Shown: piece after piece, positions 1 through 64,000 of the stretch
Position numbering within the stretch: position 1 is the stretch's first letter
How the letters are laid out: each line of letters opens with the position of its first letter
NCBI GenBank assembly: GCA_035621215.1
Contig: CP141729.1
Coordinates: 2,378,944 to 2,442,943, forward strand
Length of the DNA stretch: 64,000 nucleotides
Direction of reading: 5' to 3'
From: Oscillospiraceae bacterium MB08-C2-2
Lineage (GTDB): Bacteria > Bacillota > Clostridia > Oscillospirales > Ruminococcaceae
Notes under the pieces: generated by a model
Database searches by the model: none
The model's input: only the letters and a program-made list of their open reading frames with translations
What the model was told of the DNA's origin: nothing
Made by a program: the position numbers and the translations under genes

Positions 1-13
1 AGGAGGTTTTGAA

Positions 14-2167
14 ATGAATATTGCCCAGCAGCTGACAAAGGAATTTTCTCTACAGGGCTGGCAAGTCGATAACACCATGGCTCTGATTGAAGAGGGCGCT
101 ACTATCCCGTTTATTGCCCGGTACCGCAAGGAGCAGACCGGCAGTCTGGATGATAATGTATTGCGGGAGCTCTCCACCCGCCTGACCTACCTGCAAAATC
201 TGGAAAAGCGCAAAGGGGAGGTGCTGGCCTCCATCGAGGGGCAGGAAAAGCTGACCCCTGAGCTGGAAAAGGCCATCTCTGCCTGTTCCACGCTGGTGGA
301 GGTGGAGGACCTTTACCGTCCCTATAAGCAAAAACGGCGTACCCGTGCCTCCATGGCCAGAGAAAAGGGGCTGGAGCCTTTGGCACAGCTTCTGCTGGAG
401 CAGAAAAAAGAGCCTGACCCCGCTTTGGCGGCGCAGGCTTATGTAAGTGAAGAAAAAGGGGTGGAAACCCCGGAACAGGCCTTAGCCGGGGCCATGGATA
501 TCATCGCCGAAGGTCTTTCGGACGATGCCGAGCTGCGCAAGCGCCTGAGGGCCTTGTTTTTCCGGGAGGGCATTCTATCCACCAAAGCCGCCAAAGAGGC
601 GCAGGACAGCGTTTATACCATGTACTATGAATACAGCGAGCCGGTCAATAAATTGCCGGGGCATCGGATTCTGGCCATCAACCGGGGCGAGAAGGATAGT
701 TTCCTCAAGGTGAGCCTTGAGGTGGATAAGGAAAAATGCCTTGCCCAGATGATCCCCCAGCTTATTAAAGGCGAATCCCCCTGCCGCCCGTATCTGCTGG
801 CCGCCTGTGAGGATGCCTTTGCCCGCCTGATTTTCCCTTCGCTGGAAAACGAGGTGCGGGGCCAGCTCACTGAAAAAGCCGCAGAAGCTGCCATCAAGGT
901 GTTTGCCGCCAACCTCCACCAGCTGCTCATGCAGCCTCCGGTGAAGGATCGGGTGGTGCTGGGTCTTGACCCGGCGTATCGCACCGGCTGTAAAATTGCC
1001 GTAGTGGATGGCACCGGCAAGGTGCTGGATACCACAGTGGTCTATCCCACACCTCCCCAGAATAAAAAAGAAGAGGCCACTCGAGTTCTCACCGGACTGA
1101 TTCAAAAGCACGGTGTTAGCCTGATCTCCATCGGCAATGGCACAGCCTCCCGGGAATCCGAGCTGTTTGTGGTGGAACTAATTGGAAAAATTGGCGGCGA
1201 GCTTTCTTACATTGTAGTCAGCGAGGCGGGTGCCTCGGTGTATTCCGCCTCTAAGCTGGCGGCGGAAGAGTTCCCCGAATTTGATGTTTCTTTGCGGAGT
1301 GCCGTTTCCATTGCCCGCCGCATTCAAGACCCGCTGGCCGAGCTGGTTAAGATTGACCCCAAGGCCATCGGTGTAGGCCAATATCAGCACGATATGCCCC
1401 CCGCACGGCTGGATGATTCCTTGGGTGGTGTGGTGGAGGCCTGCGTAAACAGCGTGGGGGTCGATCTCAACACTGCTTCTCACTCGCTGCTTGCCTATGT
1501 AGCGGGCATCAATGCAGGCGTAGCCAAAAACATCGTGGGCTATCGGGAGGAAAACGGCCGCTTTACCGACCGCAAGCTGCTGCTCAAGGTGCCCAAGCTG
1601 GGCAAAAAGGCTTTTGAGCAGTGCGCCGGGTTCCTGCGGGTGAAGGAAAGCCCCAACATACTGGATAACACCGCTGTGCATCCCGAAAGCTATAAGGCGG
1701 CAAAGCTTCTGTTGGAAAAGTGCGGCTATACACTGGAGAGTGTCCGGGCGGGCAGCCTCACAGGGCTCACCGGCAAGGCCAAGGCCTTGGGACTGGAAAA
1801 GCTGGCCGAAGAAATGGGAGTAGGTGTTCCCACTCTGGAGGATATTATCAGCGAGCTGCAAAAGCCGGGGCGTGACCCTCGTGACCAGCTCCCGCCGCCT
1901 CTTCTGCGCTCCGATGTGCTGGAAATTGCCGATTTGCAGCCGGAAATGATTCTCAGCGGCACAGTGCGGAATATCGTGGATTTCGGCGCCTTTGTGGATA
2001 TCGGCGTGCATCAGGATGGCTTGGTGCACATTTCCCAGCTGGCGGATAAGTTTGTGAAGCATCCGCTGGATGCAGTCAGCGTGGGGGATATTGTGAAGGT
2101 GAAGGTTATGGGCGTGGATGCAAAAAAAGGCCGCATTTCCTTAACCATGAAGGGCTTGCCCTCCTGA
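14..2167 (+). CDS. tex: Tex-family S1 RNA-binding protein
   Basis: The product is a full-length Tex/YhgF-type cytoplasmic protein of 717 residues. The family has an N-terminal helical region, a YqgF/RNase H-like domain, helix-hairpin-helix segments and a C-terminal S1 RNA-binding domain, and is linked to transcription and RNA metabolism. Visible landmarks are the start MNIAQQLTKEF, the YqgF-like core beginning VLGLDPAYRTGCKIAVVDG near residue 315, and the S1 domain from about residue 640 (GTVRNIVDFGAFVDIGVHQDG) ending RISLTMKGL. The ATG at 14 follows a perfect AGGAGG at 1-6. Anything upstream lies outside the window, so operon membership on the left is unknown. Confidence 0.97.
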   Translation: MNIAQQLTKEFSLQGWQVDNTMALIEEGATIPFIARYRKEQTGSLDDNVLRELSTRLTYLQNLEKRKGEVLASIEGQEKLTPELEKAISACSTLVEVEDLYRPYKQKRRTRASMAREKGLEPLAQLLLEQKKEPDPALAAQAYVSEEKGVETPEQALAGAMDIIAEGLSDDAELRKRLRALFFREGILSTKAAKEAQDSVYTMYYEYSEPVNKLPGHRILAINRGEKDSFLKVSLEVDKEKCLAQMIPQLIKGESPCRPYLLAACEDAFARLIFPSLENEVRGQLTEKAAEAAIKVFAANLHQLLMQPPVKDRVVLGLDPAYRTGCKIAVVDGTGKVLDTTVVYPTPPQNKKEEATRVLTGLIQKHGVSLISIGNGTASRESELFVVELIGKIGGELSYIVVSEAGASVYSASKLAAEEFPEFDVSLRSAVSIARRIQDPLAELVKIDPKAIGVGQYQHDMPPARLDDSLGGVVEACVNSVGVDLNTASHSLLAYVAGINAGVAKNIVGYREENGRFTDRKLLLKVPKLGKKAFEQCAGFLRVKESPNILDNTAVHPESYKAAKLLLEKCGYTLESVRAGSLTGLTGKAKALGLEKLAEEMGVGVPTLEDIISELQKPGRDPRDQLPPPLLRSDVLEIADLQPEMILSGTVRNIVDFGAFVDIGVHQDGLVHISQLADKFVKHPLDAVSVGDIVKVKVMGVDAKKGRISLTMKGLPS

Positions 2168-2227
2168 CAAGGCACAAACACATCATGCTCATTTAAATGG
2201 CCCGCACCTGAAAGGAGGAACTGGATT

Positions 2228-2662
2228 ATGAAGCGTCCTCACCCGGCAATGCTCACCATTTGGCGGCTGTATCTTCTGCTGCCGGGGTTTGTGGCGGCCT
2301 TTCTTTCGGCGCTGTTTTTCCAGCCTCGTTCAGTGCCATGGCTGCTGGTGACCGGCCTTTGGGTAGCAGGCTTCTTGTTTATGTACTTTTTTTATCTGCC
2401 CGCCAAATACCACCGGCTTTCTTATACCATAGCGGAGGGGCAGCTGGTGAAGCACAGCGGGGTTTTCTACCGCCGGGTTTTGCGCATGCCTTTGCGCAGT
2501 GTCCGGTATACCTCCCTGTATATGAATCCCTTGGGCAGCTTTTGGAAGATCGGCTCGGTGTTGGTGGTGGCGGCGGGGGGCAGAATGATGCTTCCCGGCC
2601 TGCGGCTGGAGGAAATTGAAAGCCTCAACCGGGCTCTGTTCCCTTCATCTCAGGCAAGGTAG
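2228..2662 (+). CDS. Bacterial PH-domain membrane protein, YdbS-like
   Basis: This is a 144-residue protein with two hydrophobic segments near the N terminus (about residues 10-55) followed by a bPH2-type domain containing the typical stretch KYHRLSYTIAEGQLVKHSG. Length and topology match YdbS of Bacillus. The following gene resembles YdbT, and the two form a pair in Bacillus too, where the YdbST pair has been tied to resistance against some antimicrobial peptides. A role here is inferred only. The ATG follows AAAGGAGGAACTGGATT. The stop codon at 2660-2662 touches the outer stem of a cloverleaf element. Confidence 0.85.
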   Translation: MKRPHPAMLTIWRLYLLLPGFVAAFLSALFFQPRSVPWLLVTGLWVAGFLFMYFFYLPAKYHRLSYTIAEGQLVKHSGVFYRRVLRMPLRSVRYTSLYMNPLGSFWKIGSVLVVAAGGRMMLPGLRLEEIESLNRALFPSSQAR

Positions 2663-2742
2663 GCGGGCGTATCCCGAAGATGCTTTGCATCTTCGGGATC
2701 GGCGGGCTTTGCCCGCTGCTGCGCAAGGCGCAGACGCCCGCC
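2662..2742. repeat. Cloverleaf-shaped inverted-repeat element (family E, copy 1)
   Basis: An outer stem GGCGGGCGT (2662-2670) pairs with ACGCCCGCC (2734-2742). It encloses three hairpins with almost no spacer: ATCCCGAAGATGC/GCATCTTCGGGAT (2671-2699), GCGGGC/GCCCGC (2702-2716) and CTGCGC/GCGCAG (2719-2733), each with a 3-base loop. The element starts at the last base of the upstream stop codon. The same architecture with different arm sequences occurs at 38032-38130. Confidence 0.9.
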
Positions 2743-2783
2743 GCCCTCAGCCACCAACCAAACCACAAGCGGAGGTGATTTCT

Positions 2784-4226
2784 TTGACCTTTCGGGCGCA
2801 TCCCATCACCATTGTGGTGAATCTGCGGCGATTCCTATATCTGATCATCATCTCAGTGATTCGTGGGTTGCTGGCCGCCTTTCAAGGGGGCCTTACCGGA
2901 TGGCTGCGGGGCGCTTGGGTGGATGTGCTGGTGGTGTTGGTTATGGTGGGGCTTTCGGTGCTGCAATGGAGAGCGCTGGTGTATCGCTATGAGGGGGAAC
3001 ACTTGGAAATCGATTCCGGTGCGCTGGTGCGCAAAAGGGTGCTGGTTCCCTTGGGCAGTATCGTCACCCTTTCAGCCATCCATTCCTTTTACCTGCGGCC
3101 ATTCCGGGCTGTGCGGCTGCGGATGGATACACTGGGCGGCGGCAGCCGGGAGGCGGACTTTATCGTTTTGGTTCACCGGGATACCGCCGAAAGGGCCATG
3201 GCTCTGCACGCAGGGGAGGAACAGGCCATGGTGCGCCGCTATACTCCTCGCACCACCTCGGTTCTGGCACTGGCTTTTTTGACCTCCAATTCGCTGGCAG
3301 GCATTGTGTTCATTGCCACGCTTATCTCCCAGTCAGGCAAACTGGTGGGAGCGGAGTTTTCCCAGCAGCTGGTGGATACGTGGGAAACCACCGCCCGAAC
3401 CTTGGCCTTTGGCATTCCGCCTGCCGCCGCCGCTGTGGCCTACGCTCTTCTTTTCGGGTGGGTGGTGGGGTTTGCCATCACTTTTCTGCGGTATAAAAAC
3501 TTCAACGTGCGCCGCAGCGGGGAGCTGCTGAAAATTGCCGGGGGCGAGTTTACCCACCGGGAATATGCCTTTTCCACCCGGCGTATCAATTTTCTGGATA
3601 TTCGGCAAAGTCTGACCAGCAAGTTTTTGAAGATTTACTCTTTGTATATTTATTCGATAGGATACGGAAAGTACAAGGATGATATTGCCTGCCTGATGCC
3701 CGCTGAAAACAAAAAAGACTTTGCCGCCAACCTGAAGCTGCTTTTGTGGGAGATGGAGCCGATACCCCGCCAGCTCGCTCCGGCCAAGGGAGGCATCCTC
3801 CGCTTCTTGGCTTTGCCGCTGGCTTTGGGGATTGGTATCCCGGCGGTGATGGGGTTGGCAAGGCTGCTGTTCCCCGATTGGTGGGAGTTTGTTCTGTTTC
3901 TCGGCCTGATGGGGCTGGTGCCGGTTCTGTATTTCTTTATCATCCGGGTCATGGATTACAGAACGGGCGGCCTTGCTTTTGATGGAGAAAATTATACTAT
4001 ACGTTATTCAGCGGGGATGTATCTACACACTGTAGTAATTCCAGCCCGCCGAGTGATCCTGATTGAAAACCGCCAAAGCCTGATGCAGCGGCGAAAGGAT
4101 CGGTGCGACTGCCACATCTTTACAGTAGCAGAAGGGCGGATGTGCCACATCTTGCGGGGCCTTGACCGGAAAAAAGCGGAGGAATTCCTAAACAAATCGT
4201 ATAATATTTATAAATCATCCAAATAG
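2784..4226 (+). CDS. Multi-PH-domain membrane protein, YdbT-like
   Basis: A 480-residue membrane protein with repeated bPH2-type domains separated by pairs of hydrophobic segments, as in Bacillus YdbT. A recurring PH-domain strand pattern such as YRYEGEHLEIDSGALVRKRVLVPL is visible three times in variant form. The chosen start is the TTG at 2784, preceded by a strong GGAGGTGA at 2771-2778. The open frame extends upstream to 2616, but that part lies inside the cloverleaf element and overlaps the previous gene, so it is unlikely to be translated. It probably works with the preceding YdbS-like protein. The substrate or ligand is unknown. Confidence 0.85.
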   Translation: MTFRAHPITIVVNLRRFLYLIIISVIRGLLAAFQGGLTGWLRGAWVDVLVVLVMVGLSVLQWRALVYRYEGEHLEIDSGALVRKRVLVPLGSIVTLSAIHSFYLRPFRAVRLRMDTLGGGSREADFIVLVHRDTAERAMALHAGEEQAMVRRYTPRTTSVLALAFLTSNSLAGIVFIATLISQSGKLVGAEFSQQLVDTWETTARTLAFGIPPAAAAVAYALLFGWVVGFAITFLRYKNFNVRRSGELLKIAGGEFTHREYAFSTRRINFLDIRQSLTSKFLKIYSLYIYSIGYGKYKDDIACLMPAENKKDFAANLKLLLWEMEPIPRQLAPAKGGILRFLALPLALGIGIPAVMGLARLLFPDWWEFVLFLGLMGLVPVLYFFIIRVMDYRTGGLAFDGENYTIRYSAGMYLHTVVIPARRVILIENRQSLMQRRKDRCDCHIFTVAEGRMCHILRGLDRKKAEEFLNKSYNIYKSSK

Positions 4227-4241
4227 GAGTGGAAAAGCGAG

Positions 4242-4730
4242 TTGAATAAGGGCGAGTTTTACGCTTTGCTGGAGCAGCGGGGCATTCCCCATGAAAGCTA
4301 TGAGCATCCTGCGGTTTTCACCATGGAGGAGCTGGCAGGCTGTAATATTCCCCACACCGAGAGAATTGTAAAAAACCTTTTCCTGCGGGATGACAAAAAA
4401 AGGAACTACTACCTTGTTACAGTGGCGGGGGAGCATACGGTGAATCTGGCCCAGCTGAGCCAGCGCATTCCCAGCCGAAAGCTGAGCTTTGCCAGTGAAG
4501 AAAAGCTGTGGGAGCTTCTGGCCTTGAAAAAGGGGCATGTTACCCCGGTGGGCATCCTGAACAACGGGGAGAAAAATGTTACGCTGGTGTTGGATCAAAA
4601 GCTGGTGGGGCAAACCATCGGCATTCATCCCATGGAAAACACGGCAACGGTTTTTCTTGCTTTTGAGGAGTTGCTCAAGCTGGTGGAGGAGCATGGGAAC
4701 ACCACCGTGATCTGTAGGCTTGACGGATAG
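4242..4730 (+). CDS. Prolyl-tRNA deacylase (ProXp-ala/PrdX, YbaK-EbsC fold)
   Basis: The 162-residue product matches stand-alone YbaK/ProX editing domains that hydrolyse mischarged Ala-tRNA(Pro) in the cytoplasm. Visible family features are the start LEQRGIPHESYEHPAVFTMEE, the conserved lysine in RIVKNLFLRDDK, and GHVTPVGILN in the centre. The start is TTG at 4242 with AGGAGTGG at 4226-4233 and no in-frame ATG nearby. It follows the YdbT-like gene by 15 bases and is closed by a bidirectional terminator at 4756-4787. The family assignment is firm; the exact tRNA specificity is inferred from family. Confidence 0.9.
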   Translation: MNKGEFYALLEQRGIPHESYEHPAVFTMEELAGCNIPHTERIVKNLFLRDDKKRNYYLVTVAGEHTVNLAQLSQRIPSRKLSFASEEKLWELLALKKGHVTPVGILNNGEKNVTLVLDQKLVGQTIGIHPMENTATVFLAFEELLKLVEEHGNTTVICRLDG

Positions 4731-4755
4731 ACGTTACAATAAGCCGGCAATCAAA

Positions 4756-4787
4756 AAGGCCAAGAAGCAAGACAGCTTCTTGGCCTT
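4756..4787. terminator. Bidirectional intrinsic terminator
   Basis: The hairpin AAGGCCAAGAAGC/GCTTCTTGGCCTT with a 6-base loop has T-rich tails on both sides. It separates the converging prolyl-tRNA deacylase and EpsG-like genes. Confidence 0.9.
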
Positions 4788-4794
4788 TATCTGT

Positions 4795-5997
4795 TTAGTT
4801 GAAGGGTGTAGGCGCTCCGTTGCCGCCCAGCCAATCCAGCACCGATTGATAGGGAAACACATTGTGGAACCCGTTGACATGGGAGCCAAACTCATTGTAA
4901 CACAGCGTGAGAAAGACCAGAGCCACCACAGCGCTCCAATAATACTTTTGGTGATCGCTGATGGATTGGTTAAGCTTTTTCAGCTTGGCCAAAGCCTCTT
5001 TACCCGGCTTTTTATCGGTTCCTTGGCGCAGCTCATCCCGCAGGGCATATTCCTCGGGGGAGGCCAGCAGGCAGCTCAAAGCAGCGGGTGCCGCTACCAG
5101 TGCAAAGATATATACATACATGGAAAGCCGCTCCAAAATAAAGTGGCGGGTGATAAACAGCCAGATTATGGCGCTGTACAACATCAGGTTCATAAGCACA
5201 GTACTATCCGGGTCACGCTTCTGCCAGATCGGCCACAGCGCCAGGCAGGCCCCGAAGATGGTGAAAGGAATCAGCAAAAAGACAGGGCTGAAAGCTGTTA
5301 CATAAACCGAATCCTTATAATAAGTGAAAACAAAGCGGGTGACCAGCTGCAAAATGGTTTCAGAAAAGATGTAAAGCAGCACGGTCATGCTTCCATACAG
5401 GATGCCCAGTTTTTTGCCCAGCTTCAAATGGCAGACAAAATAAACCGGAATCATAATCAGTGCTGTTTTGTGAAAGGTTGCCGCCAGCAGAATCATGGCA
5501 AAATAGGGAATGGGCTTTTTGCTGCGGAGAAAGCCGTAGGAAAGGGCTACAATGCTGCAAGCAAGGCTTTGCCGAATAAAATTCATACTGGTATAGAAAA
5601 AAGTAAGGGTTACAAAGAGCCAAGTGGAAAGCCACTTGTTGTCACACCAGAGATAAATAAAAACAGCAATGGGAATCAAAATCAAGGCGGCATAAATGCC
5701 GTACATCACCAGAGAATTGGGTACAAAAAAGGCCATTGCCTTGGTCAGCAGTGTAAAGCCCAGCTCAGGCCCTTGGTTCAGCAGACCCGAGAAGCCCTCG
5801 GCGGCCTTGATATCTTGGAAGATTTTAATGTAGGATTCATAGTCAAAGCCGATCCCATAGCGAAAGGTGGCAATAAACCACATGTAGGCAAAATTCACTG
5901 CCAAGTAGATACCCGATTTCACCCGGCTGGGCTTATAGATGCAAAGAGGCCAGGCCAGTCCCAGAATCAGCAGCAGATTGATATAATAAACTGTCAT
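4795..5997 (-). CDS. EpsG-family polysaccharide polymerase-like membrane protein
   Basis: A 400-residue polytopic membrane protein. The N-terminal region with FIATFRYGIGFDYESY is the hallmark of EpsG/Wzy-like proteins, which polymerise or help export surface polysaccharide repeat units. About ten hydrophobic segments can be read; a hydrophilic loop with several lysines lies near residues 320-345. No other polysaccharide genes flank it, so it is an isolated member whose partner enzymes would be elsewhere. The start is ATG with a weak GAGGTAATT upstream, and a matching promoter lies at 6036-6064. Function is inferred from family resemblance. Confidence 0.8.
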   Translation of the reverse strand: MTVYYINLLLILGLAWPLCIYKPSRVKSGIYLAVNFAYMWFIATFRYGIGFDYESYIKIFQDIKAAEGFSGLLNQGPELGFTLLTKAMAFFVPNSLVMYGIYAALILIPIAVFIYLWCDNKWLSTWLFVTLTFFYTSMNFIRQSLACSIVALSYGFLRSKKPIPYFAMILLAATFHKTALIMIPVYFVCHLKLGKKLGILYGSMTVLLYIFSETILQLVTRFVFTYYKDSVYVTAFSPVFLLIPFTIFGACLALWPIWQKRDPDSTVLMNLMLYSAIIWLFITRHFILERLSMYVYIFALVAAPAALSCLLASPEEYALRDELRQGTDKKPGKEALAKLKKLNQSISDHQKYYWSAVVALVFLTLCYNEFGSHVNGFHNVFPYQSVLDWLGGNGAPTPFN

Positions 5998-6035
5998 AAT
6001 TACCTCATTCTCATGCGTTTTATTCGATCTTTTTC

Positions 6036-6064
6036 ATTTTACACCATTTTCTCTTTATTATCAA
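6036..6064 (-). promoter_or_regulatory. Promoter for EpsG-like gene
   Basis: On the minus strand TTGATA (6059-6064), a 17-base spacer and TAAAAT (6036-6041) form a sigma-A-type promoter about 40 bases upstream of the start codon. Confidence 0.6.
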
Positions 6065-6065
6065 C

Positions 6066-6150
6066 TTGCTTTCTTTTTGAAAAAAGCAAAGTACACAAAG
6101 AAAAACGTACTTTCTTTTTGATAAAAGAAAGTACGCAAAGAAAAACCACT
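6066..6150. repeat. Family A hairpins
   Basis: Two successive poly-T/poly-A hairpins occur. The second, 6106-6135, has arms CGTACTTTCTTTT and AAAAGAAAGTACG, followed by the family signature GCAAAGAAAAACCACTT. The core CTTTCTTTTT/AAAAGAAAG is shared with many other intergenic sites in the window, while the stem-base bases differ in a paired way. Confidence 0.8.
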
Positions 6151-6176
6151 TAAGAGATTTCCAATGAGTGCTGTCC

Positions 6177-6365
6177 TCCGCCATCGAGTGCAAAGGCTGA
6201 ATGTTTCAGCAAGCTAAGCCCGACGAAAAAGGCGAAGTCTCCGCCATTGAGTGCAAAGGTTGGATTTTTCAGCAGGCTAAGCCTGACAAAAGAGGCAAAG
6301 CCTCCGCCATCGAGTGCAAAGGCTGAATTTTTCAGCAAGCTAGGCCCGACGAAAGAGGCGAAGCC
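6177..6365. repeat. Tandem repeat, three 63-bp units
   Basis: Units begin at 6177, 6240 and 6303, each starting TCCGCCAT(C/T)GAGTGCAAAGG and ending near GACGAAAGAGGCGAAG; a fragment of a fourth begins at 6366. The period of exactly 63 keeps all reading frames open, which produces an open frame on the minus strand (6150-6404). That frame is not considered a gene. Parts of the unit, such as GAGGCTTCGCCTCTTTCGTC, recur in other family A elements. Confidence 0.9.
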
Positions 6366-6464
6366 TCCAAAAATACGCCGCCGGTGAAGCGGCATAAAAT
6401 CCAATTCACCGGCGGGAAAGTGTGTGCTTTATGCTTTTTTGGTGCAGCCTTGGCCGCAAGAGGG

Positions 6465-6728
6465 TTATTCCTCTTCTTCGAGCTCTTCCTTTTGAGATTC
6501 TATAAAGAGGGAAAGAGGCATACAGGGAGAGCAAGGGGGTTTAGGCGGACAAGGCGGTTTGGGCGGAGGACATGGCGGAGGAGGGCAGGGCGGAGGACAC
6601 GGCCGAGGTCTGCAGCAAGGCTTACAACAAGGCTTGCAGCAGCCACCTCCGCGATGACAGGTTTCAAATACATCGCTGAGAATACCGCCCTGACGGGCAA
6701 TATCTTCTATAATTTGAGAATAGGTCAT
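6465..6728 (-). CDS. Small Cys/Pro-rich protein
   Basis: An 87-residue protein with three parts: an ordinary N terminus (MTYSQIIEDIARQGGILSDV), a central low-complexity segment from about residue 25 to 69 built from CCKPCC, CPPPCPPPP and PPCPPKPP blocks with 14 or so cysteines, and an acidic C terminus ending EELEEEE. AAAGGAGCTGCACCC precedes the ATG at ideal spacing, which supports real translation. No signal peptide or membrane segment is visible. I do not recognise the family. Cysteine-rich proline repeats could suit a disulfide-crosslinked spore or cell-surface structural protein, or a metal-binding protein, but that is speculation. Confidence 0.7.
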   Translation of the reverse strand: MTYSQIIEDIARQGGILSDVFETCHRGGGCCKPCCKPCCRPRPCPPPCPPPPCPPPKPPCPPKPPCSPCMPLSLFIESQKEELEEEE

Positions 6729-7109
6729 GGGTGCAGCTCCTTTCTAAAGACTCTCTTTATTCTATGCATTACAGGTGCGGATGTTGAAAGGCCCCAACCC
6801 CTGCATTCCTTGGCCGTTTAGCGAAAGGACCAACTGGGAGGGGGAAGGGATTCCTCTATTGAATTTTCGCTCAAATGTGATACAATAAAAACAATCATCT
6901 CGAAAATACATATAATTTTTTAGGATGCGGCGATGCTGCTCTCATGCTTTTGGTGTCTGCATGATTCCCAATAGGGAGCAACCCCCAGAGTGTTTGAGCA
7001 CCCCCATTAGAAAGCCCCAAATGTATACATAAGCTTTTTATGGGTGAAAAAGTAAAACACACAAAGGCCCTCAAAGGGCATACAGAGATTTTAACGAAGG
7101 AGAGGACAA
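6729..7109. other. Intergenic region without recognised gene
   Basis: This roughly 380-base stretch separates the divergent Cys/Pro-rich gene and rimI. I see short A/T-rich runs and a small hairpin AGGCCC/AGGGCA-type near 7063-7080, but no convincing gene or strong promoter pair. Confidence 0.5.
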
Positions 7110-7565
7110 ATGGATACACCCGAACCCCGAATACGCATTTCTGCGATGTCGGTGGAAAATGTTGAGAAAGTGGAAGAGCTGGAAAAAGCCTGCTTTTCCG
7201 CCCCATGGAGTTTAGATTCGCTGGTGGAGGAGCTCTCCAACCCGATGGCCGTGTTTCGTGTGGCTTATCTGGGAGAGGAGCTGGCCGGTTATATGGGGAT
7301 GCATCATATTATCGATGAGGGGTATATTACCAATATAGGCGTTTTCCCCCAGCTGCGCCGCCAGGGAGTGGCCCGGGCTTTGCTGGAGGATATGCTGTGC
7401 TATGGTGAGGAAAATGACCTGAATTTTCTCACGTTGGAGGTGCGGCCTTCCAACGAAGCGGCCATTGCCCTTTATAAGGCCTATGGCTTTGAAGAGGCAG
7501 GGCGGCGCACCGGTTATTACCAGAACCCGGTGGAGGATGCTCTGCTCCTGACCCGTAAATTGTGA
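7110..7565 (+). CDS. rimI: Ribosomal protein alanine N-acetyltransferase
   Basis: A 151-residue GNAT acetyltransferase. The acetyl-CoA loop is visible as QLRRQGVARALLEDML, followed by the RimI-typical LEVRPSNEAAIALYKAYGFEEAGRR. RimI acetylates the N terminus of ribosomal protein S18 in enterobacteria; the substrate here is inferred. AAGGAGAGGACAA precedes the ATG. It is directly upstream of tsaD (25-base gap), the common Firmicute arrangement. Confidence 0.93.
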   Translation: MDTPEPRIRISAMSVENVEKVEELEKACFSAPWSLDSLVEELSNPMAVFRVAYLGEELAGYMGMHHIIDEGYITNIGVFPQLRRQGVARALLEDMLCYGEENDLNFLTLEVRPSNEAAIALYKAYGFEEAGRRTGYYQNPVEDALLLTRKL

Positions 7566-7590
7566 ATGAATATGCAAGGAGGCAGCAGCT

Positions 7591-8616
7591 TTGAAGATAC
7601 TTGCCATTGAAAGCTCCTGTGATGAAACGGCCGCCGCTGTGGTGGAGGATGGCCGGCGGGTTCTTTCCAGTGTAATCAACTCTCAGATTCCCGAGCATCG
7701 GCTCTATGGCGGAGTGGTTCCAGAAATCGCCTCCCGCCGCCATGCAGAAGCCATTGTGGATGTTACCGGGGCCGCCCTTTCACAGGCGGCCCTTTCTCTG
7801 CGCCAAATTGATGCGGTGGCGGTGACCTGTGCCCCCGGCCTCATCGGTGCTTTGCTGGTGGGGGTGAATTTTGCCAAGGGCCTTTGCCTTTCCGCCGGCA
7901 AGCCCCTGATTCCGGTGCACCATATCCGGGGGCATATTGCCGCCAATTATCTGGCTTTCCCAGAGCTGAAACCGCCCTTTTTGTGTCTGGTGGTTTCGGG
8001 GGGGCACAGCCACATTATTATGGTGGAGGATTACACCCGCTTTCGGGTTATCGGCAGAACCCGGGATGATGCAGCGGGGGAGGCCTTTGATAAATCCGCC
8101 CGGGCCATGGGCCTGCCTTATCCCGGCGGGGTTCATCTGGACAAGCTTTCTCTCACCGGCGATCCTGAAAAATACAGCCTGCCCCGTCCTCATGTAGAGG
8201 GCAGCCCTTATGACTTCAGCTTTTCGGGGCTGAAAACAGCGGTTATTAACCTGCTGCACCGGGCTGAGCAGAGGGGAGAGCAGCTGGATACCCCTTCACT
8301 GGCGGCTTCTTTCCAGAAGACGGTTTCGGAGATTCTCACCGGCACCTTTATAGCGGCGGCTAAGGAGGTGGGGGCCACCACTTTGGTGGCGGCCGGGGGA
8401 GTATGTGCCAACTCCGGTTTGCGGGCCAGCCTGACCCGTGCCTGCAAGCAGGAGGGCTTTTCTCTGTATTTTCCGCCCCTTTCTCTTTGCGGAGATAACG
8501 CCGCCATGATCGGCGCACAGGCCTTTTATGAGGCTCAGGCTGGCGTTGTGGGGGATATGTCTCTCAACGGCACTGCCAGCCAGTCGGTGGATCAACCGGT
8601 GGCAGCTCAACAGTGA
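7591..8616 (+). CDS. tsaD: tRNA N6-adenosine threonylcarbamoyltransferase
   Basis: The 341-residue protein is a full-length TsaD/Gcp ASKHA-fold enzyme that transfers threonylcarbamoyl to A37 of ANN-decoding tRNAs together with TsaB and TsaE. Landmarks include ILAIESSCDETAAAVV at the N terminus, the metal-binding histidine segment HHIRGHIAANY, and VVSGGHSHI. The start is TTG at 7591 with AAGGAGG nine bases upstream. It follows rimI. A separate promoter (8675-8703) starts the next transcript downstream. Confidence 0.97.
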   Translation: MKILAIESSCDETAAAVVEDGRRVLSSVINSQIPEHRLYGGVVPEIASRRHAEAIVDVTGAALSQAALSLRQIDAVAVTCAPGLIGALLVGVNFAKGLCLSAGKPLIPVHHIRGHIAANYLAFPELKPPFLCLVVSGGHSHIIMVEDYTRFRVIGRTRDDAAGEAFDKSARAMGLPYPGGVHLDKLSLTGDPEKYSLPRPHVEGSPYDFSFSGLKTAVINLLHRAEQRGEQLDTPSLAASFQKTVSEILTGTFIAAAKEVGATTLVAAGGVCANSGLRASLTRACKQEGFSLYFPPLSLCGDNAAMIGAQAFYEAQAGVVGDMSLNGTASQSVDQPVAAQQ

Positions 8617-8674
8617 AAGATGGAAGCTATCTAAAAAATTGCAAAAATCATATAAAAATCATATCCAAAAGCTC

Positions 8675-8703
8675 TTGAAATGCAGGATTTGTTCAGGTAT
8701 AAT
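8675..8703 (+). promoter_or_regulatory. Promoter for PEP carboxykinase gene
   Basis: TTGAAA (8675-8680), a 17-base spacer and TATAAT (8698-8703) give a near-consensus sigma-A promoter. It lies about 330 bases before the pckG start, so the transcript would carry a long untranslated leader. Confidence 0.8.
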
Positions 8704-8709
8704 GTTATA

Positions 8710-9035
8710 AGTGGGGGAATTCGATTTTAAGAGTGGGTCACAGCACCCATAGCTTATATCAGACAGTTGGTGTTCTGAGATGTGCTGAAAATGCTGGTTC
8801 TATTGCCTTTTTATATAGGATATCATATATTTCTGGGCATAAAATTTCGTGCAGCAAAGCCTATTTAGCAGGAAAGAAGCGGTTGTTTGGCGCTTTTTTT
8901 AAATATGCAGGAATTTATGTATTTTAATGCAAAATTTGCTTAAAGGGAAAAACATGATGTCTTGTCATGATGTTTTTTAAGAACCCGCCTAAACCGTTGT
9001 ATTATGTTTTGCCAAATAGAAAGGAGCGTCTCTTA
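8710..9035 (+). promoter_or_regulatory. Long structured leader of pckG
   Basis: The leader between promoter and start codon contains TGGGT/ACCCA (about 8733-8750), a terminator-like hairpin with AAGCG/CGCTT followed by seven T (8873-8900), and a small stem CATGA/TCATG followed by a T run near 8953-8980. This layout fits transcription attenuation. I do not recognise a known riboswitch class in it. Confidence 0.45.
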
Positions 9036-10805
9036 ATGACCAAAAATCAGAATGTCCTTAATTGGGTTGAGGAAATGAAAGCGCTGGTCAAGCCGGATCA
9101 TGTAGTGTGGATCGATGGCAGTGAAAGCCAGCTTACCGAATTGCGTCAGCAGTCATTGGATTCGGGCGAGCTTCACCTTTTGAATCAGGATGAGCTTCCG
9201 GGCTGTACTCTGCACCGCACCGCCCTCAACGATGTGGCTCGTGTTGAACACCGCACCTTTATCTGCTCCCGCAGCAAAGAGGATGCAGGCCCCACCAACA
9301 ACTGGGAAGATCCTCAGGTTATGTACAACAAATTGACCCCTCTTTTTGATGGTGTCATGAAGGGCCGCACCATGTATGTGATCCCTTACAGCATGGGCCC
9401 TATCGGTTCTGAATTTTCCAAGGTTGGCGTTGAACTGACCGATTCCATCTATGTTGTGCTCAACATGGATATCATGACCCGTATGGGCCAGAAGGCATTT
9501 GACCAGCTGGGCGATACCTCCAACGATTTTGTCCGGGGTCTTCACTCCAAGGCTGATATCGATGAAGAAAACCGCTACATCTGCCACTTCCCCGAGGATA
9601 ACACCATTTGGTCCATCAACTCCGGTTACGGCGGCAACGTTCTGTTGGGCAAAAAGTGCTTTGCTCTGCGTATTGCTTCCTATCAGGGCAAGAACGAGGG
9701 CTGGATGGCTGAACATATGCTGATTCTGGGCATTGAAAATCCCCAGGGTGAAGTGAAGTATGTTTGCGCTGCTTTCCCTTCTGCCTGCGGCAAAACCAAT
9801 TTGGCCATGCTCATTCCGCCCGAAGTTTACAAGAAAAAGGGCTACAAGGTCTGGTGTGTTGGCGATGATATCGCTTGGCTGCGTGTTGGCCCTGATGGTC
9901 GTTTGTGGGCAATCAACCCCGAAGCCGGCTTCTTTGGCGTGGCTCCCGGAACCAACGTGAAATCCAATCCCAATGCATTGGAATCCACCAAGAAGAACAC
10001 CATCTTCACCAACGTGGTCCTCAATGAGGATAACAACACTGTCTGGTGGGAAGGTCTTGATAAGAATCCTCCCGAAAACGCCATTGACTGGAAGGGCAAC
10101 CCCTGGAACGGCAAAACTGCCACAACTCCCGGCGCTCACCCCAACAGCCGCTTTACCGCTCCTGCGATCAACTGCCCCTGTGTCAGCTCTGAATTCAACA
10201 ATCCCGCCGGTGTTCCGATTTCCGCTATCGTATTCGGCGGACGCCGCGCAAAGACCGCTCCGCTGGTTTATGAAGCAAGAAGCTGGCAGCACGGTGTTTT
10301 CGTAGGCTCCATCATGGCCTCTGAGACCACTGCCGCCGCTTCCGGCGCTGTGGGCGTGGTTCGCCGTGATCCTATGGCAATGCTTCCTTTCTGCGGCTAC
10401 CACATGGGCGATTATTTTGCTCATTGGCTGGAGATGGGCGAGAAGCTGGGCGACAAGGCTCCCAAAATCTTCAACGTCAACTGGTTCCGCACCGATGACG
10501 AAGGCCACTTTATCTGGCCTGGATTTGGCGACAACATGCGCGTGCTTTCTTGGATCATCGATCGCTGCGAAGGCAAGGCTGAGCCTGTTGAAACCCCCAT
10601 CGGCTTTGAGCCTAAGGCTGAGGATATCAACCTCGAAGGCCTTGAGGGAATCGATCTGGATACCGTTAAGGGTCTGCTGAACGTTGACCGTGCCCTTTGG
10701 AAAGAGGATGTGGCCGGTATCAAGGAATTCTATGGCAAGTTTGGCGATCGTTTGCCCAAGGCTCTCAACGATGAGCTGAACACTCTGGAGAAGAACCTGG
10801 ATTAG
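9036..10805 (+). CDS. pckG: Phosphoenolpyruvate carboxykinase (GTP)
   Basis: A 589-residue GTP-dependent PEPCK, interconverting oxaloacetate plus GTP with PEP, CO2 and GDP. The GTP-type signature FPSACGKTNLAML, the kinase-2 motif VGDDIAWL and the segment VFGGRRAKTAPLVYEA are visible, and length matches the family. The start is ATG at 9036 behind AAAGGAGCG; a longer frame from 8967 lies within the leader and has no ribosome binding site. In anaerobic fermenters this enzyme often runs toward oxaloacetate, which would connect with the carboxyl-transfer operon at 43.4-46.8 kb; that link is inference. A strong terminator follows at 10823. Confidence 0.97.
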   Translation: MTKNQNVLNWVEEMKALVKPDHVVWIDGSESQLTELRQQSLDSGELHLLNQDELPGCTLHRTALNDVARVEHRTFICSRSKEDAGPTNNWEDPQVMYNKLTPLFDGVMKGRTMYVIPYSMGPIGSEFSKVGVELTDSIYVVLNMDIMTRMGQKAFDQLGDTSNDFVRGLHSKADIDEENRYICHFPEDNTIWSINSGYGGNVLLGKKCFALRIASYQGKNEGWMAEHMLILGIENPQGEVKYVCAAFPSACGKTNLAMLIPPEVYKKKGYKVWCVGDDIAWLRVGPDGRLWAINPEAGFFGVAPGTNVKSNPNALESTKKNTIFTNVVLNEDNNTVWWEGLDKNPPENAIDWKGNPWNGKTATTPGAHPNSRFTAPAINCPCVSSEFNNPAGVPISAIVFGGRRAKTAPLVYEARSWQHGVFVGSIMASETTAAASGAVGVVRRDPMAMLPFCGYHMGDYFAHWLEMGEKLGDKAPKIFNVNWFRTDDEGHFIWPGFGDNMRVLSWIIDRCEGKAEPVETPIGFEPKAEDINLEGLEGIDLDTVKGLLNVDRALWKEDVAGIKEFYGKFGDRLPKALNDELNTLEKNLD

Positions 10806-10822
10806 TTTTTAACCAATAAAGT

Positions 10823-10866
10823 GAAGGCTGTGGAATGTTAAAGCATTCCCAGCCTTCCTTCTTTTT
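10823..10866 (+). terminator. Intrinsic terminator after pckG
   Basis: GAAGGCTG and GGAATG pair with CATTCC and CAGCCTTC, followed by a T-rich tail ending near 10866. Confidence 0.9.
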
Positions 10867-10894
10867 GTAGCATAAATTTTATTATATAATTGAA

Positions 10895-11020
10895 TGCTTA
10901 AATAGTATGTGTTACGATATTAATAACCGCGAAGCGTTTATTATATGTTCCATTTTTATGGCCCGCCTCACGGCGATGGCCAATTATATCATTCACTGCG
11001 CTCATGATATAATGTATAGT
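10895..11020. repeat. Family C repeat, single inverted copy
   Basis: Read on the minus strand, this segment contains ATATCATGAGCGCAGTGAAT, then GGCCATCGCCGTGAGGCGGG, then ATAATAAACGCTTCGCGGTT. These match, in order, one unit of the 90-bp tandem array at 59.8-60.2 kb. Each block is an imperfect hairpin. Confidence 0.85.
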
Positions 11021-11051
11021 GTTTAAAGCCAAAAGAGAGGTGTGGATTTTT

Positions 11052-11396
11052 ATGCTGAAAAGTGACAGGATCATACTGTGCATAGTGTTGCTGGTTTTTA
11101 CTTTGCTGGTCGCCAGTGTGGTCATCCGCAATAACATGCCTTTTGAACCATGGGGCTATACAAAGAAAATAATCAGCGATGAGCCTGTATATGAATATCT
11201 AATAACGTATAATCAAGGTGGGAATGCTTTTTCAAGAAAAATACCACCTCTTCCTGCGGGACACCCAATTTTGAAAGATATCAATGAATATGCCTACGAG
11301 TTGGTAAAGAACCAGATAGGGTCGGATTTGCCAGAAGACTATAAAGACTACGTTCAGATTACTTCCTATTTAGTGAGTGAAATGAAAGCACAATAA
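11052..11396 (+). CDS. Hypothetical single-pass membrane protein
   Basis: A 114-residue protein with one N-terminal membrane segment (about residues 7-27) and an outward-facing domain of about 85 residues containing VYEYLITYNQGGNAF and a proline-rich IPPLPAGHP stretch. The ATG at 11052 is preceded by GAGAGGTGTGG; an in-frame start at 11019 is inside the repeat and less likely. No family is recognised. A strong hairpin follows at 11447-11477. It stands alone between family C repeat DNA and the converging unit 11485-12111. Confidence 0.65.
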   Translation: MLKSDRIILCIVLLVFTLLVASVVIRNNMPFEPWGYTKKIISDEPVYEYLITYNQGGNAFSRKIPPLPAGHPILKDINEYAYELVKNQIGSDLPEDYKDYVQITSYLVSEMKAQ

Positions 11397-11446
11397 AAAG
11401 CTGGATATTCAGGTAGTGCTGAGAGCATAAAACAGAAAAATTGAAG

Positions 11447-11477
11447 CAGGGTGTACCCATAAAACGGGTACACCCTG
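11447..11477. terminator. Bidirectional hairpin terminator
   Basis: CAGGGTGTACCC pairs with GGGTACACCCTG around a 7-base loop. T-rich sequence follows on the minus strand (AATTTTTCTGTTTT) and more weakly on the plus strand. It would end both the 11052 gene and the converging minus-strand unit. Confidence 0.85.
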
Positions 11478-11484
11478 TAAAATG

Positions 11485-11838
11485 TTATTTCCTTTCTTTC
11501 AGTGTGTGTCTACACAAAAATGTCAGAATAACGGTAAACGAAGTCATGTCTGAAACCATGAGACCTTTTTTTACAAGTCCGGGCTTACAGTTAATGCATC
11601 TTTCACGAATTTTTACTAGCTTTGCATAGAGCGCAAAATAAGTGGAACAGATATACCGGAGTTCCTCAGAGACTGGCTCATTCGCAGGGGACAGGCATTC
11701 TCCCATCCACAAGACGAGGGTTGACAAACGATATATAGGTTTCCTGGTTTTGCTGCTTAAGCGAGGTATACAGCCAGTGGCTGCATCTTTAAAACAAACG
11801 TGAAACTGCGCTGTCATGAAATCGATATATTTCGCCAA
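11485..11838 (-). CDS. Hypothetical protein, uncertain
   Basis: A 117-residue frame starting with TTG (LAKYIDFMTAQFH...) and ending LCRHTLKERK just before a strong terminator. It has five or six cysteines spread along the length and no clear membrane segment. Directly upstream in the same frame, a 15-codon stretch beginning MLLERTAVLAVLKTG, with an AAAAAGG ribosome binding site, ends in TGA four codons before the TTG. The gene may therefore be interrupted by a stop codon, or the real start may be the TTG. A strong promoter at 12083-12111 points toward it. No family recognised. Confidence 0.4.
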   Translation of the reverse strand: MAKYIDFMTAQFHVCFKDAATGCIPRLSSKTRKPIYRLSTLVLWMGECLSPANEPVSEELRYICSTYFALYAKLVKIRERCINCKPGLVKKGLMVSDMTSFTVILTFLCRHTLKERK

Positions 11839-11937
11839 TTCACCCGGTCAGCCCGTTTTCAATACAGCCAAAACTGCTGTCCGTTCCAGAAGCATCCTTT
11901 TTAAAAAACAAATCAATTTAAGGAGTGAATTCTGCCT

Positions 11938-12012
11938 TTACGAGGGCTTACCCGAGCTGAGGGGCTTGGCGCACAGGCCCCAAATCTTACAGGGAACTTC
12001 TTCTGCGTACAT
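11938..12012 (-). CDS. Possible 24-residue leader peptide
   Basis: The frame starts ATG at 12012 behind AAAGGCGGTGGG and encodes a short peptide beginning MYAEEVPCKIWGLCAKP with two cysteines. It is the first translatable frame after the promoter at 12083-12111. It could be a leader peptide, a small functional peptide or chance. Confidence 0.3.
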   Translation of the reverse strand: MYAEEVPCKIWGLCAKPLSSGKPS

Positions 12013-12082
12013 CGGACCCACCGCCTTTCTTTTCACACAGTTGTGGGAAGCTCTTTTTGAATCCCTTCCCTTTTGCATCTTT

Positions 12083-12111
12083 AGTATACCCTACAGCTGG
12101 GTATTTGTCAA
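12083..12111 (-). promoter_or_regulatory. Strong minus-strand promoter with embedded operator-like palindrome
   Basis: TTGACA (12106-12111), a 17-base spacer and TATACT (12083-12088) form a near-consensus promoter. A perfect inverted repeat ATACCC/GGGTAT with a 7-base centre (12086-12104) fills the spacer and overlaps the -10 box, the position expected for a repressor operator. Confidence 0.75.
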
Positions 12112-12297
12112 TAAAAAAATAGTCACATCGTTTAATTTTATGTTAATAATAAATAACGAATCGCTGAACGAATAAAATAATATTCTTTTTGGATAATAGT
12201 TGAAAAAAAGCTCTTGGAAACTGGCTGTTTAAGAGGGATGGGCAGATTTTCAAGAAAAAAACCCACAGAATAAATAAAAAGGGTTCCTTGACTTCGG

Positions 12298-12326
12298 GAA
12301 AGCTTTAGGATACAATAACAATTGTC
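12298..12326 (+). promoter_or_regulatory. Promoter for DUF1292 gene
   Basis: TTGACT (12298-12303), 17 bases, TACAAT (12321-12326). A short hairpin CCTGCCG/CGGCAGG lies between it and the start codon. Confidence 0.75.
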
Positions 12327-12370
12327 AAAAGCAAAAGACCTGCCGTCGGCAGGCAGATAGTGAGGGTAAT

Positions 12371-12691
12371 ATGGACGAAAATATGGAACTGGATCTGGAG
12401 CAGGAAGAAGAAGAGGTTGATCTTCTGACCCTCATCGCCGAGGATGGCACTGAGCTGGAATTTGAAATTGCCGATACCGCCGAATTCGAAGGTGTGCGTT
12501 ACATGGCGCTGATCCCTGTCTTGAATCAGGCTGAGGAGATTCTGGAGGATAGCGGTGAGCTGGTGATTTTGCGTGTTTCAGAAGGCGAAGGGGAAGAATT
12601 CCTCGAATCCATTGAGGATGAGGATGAATTCAACCGTGTGGGCGATTTCTTTATGAAGCGCCTTGAGGATACCTTTGATTTTGAGGACTGA
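12371..12691 (+). CDS. DUF1292 (YrzB-like) acidic protein
   Basis: A 106-residue, very acidic cytoplasmic protein. The DUF1292 core LLTLIAEDGTELEFEIADT and YMALIPV is followed by the typical LVILRVSEGEGEEFLESIED. YrzB-like proteins usually neighbour the Holliday junction resolvase YqgF and YrzL in Bacillus, but here it stands alone with its own promoter at 12298. The ATG follows GTGAGGGTAAT. The molecular function of the family is not known. Confidence 0.9.
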   Translation: MDENMELDLEQEEEEVDLLTLIAEDGTELEFEIADTAEFEGVRYMALIPVLNQAEEILEDSGELVILRVSEGEGEEFLESIEDEDEFNRVGDFFMKRLEDTFDFED

Positions 12692-12789
12692 GTTTTAGCA
12701 TAGTCTCGTTTTTTCTTTGCGTTTATTCCAATAGAGCTTACTCCCCTGCTGGGTGCGTGTATATGCTGCTTTAATATAATCCAACACTT

Positions 12790-12940
12790 ATATTAAAGGG
12801 AGTCCTGATCTTCGTGGATATGATTGCAGACCTCCCGGCCTTGGCCGGACGAAGGGAGCAGGAGCCCCACGGGGGGACACCCACCTGTCTTTGACGGGTT
12901 TTATTGGGCGACATACGGCTTGGTGGGGTTTTATTTTGCA
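12790..12940 (+). ncRNA. Structured RNA, candidate 6S RNA (ssrS)
   Basis: The stretch has dense pairing without a convincing protein frame: CTCCCGGCC with a GGGAG partner, CCCCAC/GTGGGG-type pairing, and CCCACCTGTC paired with GACA...GGTGGG, followed by TTTTATTTT near 12930. The blocks GACACCCACCTGTCTTTGAC and TTATTGGGCGACATACGGC resemble what I remember of 6S RNAs in related Clostridia. A -10-like TATAAT lies at 12775-12780. Exact ends and identity are uncertain without a covariance-model search. Confidence 0.45.
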
Positions 12941-12990
12941 TTTTTAATTGTTTCCTGCTTCGTGGATGCGGAGTTTAGCGGAAAAATTGG

Positions 12991-13025
12991 AGCGAACGGC
13001 TGCGGCTGTTCGCTTTTCTTTATTT
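12991..13025 (+). terminator. Intrinsic terminator
   Basis: AGCGAAC pairs with GTTCGCT (12991-13014), with GGC/GCT in the loop, followed by TTTCTTTATTT. It closes the transcript that includes the structured RNA at 12.8-12.9 kb. Confidence 0.85.
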
Positions 13026-13027
13026 AG

Positions 13028-13195
13028 CGTCTGCTAAACAATTCAAAAATGCAACAACAGCAGTACTTTTCAGGCCGTCAATCCATGTATCTGAAACGGT
13101 AAAACAGACCTGTTTTGCCGTCAAACAGAGCGAATATTGCTTTGTTTGCAAATGCGTTTTGCAAAGCGCATTTATTCATTGGACATTATTTAAAC
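13028..13195. repeat. Family B multi-hairpin element, short copy
   Basis: The element begins TCTGCTAAACAATTCAAAAA and ends near ATTGGACATTATTTAAA. It contains ACGGTAAAACAG/CTGTTTTGCCGT-type, AAACAGAG/CTTTGTTT-type and AAATGCG/CGCATTT hairpins. The same modules occur in inverted orientation at 55682-55947, where two extra hairpins are present. Confidence 0.85.
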
Positions 13196-13237
13196 CCTGC
13201 CTTGGGGTAACCGGAAGATTCGGATTGGGGTGATTTT

Positions 13238-13714
13238 ATGGAGGGCTCTATGCCTCTCTTTGCCAACTGGCAAACCCAGCATTATGTTTGGGGTGGTATA
13301 ACAGCAGGGGCATTGTTCCTGTTTTTTGTCTTAATTCCCATTGTGAAATACTGGCGCAAAAAACACAGAAACACCGAGCTGGATTGTGTAGGAGATGGCT
13401 ACCAGTTTGAAGCCTACATAGCCCAGCTGCTCAGGCGCAACGGATTTATCAACGTGGATGTAACCAAAGCCTCCAGCGACTATGGCGTGGATGTTACAGC
13501 GGAAAAGGATGACATCACCTACGCCATTCAGTGCAAGTTTTACAACCAGCCTGTGGGGGTAAAGGCCGTTCAGGAGGTGCTGGCTGGGAAGCTCTACTAC
13601 GACTGCCATGTTGCTGTGGTTGCCACAAACAGCACCTTTACCAGAAACGCTGTTGAGCTGGCGAAAAAGACCAAGGTGCTCCTGTGGGATGAAGATAAAC
13701 TGGCACGCCTGTAA
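13238..13714 (+). CDS. Membrane-anchored Mrr-like restriction endonuclease domain protein
   Basis: A 158-residue protein with one N-terminal membrane segment (about residues 17-37, with ITAGALFLFFVLIPIV) and a C-terminal Mrr_cat/PD-(D/E)XK domain. The nuclease residues are visible: E in GYQFEAYIAQLL, D in SSDYGVDVTAE, and QCK in YAIQCKFYNQPVG. The ATG follows TTGGGGTGATTTT. No methyltransferase lies nearby, so a classical restriction pair is not indicated. Membrane-tethered nucleases of this layout may act on incoming DNA, which is inference. It sits between a family B repeat and a terminator. Confidence 0.85.
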   Translation: MEGSMPLFANWQTQHYVWGGITAGALFLFFVLIPIVKYWRKKHRNTELDCVGDGYQFEAYIAQLLRRNGFINVDVTKASSDYGVDVTAEKDDITYAIQCKFYNQPVGVKAVQEVLAGKLYYDCHVAVVATNSTFTRNAVELAKKTKVLLWDEDKLARL

Positions 13715-13785
13715 TGGCTTTGGCAGGCATCATTTTGTGGTGCGGCGTTGGATTGTTTCCAGCTGCATTGCCTCTTATAAAAGAA

Positions 13786-13832
13786 AAAGCGTAACGGAAA
13801 GGCAATTCCCGTTACGCTTTATTGTTTTATGC
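13786..13832. terminator. Bidirectional terminator
   Basis: AAAGCGTAACGG pairs with CCGTTACGCTTT (13786-13820), with A-rich and T-rich flanks, between the Mrr-like gene and the converging ABC-F gene. Confidence 0.85.
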
Positions 13833-13852
13833 TTGGCCGAAAAGGGCGGGGC

Positions 13853-15451
13853 CTATTTTCCTATACTGCTTTTCCATTCCAGATATTCATCAAAGCTGGT
13901 CTGGCGATCGGTCACACCCTCAGGGGTGATCTCGATGATCCGGTTGGCAATGGTCTGGATAAACTGGTGATCGTGGGAGGCGAAAAACACAATGCCCTTA
14001 AAATCAGTCAGCCCGTTGTTGAGGGCGGTGATGGATTCCAAATCCAAATGGTTGGTGGGCTGATCCAGCACCAGCACATTGGCACCGGAAAGCATCATGC
14101 GGGAAAGCATGCACCGAACCTTTTCACCACCGGAAAGCACCTTGACAGACTTGAGCACATCGTCCCCGGAAAAGAGCATCCGGCCCAAAAACTGGCGCAG
14201 ATAGCTTTCGTGATGATCGGGGGAATAGGGCTCCAGCCACTGGAGCAGGTTTTCATCCCGGTCGTTGAAAAAGGAGGAGTTATCCCGGGGGAAGAAGGCC
14301 TGTGAAGTGCTGACACCCCATTTGAAGGAGCCGCTGTCCGGCTTGATCTCCTCAGCCAGAATCTTGAACAGGGTGGTGTGAGCCAGCTCGTTATCCCCTA
14401 CAAAGGCGATTTTATCCTCACGGCCCGCTGTAAAGGTCAGGTTATCCAGCACCTTGACACCGTCAATGGTTTTGGTAAGACCTTCCACAAACAAAACATC
14501 CTTGCCTACCTCACGGTCAGGCTTAAAGCCCACCCAGGGGTAACGCCGGGAAGAAGCGGGAATCTGCTGTATATCCAGATTATCCAGCAGCTTGCGCCGG
14601 GAGGTTGCCTGCTTGGCCTTGGATTTGTTGGCAGAAAAACGGGCGATAAAGTCTTGCAGTTCCTTGGCCTTTTCCTCGGCCTTTTTGTTTTGATCCCGGA
14701 GCATTTGCTGCATCAGCTTGCTGGCATCGTACCAGAAATCGTAGTTGCCCACATACAGCTTGATCTTGCCGTAATCGATATCCACGATGTGGGAGCAGAC
14801 AGCGTTGAGAAAATGCCGGTCATGGGAGACCAGAATAACGGTGCCCAGGAAATCCATAAGAAAATCCTCCAGCCAAGTGATGGAGGCATAATCCAAGTTG
14901 TTGGTAGGCTCATCCAAGAGGATGATATCCGGCTGGCCGAACAGCGCCTGTGCCAGCAGCACCTTAACCTTTTGGCGGCCATCCAGCTCGCTCATCAGGC
15001 TGGCGTGAAAAGCAGTTTCAATTCCCAAACCCTGCAATATGCGGGAAGCATCCGATTCGGCTTCCCAGCCGCCCATTTCGGCAAAATCGGCTTCCAGCTC
15101 AGAGGCACGAACGCCGTCTTCCTCGGTGAAATCTTCTTTTTCGTAAAGGGCATCTTTTTCTTTCAAGTTGGCATAAAGCTTATGGTTGCCCATAATCACC
15201 GTTTCAATAACCGGAAAAGCATCGTATTTGTTCTGATCCTGCCGCAGGATGGACATGCGGACTTTAGAATCCACAAACACGCTGCCGCTGCTGGGTTCCA
15301 GCTCACCGGAAAGCACCTTGAGAAAGGTGGATTTGCCCGCACCGTTGGCTCCGATGATGCCATAGCAGTTGCCGGGAACAAATTGCAGGTCTACATGGGA
15401 AAAGAGCTTGGTTACACCCATGTTGAGGCTTACATCGCTGACTGTTATCAT
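13853..15451 (-). CDS. ABC-F family ATP-binding protein with altered second Walker A
   Basis: A 532-residue cytoplasmic ABC-F protein (YkpA/YbiT-like) with two ATPase domains joined by a lysine-rich linker (about residues 240-290). The first Walker A is canonical (GANGAGKSTF). The first signature reads LDGRQKVKV as usual in this subgroup, and the Walker B segments are ILLDEPTNNLD and VLDQPTNHLD. The second Walker A reads GDNELAHTTL, with histidine (CAC) where relatives have the ATP-binding lysine. ABC-F proteins act on ribosomes in translation quality control or antibiotic protection; the role here is unassigned. The start is ATG after AAGAAGGAGTTTATGCAATACT. Confidence 0.95.
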   Translation of the reverse strand: MITVSDVSLNMGVTKLFSHVDLQFVPGNCYGIIGANGAGKSTFLKVLSGELEPSSGSVFVDSKVRMSILRQDQNKYDAFPVIETVIMGNHKLYANLKEKDALYEKEDFTEEDGVRASELEADFAEMGGWEAESDASRILQGLGIETAFHASLMSELDGRQKVKVLLAQALFGQPDIILLDEPTNNLDYASITWLEDFLMDFLGTVILVSHDRHFLNAVCSHIVDIDYGKIKLYVGNYDFWYDASKLMQQMLRDQNKKAEEKAKELQDFIARFSANKSKAKQATSRRKLLDNLDIQQIPASSRRYPWVGFKPDREVGKDVLFVEGLTKTIDGVKVLDNLTFTAGREDKIAFVGDNELAHTTLFKILAEEIKPDSGSFKWGVSTSQAFFPRDNSSFFNDRDENLLQWLEPYSPDHHESYLRQFLGRMLFSGDDVLKSVKVLSGGEKVRCMLSRMMLSGANVLVLDQPTNHLDLESITALNNGLTDFKGIVFFASHDHQFIQTIANRIIEITPEGVTDRQTSFDEYLEWKSSIGK

Positions 15452-15861
15452 AGTATTGCATAAACTCCTTCTTAAAAACTGGATAAAACAGCTTGTTATT
15501 CTTTATTATAACACAAAACAGGAACGGCCGCAGGTTTCTCTGCTTTTTGCGGCATCTCATTCATCACTCCCGCACTCATGCCGTGCGGCTGGCACATCCT
15601 TTCAGGCGCTTACATTTTCTGCGGAAAATGTAGAGGTGGCCTTCAGCCACGAAGCGCCTCATGGGGGAACTAGTTCCCCCATGTTCCCCCTCCAGCCTTC
15701 GGCGGGAATTAAACCACAGTTTGGCTTTCCTTAAAAAAAGGAAGGTTCAAGGAAAAGGGTTTACCCTAATTGTAAACAGGCCTCACAAAACGATAGCTAT
15801 TGGGCGCAAAGACGTGGAGTTATGCCTTGCCTAAGCCCGAAATAAGAGGCTAAGCCCTCCA
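15452..15861. repeat. Family A element region
   Basis: About 400 bases without a gene. The core at 15565-15720 has CACTCCCGCACTCATGCCG, hairpin ACATTTTC/GAAAATGT (15612-15631) and CATGGGGGAAC/GTTCCCCCATG (15660-15683). The same modules recur at 42.9-43.0 kb with a compensatory change in the first hairpin. A TCCTT/AAGGA hairpin is near 15728-15745. Confidence 0.8.
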
Positions 15862-16725
15862 TCAAGCAACCAGGGCAGACATGGCGGTGGTGAGCCGGGC
15901 AAAATCTTCTATGGAAAGCTGCTCCGCCCGGGTGGAGGGGGCGATGCCTGCCTGCTCCATAGCGGAGGTTATTGCGCTTTTCTCCAACCGGAAATGAGCA
16001 GCCATGCAGTTGAGCAAGGTCTTGCGCCGCTGGGAAAAAGCACCTTTTACCACCGAGAAGAACAGGGCCTCATCGATTCCCTGCACCGGCGGCTCTGGGC
16101 GAACCTCCAAGCGGATGACACTGGAATCCACATTGGGGGCGGGCATAAAGGAGCCCTTGGAAACCCCAAACAGAATTTCGGGCTTGGCGTAGTAGTGCAC
16201 TGCCACTGTGACAGCACCGGCCTCCCGGCTGGGGAGCGGCGCACAGATGCGGGTAGCCGCCTCCTTCTGCACCATAACGGTGATGGTATCCACCGGGAGC
16301 CGTTCCTCCAGCAGGCGCATCAGAATGGGGGAGGTGACATAATAGGGCAGGTTGGCGCAAACCACCACCCGCAACCCGGCAAATTCCTCTGCAATCAGCT
16401 TGTGGAGGTCCACCTTGAGAGCATCCCCGTGGATAACCTTGGTGTTGGGGCAGTCGGCCAGGGTTTCTTCCAGCACCGGCAGCAGACGAGCATCCAGCTC
16501 AATGCTGACCACCTTGGTGGCAAGCCGGGCCAGCTGTGTGGTGAGCACCCCAAGGCCGGGACCGATTTCCAGAACACCTACCCCTTCATCCGCTCCCGAG
16601 GCTTCGGCCATGTGGGGGCAAATGCCGGGGTTAATGATAAAGTTTTGCCCCAGCGCTTTGGAAAACCGAAAGCCATGGCGATCCAGCAGCTCCCGGATTG
16701 TTTTTATATTTGTAAGATTTTCCAT
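15862..16725 (-). CDS. rsmA: 16S rRNA (adenine1518/1519-N6) dimethyltransferase
   Basis: A 287-residue RsmA/KsgA methyltransferase that dimethylates two adenines in helix 45 of 16S rRNA. Motifs are visible: FSKALGQNFIINPGI at the N terminus, the SAM-binding LEIGPGLGVLT, and the catalytic NLPYYVTSPIL. Length is normal. It is transcribed divergently from the dCMP deaminase gene; the 119-base gap holds the promoter for the latter. Confidence 0.97.
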   Translation of the reverse strand: MENLTNIKTIRELLDRHGFRFSKALGQNFIINPGICPHMAEASGADEGVGVLEIGPGLGVLTTQLARLATKVVSIELDARLLPVLEETLADCPNTKVIHGDALKVDLHKLIAEEFAGLRVVVCANLPYYVTSPILMRLLEERLPVDTITVMVQKEAATRICAPLPSREAGAVTVAVHYYAKPEILFGVSKGSFMPAPNVDSSVIRLEVRPEPPVQGIDEALFFSVVKGAFSQRRKTLLNCMAAHFRLEKSAITSAMEQAGIAPSTRAEQLSIEDFARLTTAMSALVA

Positions 16726-16787
16726 ATATCGGCTCCTGTCCGTTCAAAGAATCGCACAACAAAACTCCCCATAAAAAGGAAATTAAG

Positions 16788-16816
16788 TTGATTTTCTGTA
16801 AAAAATAGAGTATTAT
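16788..16816 (+). promoter_or_regulatory. Promoter for dCMP deaminase gene
   Basis: TTGATT (16788-16793), 17 bases, TATTAT (16811-16816). Confidence 0.6.
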
Positions 16817-16844
16817 AATAAGAATTAATGAGAGGAATACAGCC

Positions 16845-17348
16845 ATGGAAGAACAAAAAGACAGACGAGATAAAATCAACTATTATTTGGATATAGCCGA
16901 AACAGTGCTGGAGCGGGGAACCTGCTTGCGGCGTAATTTTGGCGCCATTATCGTAAAAAACGATCAGATTATCTCCACTGGCTATGTGGGAGCACCCCGC
17001 GGGCGGCAGAACTGCAGCGATTTGGGCTACTGCACCCGGCAAAAGCTCCAGATTCCCCGGGGCGAGCGCTATGAGATGTGCCGCTCTGTCCATGCGGAGG
17101 CCAATGCCATTATTCACGCTTCCCGTGCGGATATGCTGAACAGCACCTTGTATCTGGTGGGTCGGGAATACGATACAGACGAATACGTTCGGGATGCAAA
17201 CCCCTGCTCTATGTGCAAGCGGCTGATCATTAACGCCGGTATTACCAATGTGATCATTCGGGATGATAAAAATACATACCGCAGTGTGCCTGTCCGGGAT
17301 GAATGGATCAGCAACGATGAATCCCTCAGCGGAGCCATGGGTTACTAA
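16845..17348 (+). CDS. Deoxycytidylate deaminase
   Basis: A 167-residue zinc-dependent dCMP/cytidine deaminase-fold protein (ComEB-like), converting dCMP to dUMP for thymidylate synthesis. The zinc-binding and catalytic motifs are visible as HAEANAI and PCSMC. The N-terminal RRNFGAIIVKNDQIISTGY is typical of the dCMP branch. The start is ATG after a weak AGAGGAA. A terminator follows at 17379. Assignment to dCMP rather than free cytidine follows from length and motif spacing. Confidence 0.92.
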   Translation: MEEQKDRRDKINYYLDIAETVLERGTCLRRNFGAIIVKNDQIISTGYVGAPRGRQNCSDLGYCTRQKLQIPRGERYEMCRSVHAEANAIIHASRADMLNSTLYLVGREYDTDEYVRDANPCSMCKRLIINAGITNVIIRDDKNTYRSVPVRDEWISNDESLSGAMGY

Positions 17349-17378
17349 GCTTTTACTTAAAAGAAAAAATCACTTTTG

Positions 17379-17412
17379 CAGCCTGCATAATTTGCGGGCT
17401 GTTTTTGTCTTT
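17379..17412 (+). terminator. Intrinsic terminator
   Basis: CAGCC-GCA pairs with TGC-GGCTG (17379-17401), followed by TTTTTGTCTTTT. Confidence 0.85.
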
Positions 17413-17656
17413 TATCAGGATTCGACCCGATAGATGGGGTATGATACCATTAGAACACATTATATTTGTTCTATTGCGGCAGCGGTTCACTGATGCTGGG
17501 AAAGGTTATCCCGTAATTTATAAAAAGACACAAGCTTAATCCATGGTACAGCATTTACACCTTAAATGCAAGACTGGGCTTTAGCGTGCGGTGGGTATAT
17601 TTTATCCCCATAGGCGAAGACTAAAAGCAACCAAACCCATCGAAAGGTGTTGACCT

Positions 17657-18745
17657 ATGGATAACAACAAACGCAAAGCCGATTCTGCCGTGGGAGAGGA
17701 AAATCCGCTTCCCACCGATGCGGCCACTTCTGAGGAAGAAGAGGAACAGGCCGAAATCGATAACGCCCAATCCCAGCAGACCCAGCAGATTGTCCAAACC
17801 GGCTCCATCACCCCTGCCAAGGGGCGGCATGTCATTCACTGCCTGACCATTGTGGGGCAGGTGGAGGGGCATTATATTCTGCCGCCGCAAAACAAAACCA
17901 CAAAATACGAGCACGTGATTCCCCAGCTGGTGGCCATTCAGGAGGACCCTCAAATTGAGGGGCTGATTATCATACTCAATACGGTTGGCGGCGATGTGGA
18001 GGCTGGCCTTGCCATTGCGGAGCTGGTTTCCGGTATGCGTAAGCCCACGGTTTCCATCGTATTAGGTGGTGGGCATTCCATCGGCGTGCCGCTGGCAGTC
18101 AGCGCCCAGCAATCTTTTATTGTACCCTCTGCTACTATGACCCTGCACCCGGTGCGTATGAACGGGGTGGTGCTGGGTGTTCCACAGACCCTTTCTTATT
18201 TTGATAAGATGCAGGAGCGAATCGTTCGGTTCGTAACCGAGAATTCCAAGGTATCGGCGGATACCTTCCGGAATATGATTATGAATACAGGGGAGCTTGT
18301 CATGGATGTGGGCACCGTGCTGGATGGCCAGCAGGCCGTGGAAATCGGCCTGATTGACCACTTGGGCGGGCTGGCGGATGCCATCACCTGCCTGTATTCC
18401 ATGATTGACGAACAGAAAGCTAAAAAAGAGCAGGAAACGGCATCGGATACCGCCGAAGAAAAAGAAACTTCTGCCAAGGCTCCGTCACGCCCCAAGGCCA
18501 GCCGGGTGGAGGTTTATCAGCCGGTGATGCGCCGCAGATTGGTTAAAAACCGCAGGCGGGAACCCTTTCGTAGTGCGGCCGCAGTCAAGAACGACAGCGC
18601 AGTGGCAGGTGTTTGGCCGCCTCACCGCTTATCCGGTCCGCTGACAGGGCAAAATATCCGCTCGGGTCAGGAACGCCGCTCATGGGATGGAGGTGCCAAA
18701 AGCTATGTTAATCCATTCGGTGACGCCGGCCCAGTTTCTGACTGA
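17657..18745 (+). CDS. tepA: ClpP-like protease, TepA family
   Basis: The 362-residue product has a ClpP/crotonase-fold core (about residues 60-255), with IIILNTVGGDVEAGLAIAEL and the presumed nucleophile segment GGGHSIGVPLAVSA. The N terminus is acidic and disordered; the C terminus is a basic Arg/Ser-rich tail of about 100 residues (VMRRRLVKNRRR). TepA-type proteins were linked to protein translocation and sporulation in Bacillus. The tail is longer than usual and its last 41 bases overlap ylzJ in another frame. The ATG follows GAAAGGTGTTGACCT. A 250-base upstream gap contains a GCATTT/AAATGC hairpin but no clear promoter. Confidence 0.88.
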   Translation: MDNNKRKADSAVGEENPLPTDAATSEEEEEQAEIDNAQSQQTQQIVQTGSITPAKGRHVIHCLTIVGQVEGHYILPPQNKTTKYEHVIPQLVAIQEDPQIEGLIIILNTVGGDVEAGLAIAELVSGMRKPTVSIVLGGGHSIGVPLAVSAQQSFIVPSATMTLHPVRMNGVVLGVPQTLSYFDKMQERIVRFVTENSKVSADTFRNMIMNTGELVMDVGTVLDGQQAVEIGLIDHLGGLADAITCLYSMIDEQKAKKEQETASDTAEEKETSAKAPSRPKASRVEVYQPVMRRRLVKNRRREPFRSAAAVKNDSAVAGVWPPHRLSGPLTGQNIRSGQERRSWDGGAKSYVNPFGDAGPVSD

Positions 18746-18932
18746 CCCATGGCCGGAAAGTGCCGCAGTATCTGGGGTGGCCGCACCCCAAACCGAATAC
18801 AAGGCAATACCCTTCGGCTACGTGGAGGGGATTTCTACCCCAGAAGGGTTTCGGATGAACCGGCTGCTTTCCACCGACCCCAGCCAGTATCTGGATGTTA
18901 ACTTCACCCCCGGCGGCATTTGCAGGCTTTAA
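18705..18932 (+). CDS. ylzJ: YlzJ-like protein
   Basis: A 75-residue protein resembling YlzJ, a small protein encoded between tepA and spoIIIE in Bacillus. The C-terminal pattern NRLLSTDPSQYLDVNFTPG matches the family ending. The ATG at 18705 has GGAGGTGCC at 18690-18698; an upstream in-frame ATG at 18687 would place the ribosome binding site inside the gene. The gene overlaps the 3' end of tepA by 41 bases, suggesting translational coupling. Biochemical function unknown. Confidence 0.8.
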   Translation: MLIHSVTPAQFLTDPWPESAAVSGVAAPQTEYKAIPFGYVEGISTPEGFRMNRLLSTDPSQYLDVNFTPGGICRL

Positions 18933-18949
18933 CCGCCTGCCCCGGGTAC

Positions 18950-19419
18950 ATAAAGACAGCCCGGCCCCGGGAACAATTGTTTGCAGACCTTTACACTGTA
19001 CGCCCAATCGTGGTACAATAAACCTACTTTCTTTTTAGAAAAAAAGAAAGTAGGCAAAGAAAAATCACTATGGGTTTAGGTGAGCAGAAGCCCTTGTCCT
19101 TGAGCTGGATGAATGACGATGGGCGATGCACTTAAAACCTAAGTGGTCTCAGAGAAACTGCGACCACGGCCTATGAAAAAGCTTATATTTCGACCAAAAG
19201 GCCTTGCCTGACGGCAGTGTCGCTCATTTTTCTTTGTATTCTTTCTTTTTCTGCGTAAAAAGAAAGAATATGCCTGCACGGCATGAGTGCGGAAGTGAGA
19301 AATGCTCACTTTGTTAAGCCGTGCGAGATACCTTTACAGCATAAGTGCTAACCTATAGGGTATAGTTCCAGATTGAACGGTGGATATACGCCGAATATGA
19401 TTTTGGTGGGTGATCATAA
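18950..19419. repeat. Family A element with mirrored terminal hairpins
   Basis: The left hairpin CCTACTTTCTTTTT/AAAAAGAAAGTAGG (19023-19054) is followed by CAAAGAAAAATCACT. About 180 bases later the mirror image TTTTTCTTTG precedes the right hairpin TATTCTTTCTTTTT/AAAAAGAAAGAATA (19237-19270), then TGCCTGCACGGCATGAGTGC. No gene is evident in the interval. Confidence 0.85.
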
Positions 19420-19689
19420 TTGGGGCTTCTTTTATCCAAGTGGAAAGAGATATACTGTGGAACATCACAGGAAAGCTTTTTAAGGGCAATTGAAATTCTT
19501 AAGCTTAACAGCATAAAATATAAGCATTTGCAAGTAAAGCATGATGCTTCACCCCCATTTCGTGGCTTTGCCAGAAAAGCTTTGGGCAGGGTCGGAGAGA
19601 TAACCGAAAGCTCTATTTTGTATTATATTTATGTCAATAAACATGATTTTGAAAAGGCTAGAGATATTTTGGCAGGGGAGATGCCTTAA
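19420..19689 (+). CDS. Small hypothetical protein, DUF2007-like
   Basis: An 89-residue cytoplasmic protein starting with TTG after GGTGGGTGATC. The pattern KWKEIYCGTSQESFLRAIEIL, then NSIKYK, resembles the DUF2007 (putative signal-transducing) fold, in which a short alpha-beta domain moves a residue range across paralogs. Resemblance is weak and I would treat the family as tentative. It lies between a family A repeat and uppP. Confidence 0.6.
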   Translation: MGLLLSKWKEIYCGTSQESFLRAIEILKLNSIKYKHLQVKHDASPPFRGFARKALGRVGEITESSILYYIYVNKHDFEKARDILAGEMP

Positions 19690-19769
19690 AATCAGAAAAA
19701 CCTTTAATGTGCATAGCCAGATATTCCGCCATTAGAATAACAAATCAATTTACATATGGAGGCCTTGGA

Positions 19770-20645
19770 ATGGGTATATTTGACGCAGTTTTACAGGGGA
19801 TCGTGCAGGGACTTTCTGAGTTTCTGCCCATTTCCAGCTCGGGGCATTTATCGGTGGTGCAGTATTTTACCGGGCAGGGGGGAGAAAGCGGAGCGGCTTT
19901 TTCCATTCTTCTGCATCTGGGGACCCTGCTGGCGGTCTGCCTTGCCTTTCATAAAACCATTCTGGAGCTGATTGTGGAGTTCTTCGGCGCAGTGGGGGAT
20001 ATTTTCAAAGGGCGGTTTTCTATCAAAAACGCCAGCCCGCAAAGGCGGATGCTGTTCCTTTTAATTGTTTCGCTGGTTCCGCTGGGTGCGGTGGTTTTTC
20101 TCAAGGATTTTTACACCTCTTTTTCTGCGGATAACAGCATTATTATGGAGGGGGTTTGCTTCCTTTTCACCAGCCTTCTGCTGTTCCTTTCCGAAAGGGT
20201 CAAGGAGGGCAATAAAAAGGCCGCCACCATGCAGTATAAGGATGCGGTGCTCATCGGCTGTATGCAGGCTGTTGCACCCCTGCCCGGCCTTTCACGTTCC
20301 GGCTCTACCATAGCGGCGGGCATATTTGTAGGGCTCAACCGCAAATATGCCGTGGCTTTCTCCTTTATTATGGGTATCCCGGCTGTGCTGGGGGCAAATC
20401 TTTTGGAGATCAAGGATATTGCAGGGCAAAAGCTGGATACCTCCCTGCCTGTTTTGCTGGTGGGGCTGGTCACTTCACTGATTTTCGGCCTGCTGGCCAT
20501 TAAAATGGTAAACTGGCTGGTGACCTCCAACAAGTTTAAGATTTTTGCATGGTATACGCTGGTTTTGGGCATTCTGGTGCTGGGTACCGGTATTTTTGAG
20601 GCAGTCAGCGGCCACGCTTTGCAAAACATGATTTTAGGGGCCTGA
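19770..20645 (+). CDS. uppP: Undecaprenyl-diphosphatase
   Basis: A 291-residue BacA/UppP membrane enzyme that dephosphorylates undecaprenyl diphosphate to recycle the lipid carrier for cell-wall synthesis. Both active-site motifs are visible: LSEFLPISSSGHLSVV near the N terminus and PGLSRSGSTIAAG in the middle. About eight hydrophobic segments are present. The chosen ATG at 19770 has GGAGGCCTT upstream; the frame opens at 19707 but lacks a site there. The gene precedes ftsK with a 51-base gap. Confidence 0.96.
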   Translation: MGIFDAVLQGIVQGLSEFLPISSSGHLSVVQYFTGQGGESGAAFSILLHLGTLLAVCLAFHKTILELIVEFFGAVGDIFKGRFSIKNASPQRRMLFLLIVSLVPLGAVVFLKDFYTSFSADNSIIMEGVCFLFTSLLLFLSERVKEGNKKAATMQYKDAVLIGCMQAVAPLPGLSRSGSTIAAGIFVGLNRKYAVAFSFIMGIPAVLGANLLEIKDIAGQKLDTSLPVLLVGLVTSLIFGLLAIKMVNWLVTSNKFKIFAWYTLVLGILVLGTGIFEAVSGHALQNMILGA

Positions 20646-20696
20646 TTGTGGCCCTATAGACTGATTTAAGTGAAACAAGTATAGCCGGAGGTCGAA

Positions 20697-23483
20697 GTGT
20701 TTATGGCAAGCACAACCAACAGAAAAACCACAAAAAAGAGAGCAGCGCCTTCCCGGCAGACTGCGGCTCAGCGCAACGCCAAAAAGCAGATGGGTGCGGT
20801 GATTATGTTCTCCGCCGGGCTGTTGCTGGGCGCACTGACCTATATTCCCGGGGAAAGCGGCTGGTTCTTTGTACATAGGTTTATTTACGGCATGTTCAGC
20901 TGGAGCTCCTTCTTTTTGGCGCCCCTGCTGATTTATATCGCTGTTATGACTGCGCTGGACAAGCCCATTGGTTCTCTCCAAGCCAAGCTTTGGCAGGTCA
21001 GTGTGCTCATTACATTGATTTCCGGGGCGATCCAGATTTTTGGGCCGGGGATACCTACAGAAGAAAACTTGGTGGAAAACATTGCGGCTTTGTATAACGG
21101 CGGTGTTAGCCTAAAGGGCGGCGGCCTCACCGGGGCTATTTTCGGCCTGCCGCTGTTGGCGTTGTGCGGCAAGACTGCCGCTTCCATTGTGATTCTGCTG
21201 GCGATTTTTGTTTTTACCATGCTGATTACCGGCACCACTTTGTTGCACCTTTTCCGGGCGGCTACACGCCCCGCCCGCATCTTGGAGGATGTCTATACCG
21301 CCAAGGTGGAGGAGCAGGAGCGGGAAGAACCGGTGTCCGCCGGTGGGCGGTTTGACATTAATGTAAACTTGGATGACGATATGCCCGCTCACCTGGTGCA
21401 CTCGAGCCCCAAGGCAGTTCGCCGCTTGACCCCGAAAGAGCGGCTTCTCGGTGTGGTAAATGTGGACAGCCCTGCGGAACATGTCCCCGCCGGCGAGCTT
21501 GAATCGAGGACGCAGGAGCAGGAGGCACTGCCTGAACCGGCAGCTGTGATACCCTCTGCTTTAGAGGAGGATATCGAAGCGCTGACCCATTCCGAGCCTC
21601 TCCACTTTGCCCAGCCTCAAGAAGATGAAGAGGATGACTTGGGCATTGACAATCTCATTGACCGCTACCGGGAGGCCCCGGCATCCGCCGATCCCCGGGC
21701 ACCCCTTGAACAGCTCCCATGGGATGAGCCGGTTTCCTTTGATGAGCCGGAGCCTCTGCGTTTTCCCGGTGTTCGTGCCGGGGGGGAGGCGATCCCTTTT
21801 CCCGGAACCAAGGCCCGGGAGAGCCGCTCCTATGAGCCTTTTACCTTTGATCAGCCCAAGGAGCCGGAGCCTTTGCCCAACGATAAGGATCTTTACAAGC
21901 TGGAGCACCAGCGGGTGAAATTCTCTCCCGAGGAGTTGGAGTTTGCCTTTTTGGAGGATGTGAAACCCAAAGTCCCAGTGGTGCGGGAATATGCGTTCCC
22001 ATCGCCCACTCTTTTGCAGGAGGGCAAACCCCCGGCCAACGAAAAGGTCAGCGAAGAGCTGAAAGCCAACGCTCAAACCTTGGTGGATACACTGAAAAGC
22101 TTTGGTGTGCAAACCCGGATCACCGATATCTGCCGGGGCCCGGCGGTTACCCGGTATGAGCTCCAGCCTTCCGCCGGGGTGAAGATCAGCAAAATCACCG
22201 GCTTGGCCGATGATATCGCCCTGAATCTGGCCGCCTCCGGCATCCGCATTGAAGCGCCCATTCCCAACAAGCCAGCGGTGGGTATCGAGATTCCCAACAA
22301 GGTTGTCAGCATGGTTAAAATCCGGGAGATACTGGATTCCAAGGAGTTCATCGCCGCCCCCAGCAAGCTTTCAGCCGCTTTGGGCCGGGATATTGCAGGC
22401 AACATCATGATTGCCAACATCGCCAAAATGCCTCATGTTCTCATAGCAGGCTCCACCGGCTCGGGTAAATCGGTGTGCATCAACTCCATTATTATGAGCC
22501 TGCTGTATAAAGCCTCCCCCGATGAGGTCAAACTCTTGATGGTAGACCCAAAGGTGGTGGAGCTGGGTGTTTACAACGGGATTCCCCATCTGCTGGTGCC
22601 GGTGGTGACCGACCCCAAAAAGGCGGCGGGTGCTCTTTCGTGGGCTGTGAGTGAAATGCTCAACCGCTATAAAGCCTTCGCAGAGAATGGTGTCCGGGAT
22701 TTGGAGGGCTACAACCGGCTGGCTAAAGCCAGCGATACCATGCCCACCATGCCCCAAATTGTGATTATCATCGATGAGCTGGCCGACTTGATGATGGCCG
22801 CCCCCAATGAGGTGGAGGATTCCATTTGCCGCTTGGCTCAGATGGCCCGGGCCGCCGGTATGCATTTGGTCATCGCCACACAGCGCCCCTCGGTGGATAT
22901 CATCACCGGTGTGATCAAGGCCAACATCCCCTCCCGCATTGCCTTTGCCGTTTCCTCTCAGGTGGATAGCCGCACCATTCTGGATATGGGCGGCGCCGAA
23001 AAGCTGCTGGGCCGGGGCGATATGCTGTTTTACCCTGTGGGTGCGGCCAAGCCCATCCGGGTGCAGGGCTGCTTTGTCACCGACGATGAGGTTGAAAAGG
23101 TGGTTTCCTTTATTAAGCAAGGGCAGGACAGCGATTATGACCAAGCTGTCGCCGAGGAAATTGACCGCCATGTGGTGGTGGGCAAGGCCTCTAAGGATAA
23201 GGATAAAGACACTGGAGGCGGCTTTGAGGATGAGGATGATATGCTCCCCGCCGCCATTGAATGCGTTGTTGAAGTGGGGCAGGCTTCCACCTCTCTGCTC
23301 CAGAGGCGGCTCAAGCTAGGCTATGCCCGGGCGGCCCGTATTGTGGATCAGATGGAGCAGAAAGGCATTGTAGGCCCCTTTGAAGGCAGTAAGCCTCGTG
23401 CGGTGCTGATTTCGAAGGAGCGCTGGCTGGAAATGAAGCTCAGCGGCGCCGAAGAATCCATGATGAATGCCTCTCGTGACTAA
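20697..23483 (+). CDS. FtsK/SpoIIIE-type DNA translocase
   Basis: A 928-residue translocase. The N terminus carries a basic segment and about four membrane helices (residues 25-190). A long acidic, proline-rich linker follows (about 205-440), then the alpha/beta motor and the gamma winged-helix domain at the end. Walker A ([15 protein letters not shown]) is near residue 583 and Walker B ([13 protein letters not shown]) near 685. These proteins pump chromosomal DNA through the division or sporulation septum. Start is GTG at 20697 or ATG at 20703, both after GGAGGT. The order tepA-ylzJ-spoIIIE is known from Bacillus, and here uppP and a repeat separate them. The gene ends in a family A hairpin. 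Confidence 0.95.
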
Positions 23484-23870
23484 CTTCCTTTTCTTTTTGA
23501 AAAAAAAGGAAGCAAAAGAAAAACCACTTGAGGCTTCGCCTCTTTCGTCGGGCTTAAGCTGATTAAAATCGTTCGCTTGGCGCACGATGGCAGAATGAAG
23601 AGCAAAAAGCCTTATCTGCCGCCAGAGACGGCTTTTTTCTTTGATGGCTTTCTTTTTCAGCCAAAAAGAAAGCCATTGCCTGTGCGGCATAAGCACGACC
23701 GAAGCTTCATGGGTTTTATACGGCTATATCTAGGCGGTGGGGTAACAAGGGGCTTGCCCCTTGGCGATTCTTTGCACACTTTCTCATCGTGGAGAAAGTG
23801 TGTGCCCGGCACGGCATGAGTGCCAAGTGTCAAACTGCACTTGGTGAAATCTAAGAAAAATAAGATCCCC
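23484..23870. repeat. Family A element
   Basis: The left hairpin CTTCCTTTT/AAAAGGAAG (23484-23512) starts one base after the ftsK stop codon, followed by GCAAAAGAAAAACCACTT. The right hairpin ATGGCTTTCTTTTT/AAAAAGAAAGCCAT (23644-23676) is preceded by TTTTTTCTTTG. Further right come CAAGGGG/CCCCTTG and ACTTTCTC/GAGAAAGT hairpins and GGCACGGCATGAGTGC. No gene is seen in 23484-23990; a TTGGCTTTT/AAAAGCCAA hairpin is near 23900. Confidence 0.85.
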
Positions 23871-24005
23871 AGAGAAAAGGCCTTACAAACGAGAATATAC
23901 AGTTGGCTTTTGATAGGAAAGAAAAGCCAAGAACGCCAAGTAAAGGCATAACAATTTTACCGGGCCTATGCCCGAAGGAAGGAGCGGAGCTCCCTGTCTG
24001 ATTTT

Positions 24006-25943
24006 TTGCCCGTATCCAAAGTCGACCTGCAAGCCCGTGGATGGGAGCAGGCGGATATTATATGCATAACGGGGGATGCCCTTGTGGATCATCCCTCTTT
24101 TGGAATTGCCATTGTGGGCAGGCTTCTGGAAGCCATGGGCCTGCGGGTGGGGATCATCTCCCAGCCCAAGAGCGAAAAAGATTACCGCAAGTTAGGCACA
24201 CCTGCTCTTGGCTTTTTTGTCACCAGCGGCAACATCGATTCCATGGTTTCCCACTATACAGCGGCCAAGCGCCGCCGTTCCGATGATCCTTACACCCCCG
24301 GCAACAAGGCTGGTTCCCGGCCCGACCGGGCGGTGATTGTTTACAGCCAGAAGCTGCGGGAGCTGTTTGGGGAAATCCCCATTATCATCGGAGGACTTGA
24401 GGCCTCCTTTCGCCGCTTTGCCCACTATGATTACTGGGACGATGCGGTTCGCCCTTCCATTCTGCCGGATAGCGGCGCTGATTTGCTGGTTTATGGCATG
24501 GGCGAATACCAAACCCGGGAGATTGCCCGCCGCCTGCGTGCGGGGGAACCGATCTCCACCATGACCGATATCCGGGGAACCTGCTTCTTGACTGAGAACC
24601 CTGCTCTTTTGCCTGCCGGCGCTGTTAGCTGTGCCTCCTTTGATAAGGTGCGGGAGGATAAGAAAACCTACGCCCGGGCCTATGCCATGCAGATGGAGGA
24701 GCAGGATCACATCACCGGGCGGGCTATTGTTCAAAAGCACGGCAGAGCTTTTTTGGTGCAGAATCCCCCTATGGAGCCTGTTGAAGGGGAGGAGCTGGAC
24801 GATGTGTTCCGCCTGCCCTTTACCCGCAGTGTCTACCCCATGCATGAAAGCAAGGGCGAAGTGAAGGCCATTGAGGAAATTGAGTTTTCCATCCAGCACA
24901 ACCGGGGGTGCTTTGGAAACTGCAACTTCTGCTCCATCGCCTTCCATCAGGGGCGGGTAGTTTCTGCCCGCAGCCGCCAGTCGGTTCTGGAAGAAGCCAA
25001 GCGGATGATCAAAAGCCCCCGATTCAAGGGCTATATTCACGATGTGGGAGGAGCCACCGCCAATTTCCGGGGGCCTTCCTGCGATAAGCAGAGAAAGCAC
25101 GGCATGTGCAAAAACCGCAAATGCTTGGCCCCTACCCCTTGCCCCAACCTGAAGGTGGATCACACCGAATACCGGGAGATGCTGGAGGAGCTGCGCCATT
25201 TGCCGGGGGTGAAGCGGGTGTTTGTTCGCTCAGGGCTGCGGTTTGACTACATCAATGCGGATCCTGACGAACGGTTTTTTACCCAGCTGGTCAAGCATCA
25301 CATCAGCGGGCAGCTCAAGGTTGCTCCCGAGCATTGCAGTGCGGCTGTGCTGGATAAAATGGGCAAGCCCCACATTAGCGCCTATGAAAAGTTTTCGAAA
25401 ACCTTTTATTCCACCACCAAAAAGGTGGGCAAGGAGCAGTACCTAGTGCCCTATCTCATGTCCTCCCATCCGGGGAGCACCCTGCGGGATGCGGTGGAGC
25501 TGGCGGTGTTCCTAAAACGAAACAACATCCGCCCGGAACAGGTGCAGGATTTTTACCCCACGCCGGGGACCGCCTCCACCTGTATGTTTTATACCGGGCT
25601 TGATCCTTTCACCATGGAGCCTGTCTATGTCCCCCGCACACCCGAGGAAAAGGCCATGCAGCGGGCGCTGCTGCAATACTATAGGCCAGAAAACCGCTCG
25701 GTGATCATCAAGGCGCTGATTAAAGCAGGCCGGGCCGATTTGGTGGGAACCGGCAAAAACTGCTTGGTGCCGCCGGATAAAAGCTTTCGAGAGCGCCAAA
25801 ATCGGCAGGAGCAGGCTCACTCTGGCCGCAGAGGTGGCCAAACAGGCGGCAAGGGGGCAAATTCGTTTGCACATACCCGAGGCTCCTCGGGTGCCAACCC
25901 CCGTAATAAAGGGGCGAAAGCTCCTAAAAGGAAAGGCAGATAA
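24006..25943 (+). CDS. YgiQ-family radical SAM protein
   Basis: A 645-residue YgiQ-type radical SAM protein with unknown substrate. The 4Fe-4S motif is visible as CFGNCNFCS, preceded by the N-terminal domain beginning ITGDALVDHPSFGIAIVGRLLE and followed by PYLMSSHPGSTL. The C-terminal 60 residues are basic and Gly/Gln-rich. The start is unclear: TTG at 24006 is conventional, but the frame stays open upstream and GGAAGGAGCGG at 23977-23987 is better spaced to CTG at 23994, giving a start LSDFLPVSKVDL like family members. It is followed after 5 bases by the metallohydrolase gene. Confidence 0.93.
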   Translation: MPVSKVDLQARGWEQADIICITGDALVDHPSFGIAIVGRLLEAMGLRVGIISQPKSEKDYRKLGTPALGFFVTSGNIDSMVSHYTAAKRRRSDDPYTPGNKAGSRPDRAVIVYSQKLRELFGEIPIIIGGLEASFRRFAHYDYWDDAVRPSILPDSGADLLVYGMGEYQTREIARRLRAGEPISTMTDIRGTCFLTENPALLPAGAVSCASFDKVREDKKTYARAYAMQMEEQDHITGRAIVQKHGRAFLVQNPPMEPVEGEELDDVFRLPFTRSVYPMHESKGEVKAIEEIEFSIQHNRGCFGNCNFCSIAFHQGRVVSARSRQSVLEEAKRMIKSPRFKGYIHDVGGATANFRGPSCDKQRKHGMCKNRKCLAPTPCPNLKVDHTEYREMLEELRHLPGVKRVFVRSGLRFDYINADPDERFFTQLVKHHISGQLKVAPEHCSAAVLDKMGKPHISAYEKFSKTFYSTTKKVGKEQYLVPYLMSSHPGSTLRDAVELAVFLKRNNIRPEQVQDFYPTPGTASTCMFYTGLDPFTMEPVYVPRTPEEKAMQRALLQYYRPENRSVIIKALIKAGRADLVGTGKNCLVPPDKSFRERQNRQEQAHSGRRGGQTGGKGANSFAHTRGSSGANPRNKGAKAPKRKGR

Positions 25944-25948
25944 GAAGG

Positions 25949-26959
25949 GTGGCAAAAGGCAGAAATAAAAGACAGCTGCGCCGCAGTTGGATTGTCATAC
26001 TGCTGGTATCGGTGGTGGTGGGCTTTTGTGTGCTTTCCACCATGCAAAACCGGGACAATCTGGAAATCGGCCTGCCGGAGCTGGAAAGCAAGGCGGCAGC
26101 CCGAGTGAGCAGCTTTTTCAGCTATTTTATCGATACCTCCCAAGCCCCGCAGACAGAAAAAGAAAGCCCTCTGGCGGTGTTTTCCTCCAAAGGGAATCTG
26201 AGCGTGCATTTTATCGATGTGGGGCAGGGCAAGGCGATTTTGATACAGGCACCGGACAAAACGGTGCTCATTGATGGCGGGGATAATGCCACCGCCAAAG
26301 AGCTGGTGCGCTATCTCAAGGATGCGGGGGCAGGCAGCATTGATCTGTGCATTCCCACCCATGCCCATGCCGATCACATCGGCGGATTGGATGTGGTGAT
26401 GGATGATCTCAAGGTGAAATCGGTGGTGATGACCGATCTGCCCCACGAGCTGGTTCCCACCTCGGCCTCCTATACAGATTTTTTGCTGGCCATTGCGAAA
26501 AACTCGGTGACTGTCGAGGAATTCAAAGCGGGCAAAAGCTACGATCTGGGCGGGGGTGCAACCCTGACTCTGCTGGCTCCCTTGGGGGAATACAGCGATC
26601 TCAACGATATGTCCATCGTCAGTCGGCTGGATTATCGAGATACATCCTTTTTGTTTACAGGAGATGCCTCCGGGCCATCGGAGCTGGATTTGATCGAGAG
26701 CCGGGCTGATCTTTCAGCGGATGTGCTGGATGTGGGGCACCACGGCAGCAGAAGCTCCACCACACAGGCTTTTCTGGATCAGGTGAATCCTTCCATCGCT
26801 GTCCTTTCCTGTGGGCTGGACAATTCCTATAAGCACCCCCACAAGGAGGTGCTGGAACGTCTTGGTGGGCAGGGTGCCCAGATATACCGCACCGATTTGC
26901 AGGGAACCATTGTGATGCGCTCCGATGGCTCACAGCTTTCGGTTTCAGCGGCAGCATAA
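25949..26959 (+). CDS. ComEC/Rec2-like metallo-beta-lactamase-fold hydrolase, membrane-anchored
   Basis: A 336-residue protein with one N-terminal membrane segment (about residues 13-32) and an extracytoplasmic metallo-beta-lactamase-fold domain. The metal ligands are visible in THAHADHIGG, in FLFTGDASG and in DVGHHGSRSST, the typical arrangement of ComEC C-terminal-like stand-alone hydrolases. Start is GTG 5 bases after ygiQ, so the two are cotranscribed. A DUF3006 gene follows, a frequent partner in Firmicutes. The substrate is unknown; nucleic acid is suggested by the ComEC relation. Confidence 0.9.
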   Translation: MAKGRNKRQLRRSWIVILLVSVVVGFCVLSTMQNRDNLEIGLPELESKAAARVSSFFSYFIDTSQAPQTEKESPLAVFSSKGNLSVHFIDVGQGKAILIQAPDKTVLIDGGDNATAKELVRYLKDAGAGSIDLCIPTHAHADHIGGLDVVMDDLKVKSVVMTDLPHELVPTSASYTDFLLAIAKNSVTVEEFKAGKSYDLGGGATLTLLAPLGEYSDLNDMSIVSRLDYRDTSFLFTGDASGPSELDLIESRADLSADVLDVGHHGSRSSTTQAFLDQVNPSIAVLSCGLDNSYKHPHKEVLERLGGQGAQIYRTDLQGTIVMRSDGSQLSVSAAA

Positions 26960-26971
26960 GGAGGGTGAGCA

Positions 26972-27199
26972 ATGAAGGGCTACTGTATTTTGCGCCTGAC
27001 TCCCGAAACGGTCTTGCTGGAGGATGCCCAGCGGCAGAGGCTGGAGATTACCCCGGATCGCCTCCCCTCAGGGAGCAGGGAAGGCGATTGGATTCTGCTG
27101 GGAGAGGATGGCAGCGTTTCCCCTGACCCGGAGGAGACACAGCGCAGGCGCAGCCTCAACAGACGGCTGCTGGATGGACTGCTGGGAAAGAATAAATAA
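26972..27199 (+). CDS. DUF3006 protein
   Basis: A 75-residue small protein with the DUF3006 layout: N-terminal beta-strands with RLTPETVLLED, then LPSGSREGDWILLGEDG and a basic RRRSLNRRLLDGLLG tail. AAGGAGGGTGAGCA precedes the ATG. It lies 12 bases after the metallohydrolase gene, the association typical of the family, and likely modulates it, though this has not been shown. It looks like the last gene of the ygiQ-led operon. Confidence 0.8.
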   Translation: MKGYCILRLTPETVLLEDAQRQRLEITPDRLPSGSREGDWILLGEDGSVSPDPEETQRRRSLNRRLLDGLLGKNK

Positions 27200-27521
27200 G
27201 AAAAGCGAAAGATTTTCTGCGGGTGGCAAGGTGTTCCGGCAGCTTTTGCGGCTTATCATCACACAGAAGCCGTGCTTGGTGGGATACCCGATAAAGTAGG
27301 GTGTAACTTTTAGAGTTCTTATCATAGAAACTGCCTGTATCTTGTCTGCATGGCTGCCACGCTTCTCCTCACTGATGTGTAATCGCCCAAATAATACGAC
27401 ATAAAGAGGGAACACAGCTATAAAACCTGTGTAAAATCAAGGTCAAACCTTATGAAAATCAGGATGTTGCTATGCCGCCCGCAGGCTTTTATAAAAAGGT
27501 AAAAGGTTTTTGAAAAGGGTG
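27200..27521. other. Intergenic region without recognised gene
   Basis: About 320 bases between DUF3006 and the tRNA promoter. I see no open frame with a ribosome binding site and no clear terminator. The tail is A/G-rich before the TTGACT at 27522. Confidence 0.5.
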
Positions 27522-27550
27522 TTGACTCAGCATAACGGATATGCTATAAT
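27522..27550 (+). promoter_or_regulatory. tRNA promoter
   Basis: TTGACT (27522-27527), 17 bases, TATAAT (27545-27550), 28 bases before the first tRNA. Confidence 0.85.
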
Positions 27551-27578
27551 ATCAAAGTCACCTGACTGGAGGACATAT

Positions 27579-27654
27579 GCTGGTGTAGCTCAGTTGGTAG
27601 AGCAGCTGATTTGTAATCAGCAGGTCGGGGGTTCAAATCCGTCCACCAGCTCCA
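27579..27654 (+). tRNA. tRNA-Thr (TGT)
   Basis: The acceptor stem GCTGGTG pairs with CACCAGC, then T and encoded CCA. The anticodon loop in CTGATTTGTAATCAG gives anticodon TGT, decoding ACA threonine codons. The T arm contains GGGTTCAAATCC. Confidence 0.97.
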
Positions 27655-27745
27655 CTTTTTATTTGGCTTAAAATGAGGATGGAACTTGAGCGGACAAGCG
27701 CTGTGTAAGACCCATTAAGCGTTTAGGCTGAAAAAAACTGAATAT

Positions 27746-27830
27746 GGGAGATTTCCCGAGTGGCCAAAGGGATCAGACTGTAAATCTGACGGCTCCGCCT
27801 TCGGTGGTTCGAATCCACCATCTCCCACCA
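27746..27830 (+). tRNA. tRNA-Tyr (GTA)
   Basis: The acceptor stem GGGAGAT pairs with ATCTCCC, with encoded A and CCA. Anticodon GTA is in CAGACTGTAAATCTG. The long variable arm GGCTCCGCCTTC marks a class II tRNA, as expected for bacterial tRNA-Tyr. It shares the transcript with tRNA-Thr. Confidence 0.97.
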
Positions 27831-27831
27831 A

Positions 27832-27873
27832 AACAGGACTAACTTTATGTTTGTCCTGTTTTTTTGTTTTTTA
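27832..27873 (+). terminator. Intrinsic terminator after tRNA operon
   Basis: AACAGGAC pairs with GTCCTGTT (27832-27860), followed by a long T run. Confidence 0.9.
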
Positions 27874-28049
27874 ATATACGGATATTTCGGTGTAGGGGGA
27901 ACCTACGGCAGAGCCGACACCCTTGACTTTTAAAAGGTTATTCTATATGCTGAAACAGAAAATACAATTGCTTATTCGTATGTTCTTGTTTGATGCATTA
28001 TCCGAGTGGTTCGCTCTTAATTAACAGCATAAGAAAGGAAGAAAGCAAC

Positions 28050-29213
28050 ATGCAGAATTTTGAGTTTCAAAATGCAACCAAGCTTGTTTTCGGCCGCAAT
28101 GCCGAAGAAGAGGCCGGAGCTTGCTCCAAGGAGTTTGGCACCCGGGTGCTGCTGCATTATGGCGGCGGCTCCATCAAAAGGAGCGGGCTTTATGACCGTG
28201 TTCTTGCTTCTCTCAAGGCCGAGGGGCTGGAGGTTCTGGAGCTGGGCGGCGTAGCGGCCAATCCTTTGCTTTCTAAGGTTGAGGAGGGAATCGCCCTCTG
28301 TAAAAAGGAGAAGATTGACTTTATTCTGGCGGTAGGCGGCGGCAGTGTAATCGATTCGGCCAAGGGAATCGCTGCTGGTGCTATGCTGGATGAGCCTATC
28401 TGGGATTACTACATAGAGGGCAAGCCGGTTAGCAAGGCGCTGCCCATCGGTGTGGTGCTGACCATTCCTGCCGCTGGCTCCGAATCCTCCAACGGCTCGG
28501 TGATTACCCACGATGAAACCCAGTATAAGCGCTACATCAGCTACCCGGTTCTGAAAGCCAAATTTGCCCTGATGAACCCGGAGCTGACCTTTACTTTAAG
28601 CCCTTACCAGACCGCCTGCGGCTGTGCGGATATTTTTGCCCACCTGCTGGAGCGGTATTTTGCCCCCGAGGATCATGTGGAGCTCACCGACCGGTATATT
28701 GAATCCACCATGAAGGTGGTGCTGGGCAACCTGCCGGTGGTGCTGGAACAGCCGGAAAACTACGATGCCCGGGCCGAGCTGATGTTTGCAGGCACCCTGG
28801 CCCACAACGGCCTGCTCAACTGCGGGCGCACCGGCGACTGGGGCAGCCACGACATTGAGCACGAGCTGAGCGGCCTTTATAACATCGCCCATGGAGCGGG
28901 GCTTTCTATCATCTTTCCGGCATGGATGAAGTATATGGTGAAGGAAGCACCGGAGAAATTTGCCCAGTTTGCCCGGCGTGTATTTGGCATTGACGATGCC
29001 GGCAGCAACGAGGAGATCGCCCACAAAGGAATTGCAAAGCTGGAGGATTTCTTCCGCAGCGTGGGGCTTCCTGTTCGATTCTCTGAGGCTGACCTTCCTG
29101 CCGATCAGCTTGAATTGATGGCTGAAAAGGCCGTATTCAACCGGGGAACTGTCGGGAATTTGAAACCTCTTGGCAAAGAGGATATTGTGGCCATCTATAA
29201 GCTGGCTCTGTAG
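28050..29213 (+). CDS. Iron-containing alcohol dehydrogenase
   Basis: A 387-residue group III alcohol dehydrogenase, close in pattern to NAD(P)H butanol dehydrogenases (BdhA/YqhD). The dinucleotide-binding GGGSVIDSAKGIA (residues 95-108) and metal-site histidines in ADIFAHLLERYF and HDIEHELSGLYNIAHGAGL are visible. It would reduce aldehydes to alcohols in fermentation. The ATG at 28050 follows AGAAAGGAAGAAAGC; an earlier in-frame start at 27990 lacks a site. A terminator at 29251 closes the gene. The substrate cannot be told from sequence. Confidence 0.93.
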   Translation: MQNFEFQNATKLVFGRNAEEEAGACSKEFGTRVLLHYGGGSIKRSGLYDRVLASLKAEGLEVLELGGVAANPLLSKVEEGIALCKKEKIDFILAVGGGSVIDSAKGIAAGAMLDEPIWDYYIEGKPVSKALPIGVVLTIPAAGSESSNGSVITHDETQYKRYISYPVLKAKFALMNPELTFTLSPYQTACGCADIFAHLLERYFAPEDHVELTDRYIESTMKVVLGNLPVVLEQPENYDARAELMFAGTLAHNGLLNCGRTGDWGSHDIEHELSGLYNIAHGAGLSIIFPAWMKYMVKEAPEKFAQFARRVFGIDDAGSNEEIAHKGIAKLEDFFRSVGLPVRFSEADLPADQLELMAEKAVFNRGTVGNLKPLGKEDIVAIYKLAL

Positions 29214-29250
29214 CATCAAGTCTTTTACACAGCAAACCGATATCTATAAG

Positions 29251-29302
29251 ACAAGAGCCGTTCCCTTATCCACAAGCGTGGAGGGAACGGCTCTTGTTTT
29301 AT
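29251..29302. terminator. Bidirectional terminator
   Basis: ACAAGAGCCGTTCCC pairs with GGGAACGGCTCTTGT around an 18-base loop, followed by TTTTATG. It separates the alcohol dehydrogenase gene from the converging pyr operon and may end both. Confidence 0.9.
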
Positions 29303-29327
29303 GTGGGAAGGGCTTCTGGGAACTTGC

Positions 29328-29912
29328 CTATTTGGGCATGGGGAGCTTGCGGCTGCCGGGCTTGACAATGGGGGTTCCCTTTTCGCAGATGGGGCAGGCA
29401 TCTGCCTCAAAGGTCTGCACCGAAAGGGTGGTGGCCGCATAAACGGGGAAGGGCAGCTGGATATCGGGCGTGCGGCGGTCCACTAAGGCGGTGAGGCCGA
29501 TCACCTTGGCTCCGGCGGCTTCGATAACCGCCACGGTTTCAAGGGTAGATTTGCCGGTGGTGATGACATCCTCGCTGATGAGCACACGATCCTCGGGGCT
29601 GAGGTGGAAGCCCCTGCGCAGGGTCATTTCACCGTTTTCACGCTCAGTGAAGATACCGTTTACCCCAAGCTGGCGTGCCAGCTCATAGGCTACCACAACG
29701 CCGCCCATGGCCGGGCCCACCACAACAGTGGGGGCAAGATCCTTGACCTGATCGGCGATTTCCTTGACCACCACAGCGGCCTTATCGGGGTGCTGGAGCA
29801 AAAGGGCGCACTGGCAATAGCGGTCACTGTGCTTGCCGCTGGTCAGCAAGAAATGCCCCTCCAGCAGACTGCCGCATTCCTTGAATATTTCTAAAACAGC
29901 TTTGTTTTCCAT
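29328..29912 (-). CDS. pyrE: Orotate phosphoribosyltransferase
   Basis: A 194-residue PyrE, making OMP from orotate and PRPP. The PRPP-binding motif is visible as RVLISEDVITTGKST, a common variant of the consensus. The N terminus has LLEGHFLLTSGKHSDRY. It is the last gene of the minus-strand pyr cluster, 21 bases after pyrD, with a good site GAGGAGGCAACAATTT before the ATG. Confidence 0.97.
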   Translation of the reverse strand: MENKAVLEIFKECGSLLEGHFLLTSGKHSDRYCQCALLLQHPDKAAVVVKEIADQVKDLAPTVVVGPAMGGVVVAYELARQLGVNGIFTERENGEMTLRRGFHLSPEDRVLISEDVITTGKSTLETVAVIEAAGAKVIGLTALVDRRTPDIQLPFPVYAATTLSVQTFEADACPICEKGTPIVKPGSRKLPMPK

Positions 29913-29933
29913 AAATTGTTGCCTCCTCGTTTT

Positions 29934-30836
29934 TCAGTGGGCCGCTCCCCGGATTTCTTCCAGCGACTCGATTCCCAACTTATCCATCAAAGAGCTAAGC
30001 TCCTCTAAAATAACAGCCGACATATCCGGCCGAATAAAATTAGCCGTTCCAACCTGAACAGCGGTAGCACCAGCCATAATGAATTCCAGCACATCCCGCC
30101 CGGAGGCAATGCCACCCAAGCCAACGACCGGGATTTTAACTGCACCGCATACATCATAAACCATCCGTAGGGCGATGGGCCGAACAGCAGGCCCCGAAAG
30201 CCCCGCCACCACATTGCGGAAAACCGGCTTGCGCCTGTTTATATCAATGGCCATCCCTTTAAGGGTGTTGATCAGGGAGAGGCAATCCGCTCCTGCGGCT
30301 TCGCAGGCCAGCGCCATTTCCACAATATCCTCTGCATTGGGGGAAAGTTTGACCATAAGAGGCTTACTGGTAGCCTTGCGCACAGCGGCAACCACCTCGT
30401 GGGCCACAGCGGCCTTGGTTCCGAAAGCAGCTCCGCCGTGCTTAACATTGGGGCAGGATATGTTCAGTTCAATAAAATCCACTTGGGTTGCATCCAGCAG
30501 GCAGGCGCCCTCCAGATATTCTTCTAACGTGTTGCCGCCCAGATTGGCCAGCACAGCCGGCCCCAGCCCCAGCATAGCGGGCAGCTCATGCTCTATAAAA
30601 TGCGGTACCCCCGGGTTTTGCAGGCCCACGCTGTTGAGCATACCGGAGGGGGTTTCCCACATACGGTGGCCGCCATTGCCTGCCTTGGGGTGCAGTGTCA
30701 GGCCCTTGGAGGAAATGCCGCCCAGACAGCTTATATCCATATAAGGGGCGAATTCTTCGCCAAAGCCGAAGGTACCCGAAGCCATAATCAAAGGGTTTTT
30801 CAGGGGAACCCCGCACAAATCTACGTTAAGCCTCAA
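29934..30836 (-). CDS. pyrD: Dihydroorotate dehydrogenase B, catalytic subunit
   Basis: A 300-residue class 1B dihydroorotate dehydrogenase FMN subunit that works with PyrK to pass electrons to NAD. Visible motifs are [19 protein letters not shown], the catalytic-cysteine segment [12 protein letters not shown], and [19 protein letters not shown] in the phosphate site. The start is TTG at 30836 with GGGAGGAAG upstream. It overlaps the end of pyrK by 11 bases, so the two subunits are translationally coupled, matching their complex. Confidence 0.97.
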
Positions 30837-31566
30837 AGTCGACTTCCTCCCCTAAAAACACCGGGCCATCCTTGCAGACCCGGCGGTATTTTCCATCCTT
30901 GGTTCCGCAGGTGCAGGCAAGGCAGGCCCCCACACCGCAGGCCATTTTGTTTTCCAGCGAGACATAAACGGGAACGCCAGACTTTTGCCCCAAAGCATTG
31001 ACTGCTTTCATCATGGGGGTGGGGCCGCAGCAAAGAATCGCCTCATAATCAGCTGGATCAAACAGAGCGGTTACAAAGCCCTTGGTTCCGGCTTCACCTG
31101 TTTCGGTGGCAATGGCTATCCGGCGGGTAAAAGGCTCAAACTGCTCTGTGAAGTAGGGGGTATCCCGGTAGCCCAGAAAGGCATCAGCGGTGATTCCGGC
31201 TTCCTTGAGGCGGCGGCTGAGATACACCAGCGGCGCTGTGCCGATGCCGCCTCCCACCAAAGCCACAGGCCGGGAGAAATCTATAGGAAAGGTGCCGCCG
31301 ATGGGCCCCAGCATGCCAAGAGGCTCACCGGCCTGCATTTGAGAAAGCTGGATGGTTCCTTCACCCACCAACTGATAAAGGAGGGTGGCCACCCCATCTG
31401 CCCAATCGCAGACACTAATGGCTCGGGGCAAAAGCACCCGGCTCTGGGCGGGGCGCAGCATATAAAACTGACCAGGAAGCGGCATCTCTGGGGCGGGGAG
31501 CTCCATTTTGAAAATCCCCGGGGCAAGCTGCCGGTTGGATATAATTTTTACCTGCGAATAGCTCAT
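30826..31566 (-). CDS. pyrK: Dihydroorotate dehydrogenase B, electron transfer subunit
   Basis: A 246-residue PyrK with FAD/NAD-binding ferredoxin-reductase domains and a C-terminal 2Fe-2S cluster. The cluster cysteines are in [11 protein letters not shown] with a further one in VCKDGPVF. The flavin motif RAISVCDW and the NAD-side [12 protein letters not shown] are visible. Chosen start is ATG at 31566, after AAGGAAGCCACAACC; the frame runs upstream to 31635 over the lipoprotein end. It overlaps pyrD by 11 bases. Confidence 0.96.
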
Positions 31567-31606
31567 TGGTTGTGGCTTCCTTCCTAAAGGGGATGCAGTC
31601 TTTCTG

Positions 31607-32365
31607 TCATTCCAGAGTGAACTGGGCGGATGCACCGCCTAGCCCATCCGAAAGCACAATGTGGTAAGTGCCGGGCTGGTAGTCATATTGCTCCTGAAAC
31701 AGACTAAACTCTTCTGTGTTGGTTTGGCCAGCTGGCAAAGTCACGAAAATTTCAATAACGTTGAAATCGAGGGGGATTGCTTGCCAGCTGCCGTTTACCT
31801 CCCGCTCAATGCGGTACATGTAGCCATAACCGCCCTCAACCTGAGAGGTGTTGGTGATCTTTACAGTAATGGATGGGGCATCCACGGCATAGCTGGCGGG
31901 GGAGGCCTCAACTCTATAAGCTGGCTTGGAGGATTGGGCTTGGCTGTTTGAAACAGCACTGCTGGGAGAAGCCGGCTCACTGGTTTCTTTTGGGGGCTCT
32001 GGCTCGGATTGGGAGATAGGCTCTTCATCCGGTTCCGCCTTCAAAAAAGCCTGCACATCCTCCACACGGATATCAATGCTTTCGCCCGTGCTGCGGAGCA
32101 GCACAATATGCTCGGGCGGATCGTCCATATTCTCTCCTTCAATGAACAAGGAGTATTCCGCTTCTGCCATAGGGAATTCCCAACGGTGTTTTTCGGCGCT
32201 GGCATCCTTATGGGAAAATGCCTCAAAATCCTCCCACGACAGAGCGAGAGTCATTTCAGAAAGGGAAAGAACATCCTCAAGAGCTAAGGTCTTGGATTCT
32301 GCCTTGGGGGTGCAGGAAGTCAAAGCTAAAGTCAGAACAAGAATGAGGCACAAAATACGTTGCAT
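31607..32365 (-). CDS. Lipoprotein with Ig-like domain, inside the pyr cluster
   Basis: A 252-residue exported lipoprotein: signal peptide MQRILCLILVLTLALTSC with the lipobox cysteine at residue 18, an N-terminal domain with acidic segments, a Ser/Pro/Glu-rich linker (about 120-150), and a C-terminal bacterial Ig-like domain (about 150-252) with VKITNTSQVEGGYGYMYRIE and FQEQYDYQPGTYHIVLSD. No link to pyrimidine synthesis is apparent. It lies between pyrK and a family A repeat that follows pyrF. The site AAGGAGGTTTTTAT precedes the ATG. Confidence 0.85.
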   Translation of the reverse strand: MQRILCLILVLTLALTSCTPKAESKTLALEDVLSLSEMTLALSWEDFEAFSHKDASAEKHRWEFPMAEAEYSLFIEGENMDDPPEHIVLLRSTGESIDIRVEDVQAFLKAEPDEEPISQSEPEPPKETSEPASPSSAVSNSQAQSSKPAYRVEASPASYAVDAPSITVKITNTSQVEGGYGYMYRIEREVNGSWQAIPLDFNVIEIFVTLPAGQTNTEEFSLFQEQYDYQPGTYHIVLSDGLGGASAQFTLE

Positions 32366-32439
32366 ATAAAAACCTCCTTGGTTATAGTGATGTATAAAAG
32401 AAGCATCCTTTATAAAGGTGTCCCAAAAGAGGGTTTTCC

Positions 32440-32789
32440 TTGCATCCTTTCTTTTTCAAAAAACAATGCGATTTAATTCCTCGGTCTTATCAAGCGCAGT
32501 TTCTTCACTCCCGCGCTCATGCCGCGCGGACTGGCACATCCTTTCTCCGCAATGAGAAAGGATGCAAAGAATTGCCAAGGGGCACGCCCCTTGGTACCCC
32601 CGCAGCCAAGATTCAGCAAAGCACAGTTCGTTCGGCTTCGGTCGTGCTCATGCCGCACAGGCAATTTCTTTCTTTTTGACTGAAAAAGAAAGAAATCAAA
32701 GAAAAAAATCACCTCTGGCGCTGGGCTAAGGCCTCCCCTTCGAGTGAAGAGTTTCCATTTTGGGCTGGGCCTAAGCCCCCTTTCTTTTA
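32440..32789. repeat. Family A element inside the pyr cluster
   Basis: The element contains CACTCCCGCGCTCATGCCGC, CCTTTCTC/GAGAAAGG, CCAAGGGG/CCCCTTGG and the right hairpin ATTTCTTTCTTTTT/AAAAAGAAAGAAAT (32664-32696), followed by CAAAGAAAAAAATCACC. It abuts the pyrF stop codon: the final Phe-Phe-stop of pyrF (minus strand) is the first arm of a T/A hairpin. About 200 bases match the copy at 46.9-47.1 kb closely. Confidence 0.85.
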
Positions 32790-33647
32790 TCAAAAAAAAA
32801 GTATGTCGTCTCGCATGGCGATGGCTTCATCCCGGGCAGCGGCGGCAAAGCTCTTGCCTGCATGCTCGGGCTTTTTCCAGCTCATGAGAATCCCACGGGA
32901 GGAATTAACCACCCCACCGCTGCCCTTGTGGAGATAGTGGGCGATTTCGGAAGCGGTGCCGCCTTGTGCCCCATAGCCGGGAATCAGGAAGAACATCCCG
33001 GGAAGCCGCTGGCGGATGCGCTGGGTATCTTGGGAGTTGGTGCAGCCCACCACGCCGCCAATGGCGCTGTAGCCGCATTCTCCGGCAAACTGTTCTCCAA
33101 GCTTGGCCGTTTTTTCGCCGACAGTGAGATAAACCGGCTGGTCATCGGCAATCAGCCCTTCAATGTCCGGGGCGCCGGGGTTGGAGGTGGCAACCAGCAC
33201 AAAGAGGCCCTTTTCCCCGGTGGCCAGATAGGGGAAGTAAGGCTCTAAGGTATCCATGCCCATATAGGGGCTGACCGTGATGAAATCTGCCTCAAAATCC
33301 CCGGTGAAATGGGCGGCGGCATACATCTCGGCGGTTTTGGCAATATCGCCCCGCTTGACATCGGCTATGATGATGGCCTGCTTTTCCCGCAGATAGGCAA
33401 GGGTTTTGGCGTAGGTCTCCATACCGGCAAGGCCCATGGCCTCGTAGTAGGCAATCTGCACCTTATAAACAGCCACAATATCGTGGGTGGAATCGATGAT
33501 TTCCTTATTAAAGGCCAGCACAGCGGCGGCATCGCTCTCAAATCCCTTGCGGAAATCCTCCGGGAGGTAGGCGGCGTCGGTATCCAAGCCGAGGCAGACA
33601 TGTCCTTTTTCCATTACACGCTGGTGCAGCCGATCAATGAGCTTCAT
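32790..33647 (-). CDS. pyrF: Orotidine 5'-phosphate decarboxylase
   Basis: A 285-residue PyrF of the longer subfamily, converting OMP to UMP. The catalytic signature IIADVKRGDIAKTAEMYA is visible, and VCLGLDTD at the N terminus. ATG at 33647 is preferred, with AAGGAG nine bases before; a TTG lies two codons upstream. The gene overlaps the pyrC end by 14 bases in another frame, and its ribosome binding site lies inside pyrC. The last codons (ILFF-stop) fall into a family A hairpin arm. Confidence 0.95.
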   Translation of the reverse strand: MKLIDRLHQRVMEKGHVCLGLDTDAAYLPEDFRKGFESDAAAVLAFNKEIIDSTHDIVAVYKVQIAYYEAMGLAGMETYAKTLAYLREKQAIIIADVKRGDIAKTAEMYAAAHFTGDFEADFITVSPYMGMDTLEPYFPYLATGEKGLFVLVATSNPGAPDIEGLIADDQPVYLTVGEKTAKLGEQFAGECGYSAIGGVVGCTNSQDTQRIRQRLPGMFFLIPGYGAQGGTASEIAHYLHKGSGGVVNSSRGILMSWKKPEHAGKSFAAAARDEAIAMRDDILFF

Positions 33648-34827
33648 ATACAATTTCTCCTTGCTTCATAGTCATGAGTATCCTGCCATAAAAGGTTTGC
33701 CCGTCAAAAGGGGTGTTATGCCCCTTGGAGGAGCAATCCGATGCATTAAAAACAAAGGGTGATTCCACATCCACCAGAACCAGATCGGCGGGAACCCCCG
33801 GCTCGATGACCCCGCCCTCAAAGCCCAGTATCCGGGCCGGATTGCGGGACATCAGTGCAGAAAGCTGGGAAAGGGTAATTTCACCGGTGCGCACCAGATG
33901 GGTATAGCAGGCGGCAAAGGCACATTCTAACCCCACCATGCCGTTAACGCCTTTTTCCTTATCTTCCTGTGTATGGGGGGCGTGGTCGGTGGCAATGGCA
34001 TCGATGTAGCCGTTGCGCAGGCATTCCACCAAATAGCGGCGGTGGCTTTCATCCCGCAGAGGTGGAGCCACGGCATACTCGGTGGTATCATTCAGGCAAA
34101 GGTGATGGGGGGTTACCTCGCAGGTGATGTTGTCGCACATGAGCTTGCCGCTGATGATATCCCCCAGCGAATCGATGGTGCTCACATGGCAGAAGTGGGT
34201 CTTGCAGCCGGTGTGCACAGCCAGCTTCACATCCCGGGTGGTCATGAGATCCTCCGCCAGATAAAGGTTGCGGTGGGTGAGCGCCGGGTCTTCTTCGTGG
34301 AGCATCAGCCCCAGCCCCAGCTGGTTGGCTTTATCCATGGCCGCCAGCATCACGCCGGTATCGGCCACGCCTACGCCGTCATCCGAAAGCCAGCGCACCT
34401 TGGCGGTGTCAAGGGCATCCAGATGGGAAAGGGTTTTTCCGTCAAAGCCCTCGGTGATGGAAACCGTCTGGTGCAGGCGGCAAAGGCCGGCCTGCTTGCC
34501 TTTTTCCAGCACATACTCCACTGTATCCATACTGCTGCACACCGGCTTTGTGTTGGCCATAAGGCTCACATTCACATAGCCGCCCCGCACCGCTGACCGG
34601 CACCCGGAAAGGATGTCTTCCTTGTGGGTAAGGCCGGGATCGCGGAAATGAGCGTGGAGATCGGTAAAGGCGGGGAGCAGAACCTTGCCGCCGCCATCCA
34701 AAACCGTTTCAAAATCCCCTTCAATGTGCTCGGCAATTTGAGCTATGAGGCCATTTTCAATCAGCAGCTCTAGGTTACGCTCCTTGCTGGAGTCGACCGC
34801 TTTTATATTCCTGATAAGGGTGGACAT
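33634..34827 (-). CDS. pyrC: Dihydroorotase
   Basis: A 397-residue class I dihydroorotase, cyclising carbamoyl-aspartate to dihydroorotate with two zinc ions. The metal motif DLHAHFRDPGLTHKED and the later TDHAPHTQEDK are both visible; the former carries the two histidines. The start ATG overlaps pyrB by 53 bases and the end overlaps pyrF. It is the second gene of the operon read from 35.8 kb. Confidence 0.96.
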   Translation of the reverse strand: MSTLIRNIKAVDSSKERNLELLIENGLIAQIAEHIEGDFETVLDGGGKVLLPAFTDLHAHFRDPGLTHKEDILSGCRSAVRGGYVNVSLMANTKPVCSSMDTVEYVLEKGKQAGLCRLHQTVSITEGFDGKTLSHLDALDTAKVRWLSDDGVGVADTGVMLAAMDKANQLGLGLMLHEEDPALTHRNLYLAEDLMTTRDVKLAVHTGCKTHFCHVSTIDSLGDIISGKLMCDNITCEVTPHHLCLNDTTEYAVAPPLRDESHRRYLVECLRNGYIDAIATDHAPHTQEDKEKGVNGMVGLECAFAACYTHLVRTGEITLSQLSALMSRNPARILGFEGGVIEPGVPADLVLVDVESPFVFNASDCSSKGHNTPFDGQTFYGRILMTMKQGEIVYEAH

Positions 34828-35773
34828 AGATGTAATCCTCCGTCATAAGATCGTTGAGTTCCAGCAGCTTGATAATCAGAGCCATCCGGGCAAAGACACC
34901 CATCTGCGCCTGTTTGAAATACCATGCCCGAGGGTCATTGTCCACATCCTCGGTGATTTCATCCACCCGGGGTAGGGGGTGCAGCACAATCATATCCGCT
35001 TTGGCGTGCTCCATCTTTTCGCTATCCAGAATGTAGCAGCCCTTGAGCCGCTGGTATTGCTCCGGATCAGAAAAGCGCTCCCGCTGGATGCGGGTCATAT
35101 ACAGGATATCCAGCTCCGGCAAAGCGGCAGTCAGATTGCTGTTTTCGGTGATATCCATGCCCTGGGCTGTCAATTCCTCCACAATCTCGGTGGGCATGGG
35201 CAGCTCGGGGGGGCTGATCAGCACAAACCGGTTGCCCGGATACCGGGAGAGCATCCGAATCAGGGAATGAACGGTGCGGCCGTATTTAAGATCCCCGCAC
35301 AGGCCGATGGTCAGGTGATCCACCCGGCCGAAGCGCCGGTAAATGGTGACCAGATCGGTGAGGGTTTGGGTGGGGTGCTCGTTGGCGCCATCCCCGGCGT
35401 TGATGACCGGAACCCCGGCGGCGGCCGCCATTTTGTGGGGGGAAAGGGGCACCGGGTGGCGCACAGCCATCAGATCGCTGTAGCAGCTGACGGTGCGGGC
35501 GGTATCCTCCAGTGTTTCCCCTTTGGAAGCAGAGGTGGTGGACATATCTGAGAACCCGATGACATTTCCGCCTAAGCGAAGCATGGCGCTTTCAAAAGAA
35601 AGGCGGGTGCGGGTGCTGGGCTCAAAAAAAAGAGTAGCCAATATTTTGCCTTTTGCAACCTCAGCATAACGCTTGGGATTACGGGCAATAGTATCGGCTA
35701 CTGAAATAATATAATCCAAATCTTTTTGACGGAAATCTGATATTCCGAGAATGTGTTGTAAGTTTGGCTTCAT
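34775..35773 (-). CDS. pyrB: Aspartate carbamoyltransferase catalytic chain
   Basis: A 332-residue catalytic chain joining carbamoyl phosphate and aspartate. The carbamoyl-phosphate motif FFEPSTRTRLSFE and the aspartate-loop VLHPLPRVDEI are present. No regulatory pyrI gene is seen nearby. It is the first gene of the pyr operon, about 55 bases downstream of the promoter at 35827-35855. The start is ATG after GAGGAGTTGCCAC. I see no clear PyrR attenuator in the short leader. Confidence 0.96.
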   Translation of the reverse strand: MKPNLQHILGISDFRQKDLDYIISVADTIARNPKRYAEVAKGKILATLFFEPSTRTRLSFESAMLRLGGNVIGFSDMSTTSASKGETLEDTARTVSCYSDLMAVRHPVPLSPHKMAAAAGVPVINAGDGANEHPTQTLTDLVTIYRRFGRVDHLTIGLCGDLKYGRTVHSLIRMLSRYPGNRFVLISPPELPMPTEIVEELTAQGMDITENSNLTAALPELDILYMTRIQRERFSDPEQYQRLKGCYILDSEKMEHAKADMIVLHPLPRVDEITEDVDNDPRAWYFKQAQMGVFARMALIIKLLELNDLMTEDYIYVHPYQEYKSGRLQQGA

Positions 35774-35826
35774 GTGGCAACTCCTCTCGCACAGTTAAGC
35801 AGGCTGTTTCACTCCAAATTGTCGTA

Positions 35827-35855
35827 AGTCTATCACAGGCGCCGACAAATGTCAA
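35827..35855 (-). promoter_or_regulatory. pyr operon promoter
   Basis: On the minus strand TTGACA (35850-35855), 17 bases, TAGACT (35827-35832). Confidence 0.8.
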
Positions 35856-35886
35856 GGGGAGAGTTGCTTTTTTATAAAAATCAAAA

Positions 35887-35913
35887 AACCCGCCGGGAAT
35901 ATCCCGACGGGTT
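35887..35913 (-). terminator. Terminator after rpmB
   Basis: AACCCGTCGGG pairs with CCCGGCGGGTT on the minus strand, followed by TTTTGATTTTT. It ends the rpmB transcript just upstream of the pyr promoter. Confidence 0.9.
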
Positions 35914-35944
35914 CTTCAAACAAATTGAGAAAATTCCGCAAGCC

Positions 35945-36133
35945 TTAGACCGCTCTGACAACCTTGTCGGAACGGAGGCACCGGGTGCAGGCGTGGATGT
36001 GACAAGGTGAACCGTTCACAACTGCTTTGACACGTTTCACATTGGGTTTCCAAGTCCGATTACTCCTGCGGTGAGAGTGAGAAACTTTAATTCCAAAAGA
36101 AACACCTTTTCCGCAAATATCGCATTTAGCCAT
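35945..36133 (-). CDS. rpmB: Ribosomal protein L28, zinc type
   Basis: A 62-residue L28 of the 50S subunit. It is the zinc-binding form, with C-x2-C near the N terminus (MAKCDICGKG) and a second C-x2-C late (HACTRC). The basic HSHRRSNRTWKPNVKRV segment is typical. AAAGGAGGTGCAGAT precedes the ATG at 36133; the frame extends to 36196 without a site. A promoter lies at 36257-36285. Confidence 0.97.
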   Translation of the reverse strand: MAKCDICGKGVSFGIKVSHSHRRSNRTWKPNVKRVKAVVNGSPCHIHACTRCLRSDKVVRAV

Positions 36134-36256
36134 TATCTGCACCTCCTTTAGCATAAGCGGCTCCACCGAAAAAACATCCGAAGGCCGCAGATTCATTCGA
36201 GATCAAAATAAGTCCTTTGCCAGCTTAATCAGCACGGACAAAAGGTCAACAGAGCT

Positions 36257-36285
36257 ATTCTAGCAAACTTTTTGAAAAAATGCAA
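36257..36285 (-). promoter_or_regulatory. rpmB promoter
   Basis: TTGCAT (36280-36285), 17 bases, TAGAAT (36257-36262) on the minus strand. Confidence 0.7.
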
Positions 36286-36404
36286 GCAGTTTCTTTTGAT
36301 TTCCGCAAAAAATCCCCCAAAATATCTGAAAAATCTTCTTTGAATGACCTGTTCCACGTCTCGAAGCCTTGTTTTTTAGGGGCTTTCCCTTTATAATGAG
36401 GGTG

Positions 36405-36600
36405 TAGAAAAAAGCCTGCACCCTCTATGGGGGGCGTTGGATGCCACTATATTTTCCCTAGATTGTGCCTTTCGGTACAAAAAATGGTATTCCTGTGTCC
36501 AAATCAATTGGACTTCGGAAGAATTACCCATTAAAACTACAACAGTTTTATGCCAAAGGCCAGTTTGTCTTCAGACTGGTATGCTATGCAACAACTGGCA
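36405..36600. repeat. Family D multi-hairpin element, copy 1
   Basis: The element starts GGGTGTAG...TGCACCC near 36400 and includes TTGTGCC/GGTACAA (36463-36480), GTCCAA/TTGGAC (36497-36513) and CCAGT/ACTGG (about 36560-36580). The backbone GGAAGAATTAC..ATTAAAACTACAAC also occurs at 58.85 kb. The open frame through it (from 36437) is not considered coding. Confidence 0.85.
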
Positions 36601-36634
36601 TATGCCAACCATAAAAAGAAAGGGGCGTGAAAAC

Positions 36635-37318
36635 ATGCTGCTGGGCGGTAATATGCAGGATCAGCTTTTTACAACCTTTGTTCGTGTGCTGGTGATTTTC
36701 ACGGCGCTGCCGGTGCATGAATTTGCCCATGGCTTTGTAGCCGACCGGCTGGGCGACCCCACACCCCGCTGTCAGGGCCGCCTGACCCTGAATCCCTTTG
36801 CCCATCTGGACCCAATGGGCAGCATTGCCCTTTTGCTTTTCGGCTTCGGCTGGGCAAAACCGGTGAGCATTGATGCCCGCAATTTTAAAAAGCCCAAATG
36901 GGGGATGGCCTTATCCTCTTTGGCCGGGCCGGGAGCCAATGTGCTCATGTCCTTTATCGCTTTGGTTTGCTTTAAGCTGCTCCTTGCCTTTGAGGGTTCT
37001 TTTGACCCCCGGTTTTATCGGGCCGCCGCTGGCCTTGGGAGTGTGCTGAGCCTTGTGATCAGCATCAACCTGTATCTGGCGGTGTTCAATCTGCTGCCCA
37101 TTCCGCCGCTGGATGGCTCCCGGATTTTTTCGGCGGTTCTGCCTTCCAAGCTTTATTGGAGCCTGATGCGCTATGAGCGGGTGATTTATGTCATACTGAT
37201 TCTTCTGATGATGACCGGAATTCTGAGCATTCCATTGCGGATTCTTTCCGGCTACATTTTAGACCTGCTTAATTGGCTGACTCTGCCTCTCGATCTGCTG
37301 GTGGGGAGACTGCGCTGA
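36635..37318 (+). CDS. Site-2 protease family (M50) membrane metalloprotease
   Basis: A 227-residue polytopic M50 protease homologous to Firmicute YwhC-type proteins. The zinc motif HEFAHG is near residue 27 in the first membrane segment, and the second metal-ligand region NLLPIPPLDGSRIF is near residue 150. Family members cut substrates within the membrane; the substrate here is unknown. ATG at 36635 follows AAGAAAGGGGCGTG. The gene overlaps scpA by one base (TGATG), a common Clostridial arrangement. Confidence 0.92.
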   Translation: MLLGGNMQDQLFTTFVRVLVIFTALPVHEFAHGFVADRLGDPTPRCQGRLTLNPFAHLDPMGSIALLLFGFGWAKPVSIDARNFKKPKWGMALSSLAGPGANVLMSFIALVCFKLLLAFEGSFDPRFYRAAAGLGSVLSLVISINLYLAVFNLLPIPPLDGSRIFSAVLPSKLYWSLMRYERVIYVILILLMMTGILSIPLRILSGYILDLLNWLTLPLDLLVGRLR

Positions 37319-38031
37319 TGCCCGGCCCCATGGAAGAGCTGCAATTCCGGGTGGCGGAGTTTGAAGGCCCGCTGGATTTGCTTCTGGTGCTGATCACCCG
37401 CCATAAGATGGATATTTTTAATATTGAGATATCCGCCCTGCTGGCCCAGTATCTGGCGGCCATCGAGCAGATGAAGGAACAGGATCTGGATGTTGCCAGT
37501 GAATTTCTGGAAATGGCCAGCCGCCTTGTTTATATGAAAACCGTTTCTCTTCTGCCTCGCCATGAGGAAGAAAACCAGCGCTTGCAGCAGGAGCTGACCG
37601 GCCAGCTGTTGGAGCTTCGCCTGTGCAAGGCGGTGGCCCGGCTGTTGGGGGAGAGGAACCTTGCCTCTGACCTGTTTGTTCGGGAGCCTATGCCGCTGCC
37701 GGTGGATCAGACCTATACGCTGGTGCATCCGCGGGGGGTGCTGTTTGATGCCTATGCCGATGCGGTAGGCCGTGAGGCCCGCCGCCGCCCGCCGCCGGAG
37801 GAAACCTTCCGCCCGTTGGTGGCACACCCCATGGTCAGCGTTACCTCCAAAATCTTTACCGTTCTGCGGGCCTTGCGCCGCCGGGAAAAGGTGCCTATGG
37901 GGGAGCTTTTTGAGAAAAGCGGCGGCCGCAGCGGCATGGTGGCCACCTTTTTGGCTCTGCTGGAGCTGGTGCATTCCCAGCGCATTGTGGTACGGGAGGG
38001 AGAGGTTCTCTCCAAGCCTCGCCGCCGCTGA
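37318..38031 (+). CDS. scpA: Segregation and condensation protein A
   Basis: A 237-residue ScpA kleisin that bridges SMC and ScpB in chromosome condensation. The N-terminal signature VAEFEGPLDLLLVLITRHKMDI and the C-terminal winged-helix segment are visible. The start ATG shares its A with the stop of the preceding protease gene. Its own stop codon at 38029-38031 is immediately followed by the cloverleaf element that separates it from scpB. Confidence 0.95.
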   Translation: MPGPMEELQFRVAEFEGPLDLLLVLITRHKMDIFNIEISALLAQYLAAIEQMKEQDLDVASEFLEMASRLVYMKTVSLLPRHEEENQRLQQELTGQLLELRLCKAVARLLGERNLASDLFVREPMPLPVDQTYTLVHPRGVLFDAYADAVGREARRRPPPEETFRPLVAHPMVSVTSKIFTVLRALRRREKVPMGELFEKSGGRSGMVATFLALLELVHSQRIVVREGEVLSKPRRR

Positions 38032-38130
38032 GCCGCCTGCCTTTTCCACAGAGCACACTAGGCTCTGTGGAAAACTCCGCAAAGGCCAAAGGTCTTGCGG
38101 AGCGCCGGCTTTGCCGGCGGGGCAGGCGGC
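38032..38130. repeat. Cloverleaf-shaped inverted-repeat element (family E, copy 2)
   Basis: The outer stem GCCGCCTGCC (38032-38041) pairs perfectly with GGCAGGCGGC (38121-38130). Three hairpins lie inside: TTTTCCACAGAGC/GCTCTGTGGAAAA (38042-38074), CTCCGCAA/TTGCGGAG (38075-38102) and CGCCGGC/GCCGGCG (38103-38119). It begins at the base after the scpA stop. It shares topology but no arm sequence with 2662-2742. Confidence 0.9.
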
Positions 38131-38209
38131 CTTCGCAGGAGGGCACTGTGCCAATGGCTGTGCATTCGCTCAAAAATTCAACCAACCATAAAAAGATGAG
38201 GGACAAGCT

Positions 38210-38785
38210 TTGCAGATTGAACGGATGGAACGCAACGTGGAAGCCATTCTTTTCGCCGCCGGTGATCCGCTGGAAGGGGAAAAAATTGCGCTTGCACTGG
38301 ATATTGAGGAAAAAACAGTCAAAAATTTAGTCAATAGGATTGCCGACCGCTATGACCGGGAGGAAAGCCCCTTCGATATTGTTTTTATGGATGGCGCTTA
38401 CCAATTGTGCACCCGGCCGGATTTTGCGCCTGTGATCCGGGCGGCGCTGGAAATTCGCCGGAGTGCACCTCTTTCTCAGGCGGCGCTGGAGGTTCTGGCC
38501 ATTGTGGCCTATAACCAGCCGGTAACCCGGGCCTTTGTGGATCAGGTTCGAGGGGTGGATTGCTCTTCGGTTATGCGCTCGCTGGTGGAGAAGGGCCTGA
38601 TTATGGAGGCCGGGCGATTGCAGATTCCGGGCAAGCCGCTGGCCTATAAAACCACGCCCAACTTTTTACGAAGCTTTGGCATGGAATCACTGGAGCAGCT
38701 TCCCACGGTTCCCAGCCTGCCCGATGAGGAGCCGGAGGATGAGGCTCAGCTTCCGGGGCAGATCGATTTTTTTGAGATTGAATAG
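38210..38785 (+). CDS. scpB: Segregation and condensation protein B
   Basis: A 191-residue ScpB, the winged-helix partner of ScpA in the SMC complex. Motifs include MERNVEAILFAAGDPLEGEK and the typical LEVLAIVAYNQPVTRAFVDQVRGVD. The start is TTG at 38210 after GATGAGGGA; an ATG five codons later is also possible but poorly spaced. The 178-base gap to scpA, which is normally short, is filled by the cloverleaf. Confidence 0.95.
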   Translation: MQIERMERNVEAILFAAGDPLEGEKIALALDIEEKTVKNLVNRIADRYDREESPFDIVFMDGAYQLCTRPDFAPVIRAALEIRRSAPLSQAALEVLAIVAYNQPVTRAFVDQVRGVDCSSVMRSLVEKGLIMEAGRLQIPGKPLAYKTTPNFLRSFGMESLEQLPTVPSLPDEEPEDEAQLPGQIDFFEIE

Positions 38786-38809
38786 AAAAAGCGGGGGAGG
38801 AGCCGGGAA

Positions 38810-39484
38810 ATGACAGCGCTGGTTATCCTGTTGGGAATTGTTGCCCTGTTTGCCTTTCTGCTGCTTTCTCCCATTCAGGTGAGCCTCTGGTACCGGGAAC
38901 AGGAAGCAGGGGGGCTGGCCCAGTATCTTTTCATCCGCTTTGATTTTTCGCCGGAGGGTCTTGCCAAACGGGAGCAGCGCCGCCTCAAGCGCACCCTGCG
39001 CCGGGATTACAAAAAAGAGGAAAAGGCTGAGCCTGAGAAAAAGCCCAAATCCGAAAAAAAGCTTTCGGCCCTGTGGGATACCATTCAAAAAATATGGGGT
39101 GTGGTGCGCTGCTCCAAACAGGCCATGGCTATTTTCTGGAGTGGACTGCGCCTTGAGCGCTTTGCGCTGGAGGTGATCGCCGGCGGGGAGGATGCTCACC
39201 AGATTGGGGAGGCCTATGGCCGGTGGTGTGCCGCACTCAGCGCCGCTTTGCCCCTGCTGGATCGCCTGCTTTCCCCTCGGGAGCCGGAGATTACCGTTGA
39301 AGTGGATTTTTTCGCTCCCGAAACTGCTGTGGATTTTGCCGCCCGCATCAAGATCACGCCCTTGGTTCTGCTGAGAGCGGCGGCTTCCTTTTTAATCACA
39401 TACATCCGGGAGGAAGGCCTCCCGAAAAAATCAAAAGGTGGTGCCAAAAAACATGAGCCAGCAACAACCGCATCCAATCAATGA
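38810..39484 (+). CDS. DUF2953 membrane protein (YtfI-like)
   Basis: A 224-residue protein with one N-terminal membrane helix (about residues 3-22) and a long hydrophilic region containing lysine-rich KKEEKAEPEKKPKSEKK near residue 70. The later YGRWCAALSAALPLLDRLL and FLITYIREEGLPK match DUF2953 proteins. In Bacillus this family (YtfI) precedes ytfJ/gerW, exactly as here. GGGGAGGAGCCGGGAA precedes the ATG. Its 3' end overlaps gerW by 32 bases. Function unknown; a sporulation role is suggested by context. Confidence 0.88.
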   Translation: MTALVILLGIVALFAFLLLSPIQVSLWYREQEAGGLAQYLFIRFDFSPEGLAKREQRRLKRTLRRDYKKEEKAEPEKKPKSEKKLSALWDTIQKIWGVVRCSKQAMAIFWSGLRLERFALEVIAGGEDAHQIGEAYGRWCAALSAALPLLDRLLSPREPEITVEVDFFAPETAVDFAARIKITPLVLLRAAASFLITYIREEGLPKKSKGGAKKHEPATTASNQ

Positions 39485-39854
39485 TTTTACCGCCAGCGCT
39501 CTGCAGAACCTCCGAACTCTGGTGGATGTCAACACCATTGTGGGCGACCCCATCACAACAGCTGAGGGTATCGTCATCATTCCCATCTCCAAGGTTTCCT
39601 TCGGGTATGGAACCGGCGGCTCCGATCTTCCCTTTAAAACCTCCGAGGGCTTCGGTGCAGGAACCGGCGGCGGGGTTACCATCCAGCCTCTGGCCTTTCT
39701 GGTCATCAGCGGCGGCCGGGTGGAGCTGTTGCAGATGCAGACCGCCGATAACACAGCCGACCGCATTGTCAACTCGGTTCCCGGCCTTATTGATAAGGTA
39801 ACTGACCTGTTCAAAAAAGAGAAGCCCTCCGATAAAAAGGATTCCCAAGCCTAG
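39453..39854 (+). CDS. ytfJ: GerW/YtfJ sporulation protein
   Basis: A 133-residue GerW family protein. The family core NTIVGDPITTAEGIVIIPIS and GTGGGVTIQPLAFLVI is clear. In Bacillus YtfJ is made in the forespore and affects germination. The chosen ATG at 39453 follows AAAAGGTGGTGCC inside the preceding gene; an in-frame GTG at 39438 is less likely. It overlaps the DUF2953 gene by 32 bases, so coupling is likely. A C-terminal lysine-rich tail (KKEKPSDKKDS) ends the protein. Confidence 0.93.
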   Translation: MSQQQPHPINDFTASALQNLRTLVDVNTIVGDPITTAEGIVIIPISKVSFGYGTGGSDLPFKTSEGFGAGTGGGVTIQPLAFLVISGGRVELLQMQTADNTADRIVNSVPGLIDKVTDLFKKEKPSDKKDSQA

Positions 39855-40005
39855 AAGCCCCATGGCCTGTCTGTTTTTGGCATGGAAAAGCCGTTTTTGC
39901 GCCGGGATAGTCTAAGCCGGCTCACCCATTAATATACTTCAATTATATAGGGCCGTGATTTGTGGCCTTTTTGAGGAAATGCATTGAAGCATAGGGGAGC
40001 TGACT

Positions 40006-41172
40006 ATGGGAAAAAAACGCACTCTCTTTGCCTGTTTGACGGCGGCATTAATATGGTGGGCCGGTGTTTTCCCGGCCTCAGCGGCGGAGCCTATGGAAAG
40101 CCCTGTCAGTACAGGCTTTTCGGTGGGGGCCAAGGCCGCAGTGGTGATGGAGGCCCAAACAGGACGGGTTCTCTTTGACCAGAATGCGCAGGAAAAGCTG
40201 CCCATTGCCAGCACCACCAAAATTATGACCGCTTTGATTGCGCTGGAGCAATCCAACACAGAGGTTTATTTTAAGGTGGATTCCACCGCTATTTTGGTGG
40301 AGGGTTCCTCCATGGGGCTGCAGGAAGGGGATATGGTTTCTCTTGAATCGCTGGCCGTGGGCATGCTGCTGGCCTCGGGTAACGATGCCGCCAACGCAGC
40401 AGCCGTGCGGATCGCCGGTTCGGTTCCTGCCTTTGTGGAAATGATGAACCAGCGGGCCACTGAGCTGGGAATGACCAATACCCATTTTGACACCCCCTCC
40501 GGTTTGGATGGTGCAACCCATTATTCCACAGCCTACGATATGGCACTTTTAGCCCGGGAGGCATTGCGCAACGAGACCTTTTCGGCCATTTGCTCCCAAT
40601 ATCGTATGCGCACCCAGTATGGCAACCCGCCCTATGACCGCTGGTTGACCAACCACAATAAGATGCTCAACTATTATGAAGGTGCCATGGGGGTTAAGAC
40701 CGGCTTTACCAAAAAATCCGGCCGATGCCTTGTTTCGGCGGCGGAGCGTAACGGTGTGGAGCTGATCACAGTCACCCTCAACTGTCCCGATGATTGGAAC
40801 ACCCACAGGCATTTGTTTGATACCTATTTTGAAAAGCTGCAAGTGGAGGATTTATCCGCAGGGATTCCGCGGGCCCGGCTTTATGTGGCCGGTGGTGCCC
40901 AGAATCAAGTGACCTCCGCCCCAACACAGCCCATTCAGGTTCCGGTTAATGCCGACGGCAGCAGCCGGATTGAATATAAGGTGACTACTACCCAGCCTTT
41001 TTTGTATGCGCCTGTAACCAAGGGGCAGACAGTGGGCTATGCCACGGTTACGCTGGATGGAACCGAAATCTGCACCATCACTCTTACGGCTTCTCAGGAT
41101 GTTCCACTGCTTCATCCTTATAAAGAAAAGCGCAGCCTCTGGGAACGCTTCAAATCTAACTTTTCTTTTTGA
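40006..41172 (+). CDS. D-alanyl-D-alanine carboxypeptidase, DacF-like
   Basis: A 388-residue low-molecular-weight penicillin-binding protein that trims D-Ala from peptidoglycan stem peptides. Signal peptide MGKKRTLFACLTAALIWWAG is followed by the S-x-x-K motif ASTTKIM, SGN in LASGNDAANA, and KTG in VKTGFTKKSGR. A PBP5-type C-terminal beta domain follows. The start codon has GGGGAGCTGACT upstream. The stop codon and last codons (SNFSF-stop) lie in the left arm of a family A hairpin. Confidence 0.95.
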   Translation: MGKKRTLFACLTAALIWWAGVFPASAAEPMESPVSTGFSVGAKAAVVMEAQTGRVLFDQNAQEKLPIASTTKIMTALIALEQSNTEVYFKVDSTAILVEGSSMGLQEGDMVSLESLAVGMLLASGNDAANAAAVRIAGSVPAFVEMMNQRATELGMTNTHFDTPSGLDGATHYSTAYDMALLAREALRNETFSAICSQYRMRTQYGNPPYDRWLTNHNKMLNYYEGAMGVKTGFTKKSGRCLVSAAERNGVELITVTLNCPDDWNTHRHLFDTYFEKLQVEDLSAGIPRARLYVAGGAQNQVTSAPTQPIQVPVNADGSSRIEYKVTTTQPFLYAPVTKGQTVGYATVTLDGTEICTITLTASQDVPLLHPYKEKRSLWERFKSNFSF

Positions 41173-41410
41173 AAAAAAGAGAAGTTAGCAAAAGAAAAAC
41201 CAATAATAGTTCCTCTAAAAGAGGCTTCGCCTCTTTCGTCGGGCGCAACTTAGAAAAATAGGGGCCTTTAATCTCGATGGCGTGGGCTGAGTTGTCATCA
41301 GAGAAGTTTTTTCTTTGATAATTTTCTTTTTTAGATAAAAAGAAAGTGTGTGTCCGGCACGGCATGAGCACCAAGTTTCAAAGCTTCGCTTGGTGGAATC
41401 TAGAAAAAAG
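41156..41410. repeat. Family A element at dacF 3' end
   Basis: CTAACTT..TTTTT and AAAAA..AAGTTAG form a hairpin at 41156-41188, overlapping the end of dacF. It is followed by GCAAAAGAAAAACC, GAGGCTTCGCCTC, then TTTTTTCTTTG and a degraded right hairpin near 41320-41348, then GGCACGGCATGAGCACCAAG. Confidence 0.85.
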
Positions 41411-41538
41411 AGTTTTGATTAAAAACGGAAGCACTTTTTACTGTCTAAATCCGCCGTATGAGATAAAATCTCCGGTGGATATCAAGATAAATAGAAAATA
41501 CAAAACAAATTACTCTTAGGAAAAGGAAGTACAAAACT

Positions 41539-42474
41539 ATGGATAAAGGCGGAATCCGCATACAAAAGGTTCTGTCCGAAAACGGCATTATGTCTCGTCG
41601 CGCTGCGGAGGATGCCATCACCAAGGGGCGCATTACCGTTAATGGGCACCCCTGCACCTTAGGCCAGAAAATCAACACCCGCAAGGATATTGTGGCGCTG
41701 GATGGGGTTAACCTCAAGCTGGCCAAGGCGGGTCAGGAAGAAAAATTATACATTATGCTCAACAAGCCCCGTGGCTATGTAACCACCACCAGCGATGAAC
41801 TGGGGCGGCGGTGTGTCACCGATTTGCTCACCGGGGTTAACCAGCGTGTATACCCTGTGGGCAGGCTGGATAAAATCAGCGAAGGACTTTTGCTGTTCAC
41901 CAATGACGGTGCTTTGGCCAATGCAGTGATGCATCCGGGCAGCGGCATCGCCAAAACCTATCGGGTTACCATTCGGCCTTCCATCACAGAAGAGCAGATT
42001 ATTCATCTTTCTACCGGTGTGGAGATCGATGGGAAAAAGACTCTGCCCGCTCAGGTGCATGTGCTTTCCAATGAGCCGGGCCGTGTGGTCATGCTCATGA
42101 CCATCTATGAAGGACGCAACCGCCAGATTCGCAAAATGTGCGAGGCTGTGGGTGTTGAGGTTGCCCGCCTGAAGCGCATTTCTGTGGGGCCTCTTCAGCT
42201 GGGAATGCTACAGCCCGGCCAATGGCGGGAGCTGAAACCCTCCGAGCTGACTGCTCTGCGCAATTCCCTGACCAAGGCAAGCAACCGGGCCGAAGCCCGC
42301 CGCAATGAAGAGAAGCTGGCCATTGCCAGAGAAAGTGACCCCGCCAGCCGCACAGGGAGCTGGGGCAAGGCCAAGCCTGCCAAAAGGGCTTTTGACGAAA
42401 GAAGCGGCCGGAGCACCGGTTATCGATCCGGGGAGCGCTCCAGCAGCCGGAGCCGGACACCCCGGGAAAAGTAA
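41539..42474 (+). CDS. rluB: 23S rRNA pseudouridine synthase, RluB-like
   Basis: A 311-residue pseudouridine synthase with an N-terminal S4 RNA-binding domain (IRIQKVLSENGIMSRRAAED) and a catalytic domain with GRLDKISEGLLLFTNDG, where the aspartate is the nucleophile, followed by YEGRNRQIRKMCE. The C-terminal 70 residues are Arg/Ser/Lys-rich and extra to the fold. In Firmicutes RluB modifies 23S rRNA near position 2605. AAAAGGAAGTACAAAACT precedes the ATG. The next gene follows after 14 bases. Confidence 0.95.
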   Translation: MDKGGIRIQKVLSENGIMSRRAAEDAITKGRITVNGHPCTLGQKINTRKDIVALDGVNLKLAKAGQEEKLYIMLNKPRGYVTTTSDELGRRCVTDLLTGVNQRVYPVGRLDKISEGLLLFTNDGALANAVMHPGSGIAKTYRVTIRPSITEEQIIHLSTGVEIDGKKTLPAQVHVLSNEPGRVVMLMTIYEGRNRQIRKMCEAVGVEVARLKRISVGPLQLGMLQPGQWRELKPSELTALRNSLTKASNRAEARRNEEKLAIARESDPASRTGSWGKAKPAKRAFDERSGRSTGYRSGERSSSRSRTPREK

Positions 42475-42488
42475 GGGGAGGAAAAAAC

Positions 42489-42869
42489 ATGCTGGAAATC
42501 AAACCCTGTCTGGAGGTTCAGCCTGTGGCGGCGTTCTGCCGGGCAAGCGGACGTGTTTACAGCGGCGCCTTCTTTATTTATCAGGCAATGAACCGGGGAG
42601 AGGAGCTTGGCGCTGCTCTTTTTGAAATGCAGGGCGACCGCATTGAGGCGGTGGCTTATCGCACCACCCAGCCGGAGGATCATTGGCTGCTGGATGGGGT
42701 GCTGCGGGCAGGGCTTAATTATGCCGCCGAGCATGGAATTATCAACGGTGTGTTGGGTGTTGGCTTTTTGGAAAGCGCTTATTCCTTATTGGAGAAGCTT
42801 AATCTTCCTCGTTCCAGCGTTTTTAATATTCATAATTTTTTCAGCAAATACAAAAACTGTGAGCTGTAA
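42489..42869 (+). CDS. Conserved-looking hypothetical protein
   Basis: A 126-residue soluble protein with a good site AAGGGGAGGAAAAAAC before the ATG. It has an alpha-beta pattern with GAALFEMQGDRIEAVAYRTT and LLDGVLRAGLNYAAEHG; the ending VFNIHNFFSKYKNCEL looks conserved-type. The order of strands recalls the GNAT fold, but the acetyl-CoA loop is not visible, so I leave it unassigned. It is cotranscribed with rluB. Confidence 0.7.
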   Translation: MLEIKPCLEVQPVAAFCRASGRVYSGAFFIYQAMNRGEELGAALFEMQGDRIEAVAYRTTQPEDHWLLDGVLRAGLNYAAEHGIINGVLGVGFLESAYSLLEKLNLPRSSVFNIHNFFSKYKNCEL

Positions 42870-43150
42870 AAAGAGAAGGCAAGCAAAAGAAAGCTGCTTT
42901 TAGGGCTATAGTATAACTGCATTTTCTGTGGAAAATGCACAGGTGGCTTCCGCATGCTACAGCCACGAAGCGCCTCATGGGGGAACGAGTTCCCCCATGA
43001 ACCCCCTCCAGCCTCCAGCAGGGAAAAGAGGCGGCCTTCTTTTCCCTTGGTTCTGCCATCGTGTGCAAAGAGAATGCTTTTAATCAGCTTAAGCCCGACA
43101 AAAGGGACGAAGTCCCCCCCCTTTGCTTTTCTGCAAAGGGTATTTTTTTG
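42870..43150. repeat. Family A element
   Basis: The element carries GCATTTTC/GAAAATGC (42919-42938), CATGGGGGAAC/GTTCCCCCATG (42976-42999) and later GACAAAAGGGACGAAG. The first two modules match 15612-15683, with GC-GC paired instead of AC-GT at the stem end. Confidence 0.8.
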
Positions 43151-43275
43151 TCTGGAAAAGCTATGAAAATTACATTGAGGGGGTTCTTTGCCGGGTGCTT
43201 TTTATCTTCAGTGAAAAAGCTATGGTTATCGCAGCAATCTGATGCAGATAATGTTATTTGCAGAGCCTGAAAGCC

Positions 43276-43304
43276 TTGTTATTTGCAGGAAAGTGTTGTA
43301 AAAT
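43276..43304 (+). promoter_or_regulatory. Promoter of the biotin carboxyl-transfer operon
   Basis: TTGTTA (43276-43281), 17 bases, TAAAAT (43299-43304). The leader to the start codon is about 150 bases and contains the perfect stem ATCGGTGA/TCACCGAT with a long loop (about 43350-43388). Confidence 0.65.
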
Positions 43305-43459
43305 ATAAATTGGTGTCGTTTCGTTGCAAAGGCCCTGATGGGTCATAATATCGGTGAGCTTGGGCGTTAAAGGAGCCAATCACCGATTTAAACCATAAAG
43401 AGTTATGAATATTCCTTTGCGGAATTCGTATAAATCGGTTGGAGATTGGAGGAAAACCA

Positions 43460-44869
43460 ATGAGCGGACTTACAAAAGAAAACGCTCTTGCGGCTGCTTT
43501 GGCGCAGGCGCAGGAAGCAACACCGGCTCGGCGGCGGCTTGAGCTGCTGTTTGATCCTGATTCCTTTGTGGAAATGGATACACTGGCCGGCGTAAAAGGT
43601 CAGCCCTGTGGCGTGGTTACCGGATACGGTACCATTATGGGTGGTCCTGCCTATGCATTTGCTCAGGATAGTACGCAGACAGGCGGTGCTGTTGGCCGGA
43701 TTCACGGCCGCCGCATTGCCCGGATTTATGAGGTTGCCCTGAAAACCGGCGCCCCTGTAATCGGTATTTTTGATTCCAAGGGTCTTCGTCTGGACGAAGG
43801 GGTCGAAGCGCTGGATGCCTACGGTGAGATGCTGCATTTGGCCAGCACCCTTTCCGGCGTTGTTCCACAGCTTTCACTGGTTCTGGGAACCTGCGGAGGA
43901 ACCTCCGCACTGGTTGCCGCCAACGCAGACTTTGTGGTGATGAGCAAGGATGCTGAGTTTTTCCTCACACCTCCTGCTATCGCTCAATCCGCCGGCATGG
44001 GCGCACCGGAGGCAGGCTCTGCTGCTGCCGCTGCAAAAGCCGGCCTTGCCCATCTTGTCTGTGAGGATGAGCAGGCTGCCATTGAAAACGCCCGCCGCCT
44101 GGTTTGCACACTGCCCCTGAACAATCTGGCTGCTCCGGCTGTTTTTGAATCCACCGCCGCTGGCGACAGCGCCGGCCTTGCTGACCCTGCCAACGCCGCC
44201 GCTCTGGTTGAGAGCCTGACCGATGCGGGCAGTGCCCTTGAGCTGATGGCGGATTTCGGCTCGGGTGCCTATACCGCTATGGCCGCTGTGGGTGGGCTTT
44301 CCTGTGGCTTTGTCGCCACCAAGGGAGCAGCTCTCACCTCGGATGACTGTGCTAAAATGGCCAAGCTGGTCAGTGTCTGCGATGCTTTCCAAGTTCCGGT
44401 TATCACTCTTGTAAATACCCCCGGCTTTGCACCTTCCTCTGTAGCTGAGCTGGCCGGCTCGGTTCGCGATATGGCCAGATTGGGGCATATCTATGCCGAA
44501 GCCACCACCGCCAAGATTGCGGTGATCACCGGTGCCGCTTATGGCGCGGCTTATATTACCCTTGCTTCCCATGCTGCCAATGCCGATTATACCGCTGCAT
44601 GGCCCGGCGCCAGCATCTCCGCCCTGCCTCCCTCGGCTGCGGTGGCTCTGCTTCACGGTGACCGGATTACCGCTGAGAAGTCCCGCCAGCAGGTGGAGGA
44701 AGAATATTTGGCAAACGAAGCTTCTCCTCTGAATGCGGCTGCCCAGTGCTTTATTGATTCTGTGCTGGCTCCCGAAGCCACCCGGGATTATTTGATTTCC
44801 ACCTTGGAGGTGCTTTCCTCCAAGCGGGTGCATACCCTCCCCAAAAAACACAGCAACCTGCCTCTGTAA
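43460..44869 (+). CDS. Carboxyltransferase subunit (12S/MmdA-like)
   Basis: A 469-residue crotonase-fold carboxyltransferase of the acyl-CoA carboxylase beta/MmdA type. It carries GVVTGYGTIMGGPAYAFAQD, FDSKGLRLDEGVEAL, GTCGGTSALVAAN in the oxyanion region, and VITLVNTPGFAPS later. The N terminus is shorter than in the transcarboxylase 12S or PccB subunits. Family members move CO2 between biotin and an acyl-CoA. It is followed by a biotin carrier and a pyruvate-carboxylase-type subunit, which matches a 12S-1.3S-5S set. Start is ATG at 43460 after GGAGGAAAACCA. Confidence 0.85.
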   Translation: MSGLTKENALAAALAQAQEATPARRRLELLFDPDSFVEMDTLAGVKGQPCGVVTGYGTIMGGPAYAFAQDSTQTGGAVGRIHGRRIARIYEVALKTGAPVIGIFDSKGLRLDEGVEALDAYGEMLHLASTLSGVVPQLSLVLGTCGGTSALVAANADFVVMSKDAEFFLTPPAIAQSAGMGAPEAGSAAAAAKAGLAHLVCEDEQAAIENARRLVCTLPLNNLAAPAVFESTAAGDSAGLADPANAAALVESLTDAGSALELMADFGSGAYTAMAAVGGLSCGFVATKGAALTSDDCAKMAKLVSVCDAFQVPVITLVNTPGFAPSSVAELAGSVRDMARLGHIYAEATTAKIAVITGAAYGAAYITLASHAANADYTAAWPGASISALPPSAAVALLHGDRITAEKSRQQVEEEYLANEASPLNAAAQCFIDSVLAPEATRDYLISTLEVLSSKRVHTLPKKHSNLPL

Positions 44870-44942
44870 AGAGCGGTTTTTCCAAGACCCAAAACGATAG
44901 GGCGGAAAACCGCCCCTCACACAAAAAAAGGAGGCTCCCTAA

Positions 44943-45356
44943 ATGAAACGGTTTAATATAACAGTCAACGGAAAAAGCTACTATGTGGAGGCACAGGAAC
45001 TGGATGCCAACGCCCCCGCTCCTGTAATGGCTGCGCCTGCTCCTGCAGCAGCGGCTCCTGCCCCCGCCGCCGCTCCCGCAGCACCTGCTCCGGCTCCTGC
45101 GGCCGCCCCTGCTGCTGCACCGGCCTCTGGCGGTGTCACCGGTTCTGTCAAGATCACTTCGCCCATGCCCGGCGCCATTCTGGATGTGAAGGTTTCGGTT
45201 GGCGAGCAAGTCACCAAGGGCCAGGCACTTTGCATACTGGAAGCCATGAAAATGGAAAACGAAATTGTAGCCCCCGACAATGGCACTGTAGCCGGTGTTC
45301 ATGTGGATAAGGGTGCATCGGTTGAGGTGGGTGCTCTACTCATCTCCCTGAATTAG
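44943..45356 (+). CDS. Biotin carboxyl carrier protein (1.3S-like)
   Basis: A 137-residue carrier. The N terminus KRFNITVNGKSYYVEAQEL is followed by a long Ala/Pro linker (about residues 25-65) and the biotinyl domain with the EAMKMENEI biotinylation site (K near residue 102). AAAAAGGAGGCTCCCTAA precedes the ATG. It separates the 12S- and 5S-like genes, as expected for a three-part transcarboxylase or a split oxaloacetate decarboxylase. Confidence 0.93.
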   Translation: MKRFNITVNGKSYYVEAQELDANAPAPVMAAPAPAAAAPAPAAAPAAPAPAPAAAPAAAPASGGVTGSVKITSPMPGAILDVKVSVGEQVTKGQALCILEAMKMENEIVAPDNGTVAGVHVDKGASVEVGALLISLN

Positions 45357-45384
45357 TTTGGCCAAGGGAAAGGAGCCTGACGTT

Positions 45385-46788
45385 ATGGCACAAAAAGTAA
45401 AAATCACCGAGCTTGCCCTGCGTGACGGCCAGCAGTCCCTCATCGCCACCCGTATGACTATGGATGAGATTCGTCCCATGCTGGAAGCGGTGGAAGCTGT
45501 AGGCTATTATTCCGCCGAGGTTTGGGGCGGCGCAACCTTTGATTCCTGCATTCGTTTTTTGAATGAGGATCCCTGGGAGCGGCTGCGTATTTTCCGCAAA
45601 TATTTGCCCACCACCAAGCTCCAAATGCTTTTCCGGGGCCAGAATATGCTGGGCTATCGCCATTATGCCGACGATGCGGTGGAATATTTCATCCAGCGCA
45701 GCGTAGCCAACGGCATTGATATTCTGCGTATTTTTGATGCTCTCAACGATATCCGCAACCTTGAAACGGCCATCAAGGCCACCATCAAGGAAGGCGCTCA
45801 TGTGCAGGGCTGTATCTGCTACACCCTCAGCCCGGTGCACAATCTGGAATATTTCGTAAAATACGCCAAAACGCTGGAAGATACCGGCGCCAATTCCATC
45901 TGCATCAAGGATATGGCCGGTCTTGTCACCCCCACCATGGCTTTTGATCTGGTGAAGGCTCTGAAAGAAACGGTGAAAATCCCCATCCAGCTGCATACCC
46001 ACTATACCTCCGGTCTTGCTTCTATGGCCTGCCTGAAAGCCATTGAGGCGGGCGTGGATGGCATTGATACTGCTATTTCTCCGCTGGCTCTGGGCACCAG
46101 CCACAGCGCCACCGAATCCATGGTAGCGGCCTTGCGGGGCACTCCCTATGATACCGGCCTGGATCTGCACAAGCTTAATGATGTGCGGGCCTTTGCCGCC
46201 AAGCTGCGGGATAAGTATCTGGCCAGCGGCCTTCTGGACCCCAAGCTGCTGGGCGTGGATGCCAACACGCTGCTTTATCAGGTGCCGGGCGGCATGCTTT
46301 CCAATCTGGTTTCCCAGCTGAAGCAGGCTGGCAAGGAGAACCAGCTGGAGGATGTTCTCAACGAGATCCCCAATGTTCGTAAGGACAGCGGTTACCCCCC
46401 TCTGGTTACTCCCACTTCTCAGATTGTAGGCACACAGGCTGTGCTGAATGTCATCACCGGCGAGCGGTATAAAATGGTTTCCAACGAGTTTAAGGGGCTT
46501 GTCCGCGGCGATTACGGCCGTACCCCTGCTCCAGTAGACCCTGCGTTCCGCAAGAAGATTATCGGGGATGACAAGCCCATTGAGTGCCGTCCTGCCGATT
46601 TGCTGGAGCCGGAGCTGAAAAAGCTTCAGGCTGAGTTCCCCATGGAGTTTTACGAGCAGGAGGAGGATGTTCTCACTCTGGCTCAGTTCCCGCAGGTTGC
46701 GCCTAAATTCTTTGAGGCTCGCCGCAACGCCAAATATGGTGTGGACAGCGCTCATGCTGACAGCAAAAACGCTGTGCATCCCGTTTAA
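45385..46788 (+). CDS. Pyruvate carboxylase/oxaloacetate decarboxylase-type subunit (5S/OadA-like)
   Basis: A 467-residue HMGL-like TIM-barrel enzyme of the PycB/OadA/transcarboxylase 5S type. Signature LALRDGQQSLIATRM at the N terminus, metal-site HTHYTSGLASM and GVDGIDTAISPLALGTS are visible. The biotin domain found at the end of OadA and PycB is missing; the separate carrier upstream supplies it. AAAGGAGCCTGACGTT precedes the ATG at 45385. A hairpin terminator follows at 46835. No membrane Na+-pump beta subunit lies nearby. Confidence 0.9.
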   Translation: MAQKVKITELALRDGQQSLIATRMTMDEIRPMLEAVEAVGYYSAEVWGGATFDSCIRFLNEDPWERLRIFRKYLPTTKLQMLFRGQNMLGYRHYADDAVEYFIQRSVANGIDILRIFDALNDIRNLETAIKATIKEGAHVQGCICYTLSPVHNLEYFVKYAKTLEDTGANSICIKDMAGLVTPTMAFDLVKALKETVKIPIQLHTHYTSGLASMACLKAIEAGVDGIDTAISPLALGTSHSATESMVAALRGTPYDTGLDLHKLNDVRAFAAKLRDKYLASGLLDPKLLGVDANTLLYQVPGGMLSNLVSQLKQAGKENQLEDVLNEIPNVRKDSGYPPLVTPTSQIVGTQAVLNVITGERYKMVSNEFKGLVRGDYGRTPAPVDPAFRKKIIGDDKPIECRPADLLEPELKKLQAEFPMEFYEQEEDVLTLAQFPQVAPKFFEARRNAKYGVDSAHADSKNAVHPV

Positions 46789-46834
46789 CCCCTGTATCTC
46801 CCAAAGGGGTTTGTTGCCCCTTTGAATCAAAAAA

Positions 46835-46882
46835 GGGACGGTGCTTTCCGGCTTTGGCCGGTGAGCCCGTTCCTTCTTTTTC
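46835..46882 (+). terminator. Terminator after carboxyl-transfer operon
   Basis: GGGACGG pairs with CCGTTCC (G-T pair allowed, 46835-46873) with an inner CCGGC/GGCCGG, followed by TTCTTTTTCCCC. A CAAAGGGG/CCCCTTTG hairpin precedes it at 46802-46824. Confidence 0.75.
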
Positions 46883-46919
46883 CCCTAACGGCTTTTTCTG
46901 TATTTTAACAAGGATTAAA

Positions 46920-47130
46920 GGTGTCACTCCCGCACTCATGCCGTGCGGCTGGCACATCCTTTCTCCACGATGAGAAAGGATGCAAAGAATCGCCAAGGGG
47001 GAGATCCCCCTTGGTACCCCCAAAGCCGAAATTAAGCAATCTATATTTTGTTCAGTTTCGGTCGCACTTATACCGTGCAGGCAATGACTTTCTTTTTGGC
47101 TGAAAAAGAAAGTCATCAAAGAAAAAAGCC
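46920..47130. repeat. Family A element
   Basis: The sequence matches 32509-32710 in order: CACTCCCGCACTCATGCCG, CCTTTCTC/GAGAAAGG, CCAAGGGGG/CCCCCTTGG and ATGACTTTCTTTTT/AAAAAGAAAGTCAT (47084-47116). Its last stem carries GAC/GTC where the other copy carries TTC/GAA. Confidence 0.85.
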
Positions 47131-47228
47131 GTCTCTGGCGGCAGGCAAAGCTTTCTTCACTGGCTTTTTTAACTTTTCTTTTTTGTAACAGGCAATTGAG
47201 CGGGCGTGTTTGAATTGTTTTTTCTTTT

Positions 47229-47265
47229 GCTTACTTTTCTTTTTTTCTAAAAAAGAAAAGTAAGC
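47229..47265. repeat. Family A hairpin, downstream of the 49-residue ORF
   Basis: GCTTACTTTTCTTTTTT pairs with AAAAAAGAAAAGTAAGC (47229-47265). It lies 22 bases after the minus-strand stop at 47288 and could terminate that gene. Confidence 0.8.
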
Positions 47266-47287
47266 GGAGAGGAAACACCCTCTCCGC

Positions 47288-47437
47288 TCAGCGCTCGCTT
47301 TGGGTTTTATCATCCTGCTCATAAAATATGAAGTCATCCAGATCGCCGGAGACCGAAAGCCAATGCTCTAAGTCTCCCGAAGAATCGGGAAGGGGTGATC
47401 CGCCGGAGGGAGTATTCCTTTTCATGTAAGCTGCCAT
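47288..47437 (-). CDS. Small acidic protein of 49 residues
   Basis: The ATG at 47437 follows AGGAGATGTTGATA. The peptide begins MAAYMKRNTPSGGS and continues with LPDSSGDLEHWLSVSGD and DDFIFYEQDD; it is acidic and rich in Ser, Gly and Asp, with no cysteine or membrane segment. A hairpin follows the stop. It is below usual gene-calling limits, yet the codon use and the ribosome binding site look real. I do not recognise it. The IS110-type element lies just upstream and may have separated it from its promoter. Confidence 0.55.
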   Translation of the reverse strand: MAAYMKRNTPSGGSPLPDSSGDLEHWLSVSGDLDDFIFYEQDDKTQSER

Positions 47438-47499
47438 TTATCAACATCTCCTGTTACTATATATTTGGTTGGTGGCGCAGCATCCAGTTGCGCCATTAT

Positions 47500-47720
47500 C
47501 CATTTCATTGCCTAAGCTGATAGAATGAGAGGACAATAGGCCTGGCGGTTATCTCCAAGGACTTCGCGTCCGTTGAAAAGTCAGTCAGTCATCCTCTCGC
47601 TCGCAGCGTTCGATTTGTGCAGGTAGAGCCGCCATCCGGCGCGTTCGTGTCATCAAACAGATAGAATCGGCAGTGAGAAAAGGATGGTACGCCAATTGTA
47701 AATCTGTGATGGGAGCGTGG
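47500..47720 (+). ncRNA. Candidate IS110 bridge RNA region
   Basis: IS110 elements encode a structured guide RNA in the left non-coding end. Here the region has GGAC/GTCC (about 47555-47572), GGCGG and CCGCC elements and no open frame. The location fits; folding and pairing to target and donor have not been tested. Confidence 0.4.
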
Positions 47721-47724
47721 GGTT

Positions 47725-48963
47725 ATGAACGCAGTCGGGATAGATATTTCCAAAGGGAAAAGCATGGTGTCGGTTCTTCGTCCCTTTGGGGAGCTGGTGG
47801 CAAAGCCCTATGAGGTACGCCACACCTCCAGTGAACTCAGCGAGCTGACAAAGCGGCTGAAAAGTCTGGAGGGCGAGACGCGGGTGGTTCTGGAACACAC
47901 GGGGCGGTACTATGAACCGGTGGCCCAGATGCTGCATGACGCCGGAGTTTTTGTCAGTGCGGTCAATCCGCTGCTCATCAAGGAATACGGGAATAACTCG
48001 CTCCGTAAGGTCAAGACGGACAAAGCGGATGCGCTCAAGATTGCCCGGTATGGCCTTGACAACTGGGCCGAATTGCGCCAACATACTCCTATGGATACGA
48101 TTCGCTACCAACTGAAAAGCATGAACCGGCAATATGGTCTGTACACCAAGAACAAGACGGCGCTGAAGAACAATCTCATTGCCCTGCTTGACCAGACCTA
48201 CCCCGGAGTCAACGCCCTCTTTGAAAGCCCCGTTCGTGCGGATGGCAGCCAGAAGTGGGTGGATTTCGCCGCGTCCTTCTGGCACGTGGACTGCGTAAGG
48301 GGTATAGGACAGATCTCCTTCGTGGAGCGTTACCGCAAGTGGTGCAAGCGGCACGGATACAATTTCAGTACCGCCAAAGCTGCCCAGATTCACGCGGAAG
48401 CGAAAGAACTGATTGCCATGCTGCCGAAAAATCCGCTGTCCAAAGTGATGGTGCAGGAAGCAATTACACAACTGGGTACCGTTTCCAAAACCGTGGAGGT
48501 GTTCCGCGCGGAGATGAACCGGCTCGCACAGGAGCTTCCTGAATACGAAGTGGTTATGGGGTTGTATGGTGCCGGAAAATCTCTCGGGCCGCAGCTTATG
48601 GCGGAGATTGGCGATGTTCGCCGCTTTGCACACAAGGGCTCCTTGACGGCCTTTGCAGGGGTTGACCCGGGCGCAAACCAGTCCGGAAGCTACGAGGCGA
48701 AAAGCACGCGTTCGTCAAAGCGGGGCTCTCCGGAACTGCGAAAGACGCTCTTTATCCTCATGACAATCCTGCTGCAAAAAGCGCCCCCAGACGACCCTGT
48801 GTTTCAGTTTTTGAACAAAAAACGAGCCGAGGGTAAGCCCTATCATGTCTACATGACCGCTGGCTGTAACAAATTCCTGCGTATTTACTACGGCAGGGTA
48901 AAGGAATACATGAATACTCTGGACAAGCCTGTGGATATGGATTCCACTGGGCTATCTCGCTAA
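47725..48963 (+). CDS. IS110-family transposase
   Basis: A 412-residue IS110 recombinase with an N-terminal RuvC-like DEDD domain (NAVGIDISKGKSMVSVL, EHTGRYYEP, KVKTDKADALKIARYG) and a C-terminal Tnp20 domain containing GLYGAGKSLGPQLMAEIGD, FAGVDPGANQSG and SPELRKTLF. It is full length with no frameshift, so the element may be active. The ATG follows GGGAGCGTGGGGTT. Such recombinases work with a bridge RNA. Confidence 0.95.
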   Translation: MNAVGIDISKGKSMVSVLRPFGELVAKPYEVRHTSSELSELTKRLKSLEGETRVVLEHTGRYYEPVAQMLHDAGVFVSAVNPLLIKEYGNNSLRKVKTDKADALKIARYGLDNWAELRQHTPMDTIRYQLKSMNRQYGLYTKNKTALKNNLIALLDQTYPGVNALFESPVRADGSQKWVDFAASFWHVDCVRGIGQISFVERYRKWCKRHGYNFSTAKAAQIHAEAKELIAMLPKNPLSKVMVQEAITQLGTVSKTVEVFRAEMNRLAQELPEYEVVMGLYGAGKSLGPQLMAEIGDVRRFAHKGSLTAFAGVDPGANQSGSYEAKSTRSSKRGSPELRKTLFILMTILLQKAPPDDPVFQFLNKKRAEGKPYHVYMTAGCNKFLRIYYGRVKEYMNTLDKPVDMDSTGLSR

Positions 48964-49473
48964 ACTCGTTCCGCATAGCTTTGGTCGGCGCTACTGGCGG
49001 CGGCCTATTAGTGTTCCACCTTTTCGCGTTGCTGTTTTTCTTCATTTTCCTATTGACTTCTTATTTGCAGGCTTTACAGTGAAAATCTGCAAAAGCAGGT
49101 TTTTATAGTTTTTTGCGCCGGATTTTCCGCGGGCTATGCTGGTTTGACAGCCTAAATGCTGAAAACGCAAGAGCAAGCCCCGGTTCCGGGGCGGTATGTG
49201 CTGCCTCTTTAAAGCGATAAGGGTGTATATGAAAATTCGGCACAATTTCTTCTGCTCCACCGCAGAAGCGGACAAGTTTAGACAAGCTTTTTTCAAAAAT
49301 GCGAAAAGGCGGCAAATACCGGCCAAATACCGGTTAAAATCCCGCCAAAGGGCTGCTTTGGGCTGTGTTTTGGAGCCTTCCTACAGTATATGCTGTCTCA
49401 TAAAAAATGATGCACAACCTTTTTGGAAAAATATGCTGTCGAAAGATTCTTATTTTTTTAGTGAAAAAAGCCA
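48964..49473. other. Non-coding stretch between IS110 and nrdD
   Basis: About 500 bases with several short frames on both strands, none with a convincing ribosome binding site. It contains the right end of the IS element and CCCCGG/CCGGGG near 49176-49190. I see no other feature until the nrdD promoter. Confidence 0.5.
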
Positions 49474-49502
49474 TTGACAAAAGCGGCCGGGCATACTAAA
49501 AT
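49474..49502 (+). promoter_or_regulatory. nrdD promoter
   Basis: TTGACA (49474-49479), 17 bases, TAAAAT (49497-49502). Confidence 0.8.
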
Positions 49503-49518
49503 AAGCATTAGACTAAAA

Positions 49519-49565
49519 ACACAAGATATTGTGTTTTCCCCAAATATTAATACTGTATATGTGCT
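49519..49565 (+). promoter_or_regulatory. NrdR-type boxes upstream of nrdD
   Basis: Box 1 ACACAAGATATTGTGT (49519-49534) fits the NrdR palindrome well. A weaker second box ATACTGTATATGTGCT (49550-49565) has its centre exactly 31 bases away, the usual three-turn spacing of NrdR operators. Both lie downstream of the promoter, fitting repression. Confidence 0.7.
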
Positions 49566-49582
49566 AAGTGAGGAGAGACGAT

Positions 49583-51937
49583 ATGGTGAAGACAGCGATA
49601 AAATCCATAGTAAAGCGGGATGGCAGAACCGTTTTTTTTGATCAGGGCAAGATAGCGGATGCTATTTTTAAGGCCGCCAATTCTCTGGGCGGCACCGATA
49701 AAGAGACTGCGAAGAACCTTGCCGCAGAGGTGGAGGAATATGTAGCCGAAACTCTGGGCGAAACCACCCCCACTGTGGAGATGATTCAGGATGCGGTGGA
49801 AAAGGTTTTGATTGAAAGCGGCCACGCCCGCACGGCAAAAGAGTTTATTCTTTATCGGGCTGAGCGGACCCGTGTGCGGGAAATGAACACCCGCCTCATG
49901 AAAGTATATGAGGATTTGACCTTTAAGGATGCATCTGAAAACGACATTAAGCGTGAAAACGCCAACATAGACGGCAACACCGCCATGGGCACTATGCTGA
50001 AATACGGCTCTGAGGGCGCCAAGCAGTTCTATGAGATGTTCATTCTGGACCCTCAGCATTCCAAGGCCCACATTGAGGGCGATATTCATATTCATGATAT
50101 GGATTTTTTGACCCTGACCACCACCTGCTGCCAGATCGACATTGATAAGCTCTTTGAGGGCGGTTTTTCCACCGGCCACGGTTATATCCGTGAGCCCAAC
50201 GATATTCAGAGCTATGCAGCCCTTGCTTGTATTGCCATTCAGTCCAACCAGAATGACCAGCACGGCGGGCAGAGCATCCCCAACTTTGATTATGCCATGT
50301 CCAAGGGGGTCAAGAAGACCTATCGCCGCCTGTACATCAAGAATCTGGAGAAGGCGCTGGAGCTTCTGGCCGATTTTTCCGGGGACTGTGCCGCTAAATC
50401 CGTGGAGATTGTCACCTCTGTGGAAAAGACTGCTGGCTGCTCGCCCATTATGGCCGATAACAACGGCTACCGGGAAGCGGAGCTTGAACTTCTTTGCCAG
50501 TTGACCAGTCAGGAAATCGCTGAAAAAATCCAAAGCTTTACCTATCGGTATAGCTGCCGGGAAATCCGCCGCAACACCTATCAGGCCATGGAGGCACTGG
50601 TGCATAACCTGAACACCATGCATTCCCGTGCTGGTGCGCAGATTCCCTTTAGCTCCATCAACTATGGCACCGATACCTCCCCGGAGGGCCGCCTTGTGAT
50701 CGAAAGCATTCTGGGCGCTACCGAATCCGGGCTTGGCAACGGCGAGACTGCCATTTTCCCCATTCACATCTTCAAGGTCAAGGAAGGCATCAACTACAAC
50801 CCTGAGGACCCCAACTACGAGTTGTTTAAAATGGCCTGCAAGGTTTCTGCCAAGCGGCTGTTCCCCAATTTCTCGTTCTTGGATGCCCCCTTTAACCTCC
50901 AGTATTACAAGCCCGGCAACCCCGCAACCGAATGTGCCTATATGGGCTGCCGCACCCGGGTTATTGCCAACAGCTACGATCCCTCCCGTCAGATTGTGGA
51001 TGGCCGGGGAAACCTGAGCTTTACCTCCATCAATCTGCCCCGTATTGCCATCAAGGCCAACGGCAACATTGACTTTTTCTTTGAGGAGCTGGAGCGCAAG
51101 CTGGTTTTGGTTTCCCAGCAGCTGATGGATCGTTATAAAATCATCGCCCAGAAAACCGTGCGCAACTTCCCCTTCCTTATGGGGCAGGGTGTGTGGATGG
51201 ATTCCGACAAGCTTTCTCCCGATGATACAGTGGGTGAGGTTCTTAAGCACGGCACCTTGACCGTGGGCTTTATCGGTCTTGCCGAATGCCTCAAGGCACT
51301 CATTGGCAAGCACCACGGCGAATCCCAGGAGGCTCAGAATCTGGGTATCGATATTGTGGGCTTCATGCGCAAGAGCTGCGACCGTTTCACCAAAGAAACC
51401 GGCATGAACTATTCCCTGATTGCTACCCCTGCCGAGGGCCTTTCCGGACGTTTTGTGGGCATCGACCGCCGCAAATTCGGTTCTATCCCCGGTGTAACCG
51501 AGAGGGAATACTACACCAACTCTTTCCATGTGCCGGTGTATTTTGATATCACTGCCTACGATAAGATTCGTCTGGAGGCGCCTTACCATGCGCTGACCAA
51601 TGGCGGACACATCACCTATGTGGAGCTGGATGGCGATCCCACCCAGAATTTGGATGCCTTTGAAAGTGTTGTACGGTTTATGAAGGAAACTGGTATCGGG
51701 TATGGTTCCATTAACCATCCCATTGACCGTGACCCGGAATGCGGCTACAACGGCATCATCAACGACCAGTGCCCCGGCTGCGGACGCACAGAGAGCGATG
51801 GCGGCCAGCCGATCCAGCGTATTCGCCGGATCACCGGCTATCTGGTAGGCACTTTGGAACGCTTCAACAATGCAAAGCGTTCTGAGGAACATGATCGGGT
51901 TAAGCATTCTCTCGATGGTGAAGTGGAGCGGATTTAG
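49583..51937 (+). CDS. nrdD: Anaerobic ribonucleoside-triphosphate reductase
   Basis: A 784-residue class III ribonucleotide reductase with an N-terminal ATP-cone domain (about residues 1-95, with IVKRDGRTVFFDQGKIADAI) and the glycyl-radical barrel. The C terminus carries CPGCGR with a nearby cysteine in ECGYNG, the zinc site, and the radical glycine in RITGYLVGTLERFN near residue 751. It makes dNTPs under anoxic conditions and needs NrdG activation. ATG at 49583 follows AGGAGAGACGAT; a GTG upstream at 49568 is in frame. nrdG follows directly. Confidence 0.97.
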   Translation: MVKTAIKSIVKRDGRTVFFDQGKIADAIFKAANSLGGTDKETAKNLAAEVEEYVAETLGETTPTVEMIQDAVEKVLIESGHARTAKEFILYRAERTRVREMNTRLMKVYEDLTFKDASENDIKRENANIDGNTAMGTMLKYGSEGAKQFYEMFILDPQHSKAHIEGDIHIHDMDFLTLTTTCCQIDIDKLFEGGFSTGHGYIREPNDIQSYAALACIAIQSNQNDQHGGQSIPNFDYAMSKGVKKTYRRLYIKNLEKALELLADFSGDCAAKSVEIVTSVEKTAGCSPIMADNNGYREAELELLCQLTSQEIAEKIQSFTYRYSCREIRRNTYQAMEALVHNLNTMHSRAGAQIPFSSINYGTDTSPEGRLVIESILGATESGLGNGETAIFPIHIFKVKEGINYNPEDPNYELFKMACKVSAKRLFPNFSFLDAPFNLQYYKPGNPATECAYMGCRTRVIANSYDPSRQIVDGRGNLSFTSINLPRIAIKANGNIDFFFEELERKLVLVSQQLMDRYKIIAQKTVRNFPFLMGQGVWMDSDKLSPDDTVGEVLKHGTLTVGFIGLAECLKALIGKHHGESQEAQNLGIDIVGFMRKSCDRFTKETGMNYSLIATPAEGLSGRFVGIDRRKFGSIPGVTEREYYTNSFHVPVYFDITAYDKIRLEAPYHALTNGGHITYVELDGDPTQNLDAFESVVRFMKETGIGYGSINHPIDRDPECGYNGIINDQCPGCGRTESDGGQPIQRIRRITGYLVGTLERFNNAKRSEEHDRVKHSLDGEVERI

Positions 51938-52444
51938 TTGGAAAGCATACGACTTTATGGTGTGGTTCAGCAGTCTATTGTGGATGGGCCGGGCCTGCGG
52001 TTCACGGTCTTTACCCAAGGCTGCCCCCACCGCTGCCCCGGCTGCCACAACCCGGAGAGCCATGACCCGGAAGGCGGCTATGACTGCCCCATTGACCGGA
52101 TTCTGGAGCACATCGATAAAAACCCACTCTTGGCAGGGGTGACTCTTAGCGGAGGGGAGCCCTTTGCCCAGCCGCGGGAATGCCTGCTTATTGCCCGGGC
52201 TGTCAAAGAGCGGGGGCTGGGTCTGATGGCGTATACCGGTTATACCTATGAGCAGCTGTTGGAGATGAGCAAGGCCCAGCCGGAAATCGGCCAACTGTTG
52301 GAACTGCTGGATTATCTGGTGGATGGCCCCTTCCTGTTGGAGCAGCGCTCTTTGAGCCTGCCTTTTCGGGGCAGTGGGAACCAGCGCATTCTGGATATGA
52401 ACCGCATCCGGGAGGCCGGCATTGTGGAGCATACCGAGCTGTAA
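51938..52444 (+). CDS. nrdG: Anaerobic ribonucleotide reductase-activating protein
   Basis: A 168-residue radical SAM enzyme that installs the glycyl radical on NrdD. The 4Fe-4S motif reads CPHRCPGCHNPESHD. The start is TTG, directly adjoining the nrdD stop, with GTGGAGCGG upstream, so the pair is translationally coupled. A terminator follows at 52459. Confidence 0.96.
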   Translation: MESIRLYGVVQQSIVDGPGLRFTVFTQGCPHRCPGCHNPESHDPEGGYDCPIDRILEHIDKNPLLAGVTLSGGEPFAQPRECLLIARAVKERGLGLMAYTGYTYEQLLEMSKAQPEIGQLLELLDYLVDGPFLLEQRSLSLPFRGSGNQRILDMNRIREAGIVEHTEL

Positions 52445-52458
52445 ATTGCAGAAAACGA

Positions 52459-52491
52459 AAAGCGTCTGCCTGACTGGGCGGGCGCTTTTTC
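52459..52491 (+). terminator. Terminator after nrdG
   Basis: AAAGCGTCTGCC pairs with GGGCGGGCGCTTT with some G-T pairs, followed by TTTTTCTTT. Confidence 0.8.
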
Positions 52492-52513
52492 TTTGGGTAA
52501 GCAGGCTTGCCCC

Positions 52514-52542
52514 TTGACATTTCCCCGGCAATGGACTATTAT
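52514..52542 (+). promoter_or_regulatory. Promoter of thiT unit
   Basis: TTGACA (52514-52519), 17 bases, TATTAT (52537-52542), just before the TPP riboswitch. Confidence 0.8.
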
Positions 52543-52564
52543 GAAATCACAAACTGAATATCGT

Positions 52565-52655
52565 GAGCAGGGGAGCCCCTCGGGGGCTGAGATATGGATG
52601 TTCCATGACCCTATAACCTGATCTGGGTAATGCCAGCGTAGGAAGCATCAACAGC
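52565..52655 (+). promoter_or_regulatory. TPP riboswitch (THI element)
   Basis: The aptamer is recognisable by GGGGAGCCC, CTGAGA, then ACCTGATCTGGGTAATGCCA and GCGTAGGAA. It lies between promoter and thiT and would sense thiamine pyrophosphate. A terminator stem follows at 52654-52683. Confidence 0.95.
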
Positions 52656-52695
52656 GCACTGAGAAGCTTTCTTCATGGTGCGTTTATTTTTTATT
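52654..52695 (+). terminator. Riboswitch-controlled terminator
   Basis: GCGCAC pairs with GTGCGT, with AGAAG/TTTCTT inside, followed by TTATTTTTTATTTT. Expected to form when TPP is bound. Confidence 0.75.
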
Positions 52696-52722
52696 TTTAT
52701 AGCAAGAAAGGTGTTGTTTTAA

Positions 52723-53292
52723 ATGGAAAAAAACAGAACAAGGATTCTGGCCGAGTGTGGCATTATGGCGGCCATGGCCACACTGCTCAGCTACATTCCC
52801 ATATTTGAAATGCCTCAGGGCGGCTCCATTACCCTGTGCAGCATGGTGCCGTTGGTGGTGGTTTCCTTCCGCCGTGGAGTCAAGTGGGGTTTGCTCACCG
52901 GCACTGTTAACGGGTTTATCCAAATGGTGCTGGGCTTTAAAAATGTTCTTTACGCCACCACCATTCCCGCCATAATCGGGTGTATCCTGCTGGATTATAT
53001 ACTGGCTTATACCGTGATTGGTGCCAGCTGCGTTTTTGGAAAAGGCATTTCCAACTTTTCTGTTCGGGTGGCTGTGGGTGTGGTGACCACCGGCCTTTTG
53101 CGGTATCTTTGCAGCTTCCTTTCCGGCATTCTGATCTGGGGCGGCTATGCGCCGGAGGGGACACCGGTCTGGATTTATTCCATGACCTACAACGCCAGCT
53201 ATATGGTGCCCGAGATTATTCTGACTGCGGTTGCTTCTGTGCTGCTGCTCAGCATGCTGAAAAAAAGAGATCCTTCTTCCATTACGGGTTAA
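52723..53292 (+). CDS. thiT: Thiamine ECF transporter substrate-binding component
   Basis: A 189-residue integral membrane S-component with about six hydrophobic segments. The thiamine-site pattern PQGGSITLCSMVPLVVVSFRR and the later YMVPEIILTAVA are as in ThiT. It takes up thiamine with a shared ECF ATPase module located elsewhere. AAGAAAGGTGTTGTTTTAA precedes the ATG. The TPP riboswitch directly upstream confirms the thiamine role. Confidence 0.95.
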   Translation: MEKNRTRILAECGIMAAMATLLSYIPIFEMPQGGSITLCSMVPLVVVSFRRGVKWGLLTGTVNGFIQMVLGFKNVLYATTIPAIIGCILLDYILAYTVIGASCVFGKGISNFSVRVAVGVVTTGLLRYLCSFLSGILIWGGYAPEGTPVWIYSMTYNASYMVPEIILTAVASVLLLSMLKKRDPSSITG

Positions 53293-53317
53293 GGTCTTTG
53301 GGCTATCCCCCAACAAA

Positions 53318-53358
53318 AAAGAGCTCTCTTTCGCCTAAAAACGAAGGAGAGCTCTTTT
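53318..53358. terminator. Bidirectional terminator
   Basis: AAAGAGCTCTC pairs with GAGAGCTCTTT (53318-53356) around a large loop, between thiT and the converging surface protein gene. Confidence 0.8.
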
Positions 53359-53379
53359 GCATTAAGGTGATTTGCAGGC

Positions 53380-55611
53380 CTACCTGAAACGGCCGCCCGC
53401 TTTTTTGTGCAGCAGGAGCAGCAGACCCCCAGCCAGCAGGAGCAAGCCACCGCCAATCAGCAGCCCGATTTCCAGCGGACTGCCTGTGCCGGGGTTATCC
53501 ACGGAAGGAAAGTCGATTTCATCGCCGGGATAGGTGACTTGAGGATAATTCGGATTCCCGCGGCTTATGCTGGAACCGCCGCTGGGCCGGTTGGTGCCGG
53601 GCGTGGGATCGGGGCGCTCCGAAGGCTGGGGGGGCCGTGGCGGAATGATAGTTTCAGGCTCTTTGCCCCATTTGGCGTAAAGATCCAGATTGGCACAGGG
53701 CATGGTGCGGGTGCTGAAATTCCACTTGGAACTTTCACGGAAATCTGGGTTTTGATACCAGCCAAGCAAGGGCGGATCACCTTCGACAATGGCGGGCTGG
53801 GGAACCCGATCCCCGGCGTTGACCTCAATCTCGGTGGGGTTGGGGTCATCCACACCCCGGTAAAAGCGCACCAGATATGGGTAATTGTTGGAAAAAACAA
53901 TATCCAGATTGTTGTAGCCGTATTGCAGGCCCCTTGTGAAGCGGTTGGTGAGAATGTGGGTTTTGTGCAGGGCCATATCCCGAGCCGAAAGACCCATATA
54001 AGGGCCTCTTGCCCGGTTGCCGGAAAAATAACCACTGGGCCGCACCACCAACAGATTCCGGTTAATCCAGATGCCCCCGCCGTGATCGGCGCTGTTGTCG
54101 CTGATTCCTGCATCCAAGGTTACGGTGAGAGGGGATTCACTGTAGATGCCGCCGCCAGCGCTTTGAAAGAAAAGGGAGCCCTTGGCTTGATTGCCGTTAA
54201 AGGAGGTTCCGGACAGGGAGAGATCAGCGGCGAACCCCTCGGCGAAGGTTCCCAGAAACAGGCCGCCGCCTTGGGCACTGCTGCGCCCTGCCACGCTGTT
54301 TTTCTCCACAGTGGAATTGGTCAGGCTCAGAGAACTGGCGGAAATACCGCCGCCTTTTCCGTTGGCCTGAACCGATCCGGCCGTGTTGCCGGAGATTTTG
54401 CTGCCTTCAATCACAAGGGAGCCGGTCATATTCATCTTGGGGGCCTGCCAGCGGGCATAGATGCCACCGCCCTCAAGGCCGGCTGTATTGCCTGAAATCT
54501 CGCTGCTCTGTATGGTGGCCTGAACCAGCGGGCGCAGGCCTTGTGCAGCATCTGCATCCGAGATACGGCCCAGTGAGAGACCGCCGCCATAAGCGGAGGC
54601 ACGGTTGCCGGTGATGGTTACACTGTCGTAGGTGTGGCTTTGCGGCGTTTGGGCGGTGCTTCCCGGGCTGTAGCTGCCGGTGGTATCCACATGGATGCCT
54701 GCACCCTCATAAGCCGTATTGCCGGAGATCTCACAGCCGGTGAGGCTGAGCTGTGTCTGCCCAAAGCCTTCGGTCAGCTGGCCTGAGGCGAGAATGCCGC
54801 CGCCCTTGTTGGTCTCGGCCACACGCCCGGTGCTTTCCACCGCCTGATTACCGGAAATTTTCACATTGGTCATAACCGTCCGGGTGCCCGGCCCCAATCC
54901 AAGGGCGCCGCCCCGCCTGCCACGATTTTTTTTTAGCTCACCGCCGGTCATGATAAAATCGCACTGGGAAACAGCAAGAGGGCTGCTGTAGGTGCTGTCG
55001 GCGGTGCGATTGCAGTTTTGGAGCACCGCTCCGCCGAGGGTTAGAGCGGTGGGGGAGGTGGTTCGCTCCTGTGGGGCGCCCCGGTAATAAACGCCGCCGG
55101 CCGCTCCGGTGCCATCCAGCACCACCTTGTTAAAAATCAGAGTGACTGTCAGGGAATCCATATACAGGTGCCGGTAAAGCGCCTGCTCCTGCCCGTTTTG
55201 GCTGATCGGCGGCGCATAGAGCAGCACAGGGTTGCCCGAAGCGGAAGCAAAGGTCAGCTTCCATGATTTCCCCCGGGTGTAGCCCCTTTCCACGCTGATG
55301 TGCAGCTCCCGCTCCAAGGCAATGAAATCCTTGGTGAGCACAATTACAGCCTCAATGTAAGTGGCGGCGGAGGCATTGAGCTTATCCAGAATGGCTTGGA
55401 TTTCTTCGCCGCTGGCCGCATAATGGGTTGCGGCCTGAGCGGGCTGAGGCTCGGCATCCACAAAAAAGAGGGATTCCCCCTTGGGCAGCGGGAGCGGCAG
55501 CACGGCCTGTGGGCTGGCGGCCAGAGAAAGATTACCCAGAGAGAAAAAGGCGGCGAGAAGCCCGCAAACAAGCCTGAAAATAGGGGTATACTTTACCATC
55601 GGGGATTTCAT
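53380..55611 (-). CDS. Surface beta-helix protein with NPGTG sorting-like signal
   Basis: The 743-residue exported protein has a signal sequence (about residues 6-30, LVCGLLAAFFSLGNLSLAAS) and a right-handed beta-helix region of repeated short motifs (SGNTAGLEGGGIYA and variants, about residues 130-540). An InlB/Flg_new-like repeat (about 575-645, VRFYRGVDDPNPTEIEVN to LDLYAKW) and a proline-rich linker follow. The tail is NPGTG, a hydrophobic stretch and a basic KKAGGRFR end. That resembles a sortase signal of the NPxTG type; no sortase gene is in view. The ATG at 55611 follows AGAAAGGAAAACGGC. The longer frame to 55905 crosses a family B repeat. Confidence 0.8.
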   Translation of the reverse strand: MKSPMVKYTPIFRLVCGLLAAFFSLGNLSLAASPQAVLPLPLPKGESLFFVDAEPQPAQAATHYAASGEEIQAILDKLNASAATYIEAVIVLTKDFIALERELHISVERGYTRGKSWKLTFASASGNPVLLYAPPISQNGQEQALYRHLYMDSLTVTLIFNKVVLDGTGAAGGVYYRGAPQERTTSPTALTLGGAVLQNCNRTADSTYSSPLAVSQCDFIMTGGELKKNRGRRGGALGLGPGTRTVMTNVKISGNQAVESTGRVAETNKGGGILASGQLTEGFGQTQLSLTGCEISGNTAYEGAGIHVDTTGSYSPGSTAQTPQSHTYDSVTITGNRASAYGGGLSLGRISDADAAQGLRPLVQATIQSSEISGNTAGLEGGGIYARWQAPKMNMTGSLVIEGSKISGNTAGSVQANGKGGGISASSLSLTNSTVEKNSVAGRSSAQGGGLFLGTFAEGFAADLSLSGTSFNGNQAKGSLFFQSAGGGIYSESPLTVTLDAGISDNSADHGGGIWINRNLLVVRPSGYFSGNRARGPYMGLSARDMALHKTHILTNRFTRGLQYGYNNLDIVFSNNYPYLVRFYRGVDDPNPTEIEVNAGDRVPQPAIVEGDPPLLGWYQNPDFRESSKWNFSTRTMPCANLDLYAKWGKEPETIIPPRPPQPSERPDPTPGTNRPSGGSSISRGNPNYPQVTYPGDEIDFPSVDNPGTGSPLEIGLLIGGGLLLLAGGLLLLLHKKAGGRFR

Positions 55612-55681
55612 AAAAGCCGTTTTCCTTTCTATAGCAGAAATGAAGGTGGGATGTATATAAGGTAGCTTTCCCCAATAATGG

Positions 55682-55947
55682 CAAATTATATAATGTCCAC
55701 TGAACAAATGCGCTTTGCGAAGCGCATTTGCAAACAGAGCAAAAATTGCTCTGTTTGACGGCAAAACAGGCCTGTTTTGCCGTTTTAGAACCATTGATTG
55801 ACTGCCTGAAAGGATTTGCGGACACACGCCGCAAATCCTTTGTGCAAGGTTTTTGGCCGAATTCGGCAAAAACCTTGCACCTAAACAATCCAAAAGCGCC
55901 GTCAAAGTATTGCTGTTGTTACGTTTTTGAATTGTTTAGCAGGCATT
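55682..55947. repeat. Family B multi-hairpin element, long copy
   Basis: Five hairpins in a row: AAATGCGCT/AGCGCATTT (55706-55729), CAAACAGAGC/GCTCTGTTTG (55731-55757), the perfect 26-base palindrome at 55758-55783, AGGATTTGCGG/CCGCAAATCCT (55811-55839) and GTGCAAGG/CCTTGCAC (55842-55880). The end CTAAACAAT/ATTGTTTAG (55881-55939) encloses the terminal module. Compared with 13028-13195, it is inverted and has two extra hairpins in the middle. Confidence 0.9.
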
Positions 55948-55983
55948 ATATAAACGCAATATGCAAAAAAGTAGCAAAAAAAG

Positions 55984-56005
55984 GAGCACCCATAGGAGGG
56001 TGCTC
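55984..56005 (-). terminator. Terminator after gdhA
   Basis: GAGCACCC pairs with GGGTGCTC, with a run of T after it on the minus strand. Confidence 0.85.
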
Positions 56006-56049
56006 TGAGAATGAGGTTGTGGTTTTAGGGTGCAGGCAAAGGCTCTGGG

Positions 56050-57333
56050 TTAGGCCCAGCCCCGCAGCTTCACGGCATTGGCCACTCGCTTGATGGCGAT
56101 GGTATAGGCCGCATCACGCATATAGAGGTTTTGCTCCTGCGCCAGTGCGTAAACCGCTTCAAAAGCACGGATCATGCTGAGTTCCAGCTTTTCCAGCACT
56201 TCTTCTTGGCTCCAGAAATAGTTGCTGTTGCACTGAACCTGCTCAAAATAGCTGCAAGTTACCCCGCCTGCATTGGTGAGGAAATCGGGCAGCAGCAGGA
56301 TGCCCCGCTCCTGAATGAGAGGATCACAGTCAGAGGTGACAGGGCCATTGGCGGCCTCACAGATCAGCTTGACCTTCTCGGAGATATGAGGGAACACAGC
56401 GGGGGTAATCTGGTTTTCCAAGGCGGCGGGGATGAGAATATCCACATCCTGTTCAAGCCATGCCTTGCCGGGGAGGCGCTCATAGCCCAAGGCTTCTGCC
56501 TTGGCTTTATCGATGCCGCCGAAGGTGTTTTTTATTGCGGCAAGCTGCTCAATGTCACAGCCGCCTTTTTTGCGGTAAGTATAGGCTTTGGAATCCTCCT
56601 GATCCCAGCAGGAAACCGCCGCGACCGTTCCGCCTAAGTGGGTATACATCCGGGCTGTATATTCTGCCACATTGCCGAAGCCCTGAAGGCTGGCGGAGGT
56701 TTGTTTCAGCTCGATCTTATTCTTGCGCAGCATGGCGGCCAAAACATACACCACGCCATAGCCGGTGGCTTGTGTTCTCCCCAAAGAACCACCCATACCC
56801 ACAGGCTTTCCGGTAATCATACCGGGGAAGCGCCCCCCGGAAAGAACCTCGTATTCATCCAGCATCCAAAGCATATGCTGCCCGTTGGACATGACATCCG
56901 GGGCGGGCACATCAATGTTGGGGCCCATAAGGCTGTAAAGCCCTCGAACATAGCCACGGCAAAGCCTCTCCTGCTCACCGGGAGAAAGCTGTTGAGGGTC
57001 ACAGACAATGCCGCCCTTGGCCCCGCCCAAAGGGATATCCACAACGGCACATTTCCATGTCATCCACATAGAAAGAGCCCGGACAGTATCGGCTGTTTCG
57101 TGGGGGTGAAAGCGAATGCCGCCTTTCCCCGGGCCACGGGCATCGTTGTGGCGGATGCGATAGGCCTTAAACACCCGGGTGGTGCCATCATCCATTTTAA
57201 CCGGGATGGTGAAATGCATTTCCCGCATGGGCTCCCGCAAAAGAGCCTTTGTGCCTGCATCCAGACCCAGTTTTTCCGCCACATGGTCAAATTGTGCTTG
57301 AGCGTTATGAAAGGGATTGTATCCTGCTGCCAT
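56050..57333 (-). CDS. gdhA: Glutamate dehydrogenase
   Basis: A 427-residue hexameric Glu/Leu/Phe/Val dehydrogenase, interconverting glutamate and 2-oxoglutarate plus ammonia. The catalytic lysine is in PLGGAKGGIVCD, and the Rossmann site is in LQGFGNVAEYTARMY. Start is ATG at 57333 after CAGGAGGTTTCTTT; the longer frame begins at 57354. The cofactor (NAD or NADP) cannot be settled here. A promoter is at 57370-57398 and a terminator at 55984. Confidence 0.96.
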   Translation of the reverse strand: MAAGYNPFHNAQAQFDHVAEKLGLDAGTKALLREPMREMHFTIPVKMDDGTTRVFKAYRIRHNDARGPGKGGIRFHPHETADTVRALSMWMTWKCAVVDIPLGGAKGGIVCDPQQLSPGEQERLCRGYVRGLYSLMGPNIDVPAPDVMSNGQHMLWMLDEYEVLSGGRFPGMITGKPVGMGGSLGRTQATGYGVVYVLAAMLRKNKIELKQTSASLQGFGNVAEYTARMYTHLGGTVAAVSCWDQEDSKAYTYRKKGGCDIEQLAAIKNTFGGIDKAKAEALGYERLPGKAWLEQDVDILIPAALENQITPAVFPHISEKVKLICEAANGPVTSDCDPLIQERGILLLPDFLTNAGGVTCSYFEQVQCNSNYFWSQEEVLEKLELSMIRAFEAVYALAQEQNLYMRDAAYTIAIKRVANAVKLRGWA

Positions 57334-57369
57334 AAAGAAACCTCCTGCATACAACTGTGTTATTCCATT

Positions 57370-57398
57370 AGTATAGATACTAAACTAACCGTTGTCAA
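57370..57398 (-). promoter_or_regulatory. gdhA promoter
   Basis: TTGACA (57393-57398), 17 bases, TATACT (57370-57375) on the minus strand. Confidence 0.8.
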
Positions 57399-57399
57399 A

Positions 57400-57800
57400 T
57401 TTTGCTGCCTCCAATAAAATATTGTTTTGTTTCTTGGGCAGAAATTCTCTTTTTGCTTTTCTTGAAGCCTCCTTTTGATGAAAAAACGGGACTATTGGTT
57501 GAATTCATGAATAAAACCCTGTACTATTAATTTGATTATTCATCGCGCTGTTTTGCAATACAAGAAGAGGCGTTTCTTTTATGCAATCAAGCTAGATTGA
57601 ATGGTTATGTTTTGTATGGTTTTCATCCTGTTTTCAGGTCTATAGGATTTGGGAGGAAAAAACAAAACAAAGGATTGCATCAAAGTGATGTTTTGGGCCA
57701 GTGCTCTTGCCCGATTGTTTCATGGGCGGCTCTATCCCTTTCATACTCGTTTTGGCATAAAAAAATCGGCCCTGAGGGCCGAACGAAGGAGAGCACAAAC
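57400..57800. other. Intergenic region without recognised gene
   Basis: About 400 bases between the divergent gdhA and DUF188 genes. The open frame from 57597 is upstream extension of the latter. A TCGGCCC/GGGCCGA palindrome is at about 57767-57783 just before the ribosome binding site. Confidence 0.5.
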
Positions 57801-58247
57801 ATGGCTCCAAGAATTTTAATTGATGCGGATGGCTGCCCGGTGGTGGAAGAGGCCATTGGCGCCGCTGGGCGGGCCGGGGTGGAATGCCTGATTCTCTGTG
57901 ATACCTCCCATGTGTTTGAGCGCCCGGGAGCCACAACCATTACAGTCTCCAAGGGGGCGGACAGTGTGGATTTTGCACTGGTGAATATGCTCAATCCCGG
58001 GGATATTGTGGTTACACAGGATTATGGCCTTGCCGCCATGTGTCTGGCCAGAAGGGCGGTTCCCATCAGTCAGGACGGCATGGTCTACAGTGAGGAAAAC
58101 ATCCAGAGCCTTCTGCTGGCTCGGCACACCGCCCGAAAAATCCGTATGGCGGGCGGCAGGCTGCGGGGAAGTGCCAAGCGCCGCCCCGAGCAGGATGCGG
58201 CCTTTTTAAAGGAACTGGAAGCGCTTCTTGGGCGCAGTGCTCAGTAG
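57801..58247 (+). CDS. YaiI/YqxD family (DUF188) protein
   Basis: A 148-residue cytoplasmic protein of the YaiI/YqxD family, with the PIN-like pattern RILIDADGCPVVEEAI at the start, VSKGADSVDFALVN and GDIVVTQDYGLAAMCLARRA. The conserved aspartates D, D and D of the acidic site are present. The function is not established. ATG at 57801 follows CGAAGGAGAGCACAAAC. Its end overlaps the converging membrane protein gene by 7 bases. Confidence 0.92.
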   Translation: MAPRILIDADGCPVVEEAIGAAGRAGVECLILCDTSHVFERPGATTITVSKGADSVDFALVNMLNPGDIVVTQDYGLAAMCLARRAVPISQDGMVYSEENIQSLLLARHTARKIRMAGGRLRGSAKRRPEQDAAFLKELEALLGRSAQ

Positions 58248-58711
58248 CGGGGCATCCGGTAGCGCAGGGTGCGCCGGCCGATTCCCTTGCTTTTGCGGTA
58301 GATCAGCCCCACAAAATAGCCGATCAGGCAGGTGATAACCTGCAGCCCCAGAACATAGGCTTCGTGGGGGATGCTGTAGCGCAGAAAAAGCTGTATGGCA
58401 ATATCCATTGGCTGAAAGCTCAGCAGCCCCACAATTAGGCGAACCGTATTGCCCCATTGGCTGTGGTAGCTGGCGGAATACATGGCAATCAACCCCAAAG
58501 CAACGATGCCGGTGTAAACCAACAAAAAGGAAAGGGTGGATCGGGGATAGTAGGCGGAAGCCATTCCCGAATTAACCGCCCAGCCGAATAGAAAGAAAAA
58601 GGCGAAAAACCACTGGAGAATAACCGAAAACATGGAATCATTCTGAAAGGTGAGCGCTAAAATGGCCCCCGGCAGCCAGAAAATCATATAACGAACGAGA
58701 TATTTACCCAA
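58241..58711 (-). CDS. Hypothetical four-helix membrane protein
   Basis: A 156-residue protein with four or five hydrophobic segments, no recognised motif, and a basic C terminus (KSKGIGRRTLRYRMPRY). The TTG at 58711 is preceded by GAGGAGGCCTTCCCT. It is convergent with the DUF188 gene (7-base overlap). Family unknown; lengths and topology would suit a small envelope protein. Confidence 0.7.
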   Translation of the reverse strand: MGKYLVRYMIFWLPGAILALTFQNDSMFSVILQWFFAFFFLFGWAVNSGMASAYYPRSTLSFLLVYTGIVALGLIAMYSASYHSQWGNTVRLIVGLLSFQPMDIAIQLFLRYSIPHEAYVLGLQVITCLIGYFVGLIYRKSKGIGRRTLRYRMPRY

Positions 58712-58743
58712 AGGGAAGGCCTCCTCATACTAAGAATTGCTGT

Positions 58744-58935
58744 TTATACCCCCTATGGGGGGCATCCAATGCCCCCCATAGGCCCCCCGGATTGCGCCGC
58801 TGCGGCGCAAAAGGCGGGATTCCTGCGTCGAAATCAATTCGACGCAGGAAGAATTACGAATCAAAACCACAACGTCTTCAAGCTGAAGGCTGTTATGTCT
58901 ACAGTCTGGAACACCCCTCAGAATGAGGGCATTTT
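58744..58935. repeat. Family D multi-hairpin element, copy 2
   Basis: Hairpins are CCTATGGGGGGCAT/ATGCCCCCCATAGG (58752-58782), TTGCGCCGC/GGCGCAA (58792-58810) and TCCTGCGTCGAA/TTCGACGCAGGA (58821-58849), then GAATTACGAATCAAAACCA and CTTCA/TGAAG. Copy 1 at 36405-36600 has the same frame with paired substitutions. Confidence 0.9.
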
Positions 58936-58944
58936 AATGCTGTG

Positions 58945-59364
58945 TTAATTTCCAGCGGGATCAATTGCCTGTCCCACATAGTCAAAAAGCTTTTCGGCCA
59001 GATCGGCGAACCCCTGCGCCTGAGCGGGTTCCAGTTCAATGGAGATATCCGCCGGGTAACGGGCTTCAATGTAAAAACGGTTCAAGGTAATGCAGCTGCC
59101 CAGCCAATCCCGCAGGCCGGCATCCCATCCGGCGGCTTTTTTGCAAAGCCAGACCAGATTGTGGCCATCCACCAGCGAGCGGCTTTTAAACAGGATATAA
59201 GCCTTGAGGGATTTTTCCACCGCCTGCTGCGCATGAAAGGCCGCCCCGTTGAGGCAATCCTCTTTTTGAGCCAGCAGCCGGGCACAGAGCACATCCTCAT
59301 AGGCACGCTCCATCCAGTCGTCATAATCCCGGCTATCCGATTGCCGCATTCCCCGCCTACTCAT
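58945..59364 (-). CDS. HEPN-domain protein, probable toxin-like partner
   Basis: A 139-residue all-alpha HEPN protein. The pattern AFHAQQAVEKSLKAYIL followed by SRSLVDGHNLVWLC, with R-x5-H, is the HEPN signature; in HEPN toxins this motif cuts RNA. It overlaps the degenerate nucleotidyltransferase-like gene by 8 bases, which matches the HEPN/MNT pair arrangement with the partner upstream. In MNT-HEPN systems the nucleotidyltransferase modifies and silences the HEPN toxin. Start is ATG at 59364. Confidence 0.82.
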   Translation of the reverse strand: MSRRGMRQSDSRDYDDWMERAYEDVLCARLLAQKEDCLNGAAFHAQQAVEKSLKAYILFKSRSLVDGHNLVWLCKKAAGWDAGLRDWLGSCITLNRFYIEARYPADISIELEPAQAQGFADLAEKLFDYVGQAIDPAGN

Positions 59365-59668
59365 AAAGCACCTTACCCGAATCCTGAATCTGGGTGGCGA
59401 AGGAGGTTGGCTGCTGGGTCAGCATTTCCCATTCCTCAGAGGTATAAAGCAGAATATCATAGGGAATTTCACAATCCACCTGTGTGTAGATTTCCTCCAG
59501 CGTTTTATCAGCATCGGGGGTATCCACCACCACGCATAGCTTGAAGCTGTAGGTATTTTCGTGAGAATCCAGCCTTTGATTATAGAGAATGATCTTCTGG
59601 GGATGCTGCATGCGGATAATTTCACCGCATACATAATCAATGCAGTCGGATTGGCGATACAGGCTCAT
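59357..59668 (-). CDS. Degenerate MNT-like partner of HEPN protein
   Basis: The 103-residue protein occupies the position of a minimal nucleotidyltransferase. The helix-strand start QHPQKIILYNQRLDSHENTY resembles the MNT segment where a GSRARGD-type motif is expected, but here YNQRLD stands there and the paired aspartates are replaced by SFKLCVV. So catalysis looks lost. It may still bind the HEPN protein. Start ATG at 59668, GAGGTAAGGGAGTTTATTCC upstream. The frame extends to 60052 through family C repeats, which is not coding. Confidence 0.6.
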   Translation of the reverse strand: MSLYRQSDCIDYVCGEIIRMQHPQKIILYNQRLDSHENTYSFKLCVVVDTPDADKTLEEIYTQVDCEIPYDILLYTSEEWEMLTQQPTSFATQIQDSGKVLYE

Positions 59669-59796
59669 GGAATAAACTCCCTTACCTCGTTGATTCTTGG
59701 GCAGGTTAGCAGTATAATGGGGCTTGTGATTTCTTGTTTTCTGTAAATGAAACAAGGCTTGTTTTATTGAATAGTATACCATAAAGCGCAGGTTAT

Positions 59797-60185
59797 AATG
59801 ACGATTTGCGATTATTATGCCATAAAAGCGAAGCGTTATGGTATAATTGCCCATGGCCGTAGGCCGGGCATTAAAGATGGGACATATAATAAGCGCTTTG
59901 CGGTTATTATGCCATAAAAGCGAAGCGTTATGGTATAATTGCCCGTGGCCGTAGGCCGGGCATAAAGATGGGACGTATAATAAGCGCTTTGCGGTTATTA
60001 TATCATGAACGCAGTGAATGGTATAATTGGCCATCGCCGTAAGGCGGGCCATAAGAATGGGACGTATAATAAGCGCTTTGCGGTTATTATATCATGAACG
60101 CAGTGAATGGTATAATTGGCCATCGCCGTAAGGCGGGCCATAAGAATGGGACGTATAATAAGAGCTTTGCGTTTATTATACCATG
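59797..60185. repeat. Family C tandem array, about 90-bp units
   Basis: Four units plus a partial one; starts of AAGCGCTTTG-type cores are at about 59800, 59891, 59982, 60071 and 60160 (spacing 91, 91, 89, 89). Each unit holds an ATAATAA/TTATTAT hairpin, a CATAA/TTATG or ATCAT/ATGGT hairpin, and a GGCC-type hairpin. The first two units and last two differ by paired changes. A single inverted unit is at 10895-11020. Confidence 0.9.
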
Positions 60186-60364
60186 TTTTTTGGTAAATAA
60201 TAGGAGCGATTCGTAACTTTTCATAAAACACAAGTAAAAAGGGGCGCTTTTGCTGAAACCAAGCAGGAAAAGCAGCCGGAAAAGACACTCTATAAAGTAA
60301 ACCATACTTGATAATACGAATCTTCCATGGCAGATTTGTATGGCCAACAAGGAGGCGATTTGTT

Positions 60365-61429
60365 TTGCACAGCAATCAAGCTCAGCTCTCAGAGCTGGAT
60401 CGGCAGATAAAGAGGCTTTTAAATCAGCGCATCGCTCTTTCGGCCGCAGGAGGCAGCGGCGCTATTCCCGAGATTTTGCAGGAAGCGGCAGAGGAACAGG
60501 ATGCCAGCACCCGGCTGATTTTTTCAGGCTTGCAGGAAATTGCCCAATGCCAGCGGATGCTGGCGGATTCCTCACTGGAAATTTTGGAACAGCACCCCAT
60601 CGTTCCCTTGGAGCGCTTTCCCAAAAGGGAGAGGGTAGCCTGTCAAGGTGTGCCGGGGGCCTATTCCCACGCTGCCTGTGAACAGCTTTTTGAGGAGCCG
60701 GACATTGTGTTTTTGCAGCAATTCCGGGATGTATTTGAGGCAGTTTCGAAGGGGGAGGTTCCCTTTGGCCTTGTTCCTCTGGAAAACTCCAGCGCTGGGC
60801 AGGTGGAGCAGGTTTTCAATCTGGTTACACAATATAAGCTGTATATATGCAAGGCGTATAATTTGAAGGTGGAGCACTGTCTGGCGGTATCGCCGGGAGT
60901 TTCGCCCGAAAGCATTCAAACCGTGTATTCTCACCCGCAAGGGCTGGCCCAGTGCCGCCGGTATCTGGAAAAGCTGGGCGTTCCCGCCGAGAGCGACATC
61001 AATACAGCGGCGGCCGCCCAAAGGGTATCGCTCAGCCCACACCCCATTGCTTGTATCTGCTCTAAGCGAGCTGCTCAATTATACGGATTGGATATTGTTG
61101 CGGAGAATATACAGGATTCCGAGGAGAATTACACCCGCTTTATCACCATTGCTCGGAAAAACTGGATTCTCCCCGGGGCAGATACCATTTCTATCACCCT
61201 TTCTTTCCCCAATAAGGCGGGGGCGCTGGCACAGCTTCTGACCCGGTTTGCCCTGTGTGACTTGGATCTTTCCCGCATACAGTCTATGCCCTTGGGCACC
61301 CGGGATTTCAGTGTCATTTTTTACCTTGATTTTAAGGGAAAAATTGGGGATACTAAAGTAGCGGCTCTGCTCAGTGATATGGCAGGGCGGTTTGATCATT
61401 TTCAGTATTTGGGGAACTACTCCGGGTAA
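60365..61429 (+). CDS. pheA: Chorismate mutase/prephenate dehydratase
   Basis: A 354-residue bifunctional P-protein for phenylalanine synthesis. It has an N-terminal AroQ chorismate mutase helix region (residues 5-85, LSELDRQIKRLLNQRIALS), the prephenate dehydratase domain beginning ACQGVPGAYSHAACEQLF and containing the TRF motif in NYTRFITIA, and a C-terminal ACT domain (SITLSFPNKAGALAQLL). The ACT domain suggests feedback inhibition by phenylalanine. Start is TTG at 60365 after AAGGAGGCGATTTG; an in-frame ATG at 60308 has no site. Confidence 0.93.
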   Translation: MHSNQAQLSELDRQIKRLLNQRIALSAAGGSGAIPEILQEAAEEQDASTRLIFSGLQEIAQCQRMLADSSLEILEQHPIVPLERFPKRERVACQGVPGAYSHAACEQLFEEPDIVFLQQFRDVFEAVSKGEVPFGLVPLENSSAGQVEQVFNLVTQYKLYICKAYNLKVEHCLAVSPGVSPESIQTVYSHPQGLAQCRRYLEKLGVPAESDINTAAAAQRVSLSPHPIACICSKRAAQLYGLDIVAENIQDSEENYTRFITIARKNWILPGADTISITLSFPNKAGALAQLLTRFALCDLDLSRIQSMPLGTRDFSVIFYLDFKGKIGDTKVAALLSDMAGRFDHFQYLGNYSG

Positions 61430-61505
61430 AAACAATTATATATTATACAATTAGTGGATGACAAAAGGCCATATGGCCAACAATGACGTCGAAAGGAGAT
61501 TGGGG

Positions 61506-64000
61506 ATGCCACAGCAGACAAAAAGCAGGAAGTGGGAAGCTTTCGGGCTGACCTTGGCAATTGCCTTTGTATTTTTTCTTCCCTTTATCATAATCGGGAA
61601 GGGGTATTTTATTTACTACGGGGATTTTAACGTTCAGCAGATTCCCTTTTACCGGCTGGCGCACGAGGCTGTGCGCAGCGGCAGCATTTTTTGGAACTGG
61701 AACACCGATTTAGGGGTCAACTTTATCGGCTCCTACAGCTTTTATCTGCTGTTCAGCCCCTTTTTCTGGCTGACACTGCCGTTCCCCACAGCCTTTTTGC
61801 CCTATCTCATGGCGCCGCTGCTGATGCTCAAAACCGCTTGTGCCGCACTTACCTCCTATCTTTATCTGGAGCGTTTTGTGCGGGATCGGAAGTTCGCAGT
61901 GCTGGGCGCCATGCTCTATGCCCTTTCCGGCTGGATGAGCTTTAATATCTTTTTCAACCATTTCCACGAGGTGGCGGTGTTCTTTCCGCTGATGCTTTTG
62001 GGGCTGGAAAAACTGGTTACCGAAAACAAACGGGGGCTGTTTGCCATTTCGGTGGCAATCTGCGCCATGGTGAACTACTGGTTCTTCATCGGCGAGGTTG
62101 TTTTTGTGATTTTGTATGTGATTTTCCGCAGCCGCTCTGTGGATTGGAAAATGAACCTGAAAACTTTTTCGTGGATTGCGGCGGAATCGGTTTTGGGGGT
62201 GGGGCTGGCGATGATGGTGCTGCTGCCCTCGGTTCTGGCTCTGATGGGCAACCCCCGCACCGGTGCCGATTCCCTGCTCACCGGGTGGAATTTCTGGCTT
62301 TATTCCCATGGGCAAAGACTGCCGGCGATTTTATCCAGCCTGCTGTTTCCGGCCGATATGCCGGCACGGCCCAACTTTTTCCCCGATCATGGGGCAAAGT
62401 GGTCCTCCCTTTCCGCATGGCTGCCGCTGGTATCTGTAAGCGGTGTGGCCGCCTTTTTTATGCAGAGCAAGAAAAACTGGCTCAAAAGCATTCTGACCTG
62501 CTGCCTTATTCTGGCGTTGGTTCCCGGACTGAACAGCCTGTTTATCCTGTTTAACCACTCTTATTATGCCCGCTGGTTTTATATGCCCATTCTGCTTATG
62601 TGTGTGGCCACCGCTGTGGCGCTGGAGCGGGCGGAGGAGGATAACCGCCTTTATGAGAAATCGGTGCGGGGGGTCTGGCTGGCCACCTTTGTGGTTACCT
62701 TCATTATTGGGCTGACCCCTAAATTTATGGAGATGGATGACCCTGACCATGTGCAGTCTTCCTTTGGGAAGCTGATCGGCCTGCCGGGAAATCAGGATAT
62801 TTCCTTCGGTCTTATGGGAGACGCAGAGCTTTTCTGGGGCTGGGTTATGGTTGCCATGGCTGGGCTGATTCTTACCCTGATCATTATCCGCCAAGCCAGC
62901 AAGCCCCACTTTGCCAAAAAGCTTGGCGCCTGCATCGGAGTAGCGGCCATTGTGGTCAACATCATTACCATTGCCAACGGCTGGATTGGCTCCAGACGCT
63001 CGGAAGAGCTGATTGAAACCCAAATTGAGGGGCGGTATGAGCTGGAGCTCCCCTCGGAGCCCTTCGCCCGCACCGATGTTTACAAAGGTTCGGACAATGC
63101 GGCTATGTTCTGGAACCTGCCCAACATACAGGCTTTCCATTCCATTGTGCCTTCTTCTTTGATGACCTTTTACCCGGAGGTGGGAGTGAAGCGGGATGTT
63201 TCCTCCAAGCCGGAAACACGCTACTATGCCCTGCGCCCTTTGCTTTCGGTTCGCTGGCTGTTTATCAAGGATACAGAAGATGATCAATCCCCTATGCCTG
63301 GTTACCAATACTACGATAACCAGCTGGGTTACAATATTTACGAAAACGAATACTGGCTCCCCATGGGCTTTGGCTACAACCAGTACATGCTCCGGGAGGA
63401 TTTTGATGCGGAAACCCACGAGCATCGGGGCCAGCTTCTGCTCCGGGGGATTTTGCTGGAGGAAGAAGCCATTGACCGCAATCTGGATATCCTCACACCG
63501 CTGGATATCCGGGAGCTGACTGATTTTTCCCAGACCCGGTATGCAGAGGATGTGCTGGCCCGCCGGGAGCAAAGCGCCTATGACTTTGCCATTGACAATA
63601 AGGGCTTTACCGCCCGCTCCAATCTGAGCAGCGATACCCTCATGTTCTTCAGTGTGCCGTATGAAAAGGGCTGGAGCGCTACCGTCAACGGTGAAGCGGC
63701 TGTGGTGGAAAATGTCAGCATCGGCTTTATGGCTGTGCGGGTTCCCGCCGGGGAATCGGTGATTCGCTTTAATTTCACGCCGCCGGGCCTGGTTCTCGGT
63801 GCGGGGGTTACGCTGGTTTGCCTGATTCTGCTGGTGGTTTATATGCTGGTTTTCCGCCGTATGCGCAAAAAGGAGCCCCAGGCGGAGCCCTCGGTGGCAC
63901 AGCGGCTGTTAACTGGCGAGACTGTGCGTATGGAGTGGGATCTTTACAGCGAAACCTTTGGGGATTCCGAAACCCGCCGGGAGGAGCTCCAAAAAACCCT
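61506..64000 (+). CDS. YfhO-family membrane protein, 3' end cut by window
   Basis: The open frame from ATG 61506 runs to the window edge with no stop (831 codons). It has many membrane helices in its first 470 residues, with the typical YfhO motif NTDLGVNFIGSYSFYLLFSP, a large extracytoplasmic region, and a late hydrophobic segment (LVLGAGVTLVCLILLVVYML) followed by a cytoplasmic tail. YfhO proteins resemble GT-C glycosyltransferases and have been linked to lipoteichoic acid glycosylation. The site AAAGGAGATTGGGG precedes the ATG. It follows pheA by 76 bases. Confidence 0.9.
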   Translation, partial: MPQQTKSRKWEAFGLTLAIAFVFFLPFIIIGKGYFIYYGDFNVQQIPFYRLAHEAVRSGSIFWNWNTDLGVNFIGSYSFYLLFSPFFWLTLPFPTAFLPYLMAPLLMLKTACAALTSYLYLERFVRDRKFAVLGAMLYALSGWMSFNIFFNHFHEVAVFFPLMLLGLEKLVTENKRGLFAISVAICAMVNYWFFIGEVVFVILYVIFRSRSVDWKMNLKTFSWIAAESVLGVGLAMMVLLPSVLALMGNPRTGADSLLTGWNFWLYSHGQRLPAILSSLLFPADMPARPNFFPDHGAKWSSLSAWLPLVSVSGVAAFFMQSKKNWLKSILTCCLILALVPGLNSLFILFNHSYYARWFYMPILLMCVATAVALERAEEDNRLYEKSVRGVWLATFVVTFIIGLTPKFMEMDDPDHVQSSFGKLIGLPGNQDISFGLMGDAELFWGWVMVAMAGLILTLIIIRQASKPHFAKKLGACIGVAAIVVNIITIANGWIGSRRSEELIETQIEGRYELELPSEPFARTDVYKGSDNAAMFWNLPNIQAFHSIVPSSLMTFYPEVGVKRDVSSKPETRYYALRPLLSVRWLFIKDTEDDQSPMPGYQYYDNQLGYNIYENEYWLPMGFGYNQYMLREDFDAETHEHRGQLLLRGILLEEEAIDRNLDILTPLDIRELTDFSQTRYAEDVLARREQSAYDFAIDNKGFTARSNLSSDTLMFFSVPYEKGWSATVNGEAAVVENVSIGFMAVRVPAGESVIRFNFTPPGLVLGAGVTLVCLILLVVYMLVFRRMRKKEPQAEPSVAQRLLTGETVRMEWDLYSETFGDSETRREELQKT

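Follow-up and report, generated by a model that had tools for sequence, protein, structure and literature searches.

Short interspersed palindromes are usually detected and defined by sequence. Bacterial MITEs such as Correia/NEMIS, RUP, BOX and ERIC are non-coding and intergenic, have short inverted terminal repeats and an AT-rich target, are present in tens of copies and give stable transcript folds. The REPs of E. coli are short single palindromes with a common consensus and hundreds of copies. Stop-proximal REPs are GC-rich palindromic structures that lie in sense orientation up to 15 nt past a stop codon and carry no terminator tail. At this distance REPs cause ribosomes to stall, reduce translation and trigger cleavage of the mRNA, and exonucleases are slowed or blocked by REP structures (PMC12306157). 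A description of bacterial cloverleaf repeats was not found in the open-access literature searched.

The window analyzed here is a stretch of 64,000 nucleotides of Oscillospiraceae bacterium MB08-C2-2 (contig CP141729.1, positions 2,378,944–2,442,943). A preliminary description placed two cloverleaf elements in it, at 2662–2742 and 38032–38130, with outer stems of 9 and 10 pairs and three hairpins each. The sequence and the RNAfold models agree with these positions and with this architecture. The elements and their neighboring genes are as follows.

2228..2662, plus strand, gene upstream of the first element, bPH_2 (YdbS-like), 144 aa, Pfam PF03703
2662..2742, plus strand, class II cloverleaf 1 (for the class, see below), first base doubles as the third base of the upstream stop codon
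2662..2670 (GGCGGGCGT) and 2734–2742 (ACGCCCGCC), plus strand, 5′ and 3′ arms of the 9-bp outer stem, from sequence and fold
2671..2699, plus strand, hairpin 1, 13 bp, TTT loop
2700..2718, plus strand, hairpin 2, 8 bp including one G-T, TTT loop
2719..2733, plus strand, hairpin 3, 6 bp, AAG loop
2784..4226, plus strand, gene downstream of the first element, bPH_2 (YdbT-like), 480 aa, Pfam PF03703
37273..38031, plus strand, scpA, Pfam PF02616
38032..38130, plus strand, class II cloverleaf 2, first base directly 3′ of the scpA stop codon
38032..38041 (GCCGCCTGCC) and 38121–38130 (GGCAGGCGGC), plus strand, 5′ and 3′ arms of the 10-bp outer stem, from sequence and fold
38042..38074, plus strand, hairpin 1, 12–13 bp, 7-nt loop
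38075..38102, plus strand, hairpin 2, 12 bp, one bulged A and one G-T
38103..38119, plus strand, hairpin 3, 7 bp, TTT loop
38210..38785, plus strand, scpB, Pfam PF04079

The folding energies are −63.8 kcal/mol for 2662–2742 and −75.2 kcal/mol for 38032–38130 (RNAfold), with a z of −9.1 in each case; 200 dinucleotide shuffles of each element include none that is equally stable. The hairpins had been called perfect and packed without spacers. The first term does not apply to the middle hairpin of 38032–38130, with its bulged A and G-T pair. The second is exact for 2662–2742, where all loops are 3 nt in length, and nearly so for 38032–38130, where the spacers are 0–1 nt. The arms of the two elements show no mutual match, as had been reported.

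Both elements start right at the upstream stop codon, a feature on which the preliminary description was silent. TAG at 2660–2662 is the stop of the YdbS-like gene and cloverleaf 2662–2742 begins there; TGA at 38029–38031 is the scpA stop and cloverleaf 38032–38130 begins at the next base. Pfam confirms the same-strand paired neighbors, bPH_2/bPH_2 (YdbS/YdbT-like) and ScpA/ScpB. The paired-gene setting is found at both of these loci but is of secondary weight for the class to which they belong, whose members share a position 0–15 nt behind a stop codon.

Intrinsic (Rho-independent) terminators likewise have a GC-rich hairpin behind a gene. Unlike these, the two elements have no T-tract and have three hairpins within a closed outer stem. 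No intrinsic terminator or promoter pattern matches at 2662–2742 and no terminator pattern at 38032–38130. With the T-tract absent at both, identity as intrinsic terminators was rejected. The outline resembles that of tRNA, but the reported elements differ by their long arms and 3-nt loops and match no tRNA model. Rfam 15 detects only two tRNAs, a TPP element and 6S in the window, none at the reported elements, and a known RNA family or tRNA was rejected as their identity. In contrast to MITEs, they have no terminal repeats, no copy number and no target duplication. There is no second copy of either in the 3.29 Mb genome, and no homologue of either was found.

Neither element is present in the congeners at the same place. 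The cloverleaf is absent from the segment downstream of scpA in nine congeners and from the region before the ydbT homologues in seven. Because these loci lack the cloverleaf, the reported elements are not ancient parts of their operons, and a conserved operon RNA of scpAB or ydbST is ruled out. A count of cloverleafs behind 770 long-ORF stops in 387 kb of congener DNA gave zero. The frequency in this genome predicts only about 1.4 for such a sample, so that this zero does not establish absence. The GC-rich outer-stem pattern GGCGGGCG..CGCCCGCC, also sought in congeners and then rejected, marks cloverleafs only at 2662 and L193:7439; its matches in other species appear by eye to be coding sequence.

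The chromosome was scanned for cloverleafs stretch by stretch, covering 2.06 Mb (63%). An initial descriptor that accepted perfect arms only caught 2662–2742 and missed 38032–38130, therefore the later scans permit wobbles or use RNAfold. The later descriptor has no sequence term; it calls for an outer stem of at least 5, packed near-perfect hairpins and a summed score of at least 25. On 864 kb it gave 25 three-hairpin elements and three each with two, four and five hairpins. Three shuffles of the same 864 kb gave a single hit in all, with four hairpins, and no three-hairpin hit. Such a comparison had been proposed as the refutation of the one-fold, many-sequences pattern; the real hits far exceed the shuffles, and the pattern extends genome-wide. 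A separately defined scan based on RNAfold agrees with this: 464 kb of real sequence gave eight three-branched hits, and the shuffled sequence six hits, two-branched without exception.

We see two classes among the cloverleafs of this genome, and both reported elements are in class II. Its members are solo and single copy, with a GC content of 0.58–0.76, lengths of 71–99 nt, folds of −53 to −76 kcal/mol and no TATA or TAATG ends. There are seven in the scanned 63% of the genome; each follows a stop codon in sense orientation, at a distance of at most about 15 nt. The five others are as follows.

L015:8663–8760, class II cloverleaf, behind the adenylosuccinate lyase gene (Pfam)
L193:7439–7521, class II cloverleaf, behind cobS (CobS, Pfam)
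L162:4587–4665, minus strand, class II cloverleaf, behind an oppF-like gene (OppF-like ABC ATPase, Pfam)
L216:1927–1997, class II cloverleaf, behind a chorismate-mutase-like gene recognized by eye only
near L208:3300–3382, minus strand, class II cloverleaf, post-stop

The gap between stop codon and cloverleaf is 0 nt at 2662, 38032 and L193, 5 nt at L015, 8 nt at L216, 12–13 nt at L162 and about 9–15 nt at L208. Upstream genes identified with Pfam are intact (YdbS-like bPH_2, ScpA, CobS, OppF-like ABC ATPase and adenylosuccinate lyase). The cloverleafs at L216 and L015 precede promoter-like sequence, and for these two a location inside an operon is not clear.

Six of the seven class II elements were recovered by a scan blind to position. 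The position test used the 36 cloverleafs in which 80% or more of the bases are paired. Six of seven GC-rich cloverleafs in this sample are within 15 nt behind a stop, as are two of the 29 others (Fisher 9.5e-5, with a GC cut-off set after the first cases had been seen and with ORF-based gene calls, some ORFs being perhaps spurious). The seventh GC-rich cloverleaf, L191:5987, is not post-stop and belongs to a repeat family. The reverse search ranked by stability the 110-nt segments downstream of 3,821 long-ORF stops in 2.06 Mb. The most stable segments are nearly all cloverleafs: 38032, L015:8663, L162:4587 (minus), L208:3395 (minus), L193:7439, 2662 and L216:1927.

The bulk of the cloverleafs are class I, which is dispersed, AT-flanked and MITE-like and comprises many sequence families. 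Like MITEs, class I elements have multiple copies (about 30 and about 10 in the two families below), conserved inverted ends (TATAGT..ACTATA or TAATGTCC..GGCATTA), no ORF and an AT-rich target; they are intergenic and their transcripts would fold stably. Unlike MITEs, they are built from a three-hairpin cloverleaf or from two, which are often mirrored, with one architecture in many sequence families. There are known relatives for each half of the population, MITEs for class I and stop-proximal REPs for class II. The strong post-stop bias of class II is absent in class I.

Family A, pattern GTATAG [GTTTAAAACC..] [AGCGGC..] a [ACCGCC..] CTATAC
55687..55954, plus strand, family B double cloverleaf (class I), with cloverleafs at 55700–55788 and 55803–55945 and ends TAATGTCC...GGCATTA
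13019..13193, minus strand, family B copy, internally deleted, match at C1:2391962–2392136
Y1 (IS200-type) transposase genes, for example G000:C1 337296–337652, and 13 further places

Family A is present about 30 times in the genome, and one congener (G008) has relatives that are about 75% identical. Class I elements are often double, with two mirrored cloverleafs back to back whose hairpins run long-mid-short and then short-mid-long. One such double joins family A to a second cloverleaf with ATACTCAT arms. Others are found at L161:9884–10048, L161:10344–10511, L159:8711–8878 and L215:4953–5118; in congener G008 there is one at L103:18726–18883. Family B is about 267 bp in length. Ten of its genomic copies are near full-length, one of them in the window (55687–55954). 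Most family B copies have flanks compatible with a 2-bp TA/AA duplication, as judged from filled sites alone. PF13358 (DDE_3, the IS630-type transposase) has no hits in the genome, and an IS630/Tc1-mariner type mobilizer for class I was rejected as far as DDE_3 is concerned. For RAYT, the REP-associated tyrosine transposase, the genome was examined with Y1_Tnp, which is present in 14 near-identical short copies (148–156 aa) that resemble the IS200 type, plus fragments. The copies are near-identical and therefore recently active.

The two families differ in how their stems change. In family B, 10 pairs are altered on both sides compared with 4.4 in shuffles (one of 500 shuffles reaches 10), and there are 12 two-sided change cells compared with 4.9 (none of 500). 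A control with the partner slid gives only 1–3 two-sided pairs, and stem sites vary at about half the frequency of loop sites. Because compensatory changes keep the pairing, structure is constrained in family B. In family A, stem substitutions are mostly uncompensated and pair-breaking, and G-T is about equal to A-C when the variable pair 17–23 is excluded; the stem changes fit decay following insertion. In the remaining class I families, homologous copies have 17 two-sided changes, mainly isolated, and G-T and A-C are both 14. The G-T and A-C counts are without clear bias and give no sign of selection on the RNA strand in class I. Pairing seems to matter during the spread of class I elements. 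The suggestion that a repair or replication process rewrites the arms symmetrically is not supported, as the two-sided changes are mostly isolated single base pairs and family A stems are mostly broken by their substitutions.

For class II we consider it about evenly balanced whether these elements are lineage-specific, solo GC-rich post-stop cloverleafs which act on the upstream mRNA or ribosome in the manner of stop-proximal REPs. We infer that class II originated in this lineage alone, most likely by insertion or by local hairpin expansion in the gap behind a gene, and that it functions in the transcript. With the class I population it shares the outer stem and three hairpins, packed as a four-way junction. 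Transcription through the cloverleaf would place a block of −53 to −76 kcal/mol a few bases past the terminating ribosome. This block may hinder the terminating ribosome, halt 3′-to-5′ exonucleases or both, and the output of the upstream gene would then be set relative to that of the downstream gene. The action would be driven by structure and not by sequence, and where an element separates paired genes the ratio of the proteins could be affected. The reported elements resemble stop-proximal REPs in location (0 and 0 nt behind the stop), but a shared multi-copy consensus was not found; class II consists of cloverleafs of 71–99 nt, one copy each, with no common sequence. G-T exceeds A-C by about 4 to 1 in the sense orientation of class II, by eye, which is too few for a claim of selection at the RNA level.

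Alternatively, class II could be old, drifted mobile elements of class I that have no function themselves and survive behind stop codons, where they are least harmful; we regard this as possible but rather unlikely. In a compact genome insertions are tolerated chiefly in the gaps between genes, and this would by itself favor sites beside stop codons. The three-hairpin architecture is common to both classes, the families of class I are each scattered in many copies with family A decaying once inserted, and in L193:7439 the long hairpin has a class I-like CAAAAC core and is accompanied by a small TGCGCAAAGCGCA hairpin. Drift of this kind is however difficult to reconcile with stems that are GC-rich and nearly perfect, unlike those of decaying copies, with the lack of TATA/TAATG ends and of class I copies that match in sequence, and with a strong post-stop position which class I does not have. 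A point against our main reading is that neither a mobilizer nor a duplicated target was found for class II, the flanks of both reported elements being without duplication.

The architecture may instead be mutational and not selected, with template switching (quasipalindrome correction) in replication making and keeping perfect hairpins, which is a known source of both their creation and their mending (PMC8794818). This would leave single-copy perfect hairpins with unrelated arms, and some families do hold the core and vary the foot symmetrically. It predicts neither three hairpins with an outer stem nor a post-stop site, class I two-sided changes are mostly lone pairs and not runs (two cases involve two adjacent pairs), and family A stems are broken, not mended; we consider it improbable. 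We give still less credence to class II as cis elements for processing by RNase III or a similar enzyme, or for attenuation inside operons. Its members have long perfect stems within presumptive operons, and there is a precedent in Neisseria, where RNase III cuts Correia-containing transcripts at the terminal repeats (PMC10969869). Single stems are however merely 6–13 bp, and the elements at L216 and L015, two of the seven, are those that precede promoter-like sequence. In a wider reading, the three-hairpin cloverleaf would be a unit that is recognized or selected in this genome almost regardless of sequence, a mobile DNA module in class I (in mirrored pairs) and a post-stop mRNA module in class II. 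We put this forward as a speculation that is more probably wrong than right.

If true, these would be a class of interspersed elements defined by structure and not by sequence. The open-access literature searched gave no precedent for three-hairpin architecture across unrelated sequences, for mirror doubles or for a post-stop class of single-copy elements. The set is visible by architecture alone, and thus sequence-based repeat finders would miss its single-copy members. The exact post-stop position allows a direct test of whether a sequence-independent stable RNA fold determines how much the upstream gene yields. The mirror double cloverleafs raise the question of which transposase or replication process requires such a shape.

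Further hairpin repeats are present in the window and elsewhere in the genome. Those at window positions 6106, 19023, 19237, 23644, 32664 and 47084 have a fixed CTTTCTTTTT/AAAAAGAAAG core and conserved flanks, and their foot varies yet stays complementary. A three-hairpin repeat, GGGGTAC[CAAGGGG..][GCGATTCTTTGC][..CTTTCTCATCGTGGAGAAAG..]GTGCCCC, is found at window positions 23735–23812, at L191:5987–6058 and at L086:10841–10908, and the foot of its third hairpin differs between copies on both sides. Another repeat, with hairpins GAGGGTGTAGAC..GTCTACACCCTC and TATGGGGGGCATCC..ATGCCCCCCATA, is at L160:16808, L191:12600 (minus), L151:1371 (minus), L092:400 (minus) and L014:10595. It is frequently post-stop, and a related hairpin is present at window position 58752. 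Window positions 15604–15659 and 42955–43020 display a AGCCACGAAGCGCCT-containing repeat with hairpins, one copy of which forms a two-hairpin element closed by a 7-bp outer stem.
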